A DNA stretch of 36,479 nt. Source: an uncultured Methylococcaceae bacterium. Its GTDB lineage: Bacteria; Pseudomonadota; Gammaproteobacteria; Methylococcales; Methylomonadaceae. The DNA lies in NCBI GenBank assembly GCA_903859415.1, contig CAIOMN010000115.1, positions 1-36,479 on the forward strand, read 5' to 3'. The notes under the pieces are model-generated. The model searched no databases. It was given only the letters and a program-made list of their open reading frames with translations, and was not told where the DNA came from. This document shows positions 1 to 36,479 of this stretch, in pieces. Position numbers and translations under genes: made by a program. Position 1 is the stretch's first letter. Each line of letters opens with the position of its first letter.

Positions 1-144
1 CAAAGAGTCCATCATGATAAATTTGGAGAGGGGATTGTTTTACAGATAGAAGGCGCTGGCGCCCAGGAAAGAGTCCAGATTAACTTTAAGCAGGTAGGCG
101 TTAAATGGCTGATGTTATCGTTTGCCAAATTAACCACGCCATAA
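1..144 (+). CDS. uvrD: DNA helicase II (UvrD), C-terminal fragment
   Basis: This is an open frame running in from the left edge and ending at TAA 142-144, giving 47 residues. The residues (KFGEGIVLQIEGAGAQERVQ, then NFKQVGVKWLMLSFAKL) match the C-terminal Tudor-like tail of UvrD helicases, where a KFGxG...V.FxxxGxKWL.L..A.L pattern is typical. UvrD unwinds DNA in nucleotide excision repair and mismatch repair. The helicase core lies outside the window, so only the tail supports the call. Rep and PcrA have related tails, but the KWL...AKL ending fits UvrD best. Confidence 0.82.
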   Translation, partial: QRVHHDKFGEGIVLQIEGAGAQERVQINFKQVGVKWLMLSFAKLTTP

Positions 145-152
145 ATTAAAAC

Positions 153-190
153 GCATCTGCACTCAAATGATAGCCATTTGAGGCAGATGC
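153..190 (-). terminator. Intrinsic terminator between uvrD and pyk
   Basis: This is a near-perfect hairpin. GCATCTGC (153-160) pairs with GCAGATGC (183-190), and CTCAAATG (162-169) pairs with CATTTGAG (175-182), around a five-base loop and one bulged A. Read on the minus strand it is followed by GTTTTAATTT, so it most likely terminates the gap-pyk transcript. It lies 10 bases past the pyk stop. The plus-strand side has no good T-run, so termination of uvrD here is possible but less certain. Confidence 0.7.
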
Positions 191-199
191 CATTAAAAC

Positions 200-1648
200 C
201 TAGGGCGTTAAGCCTTGTCCAATGACAATCACTTTTAACGCATTAGTTCCACCTTCTACACCAGTCAAATCACCTTTAGTGATGATAAACTTATCACCAT
301 CTTTAGCTTTATGCCAGCGTCTAAGTTTCGCAACAATAGCACGATTGACTTCAGCGTGATCATTATTACCCTCAAGATGAAAATACATAGGAAAAACGCC
401 CCGATAGAGAGTCACTTTACCTAAAGTTTTTTCTTGACTGCTAAAAGCAAAAATAGGTATACCTGAACTAATCCGAGACATCCATAACGGCGTTGAACCC
501 GACTCAGTTAAACTAACGATACCTTTAATTTTGTTATGGTTAGCCAAGTACATCGCAGACATTGCAATCGCTTCATCGACACGCTCAAATTGATCGCTGA
601 GACGATGATCTGATTGACGTACAATCGCCTGTTTTTCTGCTTCTAAACAAATACGATCCATCGCTTCAACGGCTTTAATCGGATAATTACCCGATGCTGT
701 TTCTGCTGACAACATGATCGCATCAGTACCGTCATAAACCGCATTGGCTACGTCAAATACTTCCGCACGTGTTGGAATCGGATTTTCAATCATGGACTCC
801 ATCATTTGTGTTGCTGTAATAGCCACACGATTAAGCTCTCTAGCACGCTTAATCAATAGTTTCTGTACTGCAGGTAAATTAGCATCGCCAATCTCAACAC
901 CGAGATCACCACGCGCTACCATGACCGCATCAGAGGCTAAAATGATTTCATCCATCACATTAGGAACAATCGCTTCTGCTCGTTCTACTTTAGAAACAAT
1001 ACCGGCATAACAGCCTTCTGCTTCTAATAAACGACGCGCTTCGTGTAAATCTTCGGCACAACGAGGAAAAGAAATGGCCACATAGTCACACTGCATCAGC
1101 GCGACTGTTTTAATATCTTCTTTGTCCTTATCGGTTAACGCTGCAGCAGAAAGACCTCCACCTAACAAATTGATACCCTTGTTATTAGATAAAGCGCCAC
1201 CGACAACAACGGTACAGTTAACGCGCATATCAACGACGTTAACCACATCCAACACGATACGGCCATCATCTAGCAACAAACGACTGCCTGGCACCACTTC
1301 TAAAGCTAACGGTTCATAAGTGATACCGACTTGAGTGTTATCACCCAGTGTAGGATCAAAATTGATGTCCAAGGCAAAATCCTGACCTTCTTCTAAATAG
1401 ACTTTCGTATCTTTAAAACGGGCAATACGGATTTTAGGACCTTGTAAATCAGCTAGAATACCAACGCGTCTACCGGTTTTTTTACTTAATTCCCGAATTA
1501 AATTGGCTCTATCAATGTGATCTTGAGCAGAACCATGAGAAAAGTTCATCCTTACAACGTCAATACCCGCTCTGAATAAACCTTCAAGTACGCCAGGTTT
1601 ATCCGTTGCAGGGCCGAGTGTGGCTAAAATTTTGGTTCTTCTTAACAT
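200..1648 (-). CDS. pyk: Pyruvate kinase
   Basis: This enzyme transfers phosphate from phosphoenolpyruvate to ADP to give pyruvate and ATP, the last step of glycolysis, in the cytoplasm. At 482 residues it has the length of PykA-type enzymes. It opens with RRTKILATLGPAT. MNFSHG at residues 34-39 forms part of the nucleotide/PEP site. The signature ATQMMESM, followed by PTRAEVFDVANAV and DGTDAIMLSAETA, lies in the middle of the barrel, and a C-terminal allosteric-type domain follows. It starts at ATG 12 bases after the gap stop, with only a weak ribosome site (CGGA), so it is probably co-transcribed with gap. A strong hairpin follows its stop. Confidence 0.97.
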   Translation of the reverse strand: MLRRTKILATLGPATDKPGVLEGLFRAGIDVVRMNFSHGSAQDHIDRANLIRELSKKTGRRVGILADLQGPKIRIARFKDTKVYLEEGQDFALDINFDPTLGDNTQVGITYEPLALEVVPGSRLLLDDGRIVLDVVNVVDMRVNCTVVVGGALSNNKGINLLGGGLSAAALTDKDKEDIKTVALMQCDYVAISFPRCAEDLHEARRLLEAEGCYAGIVSKVERAEAIVPNVMDEIILASDAVMVARGDLGVEIGDANLPAVQKLLIKRARELNRVAITATQMMESMIENPIPTRAEVFDVANAVYDGTDAIMLSAETASGNYPIKAVEAMDRICLEAEKQAIVRQSDHRLSDQFERVDEAIAMSAMYLANHNKIKGIVSLTESGSTPLWMSRISSGIPIFAFSSQEKTLGKVTLYRGVFPMYFHLEGNNDHAEVNRAIVAKLRRWHKAKDGDKFIITKGDLTGVEGGTNALKVIVIGQGLTP

Positions 1649-1660
1649 TAATTAAATCCG

Positions 1661-2674
1661 TTATTTTGCGTTAACTAAAGCAATCGTGGTGTCAAGCATA
1701 CGATTTGAGAAACCCCATTCGTTATCGTACCAAGACAGAACTTTAACTAAACGACCACCGATAACTTTAGTTAAAGATGATTCATAAATTGATGAAGCTG
1801 GGTTATGGTTAAAATCGATAGACACTAAAGGTCTTTCATTGATATCCAAAATACCTTTTAAAGCACCTTGAGAAGCACCGGTTAAAATTTCATCAATTTC
1901 TGCTTTAGTGGTGTCTCTTGATGCCTTGAACGTTAAATCAACCACAGACACGTTGATGGTAGGAACACGCATTGCAAAACCGTCCAATTTACCCGCCAAC
2001 TCAGGTAATACTAAGCCTACCGCAGCCGCAGCACCTGTTTTAGTAGGAATCATAGATTGAGTTGCAGAACGCGCACGACGTAAATCACTGTGATAAACAT
2101 CTGTTAACACTTGATCATTGGTGTAAGAGTGAATAGTGGTCATTAAGCCGCTTTCAATACCAATAGCATCGTTTAAAGGTTTAACGATAGGCGCTAAACA
2201 GTTAGTGGTACAGGAAGCATTTGAGATAACAGTATCTGACGCCTTTAAAAGATCATGGTTAACACCAAACACGATAGTGGCATCAACATCGTTACCACCA
2301 GGAGCTGAAATAATAACCTTTTTGGCGCCAGCAGCAACATGAGCAGACGCTTTAGCTTTGCTAGTAAAAAAGCCGGTACATTCATGAACAACGTCAACAC
2401 CTAAGTCTGCCCAAGGTAATTTTGAAGGGTCTCTTTCAGAGAACACTCTAATTCTGTCACCATTGATAACGATATAATCACCATCAACAGCCACTTCAAA
2501 TGGAAATTTACCATGCACTGAATCATATTGTGTTAAGTGAGCATTGGTATTGCTGTCACCTAAGTCATTAATTGCAACTATTTGGATTTCATTAGTACGG
2601 CCTGATTCGTATAAAGCACGAACGATATTACGTCCAATACGACCATAACCATTGATTGCAACTTTAATTGGCAT
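1661..2674 (-). CDS. gap: Glyceraldehyde-3-phosphate dehydrogenase, type I
   Basis: This 337-residue enzyme oxidises and phosphorylates glyceraldehyde 3-phosphate with NAD(P). The N-terminal Rossmann motif is INGYGRIGR (7-15). The catalytic cysteine is C155 in SNASCTTNC and the catalytic histidine is H182 in IHSYTNDQ. The C-terminal [12 protein letters not shown] is the family hallmark. Motifs such as [19 protein letters not shown] resemble GAPDH more than the related erythrose-4-phosphate dehydrogenase (Epd), although the NDLGD cofactor loop resembles both; Epd is the main alternative. A clear ribosome site (TGGAGA) precedes the ATG. It is the first gene of a gap-pyk operon. Confidence 0.95.
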
Positions 2675-2741
2675 TGAGTATCTCCAGAGTGATGATTTGA
2701 AAAATTAAAAACTGATGAGTAGAAACTTATAAAGCTCAGTA

Positions 2742-2750
2742 ACTATACCA
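2742..2750 (-). promoter_or_regulatory. Candidate extended -10 promoter of gap-pyk
   Basis: Read on the minus strand, this is TGGTATAGT: a -10 hexamer TATAGT with the upstream TG of an extended -10 element. Transcription would start near 2735, giving a leader of about 60 bases before the gap ATG at 2674. No good -35 box is seen at 16-18 bases, which is usual for extended -10 promoters. This is sequence inspection only. Confidence 0.35.
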
Positions 2751-2862
2751 AAATAGTAGGTCACTAGTCTATTGATGAAAACACCCTATGCTTATTAACT
2801 GTGTAGTAATTTGGTAAAATACCGCTATTATTCTATATTTCTTAATTTAATCTTCACTTAAC

Positions 2863-3741
2863 GTGTCAATACTCAATCCAGATCTAACGGTCCACTATCT
2901 ATGTCCTCTATGTAATCTACCATTACATTTAGAGGTTTCTAAAAAAACCTATGCCTGCCAAAATAGACACAGCTTTGATCGAGCTAAAGAAGGTTATTTA
3001 AATCTTTTACCTGTCCAGTTCAAGCACTCTAAGGAACCGGGTGATAGCAAACAAATGCTAACAGCTAGAAGACAGTTTTTAGAAGCCGGCTTCTATGAGC
3101 CTCTCGCTAAAGGCTTGGCAATGATCATCAATGTGACTCATAAACATGATCAAATCTATAGGCTGCTGGATCTGGGTTGTGGTGAAGGTTATTATAGTCG
3201 ACAAATTGAACGTTATTGTGAACAAAGTCATCGCCTGCTTCAGCATGGAAACGATATTGCAAAAGTTGCTATCGCTGCCGCTGCAAAAAAACAACCTTCA
3301 GCACAGTTTGTTGTTGCCAGTTCCTCCAGACTCCCTTACAGTGATAACTACTTTGACTTGGTGCTACGGATCTTCGCCCCCTGTGACGACAAAGAAATCA
3401 ACCGGGTATTGAAGCCTTCCAGTCACTTACTCACCGTCACGCCTGGGCCTCGCCATCTTTGGCAATTAAAAGAATTTATCTATGATGATGTCAAAGAACA
3501 TGCAGAAGAAAGCACAATTCCAGAAGGATTTAAACTATTAACCAACCAACGGATTAGCTACAAAATAGCCCCGAATTCAGAACTTAGAACGGCGCTTCTA
3601 CAAATGACACCCTTTGCCTGGAGTGCTGGTGAACAGATTCAAACTACTTTAAGCAATCTTTCAGAGCTCGAAATTGAAGTCGATTTTATATTGACCTTAT
3701 CGAGAAAAACCCCGTTAGCTATTATCAACCCTATAAATTAA
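2863..3741 (+). CDS. rlmA: 23S rRNA (guanine-N1-)-methyltransferase RlmA
   Basis: RlmA methylates N1 of G745 in 23S rRNA using S-adenosylmethionine. This 292-residue protein begins with a zinc-binding module (C14, C17, C32, H36), then the family signature FDRAKEGYLNLLPVQ and the stretch PGDSKQMLTARRQFLEAG. The SAM-binding motif LLDLGCGEGYY is at 101-111, and RIFAPC and TPGPRHLWQLKEFIY follow, as in E. coli RlmA. The start is GTG at 2863. No in-frame ATG lies near enough to keep the zinc module. It is transcribed divergently from gap. It differs from the TlrB/RlmA-II resistance branch by its gammaproteobacterial-type motifs. Confidence 0.92.
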   Translation: MSILNPDLTVHYLCPLCNLPLHLEVSKKTYACQNRHSFDRAKEGYLNLLPVQFKHSKEPGDSKQMLTARRQFLEAGFYEPLAKGLAMIINVTHKHDQIYRLLDLGCGEGYYSRQIERYCEQSHRLLQHGNDIAKVAIAAAAKKQPSAQFVVASSSRLPYSDNYFDLVLRIFAPCDDKEINRVLKPSSHLLTVTPGPRHLWQLKEFIYDDVKEHAEESTIPEGFKLLTNQRISYKIAPNSELRTALLQMTPFAWSAGEQIQTTLSNLSELEIEVDFILTLSRKTPLAIINPIN

Positions 3742-4099
3742 ACAACTTAGTTATTGCCATTAATGAAAAAATTGCACTTAAAGAATCTTTAGTATATATA
3801 GAGGGTTATTTACTCTACTTTGGTTAAAGCGCAAGCATCAAGCTATTATTAGAACGCATGGCGCTAGGCCATGCAAGAACTCGTGGTACTGATCAAAAAT
3901 GACTCTCTTAAAATAAAAAGAAAATCTCATTCCTTTTTTACGCTTCATCATATTTGATAGTGCCGGGTACATCTATTTTGTTAAGCAAACGCTCATCATG
4001 TAGATGTTGTTTGGGGTGAAAATCTCTTGTTATCCGCTAATAACGTTAATAAGTGATATTCAATCATTGAGGTTTTTTACATTTTAAGGAATCCAGCAC
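3742..4099 (+). other. Intergenic region upstream of the di-haem cytochrome gene
   Basis: I see no gene in these 358 bases. The longest ATG frames are about 14 codons. A short perfect hairpin, GCATGGC-GCTAG-GCCATGC, lies at 3856-3874 but has no T-run, so it is a weak terminator candidate for rlmA. The ribosome site AAGGA of the next gene is at 4086-4090. The small palindrome TAACGTTA near 4041 could be an operator half, but nothing supports a specific regulator. Confidence 0.4.
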
Positions 4100-5887
4100 A
4101 TGAAAAATCAAACGAGTCAATTGATATCAAATTGCCTTACTGCCACCGCTCTGCTAATCGCTATACTTGCCCCACAGTCATCGTCAGCCACAATTCCTGT
4201 ATTAACCGATCAAGGTGGAAATTGGACTGCAACCACCCAAGAAAAATTCTATACCCAGGATCAGGGTTCCCGGATCATGCCATTGAAATGGATCAGTGCA
4301 CTAAAACAAGCAAACGGCTTACCTTTTTTGGCTGACAGCCTGGGCCGATATGGCTATCTGCCAAATCCAAAAAACACTGAAACGAACTTACCGGTTGGCT
4401 TTACAGTGGCGGAGGAGAACGGTGAAAAAATAATTGGAATGAACTGTTCAGCCTGTCATTCCCGACAAATCGAAGTGTCTGGTGTTTCATATCGAATTGA
4501 CGGCGGCCCCGCAATTACAGACATGCAAAGTTTTTTGAGTGATCTTCATAAAGCAGTCAACACAATACTCAATAACACCGCAGCCTTCACTGAGTTTTCC
4601 CACACCGTCCTTGGCACTACAACCAGCATACAGGACGAAGAAAAACTTCACACAGCTGTTGCAACCTGGTTCGAACCCTATAACGCTATTATCCAGGGAT
4701 CATTACCCACCGAATCACCTTGGGGCCCCTCAAGACTGGATGCCGTATCGATGATTTTCAACCGCGTCACTGGACTCGATATTGGAACAGCACCCAATCA
4801 TATTATTTTAGAAAACATCAAAAGGGCCGATGTCCCTGCGCGCTATCCTTTTATCTGGAACGCCCCTATTCAGGATACAACACAATGGCCAGGGTTTGCG
4901 CCTAATGGTAATCGCCTTTTTGGTCTCTCCAGAAACTTAGGTGAAGTCTTCGGAGTTTTCGCCGATTTTCATCCTAAAAAAGACGCATCACGACTACTCA
5001 AGGTCAACTATGTGGATCACAACTCTGCTAACTTCCATGGCTTGAATAAGTTAGAAAGCTTAATTAAGAAAATCGGTCCTCCAAAGTGGCCCTGGAAATT
5101 AGACGCCGCACTGGTTGCTGCAGGCGAAAAAGTGTTTAACAAAAAAGACCCCGCAGAAGAAAATGAAAGTTGTGCAGATTGTCATGGCATTAAAGAAGGA
5201 AAAACCCGTTCATTAACCCACAAAACATGGGCTACACCATTGATAGATGTTGGCACTGACTCTAGAGAAGTCAATCTATTAGGTTCTCAGATCAAAACAG
5301 GGGTCCTTGAAGGTGCTGTAATTTTCCCCACAAAGCCACCGCTCAAAGCCGTTGACTCAGCCTTTTCGGTATTAGGAACCGTAGTGACTGGCTCTATTTT
5401 TCAACATTACCTCCCCGTTGAACTCGATGCCAAACAACAAAAAGAACTAAACAAACTGGATCAGTTAAAAGCAAAATTTGCAACCGAAGTTGAAAAGCTT
5501 GAAGATCTTGGCGACTTGGGCAGTTTAGATGACCTCAAAGAAACCTTTGAAATCAAAAAACCCACTGCAACTCCCAGCTTTCCTTACGAATCCAGAGTAC
5601 TCCAAGGAATTTGGGCAACCGCGCCTTACCTACATAACGGTTCCGTTTCATCTTTAACTGAATTATTAACCCCCTCTGCAAAACGGGCCTCAGCTTTCAA
5701 AGTAGGACCCGCTTATGATATCGAGACCGTAGGACTGGCGACTGAACAAACTAAATTTAACTTCACTCTAAAAACAACCGATTGCAGTGATAGAAACTCT
5801 GGCAATAGCCATTGTGGTCATGACTATGGCACTAGTTTTACACCTCAAGAAAAAAAGGCTTTACTTGAATACCTAAAACAACTGTAG
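4100..5887 (+). CDS. RoxA-like di-haem cytochrome c (di-haem peroxidase family), exported
   Basis: This is a 595-residue periplasmic or secreted protein. The signal peptide covers about residues 1-29 (hydrophobic core TALLIAILAP, cleavage near SSA). Two c-type haem sites are present: CSACH at 116-120 and CADCH at 358-362. Near the N-terminus TTQEKFYTQDQGSRIMPLKW, and near the C-terminus RVLQGIWATAPYLHNGSVSS, are patterns I associate with the large di-haem peroxidase-like family that includes the rubber oxygenase RoxA. A Lys/Glu-rich segment (about 450-490) looks like an insertion. Substrate is unknown: RoxA cleaves polyisoprene with O2, while other members are uncharacterised. A ribosome site AAGGA precedes the ATG. 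A hairpin separates it from the phosphatase gene downstream. Confidence 0.82.
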   Translation: MKNQTSQLISNCLTATALLIAILAPQSSSATIPVLTDQGGNWTATTQEKFYTQDQGSRIMPLKWISALKQANGLPFLADSLGRYGYLPNPKNTETNLPVGFTVAEENGEKIIGMNCSACHSRQIEVSGVSYRIDGGPAITDMQSFLSDLHKAVNTILNNTAAFTEFSHTVLGTTTSIQDEEKLHTAVATWFEPYNAIIQGSLPTESPWGPSRLDAVSMIFNRVTGLDIGTAPNHIILENIKRADVPARYPFIWNAPIQDTTQWPGFAPNGNRLFGLSRNLGEVFGVFADFHPKKDASRLLKVNYVDHNSANFHGLNKLESLIKKIGPPKWPWKLDAALVAAGEKVFNKKDPAEENESCADCHGIKEGKTRSLTHKTWATPLIDVGTDSREVNLLGSQIKTGVLEGAVIFPTKPPLKAVDSAFSVLGTVVTGSIFQHYLPVELDAKQQKELNKLDQLKAKFATEVEKLEDLGDLGSLDDLKETFEIKKPTATPSFPYESRVLQGIWATAPYLHNGSVSSLTELLTPSAKRASAFKVGPAYDIETVGLATEQTKFNFTLKTTDCSDRNSGNSHCGHDYGTSFTPQEKKALLEYLKQL

Positions 5888-5910
5888 GCCTTACTAATAA
5901 ATAAATAGTA

Positions 5911-5934
5911 GCGACGGAATGTCTATTCCGTCGC
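5911..5934 (+). terminator. Hairpin after the di-haem cytochrome gene
   Basis: This is a perfect 10-bp stem, GCGACGGAAT paired with ATTCCGTCGC, closed by the loop GTCT, 23 bases past the stop. Only CTTTAA follows, so the T-run is short. It is probably a terminator or an mRNA-stabilising hairpin that reduces read-through into the PhoD-like gene. Confidence 0.5.
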
Positions 5935-5957
5935 CTTTAACAGAATGAGGTGGAATT

Positions 5958-8012
5958 ATGACAACAAAATTATTAGCTGGCCCAATCCTGCGTAGAACGA
6001 CAACACACCGAGTTTGCGTGTGGCTAGCCACCACCGATCCGTTGTTATTGCAATTAACAATAACAGCGGATGATGGATCAATAGTAGGAAAAAGCAACCT
6101 ACAAAATATAACTCAACAACGCATCCAGATAGGGAAAAACCTATGGGTTTACCTCTTGCAGGCATTCCCCAATATGGACACAAACATCTCTTACTTTGCC
6201 CTTGACACTTTATTGTATTATCGTTTGGACGAAACAGATGAACAAGGCAGTATCACACCGTTAGACCTTACTGATCTGGCCTACGGATCATACCCCTACC
6301 CCAGTTTTTTCATTCCTACCCAACTTAAGCAACTTTTACATGGTAGTTGCCGAAAACCTCATGGCGGGTTTAATTCAAAAACACAAATAGCGATGCCAGA
6401 TGCACTGAGTCATGGCCATGTATTACTGGAAAAGACTTACGATAATTTCGATCTACGTCCAGCCATTTTATTGCTAACAGGCGATCAAATTTATGCAGAT
6501 GATGTTGCTCTATCTCTATTAGCCATGCTTAGACAAGAAAGTGTTGTTATCACAGGAAAACAGGAAACCTTACCTCTGGTCGATAACATAAACACCTTCA
6601 ATTCGACGGAAAACACAAGACTAGACCCCTCAAGAATTCCATTACACGGCCGCAAAGAAACGCTTAAAACTCACAAAACGGGGTTCAGTTCAGGTGAATC
6701 AGAAAACCATCTATTTACCTTTGGTGAATTCGCTGCCCATTACTTATATGCGTTTGGTAATCAGCCCGCCTGGGAGCCCATATGGGATTGGGATGAGCTT
6801 GATTCAATAGGGATAAAAGACCAGAAACAAGCTAAAACTGCTTGGGATGCACAACAAATACCACTTAAGTCTTATCACAAAACCCTTCCCATGATACGTA
6901 AACTAATGGCTAATATTGTTACGTACATGATATTCGACGACCACGACGTATCTGACGATTGGAATATTAATGGTAACTGGTATGACAATGTGCGTGACTC
7001 CCCCTTAGGGAGACGAATTGTCGCTAATGCCTTAGCTTCATATTGGGCTTTTCAAGGCTGGGGTAATGACCCGGATAATTTTGATAAAGACCTCATACTC
7101 ACCATTACCCAACAACTTAATGATGACGAAAACGATGCTGACATAGGTGACCGATATGACTTGCATACATGGAAAAGCCGAGGCTGGGGCTTTACTATTC
7201 CCACCGAACCACCCATTATCATTATGGATTCTCGCACTCAACGACAGTATGAAAACAAGTATTACCCAGCACAACTTCTTGATCGCTATGCATTAGACTG
7301 GCTTCGAATCGAATGGGCGAAGCTGAAAACAGGCCAGGACATCAACCAAAATACCTGCCCAATTATTATTGCCACTACGCCCGTCATTGGCTTTTCCACT
7401 ATCGAATTCTTTCAACAACTCGGTTTGTGGCTAGCTGGCTTAATCGAAAGTATACCTCAGATTGCTATGCTAGAAGAACTTACCAATCATAAAGGCTTTT
7501 TAATCAACTGGTTGGTTGATGCGCTAGATGCAGAATCATGGAGCTCAAATAAACTGGGCTTTTTTAATTTGATGGATGTACTCAGTCGACGCATGGGTAT
7601 CAAACGCTGCTTGTTCTTATCAGGCGATGTACATTATGCCTTTACTGCCGAAGCAGAATTTAAATACCAAAATAACATTTTACGATGCTATCAATTAACC
7701 AGTAGCGCCTTAAGCAACGAACCCGATGCTAAACAATCTAAACTTTTAAATGATGCCGGTAATTTAACACACGACATAAAAATAACGCATCGCAATTGGG
7801 CACTATTACCACAAAACCGCTGGTCTACTAAGGTGCAACTGGTCGAGGCAGAAAACACCAAACCCCACTTGATTTCTATATGCAATCTGGGGCTGGTTGG
7901 ATTTAAGAATGGGTTACCCAGCAGTCATACCTTACTAACAGGTGATGACTACGTGGTTTACCCATTACCTGAACAAGAAATCCAAATCGATTATGGAATA
8001 ACATTGCCCTGA
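5958..8012 (+). CDS. PhoD-like metallophosphatase
   Basis: This 684-residue protein is a calcineurin-like phosphatase of the PhoD family, which hydrolyses phosphomonoesters or phosphodiesters with a metal centre. The metal-site motifs are GDQIYADD (175-182), FDDHDVSDDW starting at 326, and SGDVHYAF (556-563). GSCRKPHGG near residue 130 is the usual first signature. Unlike secreted PhoD enzymes it has no signal peptide or Tat motif at its start, so it may be cytoplasmic. A strong ribosome site (GAGGTGG) lies just before the ATG. Residues 1-115 form a beta-rich N-terminal domain. The gene follows the di-haem cytochrome and precedes an aldo/keto reductase, all on one strand. Confidence 0.87.
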   Translation: MTTKLLAGPILRRTTTHRVCVWLATTDPLLLQLTITADDGSIVGKSNLQNITQQRIQIGKNLWVYLLQAFPNMDTNISYFALDTLLYYRLDETDEQGSITPLDLTDLAYGSYPYPSFFIPTQLKQLLHGSCRKPHGGFNSKTQIAMPDALSHGHVLLEKTYDNFDLRPAILLLTGDQIYADDVALSLLAMLRQESVVITGKQETLPLVDNINTFNSTENTRLDPSRIPLHGRKETLKTHKTGFSSGESENHLFTFGEFAAHYLYAFGNQPAWEPIWDWDELDSIGIKDQKQAKTAWDAQQIPLKSYHKTLPMIRKLMANIVTYMIFDDHDVSDDWNINGNWYDNVRDSPLGRRIVANALASYWAFQGWGNDPDNFDKDLILTITQQLNDDENDADIGDRYDLHTWKSRGWGFTIPTEPPIIIMDSRTQRQYENKYYPAQLLDRYALDWLRIEWAKLKTGQDINQNTCPIIIATTPVIGFSTIEFFQQLGLWLAGLIESIPQIAMLEELTNHKGFLINWLVDALDAESWSSNKLGFFNLMDVLSRRMGIKRCLFLSGDVHYAFTAEAEFKYQNNILRCYQLTSSALSNEPDAKQSKLLNDAGNLTHDIKITHRNWALLPQNRWSTKVQLVEAENTKPHLISICNLGLVGFKNGLPSSHTLLTGDDYVVYPLPEQEIQIDYGITLP

Positions 8013-8079
8013 CAGTTTTCAAAACGACCTGACCGAAATTTAACATACTCTTAAACAACTTATTTGTGTGAAGGGATAA

Positions 8080-8937
8080 ATGAGCCATAACTATTTTTTT
8101 ACTTCAAATAACGACGTACGGATACCCCCGATTATTTACGGAACGGCCTGGAAAAAAGACCGGACGGCCGTGCTGGTTGAACAGGCAATTAGTCTAGGTT
8201 TTCGGGGGATTGATACTGCCTGCCAACCCAAGCATTACGATGAAGCAGGCGTCGGCAAAGGTGTATCCATTGCTTGCCATAAATTGGGAATAGATCGTTC
8301 CGAACTTTATCTACAAAGTAAATTCACACCACTAAACGGTCAAGATCCTGAACGCGTTCCATATGATGCTAATGCTAGACTTTGTGAACAAGTTGCACAA
8401 TCATTCCAGGCCTCTCTGAAAAACCTGCAAACCACTTATTTAGATTGCTTGGTATTACATTCACCACTAGCTAACCAGTTAGAAATGATGGAAGTGTGGC
8501 AAGCGATGGAGCAGATTTTTAATCAAGGAGGCACCCGACAAATAGGAATCAGCAACTGCTACAACCCTCATCAATTTAAACTTTTGTATCTAAATGCCAA
8601 GGTTAAACCGACAATTATCCAGAACCGTTTTTATGCTGACACCCAATTTGACAAAACTATTCGTGAATTTTGCCAGCAACACCGGATAATTTATCAAAGC
8701 TTCTGGACCCTAACAGCCAATCCAAAGCTATTAGCCCATGCCATGGTTAATGCTTTGGCTAAGAAATATCAACGTAGTACAGCCCAAATATTTTTCCGCT
8801 TTTTGAACCACATCGATATTATTCCACTCACAGGCACTACTTCGACGAGCCACATGGCAGAAGATCTAGCTATCATAGATTTTGAACTAACCACAGACGA
8901 GTGCCTAGCAATAGGCAAACTGCTTTCTACTCAGTAA
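8080..8937 (+). CDS. Aldo/keto reductase family oxidoreductase
   Basis: This 285-residue protein is an NADPH-dependent carbonyl reductase-type barrel. The catalytic tetrad is visible: D45 (GIDTA), Y53 (KHYDEAGVG), K81 (LQSKFTP) and H127 (LVLHSPL). Later, QIGISNCYNPHQFKLL and IIQNRFYADTQFD match the family pattern. The terminal cofactor-binding stretch IPLTGTTSTSHMAEDL replaces the commoner IPG(S/T)xxxxHxxEN. A ribosome site GAAGGG lies just upstream of the ATG. The substrate cannot be predicted. It is 67 bases from the PhoD-like gene and may share its transcript. Confidence 0.86.
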   Translation: MSHNYFFTSNNDVRIPPIIYGTAWKKDRTAVLVEQAISLGFRGIDTACQPKHYDEAGVGKGVSIACHKLGIDRSELYLQSKFTPLNGQDPERVPYDANARLCEQVAQSFQASLKNLQTTYLDCLVLHSPLANQLEMMEVWQAMEQIFNQGGTRQIGISNCYNPHQFKLLYLNAKVKPTIIQNRFYADTQFDKTIREFCQQHRIIYQSFWTLTANPKLLAHAMVNALAKKYQRSTAQIFFRFLNHIDIIPLTGTTSTSHMAEDLAIIDFELTTDECLAIGKLLSTQ

Positions 8938-8970
8938 TTTTCATCTCAATAGCTAAGAAGATTCCCATAC

Positions 8971-8986
8971 TGGTGCATCATTTGCT
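8971..8986 (+). promoter_or_regulatory. Candidate sigma-54 (-24/-12) promoter
   Basis: TGGTGC, five bases, then TTTGCT places the GG and GC dinucleotides at exactly the spacing of the sigma-54 consensus TGGCAC-N5-TTGC. The -12 element matches well; the -24 element departs at two positions. Transcription would start near 8997, just ahead of the sensor-kinase gene. No bound activator (enhancer) site was identified, so this is a pattern match only. Confidence 0.3.
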
Positions 8987-9012
8987 AAAATGGTGCACGC
9001 CCAAACCCAGCA

Positions 9013-12000
9013 TTGACTAATACTCAACCGAGCGAAAATGCTCTAAACATGAGAACCGCTATCGATCCCCAAATTACAAACTCTCCTACAAATCACTCCA
9101 GCCACCATTGGAAACGGTTTGTACTGCTACTCCTTGCTATCTCACTGTTAATTGGCGCTATAGGCGCAATCGGTTATCGATACTTAAGCGAAGAAATACG
9201 CCGTGAGAACGACCGTACCCTGGCAGTCATCGCCGAGCAAAAACGGCAACAAATTGAAGCTTTACTTACCGAAGCCCAGATTGATACCAATTTAACCTTT
9301 TATGGCCACTCTCAGATTGAGATACTTTTCAGCCAATGGCAAAATGGCGGCCGGAAAGATGATGTGAGTCTGAAACGGATGGAGCAGCTCATGGCACAAA
9401 TGGCAATGGCCCGTGGCTGGAGTGGATTAACGATAGTCGACGCTGAAGCTCGTCCAGCATTTGCCATAGGTGAAGCCGATATTCAGGCCCATAGGGATTT
9501 GATCCAAGACATCTTGCATAGACCCCGCACTGAACTGATCGATTTATATATAAATGCCAAGGGCGAAGCTCAATACGGCATCCTAGCACCTATCGGGTCG
9601 CCAGACATGGTGCCACTGGGCGTGGCCTACGTGACATGGAGTGCCGACAAAGCACTAACCCCGCTGGTCAGAACCTGGCCAGTACCCACCCAAACAGCGG
9701 AAACCTACCTGGTTCGACGTGACGGTGATGGCGTTCGTTTTTTGACACCTCTACGCTTTCGACTCGACCCCGCTCTCTCGCTAACCCTCCCCTTGAGCAG
9801 ACCAGAAGTGCCAGCCGCTAGAGCTGCACGCGGAGAGCGTGGAATTATCGAGGGTGGCCGTGATTATCGCAACATTCCTGTGCTGGCCTATGCCTCTGCA
9901 GTCGCTGGGACGCCCTGGTTGATGATTGCCGAGATTGACGAATCTGAGGCCTATGCCCGCATTCAAACTATGGCTTGGACAACAACCCTGGCCGTGGGTT
10001 TTGGTCTACTTCTGGTGTATTACGCAGGCTATTTGTTATGGCGTCGGGATCAACAGCGTCAAGAATTGAGCTCTCTAAAAACCCAGCAAATTGCAGAGTC
10101 ACGCTTTCGCGTAATCTTCGAGCAGGCACCCATGGGGGTAGCACTGGTCGACGCAAACACTGGACAGATCTTAGAGGCAAACCTACGCCTTAGCGAGATC
10201 GTTGGACACCGGCCAGAACAAGTGGTAGGAGCCAATCCCCAGCTCAGTTTTACACATCCAGATGACAGACAGGAGAGCCATGATCAAATAAAACGTCTTA
10301 AGAATGGTGAGATCAGTGGATACCGCTTGAACAAACGCTACCTCCTACCAGACAGCTCGATTGTCTGGGCCAGCGTAACCTGTGCACCGGTTCAAGTCGA
10401 TACCGACGGTACCCAGCGCTATCTATACATTGTCGAAGACATCAGTGAACGTAAACGTTACGAGCAAGAACTTAGACAGGCTCACGATGCTGCAGAAGCC
10501 GCTAATGCTGCCAAGAGCGAGTTCCTCGCCCACATGAGCCATGAGATCCGTACACCGATGAACGCAGTACTCGGTTTGGCCCAAGTTCTGGAGCGCGAGC
10601 CGCTCGCCGGAAAGCAGCGTGAAATGGTAGAGCGTATCCGAACTGCCGGTCAATCTCTTCTCGCCATCCTTGATGATGTGCTCGACTTATCCAAGATAGA
10701 GGCTGGACAGCTACGCATCGAACCCCGCCCCTTTGACTTAAGGATTCTGTTGGCAAATCTTGATAGCCTAATGGGTCAATTAGCAGGAACTAAAGGACTT
10801 TCCTTCAGAATAGTGCCTCCGGCAACTCATTTGGGATCATTGTTCGGGGATGGACTCCGCTTAGAACAGGTGTTGTTTAATCTAACTGGAAACGCGATCA
10901 AATTCACCGAACGGGGAGAAGTGTCGGTCCTTGTTAAAATCCACGATATCAGCGAAACAGCCGTAATACTTCACTTCGAGGTGCGCGACAGTGGCATCGG
11001 TATTACACCTGAAGCACTAGTCCAGCTATTTACTCCCTTCACCCAAGCTGACTCAGGCATTAGCCGCCGCTTTGGCGGCACTGGTCTTGGCTTGTCCATC
11101 TGCAAGCGTCTAGTGGAACTGATGGATGGAAAGATTGGCGTCGAAAGCCAAATCGGCCTAGGCAGCACCTTTTGGTTCGAGTTACCTTTTCAAAAAACGA
11201 AAGACGTCGATAAAGACGCGCTAGCAACCCAATCGGTAAAGATCTTTTCTGGGCCACGTTTGATTGGAGCACACTTCCTGGTTGTGGACGACAGCGCCAT
11301 GAACCGGGATTTAATGGAGAGAGCACTGAAGCTGGAAGGCGCCACCTCCACGCTGGCCGCCGATGGTCAGCAGGCCGTTCAACTCATCAAAACCCGATCA
11401 GAGGCTTTCGATGCCGTGCTGATGGATGTACAAATGCCTGTAATGGACGGCTTGACAGCAGTCAGATTGATTCGTGGGGAGCTGGGCTTAACCGATCTGC
11501 CGATCATTGCCTTTACCGCTGGAGTACGTGACGAACAACAAGCTGCTGCACGAGCAGCCGGTGTAAACGACGTACTGGCTAAACCAATGGATCTGGAACA
11601 AATGGCGACCTTGCTGAAAAAATGGGTCAAACCTCAGCCAACAAAAGAAGAGACATCCACTGACTCCCCACCCGTAAGCGAACTGACATCAGCCAGTAAA
11701 AATACCGACCATAACTTCCCAAAGATCATTGGGATCGACAGAGAATGCGCCGCTCAACGTTTGGGTGGTGACAGAGCAATGTTCATTAGCTTGCTAGGGA
11801 TGTTCTTCGATGACAATCTCAGGGTTGCAGAACTGGCACGCAGCGACTTGGTATCAGGCGACCGGAAAATGGCGGCTCAACGCATGCATACGCTGGTCAG
11901 CAATGCTGGCTTTATCTGTGCAATGAACATTATGGACTCGGCAAAGGATTTGGAGCAAGCCATTGATCAGGGAGAAACGGAACTGAATGAACAATTTGAA

Positions 12001-12054
12001 GCTCTGGATTACCTCATTACATCACTCCTTGATGCTACTTCATCTTTGCTCTGA
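9013..12054 (+). CDS. Membrane tripartite hybrid sensor kinase (Cache-PAS-HisKA-HATPase-REC-HPt)
   Basis: This 1013-residue sensor of the BarA/ArcB architecture has two membrane helices (about 34-55 and 318-340) flanking a periplasmic Cache-like domain. A PAS domain follows (about 357-475, SRFRVIFEQAPMGVALVDA). The HisKA box [11 protein letters not shown] has phospho-acceptor H510. The HATPase has NLTGNAIKF, DSGIGI and GGTGLGL. A REC domain has D805 in LMDVQMP, and a C-terminal HPt has H959 in RMHTLVSNAG. It can therefore run an internal phosphorelay, but the output regulator is not adjacent. The annotated start is TTG 9013 with no ribosome site; in-frame ATG 9049 is an equally plausible start. 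Confidence 0.92.
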   Translation: MTNTQPSENALNMRTAIDPQITNSPTNHSSHHWKRFVLLLLAISLLIGAIGAIGYRYLSEEIRRENDRTLAVIAEQKRQQIEALLTEAQIDTNLTFYGHSQIEILFSQWQNGGRKDDVSLKRMEQLMAQMAMARGWSGLTIVDAEARPAFAIGEADIQAHRDLIQDILHRPRTELIDLYINAKGEAQYGILAPIGSPDMVPLGVAYVTWSADKALTPLVRTWPVPTQTAETYLVRRDGDGVRFLTPLRFRLDPALSLTLPLSRPEVPAARAARGERGIIEGGRDYRNIPVLAYASAVAGTPWLMIAEIDESEAYARIQTMAWTTTLAVGFGLLLVYYAGYLLWRRDQQRQELSSLKTQQIAESRFRVIFEQAPMGVALVDANTGQILEANLRLSEIVGHRPEQVVGANPQLSFTHPDDRQESHDQIKRLKNGEISGYRLNKRYLLPDSSIVWASVTCAPVQVDTDGTQRYLYIVEDISERKRYEQELRQAHDAAEAANAAKSEFLAHMSHEIRTPMNAVLGLAQVLEREPLAGKQREMVERIRTAGQSLLAILDDVLDLSKIEAGQLRIEPRPFDLRILLANLDSLMGQLAGTKGLSFRIVPPATHLGSLFGDGLRLEQVLFNLTGNAIKFTERGEVSVLVKIHDISETAVILHFEVRDSGIGITPEALVQLFTPFTQADSGISRRFGGTGLGLSICKRLVELMDGKIGVESQIGLGSTFWFELPFQKTKDVDKDALATQSVKIFSGPRLIGAHFLVVDDSAMNRDLMERALKLEGATSTLAADGQQAVQLIKTRSEAFDAVLMDVQMPVMDGLTAVRLIRGELGLTDLPIIAFTAGVRDEQQAAARAAGVNDVLAKPMDLEQMATLLKKWVKPQPTKEETSTDSPPVSELTSASKNTDHNFPKIIGIDRECAAQRLGGDRAMFISLLGMFFDDNLRVAELARSDLVSGDRKMAAQRMHTLVSNAGFICAMNIMDSAKDLEQAIDQGETELNEQFEALDYLITSLLDATSSLL

Positions 12055-12082
12055 ACTGCTGGTAACAAGGCACCTACAACTG

Positions 12083-12706
12083 TTATGGGAAAAAATTAAT
12101 CTCAGGAAATTGACCGTCGGACTCCCAAAGAACCGGGACTGATTTCACTCGTACCAACCATCCATTACGGGTGGGGTGATAACGACGATAGAAGGTCACA
12201 AAGCTGTTTCCATCTGGCTCACTCTTAACTGAGAGAAGATCATCGGCGGTCTGGGTAACAAACTTCTTCCATGCCGCCTTGCCTGTCATGGCCAAATAAA
12301 TAGGCTCATGATGTCCGTCAGATGCAATTGCTTCGGCAATCTGCAAGTGGTGATTCACCACTTGCACTGGAAAAGTCAATGGCCCATTGTAGGAGCCCGC
12401 TGCTGCAGTGAGATCTACTGAAACCAGGCAGGTTGGCGTGGAAGCTCCACGAAGAAGAGTCGGATCTAATCGAGCTAAAGGAGCATCAAGAATTAGTTGA
12501 TCAAGTAATTCACCCTTGCAACCACGAAGTTCCAATACTGCTGGTATTTGAGAAACAGACTCTCCACTCGCCCACTTGTATTCCAGAATTTTAGGGGACA
12601 ACTCGGGGTCAAGTAACAACTGCAATCGTTTACAGCCAATTTGTACACCATTCGCTTGCGTAAGCGAACTGATACACAATAAACCAATCAGCAACGAGAG
12701 TCTCAT
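12083..12706 (-). CDS. Exported protein of unknown function, candidate periplasmic partner of the lysozyme-like protein
   Basis: I do not recognise this 207-residue protein. It begins with a clear signal peptide (hydrophobic LSLLIGLLCISSL, cleavage near TQA-NG), so it should be periplasmic. Three cysteines (GCKRL, RGCKGE and PTCLVS) suggest a disulphide. Its ATG overlaps the stop of the upstream gene by one base (TAATG), a sign of translational coupling and of a functional pair. I infer from this layout that it could be an immunity protein against the neighbouring lysozyme-like protein; no motif proves it. It ends 28 bases from the convergent sensor-kinase gene. Confidence 0.68.
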   Translation of the reverse strand: MRLSLLIGLLCISSLTQANGVQIGCKRLQLLLDPELSPKILEYKWASGESVSQIPAVLELRGCKGELLDQLILDAPLARLDPTLLRGASTPTCLVSVDLTAAAGSYNGPLTFPVQVVNHHLQIAEAIASDGHHEPIYLAMTGKAAWKKFVTQTADDLLSVKSEPDGNSFVTFYRRYHPTRNGWLVRVKSVPVLWESDGQFPEINFFP

Positions 12707-13221
12707 TAAACCCGTTCAACAATGATTCCAGCGATCAAACCTTCGTTTGCTTCTACCCCTTTCATTAAAACATCAATTTGAGACTCAACATTTTGGTTCA
12801 ACTTCACCCCAGCAGCTTCTAAATCTTTCAAATACTTAGAAGTGTCATTTTCACTGGCTGGCGTCAACCTATTGATAGCATCAGTCACTGTCATTTTGCC
12901 GTACTTTTCGAGGTAGAGACTCCGTTGCGCAAGTCGACCGTCATCTAAACTTGCAAAGACGGCAAAGTGCCCTACCGCTCCCGGTGCTAAACCAATTTTG
13001 GTAGGTGCATCCCGAAGGTTGCCTGGGTTATTATTACGCCATGATAACGATCCACCTACTTTTACTTCCTTATCATAGGCGATGTAACGTTTCCATTGTG
13101 CGGGGGTTTTTGCCGCTGCAATATTTACAGCAATAATGGTTGCGCCAGACAACTCACCACCTTGAATTATGACGCCGTTGATTTGGAGTGGCTCATCTGG
13201 ACCTGATTTATTGGTTGTCAT
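12706..13221 (-). CDS. Lysozyme-like small protein with NPGN motif
   Basis: This 171-residue protein has no signal peptide. The central motif WRNNNPGNLRD (about 62-72), then GHFAVFASLDDGRLAQRSLY, and LTPASENDTSKYLKDL, resemble a phage-type 'structural protein'/lysozyme-like domain. Typical members read NNPGNIR...F..FxxxxxGxxAL and then xPxxENDTxxYI. Such domains are thought to act on peptidoglycan. The N-terminal 55 residues are unlike that domain and might serve delivery. A strong ribosome site (GGAGG) precedes the ATG at 13221. The downstream gene for a periplasmic protein overlaps it by one base. No phage genes surround it, so an antibacterial effector role is an inference. Confidence 0.7.
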   Translation of the reverse strand: MTTNKSGPDEPLQINGVIIQGGELSGATIIAVNIAAAKTPAQWKRYIAYDKEVKVGGSLSWRNNNPGNLRDAPTKIGLAPGAVGHFAVFASLDDGRLAQRSLYLEKYGKMTVTDAINRLTPASENDTSKYLKDLEAAGVKLNQNVESQIDVLMKGVEANEGLIAGIIVERV

Positions 13222-13428
13222 ATTTTAACCTCCGGGATTGTGCTTGAAAGCTATAATTCTAGTCATTGATAAACCGATCTTTTTCGCAATATCAACTCAA
13301 AGAATTATATTGTTAACAAGCAGAAAAAGTATAGTTTTTTAAAGTTGAACGCATAAAACACACTTATTGACCAGTGCTTGGACCAACTCTGAATTTCAAC
13401 TGATATTCAACAATACCCCACCAAAGCT

Positions 13429-14007
13429 TTATTTTTTAAAATCAATTAATTGCTTTTCGACAGTTTCATAAATCTTGAGCTTATCAATTAGTTCTTTAGC
13501 TGACAACGAAGTCCCTGATTTTTCATAATTTTTTGGCCAATCATCCCAACCATAACCCCAACGCCATGGCGTTGGCAACCATGGATGTCCACCTATATCG
13601 ACAACTGCATACATAATATTCCCCATCATATTCATCTTTCTATTGACACATTGCTTGAGTTCGCGATCAGCTTCATTGCGTTCTTGTTCGCTGCCTCCAC
13701 ACCAATATGAAATATCATGAACAATACAACAGGATGCCCAAGAACCATCGAACCATCGGGTACAACCATCGGTTGTAAAAATATAGTCAGGCTTATTAAC
13801 TAATGCAATACCACCTGAGCTTTCCCGTTTATTACTACAAAACTCTTCCGCAACTTGCTCAATAGAATTTCTCATCGGCTTGACTTTAATATAGGGTTCG
13901 AAAGCCATATGAGGAACCAAGCTTGTACAACCCATCAACGAACTACTGACAAGCAAACAGATTATCAATCGGTTGCCTATTAGGGATAGTGGGTGATTAT
14001 CTTTCAT
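13429..14007 (-). CDS. Lipoprotein with phospholipase A2-like Cys-Cys-x-x-His-Asp motif
   Basis: This is a 192-residue predicted lipoprotein: the signal segment IICLLVSSSLMGC gives a lipobox with lipid-bearing C27. Its core (about 79-108) contains DGCTRWFDGSW, then CCIVHDISYWCGG with H97-D98, followed by acidic and basic residues and QCV. This matches the CCxxHDxxY active-site pattern of phospholipase A2-like folds, with several cysteines for disulphides. Catalysis is not proven, because no calcium loop could be assigned with certainty. The C-terminal part has a Trp-rich patch (GGHPWLPTPWRWGYGWDDW). It is transcribed divergently from another lipoprotein gene. Confidence 0.72.
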   Translation of the reverse strand: MKDNHPLSLIGNRLIICLLVSSSLMGCTSLVPHMAFEPYIKVKPMRNSIEQVAEEFCSNKRESSGGIALVNKPDYIFTTDGCTRWFDGSWASCCIVHDISYWCGGSEQERNEADRELKQCVNRKMNMMGNIMYAVVDIGGHPWLPTPWRWGYGWDDWPKNYEKSGTSLSAKELIDKLKIYETVEKQLIDFKK

Positions 14008-14067
14008 TTTCTTGGAATCAAAAGCCTTGAAGTAATTGTTAATCCGGAAACCGAATAAGCCGGTATG

Positions 14068-14097
14068 ATTATAAATTTTTAACTGTTTTATTATGAA
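14068..14097 (-). promoter_or_regulatory. Candidate promoter of the phospholipase-like lipoprotein gene
   Basis: On the minus strand the -10 hexamer is a perfect TATAAT (14068-14073), with a weak -35 TTCATA (14092-14097) at 18 bases. Transcription would start near 14061, about 53 bases before the ATG at 14007. Confidence 0.35.
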
Positions 14098-14128
14098 AAA
14101 AACAATATCCCTTCCAAAAAAATCTGAT

Positions 14129-14134
14129 TATAAT
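14129..14134 (+). promoter_or_regulatory. Candidate -10 box of the 257-residue lipoprotein gene
   Basis: A perfect TATAAT lies 26 bases before the ATG at 14161, which leaves a leader of about 20 bases carrying the ribosome site TAGGAG. No convincing -35 element is present upstream, so an activator may be required or the match may be accidental in this AT-rich stretch. Confidence 0.3.
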
Positions 14135-14160
14135 CGAATCAAAAAGTTAGGAGCATAATT

Positions 14161-14934
14161 ATGATGAATGCTGGAGTTTTCATTCTATCCAACAAAATAA
14201 GAAGCGTTATTCTTCTTCCAATTTTTTTTGTCCTCTCTGGGTGCGGCCTAACTCAAATCGCACCTATCCAAACAGGGCGCATAGCCCAGTTGGAAACTTT
14301 CCGTCATACATTCTATTTTGGAAAGAGCAACTCATTAGGCAGCGATTCAGACATCAACCGGAAAATCGATACCACTTTCAAAAAACTTTTGGGTGAGACT
14401 GACTGGAGAACCATTAAGGATAATTATGGTTTTAGAGACATAAAAGACGAGTTGGTCGCTAAATCAATTTATGTTAAAGGTTTAGCCCAGTTCTATATAA
14501 CTATAGACCCCTATGATCACCAACAATTTTTGCTGGAAGGTACAGGAAAATATTATCTGATCCGTCAAAAGACTAACAGCATTCTTTTGTTAGGGGACTT
14601 CATCGCGCCACCAACAACTTTTAAAATATCAGACTTGAACAATGGCTTATTGTCAATCAATGTAAATTTATACACCACTACAATCCCTGGCGAAATAACA
14701 CATACCAACGGCTCGATCGTCAAATATCAAATCAAGTTTGATACATCCAGGAAACAAGAAAGCATTTATCGCATCGACTACCGTGCGATCAATGATGTTC
14801 ATATAGTATCCAGCTTGGATGAACCGTTAACTGACGATAACAAACTAGGAGAACTTATTTTCGACAACCAGGAGCAATCATCTAAAAAGCTGTTGGATTT
14901 GCGTGGAATTCAATTTCTTCGTACAGATTACTAA
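14161..14934 (+). CDS. Lipoprotein of unknown function
   Basis: I do not recognise this 257-residue protein. The N-terminus has a lipoprotein signal (VILLPIFFVLSGC, lipid-bearing C28). The rest is mostly hydrophilic with alternating hydrophobic residues typical of beta structure (for example QFYITIDPYDHQQFLL and LLSINVNLYTTTIPG), and there is no further membrane segment. A good ribosome site (TAGGAG) precedes the ATG; a second ATG is the next codon. It is divergent from the phospholipase-like lipoprotein gene and 29 bases upstream of the zinc-ribbon gene, so it may form a pair with either. Confidence 0.75.
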   Translation: MMNAGVFILSNKIRSVILLPIFFVLSGCGLTQIAPIQTGRIAQLETFRHTFYFGKSNSLGSDSDINRKIDTTFKKLLGETDWRTIKDNYGFRDIKDELVAKSIYVKGLAQFYITIDPYDHQQFLLEGTGKYYLIRQKTNSILLLGDFIAPPTTFKISDLNNGLLSINVNLYTTTIPGEITHTNGSIVKYQIKFDTSRKQESIYRIDYRAINDVHIVSSLDEPLTDDNKLGELIFDNQEQSSKKLLDLRGIQFLRTDY

Positions 14935-14963
14935 TCTTTAACTTCTTCATGTGATTTATTGCC

Positions 14964-15866
14964 ATGGACAACCAAAATATTTGTACAAACTGCAGTACAC
15001 TGAACACGCTGGACAGCCTATTTTGCAAACACTGTGGTAAAGCTATCAACTCAACCTTAAATAACAGAATAAATGATGAAATCGATAGTTTAATCAATGT
15101 CAAAAAAGAACAATTGGAAAAACTTGCTGAGAATTTAGAAAACAGGATCGAATTAAACAGTATCAAAAAAATCGACGGCTGGATAAGAACTGGGGGAATG
15201 GTAGGTGCAATTTTTGCCATTGCAGGTGGGCTTACAGCATGGGGCATACTGACAGACAAGATAAAAGAGACAACTGACCATGCGACACAGGCAAATATAC
15301 AGATTGCTGATCTGGTCAACGACACCAAAGATGAGATGAAGAAGCTTGAGAACAGTAAAAAAGAAGTGGATGATAAGATTTCATCGATTACGAATAAAGC
15401 CGAAATTGCGGCAACTGAAATTGACATCGTCAATAATGCTACCAAAGATGCTAAGGAAACCACTGAAGAATTTAAAAAACTAAAAGAAAATACTGATAAC
15501 GATGTAGCTCAAGTTAAAAAGGAGTTATTCACCCTTAAAAAAGAACTTATAAACAAAATCCAGCGAACTGATAACGCCACATTTAATTTATTCATCGATC
15601 ATGGTGGAAACAAACACAATCAAGGGTTTAATGAAGTGATGGAAAAGCTGCTTAACTCAGGATTCCGGATTAATGAAAACAATGTTATTGATAGCGTCAG
15701 TATTGATCAAAACGAAATCACGTATTTTTCAAACTCAAGTGAAGAAAAGGCGAAGGAGATAAAAGAAATACTGAGTCCGCTTTATAAAGATATCAAATTA
15801 CACTTCAAAAGTCCTAGCGATAGAGACCCAAGCGATATGCTGCTGAACCTTAAAGAACGTACTTAA
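14964..15866 (+). CDS. Zinc-ribbon, single-pass membrane, coiled-coil protein
   Basis: This 300-residue protein starts with a zinc ribbon of the CxxC...CxxC type (C7, C10, C21, C24: ICTNC and FCKHC). A charged helix follows, then one membrane segment at about 77-96 (GGMVGAIFAIAGGLTAWGIL). A long Lys/Glu-rich coiled coil runs over about 98-205, and a C-terminal alpha/beta-looking domain over about 210-300. That domain (FNEVMEKLLNSGFRINE... then SIDQNEITYFSNSSEEKAKE) faintly recalls LytR-C-type modules. Zinc ribbon inside and coiled coil outside would be the natural topology. No ribosome site is seen, so it may rely on read-through from the lipoprotein gene 29 bases upstream. Function is unknown. 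Confidence 0.72.
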   Translation: MDNQNICTNCSTLNTLDSLFCKHCGKAINSTLNNRINDEIDSLINVKKEQLEKLAENLENRIELNSIKKIDGWIRTGGMVGAIFAIAGGLTAWGILTDKIKETTDHATQANIQIADLVNDTKDEMKKLENSKKEVDDKISSITNKAEIAATEIDIVNNATKDAKETTEEFKKLKENTDNDVAQVKKELFTLKKELINKIQRTDNATFNLFIDHGGNKHNQGFNEVMEKLLNSGFRINENNVIDSVSIDQNEITYFSNSSEEKAKEIKEILSPLYKDIKLHFKSPSDRDPSDMLLNLKERT

Positions 15867-15953
15867 CGACATTAACATAGTATCTGTAAAGGATCGCAAT
15901 GAAGAGCCATCCATAGCAACCTAAAGACGTCCTTCGTTAATTGAAATAAATGC

Positions 15954-17597
15954 TTAATTGACCTCAGGAAGCCAGCGTGCCAGTTCACTATAAAGAAGGC
16001 CTGGTTCGATTGGTTTGGCTAAAAAACCGTTCATACCGGCTTCGATACAGTCATTCTGATTATCCTCGAAGGCGTTGGCAGTCATGGCAACGATCGGTAT
16101 GGACTGGCCGCAGTCAAGCTGTCTGATACAACGGGTCGCCGCCAAACCATCCATAACCGGCATCTGTATGTCCATCAGAATCAGGTCGTAGACATTGGCT
16201 TTAACCATCGAAACGGCTTCGCCACCATGATTAGCTATCTCCACCGACAAACTGTATTCTTCCAACAACATACGCCCGATTTCCTGGTTTATTTCATTGT
16301 CTTCCACCAACAGAATACGTGAACCTTTACGAATTTTCGCTTCAGGCTTATTGGAGACTTCTTGCCGCTTAAGCTCCTTATCTCGTTTCAAACAGACAGT
16401 AAACCAGAAAGTGCTACCTTGGCCTGGACTACTGACGACACCGGCATCCCCTCCCATCAGTTGAGCCAGATTGCGGCTGATAATCAGACCCAAACCCGTA
16501 CCCCCATATTGACGTGTAGTAGAGGCCTCAGCCTGCATAAATGGCTGAAACAGTTTGGCTTGTTGATCTTCACTAATACCAATACCCGTATCCTGCACTT
16601 CAAATTTCAGCGTCACGCTATCATCTTGCTCATTTTCCACTTGGGCTCGCAAGGTAATGTGACCTCGTTTAGTAAATTTGGCGGCATTACTGAGATAATT
16701 GAGCAGAATTTGACTAAGTCGTAACGGATCGCCGATGAGGGTTAAATCAATGAGTATGGAATCGATATCGTAGATTAGCTCCAACTTTCTGGATTCAATC
16801 TGATCACTCATTAAGATCCTGACTTTTTTAAGTGTATCTCCGATATTAAATCGTATCAGCTCCAGATCAATAAGTTCAGCCTCAATTTTTGACAGACTTA
16901 GTACATCATCAATAATACTCAGTAAATGTTTGGCAGAATAGTTGATCTTTTCAAGCTTGTCTATCTGTTTTGGGTCTTTAAGATCATTCTTGAGAAGGTA
17001 AGTAAAACCAAGAATAGCATTCATGGGTGTCCGTATTTCGTGGCTCATGGTGGACAGGAAAGTGCTTTTTGCCTTATTTGCGGCTTCAGATGCTTCCTTG
17101 GCTGCGATAAGTTCAGTGGTTTTTTCTTCGACTAATTTTTCAAGGTGAAAACGATAGTCTTCTAACTGCTTTTCGTTATCATGGAGTGTGCGAAACAGAC
17201 TGTATCGCTCGATAGCATTCTCGACGGCTCGAACCAGACTCTCCGGGTTCATCCAGCTTTTACTGATAAAATCCTGAGCACCCAGCTGGATCATGTTCGG
17301 GCCATTAAGCCCATTTGTAATACCCGTCACGACGACTACTGGGCAGACGAGCAATTGTGGCGCACCCAATGTCATCAAAAATTCCGGAGCATCATAGTCA
17401 GGCAGATGATAATCAAGCAGGATACAATCGGGCAGTCCTGCCTCGCTATTCAGGCAAGTGCGTAATCCTGCGGCACCCGTTTCTGCGGTGTCAAACCGGA
17501 AGCGCTCAGGTGCGCCCTTCTGCAACAGGCGCTGCATAATCTCCTGGTCTTCAGGGCTATCATCAATAATTAGTATGCGTAAGGTGTCACTCTTCAT
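15954..17597 (-). CDS. Hybrid histidine kinase, REC-HisKA-HATPase-REC
   Basis: This is a 547-residue cytoplasmic kinase with no membrane segment. A receiver domain comes first (acceptor D62 in LLDYHLP). A coiled-coil linker (about 136-178) leads to the HisKA box [11 protein letters not shown] with H186. The HATPase has [14 protein letters not shown] and GGTGLGL, and a second receiver has D476 in LMDIQMP. With no sensor of its own, its input is presumably phosphotransfer into the first receiver, so a neighbouring phytochrome kinase could feed it; this is inferred from context. Its ATG lies 2 bases after the haem oxygenase stop, so the two are translationally linked. Confidence 0.92.
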
Positions 17598-17599
17598 GA

Positions 17600-18190
17600 T
17601 TATTCGTCAGACAAAATGATCGCTGAGCACAGCCAGCGCTCCAAGGTTGTAAACGTCTCGCAAGCCGCATGTACCAGCGCATCCTCATCCACCGTCACGG
17701 CCATCAACACGGCTCTAAACGTTTGCCACATTGCCCCTGTTTGTTCACCGTAACCCGTAAAAAAGGCTGCGCCATTTTCGACTTCAAGATTGAGCAGAGA
17801 TTTAAAATGACGACTGATCACCTGCCCACCCAGTGTCGAGCCTTCCAGTACGTAAAGGCAACCCAAGGCTGAGGCAAGATCGTTGCAAATCGGAAGTTCG
17901 TGGCAAACGGGAAGCCTCTCCAGTGAATCAACCTCTACACCCAATGCTTGAAGATCCGTCTCCAGCAAGGATAATTTACTCCGCATAGCGATATCCGGTA
18001 GGCAGCCATGCAATTCGGGAACGCTGGTAAGGCTTGCTTCAAAAGGACGGTAGTAACCCCAGAAAGCCTTGATCAGGCGCCGGTAATCCTCCATTGAGAA
18101 ACTGGGAGACAGTAAATTCATATTTGTCTCAAGGCGCTGATGTAGCGGCCAAGTGGCATTTTTAAGTGTGATTAATATTTCAGTGTTCAT
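17600..18190 (-). CDS. bphO: Biliverdin-producing haem oxygenase, BphO-like
   Basis: This enzyme opens haem to biliverdin IX, iron and CO, in the cytoplasm, and biliverdin is the chromophore of bacteriophytochromes. At 196 residues it has the family length. The proximal ligand is H17 in [13 protein letters not shown], and the distal helix signature [13 protein letters not shown] sits at about 113-125. This form is typical of the BphO/HemO haem oxygenases that accompany phytochromes. The ATG has no strong ribosome site. It lies downstream of the two phytochrome genes and the receiver gene, separated by a 144-base gap holding a dispersed repeat, and is followed at 2 bases by a hybrid kinase. 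Confidence 0.9.
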
Positions 18191-18227
18191 CGTATAATAA
18201 ATGTAATTATTCGTACCCTACAAATCT

Positions 18228-18316
18228 GGAATGCAATAGTTTAAGCTATTGCCTGTAAAAACAGCTAAAGCTGTTTTACTCCAATATATGAAGAGGGGGG
18301 TTATTGCGCCTACCCC
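18228..18316. repeat. Dispersed palindromic repeat, copy A
   Basis: This 89-bp element closely matches 33432-33522. It holds two hairpins: GCAATAG / CTATTGC (18233-18252) and GTAAAAACAGC-TAAA-GCTGTTTTAC (18255-18279). A G-rich tail follows, whose reverse complement reads GGGGTAGGCGCAATAACC. It sits between the receiver gene and bphO, so it may act as an attenuator or terminator inside the phytochrome operon on the minus strand. Confidence 0.75.
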
Positions 18317-18334
18317 TGTATAAATTTTTTTAAC

Positions 18335-18790
18335 TCAATCACTTCCCTCAGGCAGCATAACAGTATTAAACCAATAATGTGTTAACGCTCTTACTTTTTC
18401 TATGTAGTCTTCAAGCTTAAAAGGTTTAGTGATATAGCCAGCCGCTCCAAAACAATAACAAGCTTCGATATCAAGCGGATTATTGGACGTGGACATAATC
18501 ACGACAGGAATCGATAGCAACTGTTTCATCTTGCTTAGCTGCTCAAGCAACTGCAAACCATTTACACCGGGTAGATTGAGGTCCATCAACACCAAACACG
18601 GCAATGGATCAATCCTGTCGGCCTGAAGCAACTCCGGAAACAAATGTGTCAGTGCCACTTCGGCAGACTCAGCACGTATGACTGGACGGGTAAAACCCGT
18701 TTTTTGCAAAGCCCAACAAAAAACTTCAAAATCTTCATCAGAATCCTCTACGATCATCAGAGGACGCATTTTTTTTATTGTTTTTACCAT
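18335..18790 (-). CDS. Single-domain response regulator, phytochrome-associated (Rcp1-like)
   Basis: This 151-residue protein is a receiver domain with no output domain. The acidic pocket is E15/D16 with D18 nearby (IVEDSDED), the acceptor is D70 (VLMDLNLPG), and the conserved T/S and K are in IMSTSNNP and YITKPF. Receivers of this Rcp1-like type often serve as partners of phytochrome kinases. Its start lies 2 bases after the stop of the second phytochrome, so the pair is surely co-translated. With no effector domain it would pass the phosphate on, or signal by binding; the REC-kinase-REC protein downstream is one possible partner. Confidence 0.92.
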   Translation of the reverse strand: MVKTIKKMRPLMIVEDSDEDFEVFCWALQKTGFTRPVIRAESAEVALTHLFPELLQADRIDPLPCLVLMDLNLPGVNGLQLLEQLSKMKQLLSIPVVIMSTSNNPLDIEACYCFGAAGYITKPFKLEDYIEKVRALTHYWFNTVMLPEGSD

Positions 18791-18792
18791 CG

Positions 18793-21066
18793 TTAGCCCC
18801 TTTCTTCTGAACGATCAGGCGTCAAAGTGAAGCAAAACCTTGAACCTTTGCCCTCACCCGATTCAATCCAGATTCGCCCTCCTTGACGCATTATGGCTTT
18901 CTGAGTGATCGCAAGTCCAACACCGCTTCCACCCCCAAATTCTTTCTGTCCATGCAGGCGTTTAAACGGTTGAAAAATGTATTCGTGAAACTCGGGAGAG
19001 ATACTTATTCCATTATCCTGCACGAAAAAAATCGGTGTATCGTTAGTCGTGTAACAGCCAATTTTAAGTGCTTTCACTGCTTCACGATTGTACTTGATTG
19101 CATTCGTTATTAAGTTTTGGAATATAACTCTAAGACCAGTCTGGTTACACAGCATAACTGGCATAGCCGGTTGAATGTCGACAGTAATGTTTTCATCGGG
19201 GTTGGTCTTTTTGAGCATGTCGATAATTTCTTCCACCAGTCTATTGATCGAACAAGCCTGATAATCCTGCTCGACATTACTTATATTGGAATATTGAAGC
19301 AGTGCCTCCAAAAAATGATGCATACGGCCTGTCAAGTTTAGGATCGTCTCGACCCTTTGATGACCTTGCCCTGACAGGTGCTCGCCTTCTTCAAGTTTTA
19401 GAAGTTCAGCATAATTGTGTATACCGCGTAGCGGCTCCTTTAAGTCATGGAAAGAAGCATAAACAAAGCTGTTAAGTGCCTGATTGCTAAGCTCGAGCTC
19501 CGTGTTAAGCTGCATCAATTGGTAGGACCGTTCAACGAGGATGTCCTGCAAGCTTTGCCGCAGTTTGCTTGCATGCTCGATTTCACAGTCCTGCCAAGGG
19601 TGGGAATGGCCGCGAACGATTTCTTTCCACAAGGCAAACGATGTCCTCGGCTGCAACCGACTCTCCTGACCATCAGCGTTAATGATAACTGGTTTGTTCG
19701 GGTCGCCTGCCCAATGTGTTTCCGATAGCACCTCCGGACGAAACCACATTACCCAAGTCAAACTCGCAAGAGAAACCCGGATGGCCAACAATCCACTCGC
19801 CACGTCTGAAAAGCTCTCGGCAGAGGGAAAATCATCAGGCAAACAATGAGTTGCCAATACCACCACATCCTGTTGAACAAGCCATTTTGCAAGCAGTCCG
19901 ACCTGATGCTCAGAGGGGGTTTTACCCAGTAGAGTCACTTTACCGTCCTCAAGTAATGCTGCCCCGTCGGCATCGATCTCGTTAAGCAGGTTTATTTTGC
20001 TCCCGAATAAGGCCTCAAAGTGGGATTTGGCCCGTCCCATCTCACCAATAAGTTGACCATGCGCCTGATCTAGCCGGACTCGATAGGCAAATTGATCCAG
20101 GCTTTCCAGATCGCCAATTCGCAGTGATATCATCCGGGACAACAACTCAAGCGGAAAACGTTGCTCATAGCATAGATATTTCGGCTCGCTATGGTGCATA
20201 CAGGAAACAAGGCCCCAGAGCTTGCCCAACTTCATTAAGGGCATTACCAGAGTGGCTTTCACACCCATATTGAGCAGATAACCGGTATACATCACCGAAA
20301 CACTCCGTAAAAATGAATGGCTCAGATCAACGGGACGTCCGTCAGTCAAAGGCGACAGGTCTGGAAAGAGGGGCACGGGCACATAGTCTACATCTGGAAG
20401 ATGTCTAAGCGGGCTTAACTCGAAGAGTCGTCGAGCGGGTTCAGGCACATCACTAGCCGGATAATGCAATCCAAGATAGGCTTCCAGAGCCGCATCCTTA
20501 GCTTCGGCAACCACCTCTCCGCTACCCTCCCTGTCGAACCGGTATACCATAACCCGCTCGAAACCCGACAAAACACGTACCTGCTCAACCACGACAGACA
20601 GAAAGCTGAGTAACCCGGAGCCCCCATACAGTTGCTGAATCATATCCTGCAACCTAGAAGAGTACTCGTAGGCGGGATTCACTTTTATGGAGTCGGTGGT
20701 TCGTTCAAATTCCATTAATAACAAACCGTCGATGCGGTTGCCGGATATATGAACCACACTGTCCTGATGCGATAGAAATGGCACGGAAATCAAGTGAGTA
20801 AAAGCGCTGTTCAGATTTTTTGTAGCGAGTTGAATGCGAATGGCGGCGGTACTTTCAAAACCTAGCAACTCATCTAGGCATTGTCCCACAAGCAGTTCAC
20901 AGGGCGTGCCCAAAAAATCAGCGCTGTTGGTACTTGCCTGAACGATTCGAAGCGTCGGCTCTTCTAAAACCAGGAGCGCTCCATGAGGCTGAATCGCTCC
21001 GACAAGATGCACCTGCTCGCGGTCGCAACTACTTAGATCCACGTTCTTTACAGTCACTTCAGTCAT
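18793..21066 (-). CDS. Bacteriophytochrome histidine kinase, second of a tandem pair
   Basis: This is a 757-residue red/far-red photoreceptor kinase with domains PAS, GAF, PHY, HisKA and HATPase. The biliverdin cysteine is C14 (LSSCDREQVH). PASDVP gives D206, and Y175, R254, S257 and Y263 match Deinococcus BphP positions (176, 254, 257, 263). The PHY tongue has PRTSF. The kinase has FHDLKEPLR, NLITNAIKY and GGGSGVGLAI. Against Deinococcus BphP, H260 is Y260 and H290 falls on M290, with HH directly after. I chose ATG 21066, whose first bases overlap the upstream stop (ATGACTGA); a longer frame to 21168 would lie wholly within the upstream gene. Confidence 0.92.
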   Translation of the reverse strand: MTEVTVKNVDLSSCDREQVHLVGAIQPHGALLVLEEPTLRIVQASTNSADFLGTPCELLVGQCLDELLGFESTAAIRIQLATKNLNSAFTHLISVPFLSHQDSVVHISGNRIDGLLLMEFERTTDSIKVNPAYEYSSRLQDMIQQLYGGSGLLSFLSVVVEQVRVLSGFERVMVYRFDREGSGEVVAEAKDAALEAYLGLHYPASDVPEPARRLFELSPLRHLPDVDYVPVPLFPDLSPLTDGRPVDLSHSFLRSVSVMYTGYLLNMGVKATLVMPLMKLGKLWGLVSCMHHSEPKYLCYEQRFPLELLSRMISLRIGDLESLDQFAYRVRLDQAHGQLIGEMGRAKSHFEALFGSKINLLNEIDADGAALLEDGKVTLLGKTPSEHQVGLLAKWLVQQDVVVLATHCLPDDFPSAESFSDVASGLLAIRVSLASLTWVMWFRPEVLSETHWAGDPNKPVIINADGQESRLQPRTSFALWKEIVRGHSHPWQDCEIEHASKLRQSLQDILVERSYQLMQLNTELELSNQALNSFVYASFHDLKEPLRGIHNYAELLKLEEGEHLSGQGHQRVETILNLTGRMHHFLEALLQYSNISNVEQDYQACSINRLVEEIIDMLKKTNPDENITVDIQPAMPVMLCNQTGLRVIFQNLITNAIKYNREAVKALKIGCYTTNDTPIFFVQDNGISISPEFHEYIFQPFKRLHGQKEFGGGSGVGLAITQKAIMRQGGRIWIESGEGKGSRFCFTLTPDRSEERG

Positions 21067-23374
21067 GAGGGTCCCCGTCATTATCGGCAGAAAATACAAG
21101 GCCGGAACCCAGCGTAAAATAAAAGGTTGTCCCTTGTCCGGGCGTCGATTCCAGCCACAGACAACCACCGTGTCGTTCGATATGCTTACGCGTTATCGCG
21201 AGCCCTGCCCCAGTGCCACCACCATAATCGTTGCGGCCGTGCAAACGGCGAAAAATAGTAAAAATCTTATCATAAAATTTCTCTGGGATGCCTATGCCAT
21301 TGTCCCGAACGAAGAAGGTAAGCGTTGGGTTTTCGAGACATCCTATCTCGATCCGCCGTTCAGCCTGATCGTTATATTTTATGGCATTCGTAATCAGATT
21401 GCTGAACACGGATGCCAACCGGATCCGATCACAGGCCAAGGTAGGCAAAGTCTGGGAGATTTGAATCTGTGTTTCTGTGTTTTTGATAGTGGCAGACAGA
21501 TCCTCAAGAACGCTATGCAATAGCAGATTAAGATCCACTAACTGCACGACCAGTGGTTGTTGACTCGCGCGTGAATATTGCAAGAGGGCATTAATCTGAT
21601 GACTCATCCTACCACTCAGATTCAGAATAGTATTCAGCCAGCTGAGTTCCTGCTGCCCAATTTTCCCGCTAGAGCTATCCACTAAAATTTGAGCGAAATT
21701 ACTAATACCACGAAGGGGCTCCTGAAGATCATGAGAAACAATGTACGCAAATGCTTCGAGCTCAGCATTACTTTGTGCTAATTGGGATCTTAGGACCCGC
21801 TGATTTTCAGTGTACTGCAATTGGATAACAGCCTGTTGTAGATCGGTGAGCGCTTCGATCTCATAAAATTGCCAGGCCCGTGCTGTCCCTCTCATTTCCT
21901 GTTTCCAAACCTCAAAAGAACCACGCGGCGTAAACCGCTCCTCACCGCTGACCACATCAATCTCAATCTGCTTCAAAGGATTTCCTGCCCATTTGACTTC
22001 ATGCACATGTTCTGGCCGAAAACAAAGTATATACTGACCCGATTCCATCAAACACCCGGCAAGTAGGCCGGTCGCTTGTCCCAAAGACTGGGTGGTGGAC
22101 CCGAACAACGTAGGCAGTCTATCGGTTGTAAACAAGGACTGACCCTGTTCATCCAGCCATGAAATTAGGGCTTGAATGACCGTGGCTTCAGGGGTAACGC
22201 CTGCACAGAGGATTTTACTATCCAAACAGAGCGCGACACCAGTGACGTCGAGATTGTCGAGTACCTGTTCAGGTAACTGAATCAACACGTCAGAAAATAC
22301 ATCGGCAGAAGACAGTTCGGCAGCGATTTTGCTTATTCTGCGCTTGATCTGAAGCGCGTCTTGTAACTGCTCGGCTCGTTCTTTTTCAACTAACAAAAGT
22401 GCAGACATTTCTGCAAATAATTTAAGCACAAGGCGGTCGGAATAGACCACCTGGCGAGGCGTCGCGTTTTTGCAGCTAAAGAAGCCCCACAGCTCTCCTT
22501 GATCCACTAAGGAAATAACCAGTCGTGATTGCACACCCATATTTCGATAAAAACGGCGGCACATCGGGGATATACTGCGAAGTACAGCAAAACCAAGGTC
22601 TATCTGCAAAGGCTCGTGGGCCTGATCAGCAATAACCAGGGGTACTGGCTCGTAGTCCAGGTCCAGAGCATACTGCAAGGGCATCAAGAGCATCTGTCGG
22701 CGGGCGGGTTCAGGGATATCGGAGCGAGGAAAACGCTTGTCGAGAACAGAAGGAAAATACGATTCGCACGTTTCAGCGATGGCATGGAAAGAACCATCAT
22801 CAAGAAACCGGGCGCCTACTACCGAATCGAAACCGGTCAGCCGTTTTAATTCACGGGCACCAATAGCCATGCCTTCCTCCCAGGTTTCAGCGGCATGCAG
22901 CCTACTGATGCACTCGGAGACCTCGGCCATGCGTCCAGTCGACCCATTTTCTGCCACTTCAGCAGGGATGGCTTCGAACTCAACTATGAAAACATCGCAG
23001 GATCGGTGAGCGAAAACATCAAACCGATGGTTGCCTTGCGCAGGTTGAAAGCTGCCGAGATAGCGAGGAAGCTCTGGTTCGGTGATGTGTGCCAGACTTG
23101 TCTCCAACGTCTGCTGTATGTCGGGGGCAACGATCCGGTCAAGATGACAATGCAAAAGCTGTTCTACGTCGCAACCGAACCAAAAGCCGGTGTTCGCGCT
23201 GGCACCCAAAATGCGAAAGTCGCTAAGGGTTAAAATGAGCAAAACCCCATGCGGCATAATGGCGCCCGGAAATTGCACCTGCTCGCCATCACAGTGGGTC
23301 AAGTCTACCGGTTCTCTTGAAACCTGATTAACCCAGGATTTAGAGGTAGATGCCCATACTTCCGAATTATCCAT
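21059..23374 (-). CDS. Bacteriophytochrome-like histidine kinase with altered chromophore pocket, first of a tandem pair
   Basis: This 771-residue protein has the PAS-GAF-PHY-HisKA-HATPase layout. The biliverdin cysteine is C28 (THCDGEQVQ). PRSDIP gives D219, R266 and S269 are kept, and the PHY tongue has PRGSF. The kinase has SHDLQEPLR, NLITNAIKY and GGGTGAGLAI. The pocket is unusual. With a constant +12 offset to Deinococcus BphP, A188 replaces Y176, C272 replaces H260, F275 replaces Y263, R284 and V286 replace S272 and S274, and K302 replaces H290. Biliverdin may bind, but normal photoconversion is doubtful. ATG 23374 has AAGGA at seven bases; TTG 23380 is too close to that site. Confidence 0.92.
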   Translation of the reverse strand: MDNSEVWASTSKSWVNQVSREPVDLTHCDGEQVQFPGAIMPHGVLLILTLSDFRILGASANTGFWFGCDVEQLLHCHLDRIVAPDIQQTLETSLAHITEPELPRYLGSFQPAQGNHRFDVFAHRSCDVFIVEFEAIPAEVAENGSTGRMAEVSECISRLHAAETWEEGMAIGARELKRLTGFDSVVGARFLDDGSFHAIAETCESYFPSVLDKRFPRSDIPEPARRQMLLMPLQYALDLDYEPVPLVIADQAHEPLQIDLGFAVLRSISPMCRRFYRNMGVQSRLVISLVDQGELWGFFSCKNATPRQVVYSDRLVLKLFAEMSALLLVEKERAEQLQDALQIKRRISKIAAELSSADVFSDVLIQLPEQVLDNLDVTGVALCLDSKILCAGVTPEATVIQALISWLDEQGQSLFTTDRLPTLFGSTTQSLGQATGLLAGCLMESGQYILCFRPEHVHEVKWAGNPLKQIEIDVVSGEERFTPRGSFEVWKQEMRGTARAWQFYEIEALTDLQQAVIQLQYTENQRVLRSQLAQSNAELEAFAYIVSHDLQEPLRGISNFAQILVDSSSGKIGQQELSWLNTILNLSGRMSHQINALLQYSRASQQPLVVQLVDLNLLLHSVLEDLSATIKNTETQIQISQTLPTLACDRIRLASVFSNLITNAIKYNDQAERRIEIGCLENPTLTFFVRDNGIGIPEKFYDKIFTIFRRLHGRNDYGGGTGAGLAITRKHIERHGGCLWLESTPGQGTTFYFTLGSGLVFSADNDGDPHD

Positions 23375-23409
23375 TACCAAATCCTTTTACCATTTATTAT
23401 TGCGATATC

Positions 23410-23437
23410 ATGATAAAGGTTTGAGTTATTTTGTCAC
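23410..23437 (-). promoter_or_regulatory. Candidate promoter of the phytochrome operon
   Basis: On the minus strand, -35 GTGACA (23432-23437) and -10 TATCAT (23410-23415) are separated by 16 bases. Transcription would start near 23403, about 29 bases before the ATG at 23374. The ribosome site AAGGA falls inside this leader. Each box departs from the sigma-70 consensus by one base. Confidence 0.42.
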
Positions 23438-23445
23438 GAAAATAA

Positions 23446-23464
23446 TTGTAACAACTTGTAACAA
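23446..23464. promoter_or_regulatory. Tandem TTGTAACAA direct repeat, candidate activator site
   Basis: Two perfect copies of the nine-base TTGTAACAA (23446-23454 and 23456-23464) lie one helical turn apart, immediately upstream of the putative -35 box of the phytochrome operon. That placement is typical of an activator site. A related TTGTCACGA lies at 23431-23439, overlapping the -35. No regulator could be named. Confidence 0.42.
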
Positions 23465-23482
23465 TTACTTCACTGGGAAGCT

Positions 23483-23511
23483 GGGAGGATGCTACAACGT
23501 TGCATCCTCCC
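23483..23511. other. Strong GC-rich hairpin upstream of the phytochrome operon
   Basis: This is a perfect 10-bp stem GGGAGGATGC / GCATCCTCCC around the loop TACAACGTT. Neither strand continues into a T-run, so it is not a standard terminator. It lies just beyond the TTGTAACAA repeats. It could be the foot of a lost gene, a structured RNA remnant or a protein-binding palindrome. Confidence 0.45.
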
Positions 23512-23895
23512 CCTCAACCAAAAACTAATGGAAGTTAGTAAAGGCCAGATTATGACCTGCCAGTGCCGGTGGCGATGGCGATGGCATATAGAATGACTTA
23601 GACTTTAATAAATAATACGCATGTTCTGGTGATTATTATATTGCCATTTTCAGGCAACATTACATTGTGTGTATCATTTAATTTTGTGAGTAGACTCTAA
23701 CATATTTTTTAAAATTCGCCAATAGATTGTCAATGATATATTTACTATTAATCAACAACTCAAGTCGTTTTAATCACATTATTTTGGTCCCCACTGCTTG
23801 TGCCGAAGGTTAGAGCTAGTGCGGCCGACGTCCCGGTCCGGTCCGGTCGCTTGATCTTTCAGTGTAAACACTAATGCTTAAAGTTACTGCCGCCG
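23512..23895. other. Gene-poor spacer between phytochrome and GST genes
   Basis: No supported gene is seen. The stretch contains a Trp/Arg codon run from GGCGAT repeats near 23571, AT-rich sequence around 23600-23770, and three tandem CGGTC units at 23834-23848. Base composition shifts sharply from AT-rich to GC-rich near 23800. Together with the tandem repeats and gene scar that follow, this suggests decayed or imported DNA. Confidence 0.4.
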
Positions 23896-24000
23896 AAGTG
23901 CTGGGTAAAGCACCCGAAGCGCTGGGTAAGGCACCCGACGTCTGAGTTAAAGCACCCGCTGTCCAAATGAGTGCCGTCAGAGTCCTGGTAAGTGCGTTCG
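23896..24000. repeat. 21-bp tandem repeats, three good and two decayed units
   Basis: Units start at 23896, 23917 and 23938. The first two differ at two positions (GAAGTGCTGGGTAAAGCACC... and GAAGCGCTGGGTAAGGCACC...). The third keeps the AAAGCACCC end. Units at 23959 and 23980 keep the 21-base period but are degraded. The period is a multiple of three, and the first two units could encode a seven-residue repeat (E-x-L-G-K-A-P), but the frame stops at 23943-23945, so it is probably not a working gene. Confidence 0.6.
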
Positions 24001-24024
24001 TTCTGATAGTTTTGTACCAGCGCT

Positions 24025-24264
24025 TTGAGTGTGCTCACTCACAGTCCGGGGACAGGCACCAGAGAGTCGAGTACTGTTCCTGCTGCAATCGAAGAAGTGT
24101 TAACTACCATTAGCCGTGAGAAACCGGATTTTGTCTTCGCGCCGCATGTTGAAACCTCGGCGGGCATGATTCTTCCCGATGACTACGTGCGTGCTATAGC
24201 TGATGCAATACACGCTGTGGGTGGCTTACTGGTACTCGATTGCATCGCGTCCGGTACCATCTGA
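24025..24264 (+). pseudogene. Remnant of a class V aminotransferase gene
   Basis: The frame encodes about 60 residues (from about 24076) that read like the centre of a class V aminotransferase: PDFVFAPHVETSAGMILPDD, then YVRAIADAIHAVGGLL and VLDCIASGTI. This is the cofactor-pocket region of alanine-glyoxylate/serine-pyruvate type enzymes, which are normally about 370-400 residues long. Both ends are missing. A TGA follows directly where family members usually continue with a tryptophan, and downstream frames show no more homology. The only available start is TTG without a ribosome site. I read it as a gene scar, not a functional small protein. Confidence 0.7.
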
Positions 24265-24358
24265 TTTCAAAGTTCTGAGCAATTAATTCATTTATTGTCA
24301 GATGAACAGATTTAGTTTATGTTTTGCATTTACTGGAAAATAACTAACGAGATTTTAT

Positions 24359-24964
24359 ATGAAACTGTATTACACACCTGGAGCCTGCTCTTTATCACCC
24401 CACATAGTTGCTAACGAAGCAGAGCTACCGCTTGAACTGATAAAGGTTGATTTACAAAGTAAACTAACCGAACACGGCGATGATTTTTGGAAAATCAACC
24501 CGAATGGTTATGTGCCCACACTGATACTTGATGATGGTAATAAGCTAACAGAAGGCCCAGCTATCGTTCAGTACCTTGCAGACAGAGCGCCAGAAAAAAA
24601 ATTGGCACCTGAAGCAGGAACGTTCGAACGGTATTTATTACAACAATGGTTAAACTTTATTTCGACTGAAATTCATAAAAACTTTTCTCCCCTGTTTGAT
24701 CCCTCTGCACAGCAAGCAGCTAAAGATTCAGCTATCGAAAGATTAAGCTCACGCTTGGGAACAGTTGAAGAGCATTTATCAGATAAGCCGTTTTTGCTAG
24801 GTAAAACATTTAGTGTTGCTGATGCTTATTTGTTTGTGACACTCAGTTGGGGGCATTATGTCAATCTGGATATTTCAAGATGGCCTGCATTAACTCGATA
24901 TGTCGAAGGGATTTCAGAGCGGCCTGCGGTACAGCAAGCACTAAAGGAAGAAGGCCTTATTTAA
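24359..24964 (+). CDS. gstA: Glutathione S-transferase, beta class
   Basis: This 201-residue cytoplasmic enzyme joins glutathione to electrophiles or acts in thiol redox chemistry. The start MKLYYTPGACSLSPHI, with C10, is the beta-class active-site signature of E. coli GstA and Proteus GST. NGYVPTLILDDG holds the cis-proline that contacts glutathione, and EGPAIVQYLAD is the usual glutathione-site helix. The C-terminal helical domain includes FSVADAYLFVTLSW. Length matches the family. A modest ribosome site (CGAG) lies before the ATG. It stands alone on the plus strand next to the decayed stretch. Confidence 0.93.
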   Translation: MKLYYTPGACSLSPHIVANEAELPLELIKVDLQSKLTEHGDDFWKINPNGYVPTLILDDGNKLTEGPAIVQYLADRAPEKKLAPEAGTFERYLLQQWLNFISTEIHKNFSPLFDPSAQQAAKDSAIERLSSRLGTVEEHLSDKPFLLGKTFSVADAYLFVTLSWGHYVNLDISRWPALTRYVEGISERPAVQQALKEEGLI

Positions 24965-25076
24965 ATATGCTGAGCAATTAGCTTAGCCAAATACTCTACC
25001 TAATTGCGTTGATATACCAATAGAATTGGTTAAGAAGCTGTATAATTTACACACAACAAAATTACACGGTAAATTG

Positions 25077-25313
25077 ATGAAAATACTTATCCGCAATCTC
25101 GCACGCACAACCACAGAAGCAGAGCTTTTAACTCTATTTCAGGGACATGGCGCTGTGCAATCTTGCAATCTGGTAATAGACAACGATACAGGGCTTTCAA
25201 AGGGCTTTGGTTTTGTTGAAATGCCAAAACCCGGCGAGGCTAAAGCCGCCATTAACTCCTTGAACGGCATTGCCATTGCCGGCTTTAAAATTCGTGTAAA
25301 AAAGAGCGAGTAG
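25077..25313 (+). CDS. Small RRM-type RNA-binding protein
   Basis: This 78-residue protein is a single RNA recognition motif. RNP2 is ILIRNL at residues 3-8 and RNP1 is KGFGFVEM near residue 42; the remaining beta-alpha pattern fits the fold. Such single-RRM proteins (Rbp-like) are widespread in cyanobacteria and some proteobacteria and bind RNA, sometimes in cold or stress responses. I chose ATG 25077 because RRM homology starts there; a longer frame from TTG 25026 would only add an unrelated 17-residue tail. It converges on the phosphopantetheinyl transferase gene. Confidence 0.88.
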   Translation: MKILIRNLARTTTEAELLTLFQGHGAVQSCNLVIDNDTGLSKGFGFVEMPKPGEAKAAINSLNGIAIAGFKIRVKKSE

Positions 25314-25344
25314 CGGACTCTCTGCCTATATCGAGTTAACTCTC

Positions 25345-26025
25345 TTAAAGGTGCTTTAGCCTTATATCTTTCAGTTTTTTATCTGAGACTATTGCACCAC
25401 ATGCCCCCTCACCCAACTCAAGGTCTTGAATAGACCATATTGATGCTTTTCCGCATTGCATAGGGACGCTTATGAATTCAACCGGTTTTTCAGGATTGAC
25501 AACGCATTGATCTAAACCCAGCACAATCCCATGACCAGTGGCTTTTACAAACGCTTCCTTGCGTGTCCAAAAGCGATAGAATGCTTGGTTTTTCTCATTG
25601 TCTGGCAACTGATTCCAGTAACTCATTTCTGCTTCAGCAAAACACTTATTCACTAAACCGATTAAATTAACTCTCGATTTATAGTGTTCAACATCCACTC
25701 CAACCCGGCAGTTCCAAGCAACAGCTACCAATAACTGTTCAGCAGAGTGTGATAAATTAAAAGCGAATTCAGGGTAATCAGCCAAAAAAGGTTTGCCCTG
25801 TTTAGTTTTGTTGATGATGATCTTTTCTGGCGCTTGTTTAACTTTCTCAGCTAGCAGATGCCTTACTCGTCCATGCGCTTCGACATATCGCTTATGCAAT
25901 AGCGTATTCGTAAATCTGTTGGCTTGACGTCGTTCATCGCCATCTAAAACAGCCAAAAAAGATTCGTAAAGCGCCTCATCGGCCGTTATGATGCCGTGCC
26001 ATACTTCAACACTATCAGAATTCAT
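25345..26025 (-). CDS. 4'-phosphopantetheinyl transferase, Sfp type
   Basis: This enzyme moves the phosphopantetheine arm from coenzyme A to a serine of carrier proteins. At 226 residues it has the Sfp/Gsp/HetI length. Motifs: FNLSHS (89-94); VGVDVEHY (108-115) with metal-binding D111 and E113; and FWTRKEAFVKATG (152-164) with the WxxKEAxxK signature. The Sfp class usually serves polyketide or non-ribosomal peptide synthetases, but no such genes are in the window; it may be a housekeeping or polyunsaturated lipid enzyme. Its ATG overlaps the stop of the gamma-glutamyltranspeptidase gene (TAATG). Confidence 0.92.
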   Translation of the reverse strand: MNSDSVEVWHGIITADEALYESFLAVLDGDERRQANRFTNTLLHKRYVEAHGRVRHLLAEKVKQAPEKIIINKTKQGKPFLADYPEFAFNLSHSAEQLLVAVAWNCRVGVDVEHYKSRVNLIGLVNKCFAEAEMSYWNQLPDNEKNQAFYRFWTRKEAFVKATGHGIVLGLDQCVVNPEKPVEFISVPMQCGKASIWSIQDLELGEGACGAIVSDKKLKDIRLKHL

Positions 26026-27698
26026 TACTTCCCTACCACTGCTCTACCCTCGCCTCGCTTATCACTGGCTGCCGATAATTGTTTAGTGGATTTATTTAAT
26101 AGAACCGCTTGCATGTCACCGTACGGATAACGAACCGGCTTCAATTCATGACCCATGCTCTTCAACTGAGTCAGTTCTTCATTAGAAAAAGCACCGTTTT
26201 CATATTCAATCACGTCAGGCATAAATTGATGATGATAGCGAGGCTTATTAACCCACGAATCTGGGCCATGACCTTCAGCAAAATCGAGTGTACCTAATAA
26301 TACCATCGAGATAATTTTACTGCCTCCAGGCGTCCCTAAAACAGCTACTTCATTATCCGTTTCTAAAAAAGTAGGTGCCATACTGGATAACATCCGTTTA
26401 CCTGGAGCAATAGCATTAGCCACGCCACCAATCAACCCATAGCCATTCATGGCACCCGGTGCGCTATCAAAATCATCCATTTCATCATTTAATACCACAC
26501 CAGTACCGGGGGCTACAAAACCTGAACCAAAGGGAAAGTTAATACTCAGGGTTGCGGCAACACGATTCCCTTCATCATCAATAATCGAAAAATGGGTGGT
26601 GTTAATACCTTCAGTCTGAAGCTCTATTTGACCAGACAGTTCACTACTGGGCAAGGCTTTATCTAAACGAATACTGCTCCGCAAGCCCGCCGCATAATCT
26701 TCGTTTATCAAGCGCTCAACCGGCACATGAATAAAGTCCGCATCACCTAAATATAAGCTCCGATCATGATAGGCACGACGCATGGCTTCAACAATCAGGT
26801 GTTTACGATTAAGCTCGGTTAGTTTCTGAGGGTCATAACCTTCTAATATATTCAGTGCCTCAATTAATACAATACCACCTGACGAAGACGGGGCAGCACT
26901 GGTAATTTTAATCCCTTTATAATGCCCAGTGACGGGTTTACGTTCAACGACCTGATAGGCTTCAAGGTCTTCTTTAGTCCAAATTCCACCGGCATTTATA
27001 ACACCTTCAAGCAATTTATCGGCGGTTGTGCCACTATAAAAACCGTCTCGGCCTGAGTTTGCCAAGCGGGTTAAGGTGTTAGCGAGGTCGGGTTGTCTCA
27101 GTATTGAAAACGGTTTAGGCACTTCACCTTCTGACAAAAACAGTTGCGCTGATTCGGGGTATTGTTTTAGGGTCGCGGCTCTGAACTTAACTAACTTTAA
27201 ATACCGCTCACCGACTGCAAAACCAGTCTGTGCATAACGTATGGCCGGTGCCAAATCGTCTGCCAAGGATAATTGTCCGTATTTTTCTGATAAATGTACC
27301 AACCCCGCCGGCATACCGGGAATCGCGGCGGCTAATGCGCCATCAAGTGACAACTTTTCAATCACTTTACCGCCTTTATTTAAAAACATGTCCTTATGGG
27401 CAGCCAGTGGCGCTTTCTCTCGGCCATCAATTAAAGTATCTACATTGTCTTTTTCTCTATGCAATAACCAATAAGCCCCACCACCCAAACCCGAAGCCCA
27501 AGGCTCAACAACTGCTAAAGCAGCACTTACCGCAATCGCCGCATCATAAACATTACCGCCTTTAGCCAGCACCTCAAATCCTGCTGCAGTCGCTAATGGA
27601 TGAGCACTGGCTATGGCGACTTTATGAGACTCGGTATAACCCTGGGTACTCCAAAATAATACGATTATAGTAAGAACGATTTCACGAATTTTTAGCAT
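26025..27698 (-). CDS. ggt: Gamma-glutamyltranspeptidase, periplasmic
   Basis: This enzyme cleaves or transfers the gamma-glutamyl group of glutathione and related peptides. It is 557 residues long, starting with a signal peptide (EIVLTIIVLFWSTQGYTES). The autocleavage/catalytic threonine is T367 in INTTHFSI, so a large subunit of about 340 residues and a small subunit of about 190 would form. DGREKAP near the N-terminus, the lid loop LNDEMDDF and LSSMAPTF are family motifs. I chose ATG 27698 because it begins the signal peptide; the longer frame reads through tandem 10-bp repeats. A one-base overlap links it to the phosphopantetheinyl transferase gene. Confidence 0.93.
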   Translation of the reverse strand: MLKIREIVLTIIVLFWSTQGYTESHKVAIASAHPLATAAGFEVLAKGGNVYDAAIAVSAALAVVEPWASGLGGGAYWLLHREKDNVDTLIDGREKAPLAAHKDMFLNKGGKVIEKLSLDGALAAAIPGMPAGLVHLSEKYGQLSLADDLAPAIRYAQTGFAVGERYLKLVKFRAATLKQYPESAQLFLSEGEVPKPFSILRQPDLANTLTRLANSGRDGFYSGTTADKLLEGVINAGGIWTKEDLEAYQVVERKPVTGHYKGIKITSAAPSSSGGIVLIEALNILEGYDPQKLTELNRKHLIVEAMRRAYHDRSLYLGDADFIHVPVERLINEDYAAGLRSSIRLDKALPSSELSGQIELQTEGINTTHFSIIDDEGNRVAATLSINFPFGSGFVAPGTGVVLNDEMDDFDSAPGAMNGYGLIGGVANAIAPGKRMLSSMAPTFLETDNEVAVLGTPGGSKIISMVLLGTLDFAEGHGPDSWVNKPRYHHQFMPDVIEYENGAFSNEELTQLKSMGHELKPVRYPYGDMQAVLLNKSTKQLSAASDKRGEGRAVVGK

Positions 27699-27769
27699 GG
27701 TTAACCCGATTAAATACCAATGTAGTGGATGGAATGACGATAAATACTGATCATAAGGCACAGCGTTAC

Positions 27770-27799
27770 GCACTGATAAGCACTGATAAGCACTGATAA
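27770..27799. repeat. Three perfect 10-bp tandem repeats upstream of ggt
   Basis: GCACTGATAA occurs three times in a row (27770, 27780, 27790), followed by a partial GCA. The unit equals one helical turn, and the array lies about 70-100 bases before the ggt ATG. That is consistent with a multi-site operator, but replication slippage would look the same. Confidence 0.6.
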
Positions 27800-27803
27800 G
27801 CAA

Positions 27804-27990
27804 TGCTAACAGACTATGGGCATAAAATACTGACAGAATATTACTTCAAGAAAGTTTGTAAACAAAATATATTTGTTTCAGAATCTCAGAGAGGCGTTAA
27901 GGCAAAAAGTATGGCGGGTGAGTGTACAGATAATCTGACAGGAGCAGATAATTAATTCAGGAAAAAGCCAAAAATAAGAGAGCTTTATAA
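27804..27990. other. Intergenic stretch between ggt and the small membrane protein unit
   Basis: I see no gene. CAGATAAT is repeated at about 27928 and 27944, the first within the palindrome CAGATAATCTG. The only ATG frame with a plausible length is 14 codons. The promoter of ggt may extend into this stretch. Confidence 0.35.
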
Positions 27991-27997
27991 AAAAAAA

Positions 27998-28022
27998 CCT
28001 AGAACGAAGATTCCGTTCTAGG
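27998..28022 (-). terminator. Intrinsic terminator of the small membrane protein gene
   Basis: The perfect 9-bp stem CCTAGAACG / CGTTCTAGG has a seven-base loop. On the minus strand it is followed by a run of nine or more T residues. It lies about 100 bases after the stop of the 54-residue gene. Confidence 0.85.
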
Positions 28023-28123
28023 CTTATTATTGATAGTTGACGAAGTGAGGGCTAGCCTGCCCTTTTCCATAACCATAAATGGTTAAATTAATGCAGGTTT
28101 ACTTATAGTTGAGTTGTGAATCA

Positions 28124-28288
28124 TCAGAATTGACCTGCGTTGGATCTTCTGTGATTTAGGTTTAAGTTACTAGCAATAGCGGCTGAAGCAAACAGGGTTG
28201 ATGAAATTATAAATTCACCTGAAATAAAGCCAACCAAGCCAGTCATAAAAACGATACCGGTTAAAAAATCTTTTTGTAAATCAGTCAT
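28124..28288 (-). CDS. Small membrane protein, 54 residues
   Basis: This gene is too short for most gene callers, but everything around it is complete. There is a promoter at 28339-28367, a ribosome site GAGGA eight bases before ATG 28288, tandem stops TGA TGA, and a strong terminator downstream. The protein has a short polar start (MTDLQKD), one long hydrophobic stretch at about 8-40 (FLTGIVFMTGLVGFISG, then FIISSTLFASAAIAS), and a basic tail (NHRRSN). It may cross the membrane once or form a hairpin. I know no family for it. Two ATTGTNNACAAT palindromes, one overlapping the -35 box, suggest tight repression. Confidence 0.68.
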   Translation of the reverse strand: MTDLQKDFLTGIVFMTGLVGFISGEFIISSTLFASAAIASNLNLNHRRSNAGQF

Positions 28289-28338
28289 GAGTGTATCCTC
28301 GTAAATAAAAATTAAATGTTTCGTTAAACTGCAGGTTA

Positions 28339-28367
28339 ACTATACATAAGATCTCTATTGTTGACAA
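28339..28367 (-). promoter_or_regulatory. Sigma-70 promoter of the small membrane protein gene
   Basis: On the minus strand, -35 TTGTCA (28362-28367) and -10 TATAGT (28339-28344) are separated by exactly 17 bases; each box departs from consensus by one base. Transcription would start near 28331, giving a leader of about 43 bases. Confidence 0.6.
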
Positions 28368-28368
28368 T
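28357..28368. promoter_or_regulatory. Palindromic operator ATTGT-TG-ACAAT overlapping the -35 box
   Basis: The inverted repeat ATTGT/ACAAT with a two-base centre covers the -35 element of the small-protein promoter, so a bound protein would block transcription. The same half-sites recur at 28398-28409. The form resembles GntR-family operators (TTGTNNACAA-like); the regulator is not in the window. Confidence 0.5.
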
Positions 28369-28395
28369 ATCACTAAGGATATACGAATAGTTTCC

Positions 28396-28411
28396 TTATT
28401 GTATACAATAA
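28396..28411. promoter_or_regulatory. Perfect 16-bp palindrome TTATTGTATACAATAA
   Basis: This perfect palindrome contains the same ATTGTNNACAAT core as the site at 28357-28368. The centres are 41 bases apart, about four helical turns, which would suit cooperative binding or a small DNA loop. It lies between the CPBP protease stop and the small-protein promoter. Confidence 0.5.
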
Positions 28412-28424
28412 ATTCATGGAGCAT

Positions 28425-29018
28425 TCAGCTATTAAGGCTACTACGATAGATGCGCATTAGAACTACGAACGCCAAAAAGTCATAGAATCCATGAATAATG
28501 ATGGGCACCAATAAATTCGTTTCTCCACCATAAGTTAAGGATAGACCCAGATAGATACCCACCAGCATGGCTAATACCGCATAAAGTGGCGTAACCGCAT
28601 GAACTAATCCAAACAGAATATTGCTTGCAATTAAACCGGCTGTTGCTCCCCATGAATTTTCTATCCAAGGTTGAATAACGCCTCTAAACAATAGTTCTTC
28701 TGATACCCCAGCGATTGATGCCAATATCAATAAATCAGTCCAATGATAACGGTGCAAGCCAGGCCCTAAGGTATTCAGCAGTAAATTTTTAATCTTAACG
28801 ACGGACTCGCCTTGTATTTTTTCTAAGGCAAAAAACATTAAAAACAATGGCATCGTCCCTATCACGCCGTAAACAAGGGCCATTTCGGAAAAATGAATAT
28901 TTTCAAACGGATTAATCGAGGCAATCCAGCCTAACCCGACCGCAACCAGAATCAGGGAAGCTTCAAACACACAGGCTGATTTAAAAAAGTCATCGAACTT
29001 AAAAAGTGATTTATCCAT
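28425..29018 (-). CDS. CPBP family intramembrane metalloprotease
   Basis: This 197-residue, multi-pass membrane protein of the CAAX-protease/Abi group has four motifs in order: SEELLFRG with E107, E108 and R112; FGLVH with H140; and IIHGFYD with H176 and D180. These residues bind the metal and form the active site in this family. Several hydrophobic segments (about 17-35, 45-64, 95-105, 122-140, 146-163 and 168-190) fit a membrane bundle. Functions in bacteria range from peptide maturation to bacteriocin immunity; no substrate gene is clear here, although a small membrane protein is encoded next to it. No obvious ribosome site precedes the ATG. Confidence 0.88.
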   Translation of the reverse strand: MDKSLFKFDDFFKSACVFEASLILVAVGLGWIASINPFENIHFSEMALVYGVIGTMPLFLMFFALEKIQGESVVKIKNLLLNTLGPGLHRYHWTDLLILASIAGVSEELLFRGVIQPWIENSWGATAGLIASNILFGLVHAVTPLYAVLAMLVGIYLGLSLTYGGETNLLVPIIIHGFYDFLAFVVLMRIYRSSLNS

Positions 29019-29106
29019 GATAAGAGAGAAGTCATTGTAAAATTGGGAGGGGCGTTCTTAAAAAGCAGTTAAAATAGCCATCTTTATTCAACTACCGTTT
29101 AACACC

Positions 29107-29349
29107 ATGCAATCCTTTATTTATAAAAGCTTAAAAAAAGATTACCTGTATTTGTACCTCGTTAACCGAGATGATTTTTCAAAGGTGCCAGAAGAATTAT
29201 TGAACAACTTTGGGAAATTGGAATTTGTCATGGAGCTAGCATTAACTGAAGATAAAAAATTAGCTAAGGAAGATGCTAAAAAAGTCATTGAGAGCCTCAA
29301 TACCAAAGGTTTCTTTATACAATTACCACCCCAAAAAGAAATGCAATAA
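29107..29349 (+). CDS. ycgL: YcgL domain protein
   Basis: This 80-residue protein matches the YcgL family of gammaproteobacteria: YKSLKKDYLYLYLVNRDDFS, then KVPEELLNNFGK, and the end GFFIQLPP. E. coli YcgL has the same layout (IYRSSKRDQTYLYV, VPEELMKGFG, GYYLQLPP). The function is not known. The gene ends two bases before the convergent dcd stop, and it is divergent from the CPBP protease gene. Confidence 0.9.
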   Translation: MQSFIYKSLKKDYLYLYLVNRDDFSKVPEELLNNFGKLEFVMELALTEDKKLAKEDAKKVIESLNTKGFFIQLPPQKEMQ

Positions 29350-29351
29350 CT

Positions 29352-29918
29352 TTAAGCTTTAGGTAAAGTAACCCCCGTCTGCCCCTGATACTTACCTTCT
29401 CTATCTTTATAAGACGTCTCGCAGACTTCATCGCTGCCAAAAAAGAGCATTTGGGCGACGCCTTCATTCGCATATATTTTTGCAGGTAAGGTCGTAGTAT
29501 TAGAAAACTCCAGGGTAACGTGACCTTCCCATTCAGGCTCCAAGGGTGTCACGTTAACAATAATGCCACAACGCGCATAGGTTGATTTACCTAAACAAAT
29601 AACCAACACATCACGTGGAATCCTGAAATATTCTACGGTACGCGCTAACGCAAAGGAGTTGGGTGGAATAATACACACATCTGATTTAATATCTACAAAG
29701 CTATTGGGATCAAAGTTTTTCGGATCAACAATCGCTGAGTTAATATTGGTAAAGATTTTAAATTCATCAGAGCATCGAACGTCATAACCGTAACTGGAGG
29801 TACCATAAGAAATAACCTTGCCCTGCTCAGAACTCCTGACTTGACCACTTTCAAAGGGCTCGATCATACCTTTTTGCTCCGCCATACGGCGTATCCATTT
29901 GTCCGACTTTATGCTCAT
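29352..29918 (-). CDS. dcd: dCTP deaminase
   Basis: Dcd converts dCTP to dUTP, the main route to dTMP precursors in gammaproteobacteria. The 188-residue length fits the trimeric family. [14 protein letters not shown] (43-56) and [19 protein letters not shown] (110-128) are family motifs, and TLEFSN (135-140) contains the catalytic glutamate E137. The C-terminal [12 protein letters not shown] is the nucleotide lid. The dCTP-only form is favoured over the bifunctional deaminase/dUTPase because this is the standard gammaproteobacterial length and motif set. It is convergent with ycgL, and apbC lies upstream on the same strand. Confidence 0.95.
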
Positions 29919-29979
29919 TAACTATTAAACCTATTGTTTTAAATTGTTTAATTTTTACATAGAGTTGCTAACGACACAA

Positions 29980-30005
29980 GGTAAGACGCAATAATAAACC
30001 CCCCC
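29980..30005. repeat. Partial third copy of the dispersed repeat terminus
   Basis: GGTAAGACGCAATAATAAAC followed by a C-run matches the outer end of copies A and B read in reverse complement (GGGGTAGGCGCAATAACC and GGTAAGATGCAATAAACC). The inner hairpins are absent; instead a small CCATC / GATGG stem (30004-30019) follows. It lies between dcd and apbC. Confidence 0.45.
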
Positions 30006-30086
30006 ATCCTATACGATGGCATTTTATTTATTGCGAATTACCTTAAACATCAACCTCTACAAGATCGCGACGGCGTAGATTGTTCT

Positions 30087-31178
30087 TCAGGTGTTTTGCA
30101 CTACAATATTAGGAAAGCGAGTACTGTAATCTTTTGTTTTTAAGGCTAACTTTGCCGCTGTTTTACGCGCTATTGCTTTATAAATTTGCGCAGCTTTTCC
30201 ATCAGGATCAGCAACGACAGTCGGTTTTCCTGAGTCAGCATATTGCCGGATAGTGATATCCAATGGCAAAGCGCCTAAAAAATCTACCTTGTTTTTCTCA
30301 GACATCGCGATACCACCCCCTTCTCCGAAAATAGCTTCTGCATGACCACACTGGCTACAAATATGCATACTCATATTTTCAACGACACCTAAAACCGGCA
30401 CATTAACTTTTGCAAACATGCCTAAGCCACGCTGCGCATCAATCAGCGCAATATCTTGAGGCGTTGTAACAATAATGGCACCACTCACTGGAATTTGTTG
30501 TGCAAGTGTCAATTGAATATCACCCGTACCAGGCGGTAAATCTATAATAAGATAATCCAGATCAACCCAATTAGTGTCTCTCAATAATTGCTGCAAGGTG
30601 TTAGTTGCAATGGGGCCTCGCCAGATCATCGGCTGATCAGGCTCAATCAAATACCCAATAGACATGGTTTGTAAGCCATAAGCGATCTTGGGCAACATGG
30701 TTTTATTGTCTTCACTTTCGGGCCGGCCAGACAATCCCAGCATCGTTGGAATACTGGGCCCATAAATATCGGCATCGAGTATGCCAACTTTAGCGCCTTC
30801 AGCAACTAAAGCTAGCGCAAGATTAACCGAGGTTGTCGATTTGCCTACCCCACCTTTTCCTGAAGCAACCGCGATAATGTTTTTTATATTGGGCTGCGGT
30901 TTTAAAGCTTGTTGTACCGCATGTGACAGGATTTTTACACTCACTTCCACAGTCACCTGAGTGACGCCTTCCAGGACACTGAGGTGTTGCTCGACAGCGG
31001 CTTTTAATGCGTCAATAGTACTTTTGGCTGGATATCCCAGTTCCAACTTAACAGTAATCCGAGAACCTTCAATTACAATTGATTTAACTGATTTTGCCGT
31101 GACCAGATCGACACCATGATTAGGATCGATAAACGTCTTTAACAGATTTTCTACATCGGTCTTTTCTAGTTGCGCCAT
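30087..31178 (-). CDS. apbC: Iron-sulfur cluster carrier ATPase ApbC/Mrp
   Basis: This 363-residue P-loop protein of the Mrp/NBP35 family carries and delivers Fe-S clusters. The N-terminal DUF59/MIP18-like domain covers about 1-90. The deviant Walker A motif is SGKGGVGKST (106-115). DADIYGPSIPTML follows, and CSQC in SMHICSQCGH is the cluster-binding CxxC pair. The family length is about 360-370, and the gene often sits next to metG in gammaproteobacteria, divergently, as here. The ribosome site is GGA, six bases before the ATG. Confidence 0.95.
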   Translation of the reverse strand: MAQLEKTDVENLLKTFIDPNHGVDLVTAKSVKSIVIEGSRITVKLELGYPAKSTIDALKAAVEQHLSVLEGVTQVTVEVSVKILSHAVQQALKPQPNIKNIIAVASGKGGVGKSTTSVNLALALVAEGAKVGILDADIYGPSIPTMLGLSGRPESEDNKTMLPKIAYGLQTMSIGYLIEPDQPMIWRGPIATNTLQQLLRDTNWVDLDYLIIDLPPGTGDIQLTLAQQIPVSGAIIVTTPQDIALIDAQRGLGMFAKVNVPVLGVVENMSMHICSQCGHAEAIFGEGGGIAMSEKNKVDFLGALPLDITIRQYADSGKPTVVADPDGKAAQIYKAIARKTAAKLALKTKDYSTRFPNIVVQNT

Positions 31179-31375
31179 GATAATTCCATATTGATAGTTT
31201 AGTTAACAAGCCCTCTTTAGACATTCCTATTAAACACCTAAAGACACACAATAACAGGCATTCTACAGTTTTTTTTATAAAATTCCTTGTTTAGCAAACC
31301 TCTATTCTGTTGAACCGCTCATTTTATGAGATAATTCATGCATTATTTGTTTCCGTATACCATGATCTTTTAACA

Positions 31376-33409
31376 ATGTCTGATAGAAAAATTCTTGTCA
31401 CTAGCGCCCTTCCTTATGCCAACGGCCCTATTCATTTAGGTCATCTGGTTGAATATATCCAAACTGATATCTGGGTTCGTTTTCAAAAACAACGTGGTAA
31501 CCTCTGTTATTTCGTCTGCGCTGATGACACACATGGAACACCTATTATGCTTAAAGCAGATCGGGAAGGTATCACACCCGAAGAACTGATTGCGCAAGTA
31601 GGTAAAGAACACTTAGCTGACTTTACAGCCTTTGGTGTCGCTTTTGATAATTATCACAGCACCCATTCTGAAGAAAATAAAACTTTTTCAGAGTTGATCT
31701 ACACTCGTTTAAGAGATGCCGGTCATATCAGCTCACGCACCATTACTCAGGCTTATGATCCAGTTAAAAATATGTTTTTACCGGACCGTTTTATTAAAGG
31801 CGACTGCCCCAAGTGTGGAGCGACTGAACAATATGGAGATGGTTGTGAGGCCTGCGGTGCCACTTATTCACCGACTGAATTAAAGAATGCTGTCTCTGCT
31901 ATTTCTGGTGAAAAACCTATTGAAAAAGATTCCGTACACTACTTTTTTAATCTGGCCGACTTTACCGCCATGCTCTCGGATTGGACTCAAGCCGGTCATT
32001 TACAACCCGAAGTCAGAAACAAGCTTGCAGAATGGCTAGATGGCGGCTTACAGCAATGGGATATCTCACGGGATGCGCCTTATTTTGGCTTTGAAATCCC
32101 TGATGCTCCCGGCAAGTACTTTTATGTCTGGCTGGATGCGCCTATTGGTTACATGGCTAGCTTTAAGAGCTTGTGTGACAAACAATTACTCAATTTTGAT
32201 GAGTTCTGGAGCACTGAAAATGACACCGAACTCTACCATTTTATTGGTAAAGACATTATCTATTTCCACGCCTTGTTCTGGCCTGCCATGTTGAGTGGTT
32301 CAAACTTTAGAACGCCCACGGCTATTTTTGCGCACGGCTTCTTAACCGTTAATGGTGAAAAGATGTCTAAGTCGCGAGGTACATTTATCACCGCCCGCAC
32401 CTATTTAGATCATTTAAACCCTGAATATCTACGGTATTATTTCGCCGCAAAACTCAGCGCTGGCGTGGATGATATTGATTTAAACTTTGATGATTTTAGC
32501 CAACGTGTTAACTCTGACCTGGTCGGCAAAGTCGTTAATATTGCCAGTCGTTGTAGCGGTTTTATTAACAAACGTTTTGCTAACACCCTATCAGCCGAAT
32601 GCTCTGAAACTGATTTATTTTTAGAGTTTGTCAATGCTAACGAAACCATAGCCGCCTTTTATGAAGCCCGCGAGTTTGGTAAAGCCATGCGTGAGATCAT
32701 GGCGCTTGCGGATAAAGCAAACCAGTACATTGATGAAAAGAAGCCTTGGTTAGTTGCAAAACAAGAAGGTCAAGATGCCCTCCTGCATGAAATTTGCTCA
32801 GTGGGTATCAATTTATTCCGTTTATTAGCCGTCTATCTAAAGCCTGTTATTCCGGTCTTAGCAACAGAAGCAGAACGCTTTTTAAACATCGAATCTCAAA
32901 TGTGGCCCACTAACAGCCAACCGCTTTTAAATCATACGGTCAATGATTTTAAACCGTTGATGACCCGTGTTGATGCCGATAAGATTGCCGCGATTGTTGA
33001 AGCCTCTAAAGAAAACCTGGAAAAAACGGCCTCACCGATTCAAGCCGCCGTCGTTAAAGAAAAGCAGTTTGAACCTATTGCAGAACTGGTTGATTTTAAT
33101 GATTTTGCCAAACTTGATTTACGTATCGCTAAAATCATCAAGGCGGATGCTATGGAAGGCTCAGATAAGTTATTGCACTTAACCGTTGATATTGGTGATG
33201 AGGTTCGCACTATCTTTGCAGGTATAAAATCAGCTTATGCCCCTGAAGATTTAGAAGGCAGATTAACATTAGTTATCGCTAATCTTGCGCCTAGAAAGAT
33301 GCGCTTTGGCACATCTGAGGGTATGGTTTTGGCAGCAGGACCAGGGGGCAAAGATATATGGATTTTGAGTCCTGATGAAGGCGCCGTTGCAGGAATGAGA
33401 GTTAAATAA
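31376..33409 (+). CDS. metG: Methionyl-tRNA synthetase
   Basis: MetG charges tRNA-Met with methionine. I chose ATG 31376, giving 677 residues, the same length as E. coli MetG; a longer frame from TTG 31310 adds a non-conserved tail. Motifs: HLGH (20-23), the zinc knuckle C144, C147, C157 and C160, and KMSKS (329-333). The C-terminal tRNA-binding EMAP-II-like domain starts near residue 575 ([14 protein letters not shown]). The methionine-site stretch [12 protein letters not shown] is present. It is divergent from apbC and ends in a dispersed repeat and a strong terminator. Confidence 0.97.
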
Positions 33410-33431
33410 GAGCACAAGTTGTTCAGCAACA

Positions 33432-33522
33432 GGAGTGCAATAGCTTCAGATATTGTCTGTAAAAACAGCTAAAACTGTTTTACTCCTATAAAAGTGAGGA
33501 GGCGGTTTATTGCATCTTACCC
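33432..33522. repeat. Dispersed palindromic repeat, copy B
   Basis: This 91-bp element is closely related to 18228-18316, in the same orientation on the plus strand. It contains GTAAAAACAGC-TAAA-ACTGTTTTAC as the inner hairpin, ACTCCTATA, and a G-rich end reading GGTAAGATGCAATAAACC in reverse complement. The first hairpin is less perfect than in copy A. It lies just after the metG stop and before the metG terminator. Confidence 0.75.
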
Positions 33523-33532
33523 ACAACTTAAC

Positions 33533-33563
33533 CCCCTCGTTTCTCTTAAAGAGAAACGAGGGG
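33533..33563 (+). terminator. Strong intrinsic terminator of metG
   Basis: This is a perfect 13-bp stem, CCCCTCGTTTCTC paired with GAGAAACGAGGGG, with loop TTAAA, followed on the plus strand by TATTTATTATTTATTTT. On the minus strand the T-run is lacking, so it serves metG mainly; the convergent lipoprotein gene stops 11 bases beyond it. Confidence 0.9.
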
Positions 33564-33573
33564 TATTTATTAT

Positions 33574-34038
33574 TTATTTTGGTGCTGCTTCTGTAGTCGG
33601 TGCTGTTGGAACCAGTTCTTCTTTTGCATCTTCCGCTTTTTCTTTCTCAACTTTTTCAGATTCTGAAATCACTGCGGTATAACACTCCATTACACTTTCC
33701 GTGTAGTTAGCCCGCGCTTCAGCCAGATCTTTAGGTGAACCAAAATCAGTACGCAATTCTTCCAGTACCTTTTTAGGATCTTGAGACTCAGTTAAGGTCA
33801 GCATTTTCGCATAGTTACGATAAGCCGTTAAGCGATTAGGATCAAAGGCAAAAATCCCTGGCATATTTTGAGCTGTCGTATCCACAACACATTTAGTCAT
33901 ATATTCCGGGGTGATTTTATAATCCTTTATATCCGTTTCTTTTTTCATTTGTTCCAGGACAGCCTGCTCATATTGATTTTTATCAGCACACGCGGGTAAC
34001 AATAAGGCTGCTAAGGATAGTAGTAAAATTTTCTTCAT
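33574..34038 (-). CDS. Small lipoprotein of unknown function
   Basis: This is a 154-residue predicted lipoprotein. Signal MKKILLLSLAALLLPAC gives lipid-bearing C17. The mature part is helical and charged, with a cysteine pair in its core (TKCVVDTT and MECYTAV) that could form a disulphide. It ends in a Lys/Glu then Pro/Ala/Thr-rich tail (KVEKEKAEDAKEEL, PTAPTTEAAPK). I do not recognise a family. It is convergent with metG and 96 bases downstream of plsC, facing the same way. Confidence 0.8.
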   Translation of the reverse strand: MKKILLLSLAALLLPACADKNQYEQAVLEQMKKETDIKDYKITPEYMTKCVVDTTAQNMPGIFAFDPNRLTAYRNYAKMLTLTESQDPKKVLEELRTDFGSPKDLAEARANYTESVMECYTAVISESEKVEKEKAEDAKEELVPTAPTTEAAPK

Positions 34039-34134
34039 GGGGTAAGTGACCGTTATTTATTTTATTGAGTTATTATTAATCGCATTATACGCAGTTACAC
34101 TAAGATCAAGATAAATGCTTGGGTATCCTTTAAG

Positions 34135-34881
34135 TTATCCCATCTCTTTCATAGCTTGTCTTATCCAAGCCTCCGCTTCTGCATTGATATCGGCCGCTTT
34201 ACGTCCCTTAGTTTCTATAGTAGGACCAATTTTTACTTTAATCACACCCGGATATTTAAAAAAGCTGTAACGCGGCCAATAGTCACCCGCATTATGAGCA
34301 ATAGGAACAACTGGATAACCAGTCTTATGGGCTAACATTGCACCACCGATATTAAATTTAAGAACATCCCTGGTCCCTGCCCGCGTTCCCTCTGGAAAAA
34401 TCAACACAGACAAACCCTCTTTTAAATAGCGTGAACCTTGTTTAAGCAAAGATTTTAAAGAAGCCCGTTGATTTTTACGGTTAATAACAATCGATTTTAA
34501 AGCCAGTAATGACCATCCCCAAATAGGAAAATAAAGCAACTCTCGCTTTATTACCACAGAATGAGGCGGTAAAATATACCGTAAAGCTAACGTTTCCCAA
34601 GCTGATTGATGGTTGCTGAAAAAGATGGTCGGTCGTTGGGCATTAACCCGTTCTAACCCTTCTACTTCAAATGTCAAACCACAAAAAACTTTTGTCATCC
34701 AGCCAATAACAGCACACCAAACATAGCCTAACTTCCATCGAAATTTAAATGTGGTAAATAGCCCTAGAAGTATCAAGGTTCCGACCACGGTAGCGGTTAA
34801 AAAAATACCAATAAACAATAAGGTAGACCCTATATAATTTTTAGGTCTAAGGTCTTGCTGTGATATATTTTGCTGCGTCAT
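34135..34881 (-). CDS. plsC: 1-acyl-sn-glycerol-3-phosphate acyltransferase
   Basis: PlsC acylates lysophosphatidic acid to phosphatidic acid at the inner membrane. I chose ATG 34881 (248 residues, GAGAA just upstream) over TTG 34899. A hydrophobic N-terminal segment lies at about 18-42. Acyltransferase motif I is NHQSAWET (H91, E96), an HX4E version of the usual HX4D. FPEGTRAG (162-169) is motif III, and VVPIAHNAG follows. The start lies 35 bases inside the gmhB reading frame, so translation is coupled. The glyS-gmhB-plsC order is common in gammaproteobacteria. Confidence 0.92.
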   Translation of the reverse strand: MTQQNISQQDLRPKNYIGSTLLFIGIFLTATVVGTLILLGLFTTFKFRWKLGYVWCAVIGWMTKVFCGLTFEVEGLERVNAQRPTIFFSNHQSAWETLALRYILPPHSVVIKRELLYFPIWGWSLLALKSIVINRKNQRASLKSLLKQGSRYLKEGLSVLIFPEGTRAGTRDVLKFNIGGAMLAHKTGYPVVPIAHNAGDYWPRYSFFKYPGVIKVKIGPTIETKGRKAADINAEAEAWIRQAMKEMG

Positions 34882-35392
34882 ATAAGTTCTCAAAAACAAG
34901 AATATTAAGTTGTGGATTATTTAATAGCGTGCTCTGACCTTTACCCGTTTTTACTAAAATCGGCTCTGCAGCTACCGCTTCAGCGGCCTGCAAATCACGT
35001 AAAGAATCTCCGATAACCGGTATACCCGATAAATCAGCATTAAAATCCTGTGCAAAGGACTTTAATAAGCCGGGCTTCGGTTTACGACAATCGCAATGAC
35101 TATCTGGGCCGTGAGGGCAAAAATAAATAGCGGTAATTTGCCCCCCTTTCTCGGCGACTAATGCATTCATTTTTGCATGAATTTTTTCTAGCATCACCTC
35201 ATCAAACAAGCCTCTTGCAATACCTGACTGATTGGTCGCGACAATCACTTTATATCCGAACTTCGTCAGTAACCCGATAGCATCAAGACTACCTTCTACG
35301 GGCAACCACTCTTCAGGCGTTTTAATAAACGCATCGGAATCCTGGTTTATCACACCATCACGATCTAATAAGATATAGCGTTGTTTGGACAT
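34847..35392 (-). CDS. gmhB: D-glycero-beta-D-manno-heptose-1,7-bisphosphate 7-phosphatase
   Basis: GmhB removes the 7-phosphate in ADP-heptose synthesis for the lipopolysaccharide core. This 181-residue HAD-family enzyme has the catalytic DRDGVIN with D10 and D12, VATNQSGIARG, the zinc loop CPHGPDSHCDCRKP (three Cys and one His), and IGDSLRDLQAA. It starts 15 bases after the glyS stop and overlaps plsC by 35 bases, forming one operon. Confidence 0.94.
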   Translation of the reverse strand: MSKQRYILLDRDGVINQDSDAFIKTPEEWLPVEGSLDAIGLLTKFGYKVIVATNQSGIARGLFDEVMLEKIHAKMNALVAEKGGQITAIYFCPHGPDSHCDCRKPKPGLLKSFAQDFNADLSGIPVIGDSLRDLQAAEAVAAEPILVKTGKGQSTLLNNPQLNILVFENLYDAAKYITARP

Positions 35393-35407
35393 TTTATTAA
35401 TTGAATA

Positions 35408-36479
35408 CTACGCTTGTAATTTAGAAATATCTGCACAAGTTAAAAACTGCTCAGATAACAGGTTTAACAACGCTAAACGATGAGCGCGTAAGTCAAGATC
35501 ATCTGTCATGACCATGACGTTATCAAAGAACGCATCCACTGCACCTCTTAATTGCGCTAAGCGATTTAAAGTAGCTTGATAATCACGTTGTGCTAACAAG
35601 GGTTTAATGTCTTCACCAGACAAGTTCGCCGCTTCCAATAGTTGAATTTCTGTACTTTCAATTAATGCACCCACTTTATCAGCGGGCTGAGTATCCGATT
35701 TCTTCAATATATTGCGAATCCGTTTATTCGCAGCCGCTAGGCTTTCAGCTTCGGGTAGCTGCCTGAACGCTTTAACAGCAACAAGACGTTGGATAAAATC
35801 TAAAGGATCAACTGGCTTAACGGTAATCACCGCATCAAATTCATCAGCACTATAACCCTTATCCAGGCAATAACCTTTTAAACGATCGAAAATAAACTCA
35901 ATCACCGCCGATTGTGTCGCTGCTTTATCAAAAGGATGTGTAAATAATGATAGAGAGAAAGTAATGGCTTCAACAAGATCGAGGGTTAAATTATTCTCAA
36001 TCAGTGTACGTAAAATCCCCAAAGCTGCTCGTCTTAATGCATAGGGGTCCTTATCACCGGTTGGAATTAAACCTGCACTAAAAATACCCGCTAAGGTATC
36101 TACTTTTTCTGCCAGTGCCAGCACTTGACCAATCTGACTTGAAGCCGTCTCACTACCTGATTGCTTGGGAAAATACTGTTCTTCCAATGCCCAGGCTACT
36201 TCTGGCGCTTCACCCTCAGCCAAAGCATAATAACGCCCCATTAAACCTTGCAAGTTACCAAATTCACCGACCATTTCTGTCATTAAATCGGTCTTTGCTA
36301 AAAGCGCCGCTCGCTTCGCCCATTCAACGTTAGCGTTCAAACGCTCTGCGATAAACGCCGACAATTGAATGACTCGGTGGGTCTTTTCAGCCACTGTGCC
36401 CAGTTTCTCCTGGAACACAATGTTTGATAAACTATCGACTCTTTCTGCCAAGGTTTTCTTTCTATCCTGATTCCAAAAG
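35408..36479 (-). CDS. glyS: Glycyl-tRNA synthetase beta subunit, C-terminal part
   Basis: GlyS is the beta subunit of the alpha2-beta2 bacterial glycyl-tRNA synthetase and binds tRNA-Gly. The frame stays open to the right edge: the last 28 bases add FWNQDRKKT before LAERVDSLSNIVFQEKLGT, a conserved stretch, so no start lies in the window. About 357 of the usual 690 residues are present. DKDPYALRRAALGILRTL is a clear family block, and the C-terminal part is the DALR anticodon-binding domain. It is the first gene, within the window, of the glyS-gmhB-plsC operon. Confidence 0.95.
   Translation of the reverse strand, partial: FWNQDRKKTLAERVDSLSNIVFQEKLGTVAEKTHRVIQLSAFIAERLNANVEWAKRAALLAKTDLMTEMVGEFGNLQGLMGRYYALAEGEAPEVAWALEEQYFPKQSGSETASSQIGQVLALAEKVDTLAGIFSAGLIPTGDKDPYALRRAALGILRTLIENNLTLDLVEAITFSLSLFTHPFDKAATQSAVIEFIFDRLKGYCLDKGYSADEFDAVITVKPVDPLDFIQRLVAVKAFRQLPEAESLAAANKRIRNILKKSDTQPADKVGALIESTEIQLLEAANLSGEDIKPLLAQRDYQATLNRLAQLRGAVDAFFDNVMVMTDDLDLRAHRLALLNLLSEQFLTCADISKLQA

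Follow-up and report, generated by a model that had tools for sequence, protein, structure and literature searches.

Gene layout at the phytochrome locus

Two phytochrome kinase genes lie in tandem at the locus, on contig C115 in the 3.7 Mb genome of an uncultured Methylococcaceae bacterium. The window, meaning the whole stretch of DNA that was analysed (36,479 nucleotides), corresponds to this contig. Five minus-strand genes make up the locus: phyA, phyB, and genes for a response regulator, a heme oxygenase and a hybrid kinase (Table 1). The phyA gene starts with ATG, with an in-frame TTG two codons upstream, and its product matched the Pfam families PAS_2, GAF, PHY, HisKA and HATPase_c over their cut-offs. 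Read from its ATG, phyB overlaps the stop-codon end of phyA by 8 nt. No match to the bilin reductase family PF05996 was found in the source genome, and on this ground the use by PhyA of a different, reductase-made bilin was rejected. In the gap upstream of phyA, an 84-codon open stretch on the plus strand (24010-24261), which may resemble a fragment of a class V aminotransferase, is perhaps a gene remnant.

Table 1. Coordinates of the genes, domains and codons at the phytochrome locus.
Feature	Coordinates	Strand	Remarks
phyA, phytochrome kinase with re-tooled pocket	21059..23374	-	PAS-GAF-PHY-HisKA-HATPase; 771 aa
Codon of C28 (DrBphP C24, bilin-binding Cys, PAS domain)	23291..23293	-	computed from gene start
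PhyA GAF domain region	22385..22954	-	residues 141-330; K213, R217, M228, Q234, R266, S269, C272, R284, K302
Codon of C272 (DrBphP H260 position)	22559..22561	-	Cys in 15/15 PhyA-type proteins
PhyA PHY tongue region	21875..22009	-	residues 456-500, with PRGSF
PhyA histidine kinase core	21104..21802	-	residues 525-757; H548, N663, D691, G695, G722, G724
phyB, partner phytochrome kinase	18793..21066	-	757 aa from ATG
Single-domain response regulator	18335..18790	-	
Heme oxygenase	17600..18190	-	sole PF01126 match in source genome
Hybrid kinase	15954..17597	-	two receiver domains, HisKA, HATPase

Judged by its architecture and descent, PhyA is a bacteriophytochrome kinase, and its pocket lies outside the canonical definition. 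The NCBIfam equivalog NF041576 is a narrow model, and both proteins scored below its cut-off of 1040 bits (PhyA 179, PhyB 302). Foldseek confirmed the phytochrome fold and nothing further, with 8upk_A as the best match. The AlphaFold model of PhyA had a mean pLDDT of 73.3, with values below 50 in the tongue (residues 461-475 and 477-494), which is not resolved, and that of PhyB had a mean of 60.5; as models, they are uninformative on the Pr versus Pfr state.

Pocket residues of PhyA and their conservation

PhyA aligns to DrBphP at a constant offset of +12 from Y176 to H290, and phmmer alignments to PDB chains agree with this through the pocket. The original prediction had described a phytochrome that has lost most of its chromophore-contact residues, and all of the substitutions that it named, as well as the offset, were real by this alignment, but its list was incomplete and lacked H201K, A205R, Y216M and R222Q. 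The full set of changes (DrBphP residue in parentheses) is A188 (Y176), K213 (H201), R217 (A205), M228 (Y216), Q234 (R222), C272 (H260), F275 (Y263), R284 (S272), V286 (S274), K302 (H290), and N303 (H291). A shifted alignment was rejected, as there is no gap between R254 and N265, which aligns C272 with His260 rather than with the cyanobacterial Cys259. The alignment also agrees with the predicted retention of the chromophore cysteine C28 (C24), D219 (D207), R266 (R254), S269 (S257), and the tongue PRGSF, to which I208 and P209 can be added, and of an intact kinase (H548, N659, N663, D691, G693, G695, G720, G722, and G724).

None of the eight residues of the canonical GAF pocket (Tyr176, Tyr216, Arg222, His260, Tyr263, Ser/Thr272, Ser/Thr274, and His290) is present in PhyA. 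On a list of 12 canonical contacts, PhyA-type proteins keep 4-5 (n = 15) and PhyB-type proteins 6-10 (n = 17, the lowest value being that of a protein cut by a contig end), against 9-12 in 53 other phytochromes, DrBphP included. Among the 33 canonical BphPs that the class and phylum searches yielded, which include one of the source genome, Y176 and R222 were each present in 33/33, H260 in 32/33, and H290 in 29/33, and His260 is termed strictly conserved in a DrBphP paper (PMC7164956). Given how far these counts and frequencies differ from those of PhyA, its substitution set is far outside the usual BphP range. A cysteine at 260 also occurs outside PhyA, in a phytochrome of genome G130 (L097, 2449-4848; SPMC) that keeps Tyr176 and His290.

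The new residues are themselves conserved. Across the 15 PhyA-type sequences, positions 24 (Cys), 201 (Lys), 207 (Asp), 216 (Met), 254 (Arg), 257 (Ser), and 260 (Cys) are invariant (15 of 15 each), and little variation is seen at 205 (Arg in 13, His in 1, Lys in 1), 222 (Gln in 14, Val in 1), and 272 (Arg in 14, Lys in 1). Position 274 has Val in 11, Leu in 3, and Ile in 1. The D-ring sites are loose, namely 176 (Ala in 5, Val in 4, Leu in 2, Thr in 2, Asn in 2), 290 (Lys in 9, Trp in 4, Leu in 2), and 263 (Phe in 11, Tyr in 4), and sites 186 and 198 at the D-ring end vary as well. Mean entropy over five D-ring sites was 1.50 bits in PhyA-type proteins versus 0.43 in the 53 other phytochromes, whereas over eight centre and propionate sites it was 0.22 versus 0.39. 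In DrBphP, Ser272 and Ser274 anchor the C-ring propionate, Arg254 and Ser257 anchor the B-ring propionate, and His290 is part of a water network at the D-ring carbonyl (PMC7164956); in Cph1, His260 is positioned at the alpha face of rings B and C, some 3.9 Å from ring-C carbons (PMC11924222). Taken together, the site variation and the published contact roles show that the light-isomerising end of the pocket has been relaxed, while the central and propionate end has been rebuilt and fixed.

Only six positions (36, 216, 222, 260, 272, and 286) are invariant in the 14 tandem PhyA proteins and fixed for another residue in at least 30 of the 33 canonical BphPs. Four of the six (216, 222, 260, and 272) are on a pocket list of 34 positions (hypergeometric P 6.5e-5), and invariant positions make up 15/34 of the PhyA pocket versus 50/262 elsewhere in PAS-GAF (Fisher P 0.002), where both P values, from about 700 columns, treat related columns and rows as independent. 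The 15/34 invariant pocket positions of PhyA are fewer than the 23/34 of PhyB. Further along the protein, the tongue motif RGSF is found in 15/15 PhyA-type sequences, with the preceding proline replaced by alanine in G126, G104, G124, and G289, and nine kinase residues are invariant in 14/14 tandem PhyA proteins. On sequence grounds, the PhyA pocket is re-tooled and not decayed. The original view of a conserved kinase behind a sensor that lacks the classical D-ring contacts is thus upheld, but the wording of a loss is not, as a new and nearly invariant set has replaced the old pocket.

Relatives, partner gene, and descent

PhyA-type genes were found in 5/35 genomes of the genus, 9/237 of the family (a count that includes a fused form), and 13/301 of the order, in sets that overlap. 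A scan of genome contigs gave 12 loci, five of them PhyA-type, and the remaining seven matched in the kinase. Tandem PhyA-type genes total 14, one of which (Ki0573) is cut by a contig end; all are from two families of Methylococcales, and five are from the source genus. A sixth close orthologue (Kiruna, G238) belongs to another genus of the same family. The 15 PhyA-type rows include the near-identical pairs AMbin140/VK0278, G086/G115, and G104/G124 and thus represent about 12 lineages. No PhyA-type gene outside Methylococcales was seen among the best hits of searches of the class (369 genomes) and phylum (398 genomes), which comprised 33 proteins at about 275 bits or more, PhyA-type genes scoring at least 398 bits. 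A plasmid search, of whose 3024 records one was inspected, gave no match of at least 60% identity. In genome G017, a second PhyA-type copy (L050, 6508-8876) is split into two overlapping frames and is either a pseudogene or an assembly error.

A PhyB-type gene adjoins phyA in 14/14 cases and in one orientation, with PhyA leading in 12 pairs and PhyB in the other 2. A putative in-frame start that overlaps the stop codon of the gene before it is present in 8/13 tandem operons, not including that of G272. In the stretches examined, some of which end early with their contigs, a response regulator was near the pair in 13/14 and a heme oxygenase in 9/14; the latter was not seen in the examined stretches of G126, G086, G115, G272, and G169 and may lie elsewhere in these genomes.

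PhyB keeps C24, Y176, R222, R254, and Y263 and carries Tyr260 together with Phe216, a combination found in nearly all PhyB-type members. Most of these also have an extra residue after C289, which makes the residue at 290 uncertain. As PhyB keeps Y176, R222, and R254, it is the likelier candidate for a photoactive partner, to go by its residues. A tyrosine at the His260 site was seen in PhyB-type and several other Methylococcales phytochromes (loci L081-L094, L098, and L132), mostly together with Phe216 and Val258, with one further case outside the order (G895). The source PhyB has a serine (S688) for the second glycine of the DNGIG box (DNGISIS), which is glycine in the other 16 PhyB-type proteins.

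In a tree built without the pocket columns, the 14 PhyA proteins formed one clade (100/100), so that, on a point that the original prediction had left to alignment and phylogeny, the substitutions are shared by a single clade. Its sister group comprises PhyB and the BphP of G130 (support of 100/98 for the joint clade), and the PhyA stem is long, at 1.02 changes per column. Eight rows, namely both pieces of the split paralogue from G017, four REC-kinases, and two other ORFs, were omitted from tables and trees, and the four REC-kinases and the C-terminal G017 piece were restored for the kinase tree. Against four orthologues, dN/dS was 0.12-0.22 for PhyA and 0.13-0.16 for PhyB, and mean identity of the catalytic domain was higher in PhyA (70.0%) than in PhyB (60.8%). 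These sequences suggest a duplication, then a burst of change, then constraint in the history of PhyA.

According to its sequence and NCBIfam matches, the G289 protein, which carries the fifteenth PhyA-type sensor, is a fusion with a different hybrid kinase. The fusion gene overlaps that of the sole heme oxygenase found in G289, and no other PHY protein was found in this assembly, which is 73% complete, so that a PhyB could be missed. Without the pocket columns, and with 16 near-duplicate or long-branch rows left out, the sensor was placed in the PhyA clade at 100/100, where it may be nested or basal (AU p 0.33 for a clade of the remaining members). Three REC-HD kinases fell within the PhyA kinase clade in the kinase tree (98/98; inner node 95/86); those of G159 and G149 lie just before phyB, in the place of phyA, and the one in G016 borders a contig end. 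Kinases with the architecture REC-HD-HisKA-HATPase and a PhyA-clade kinase core were noted at L089 (10340-12133), L090 (10551-12335), and L052 (5999-7825). Given the REC-HD kinases and the G289 fusion, both the PhyA kinase core and the PhyA-type sensor have each been joined to other parts.

Possible inputs of PhyA and comparison with known systems

We favour, at a probability of about 0.5, a reading in which the PhyA clade, found here only in Methylococcales, consists of neofunctionalised kinases that retain a bilin in a changed pocket, lack the classical D-ring switch, and feed a regulator together with PhyB. An old duplication of a phytochrome gene would have given rise to PhyB and to the neofunctionalised kinase PhyA. 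PhyA would hold the product of the heme oxygenase, most likely biliverdin on C24, to judge by the retention of C24, D207, R254, and S257 and by the heme oxygenase gene that is often adjacent, also in G289; since C24 belongs to a structural motif that is itself conserved, its retention alone is a weak argument. Selection would not be maintaining classical Pr/Pfr switching at the D-ring in PhyA, whose stimulus is probably not ordinary red/far-red light. PhyA would be light-inert, locked, colour-shifted, or controlled by a ligand or by thiol chemistry. Candidate gates for its kinase are a thiol reaction at C260, another ligand held by the basic residues, a change in the colour of light sensed, or PhyB, whose light state would act on PhyA within a mixed dimer. 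PhyA and PhyB would feed the shared response regulator, possibly as a heterodimer. Points that count against this reading are the 5/14 operons whose examined stretches showed no heme oxygenase, the smaller number of invariant pocket positions in PhyA than in PhyB, and the activity of SaBphP1 despite its lack of His290 (PMC6126659). That the rebuilt sensor may have an input of its own is suggested mainly by the G289 fusion.

Published variants at Y176 bear on a locked and on a fluorescent PhyA. When this residue is changed, Cph1 combines a Pr-like chromophore with a Pfr-like tongue, and plant phyB signals constitutively (PMC11924222), effects with which a locked PhyA would fit. The fluorescent sensor proposed earlier is disfavoured by precedent, as the gain in fluorescence of Y176H, known for Cph1 and a plant phytochrome, is reported to be absent in bacteriophytochromes (PMC11924222).

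One alternative, possible though improbable, is a bilin-free sensor whose pocket binds another small molecule, probably anionic, through K201, R205, R254, and R272 and gates the kinase without light. These four basic residues, all on one side of the pocket, are fixed or nearly so, in contrast to the variable D-ring side, and small residues at 176 and 260 change its shape. Such a sensor would leave C24 and the neighbouring heme oxygenase (9/14, plus G289) without a role, and no candidate ligand for the pocket has emerged.

It is somewhat less likely that PhyA is only the kinase half of a PhyA-PhyB heterodimer, with the light state of PhyB as the sole input. The constant adjacency of phyB (14/14), the possible stop/start overlaps (8/13), the better conserved catalytic domain of PhyA (70.0 versus 60.8% mean identity), and the PhyA-clade REC-HD kinases that precede phyB in G159 and G149 are consistent with such a subunit, as is the formation of heterodimers in vitro by the tandem RpBphP2 and RpBphP3 (PMC12329595). 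Co-expression of the Ramlibacter phytochromes, on the other hand, is reported to have given no heterodimer (PMC6848086), and a passive pocket would not retain a new invariant set. The passive pseudo-sensor serving PhyB, which was among the earlier suggestions, is weakened by G289, where the sensor sits on another kinase and no other PHY protein was found in the 73% complete assembly.

We consider it similarly unlikely that PhyA, as a natural His260-to-Cys phytochrome, uses C260 and C24 to form a second, reversible adduct with the bilin or to act as a thiol switch, and that a mixed dimer combines this signal with that of PhyB in its light state. If true, the phytochrome scaffold and tongue would be driven by thiol chemistry at the central rings, blue-shifted or redox-gated, in place of D-ring isomerisation.

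Slightly less likely again is an ordinary photoactive bacteriophytochrome that undergoes Pr/Pfr conversion with shifted spectra despite its odd pocket. C24, D207, R254, S257, the tongue, and the kinase are all kept, Tyr260 is tolerated in PhyB-type and other Methylococcales proteins, and SaBphP1 is active without His290 (PMC6126659), which counts against calling PhyA light-dead from its sequence. Against this stand the joint replacement of Tyr176, Tyr216, Arg222, His260, Ser272, Ser274, and His290, the freedom of the D-ring sites, and the retention of Tyr176 (33/33) and His260 (32/33) by canonical BphPs. A decaying, functionless copy, which the many missing canonical residues and the split G017 paralogue might suggest, is refuted for the PhyA clade by dN/dS of 0.12-0.22 and by conservation, as 14 tandem genes are open (one cut by a contig end), nine kinase residues are invariant in 14/14, and the new pocket set is conserved.

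A whole clade has swapped His260 and its neighbours for a new fixed set while kinase and tongue stay strongly constrained. The clade is thereby a natural experiment that sets pocket residues needed for light switching against those needed for signal transfer to the kinase, and with PhyA and PhyB the methane-oxidising bacteria supply a two-component phytochrome pair that is open to testing. We found no publication on phytochromes of these bacteria by title or start of abstract, though supplements and subscription papers may hold some. Our literature search likewise found none on an 'achromophoric' phytochrome, and the term 'pseudophytochrome' was not used among the matches listed, from literature of 2025 on.

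Several characterised systems share parts of this arrangement. In Rhodopseudomonas palustris, RpBphP2 and RpBphP3 are likewise encoded by two neighbouring phytochrome kinase genes, and the RpBphP3 sensor (4r70) is a PDB relative of PhyA. RpBphP3 has unusual photochemistry, from Pr to Pnr (PMC6126659), and light-quality sensing is described as dispensable for one response (PMC6879726). Both proteins bind biliverdin and respond to light, and a rebuilt pocket like that of PhyA is not reported in the portions of these papers available to us. The RtBphP1 locus of Ramlibacter tataouinensis likewise combines a phytochrome kinase with a heme oxygenase, a CheY-like regulator, and an atypical hybrid kinase (PMC6848086). 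Unlike the tandem PhyA/PhyB layout, however, the phytochromes of this organism are encoded at two separate loci, and both bind biliverdin and photoconvert. SaBphP1 of Stigmatella aurantiaca has naturally lost the conserved pocket histidine, its Thr289 taking the place of His290, and the organism also has a second, canonical BphP (PMC6748860, PMC6126659). In this case only one pocket residue is changed, compared to about ten in PhyA, and the protein is still Pr/Pfr photoactive (PMC6126659).

The top PDB sequence match of the PhyA sensor was FiDCB (9jry, 252 bits), a dual-cysteine cyanobacterial phytochrome, and each of the two proteins has one cysteine in PAS and one in GAF. In FiDCB the GAF cysteine is at 259 and is followed by His260, with the HH motif kept, whereas PhyA has M271 at 259 and C272 in place of the histidine at 260, and PhyA was on this basis rejected as a dual-cysteine phytochrome of the FiDCB type. 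RpBphP4, of the light-to-redox type, has in a 2007 study reportedly abandoned classical light sensing in favour of a different input and is said to have lost the chromophore cysteine of its PAS domain. PhyA differs from this type in that the PAS cysteine is kept in 15/15 sequences and it is the GAF pocket that is altered instead.
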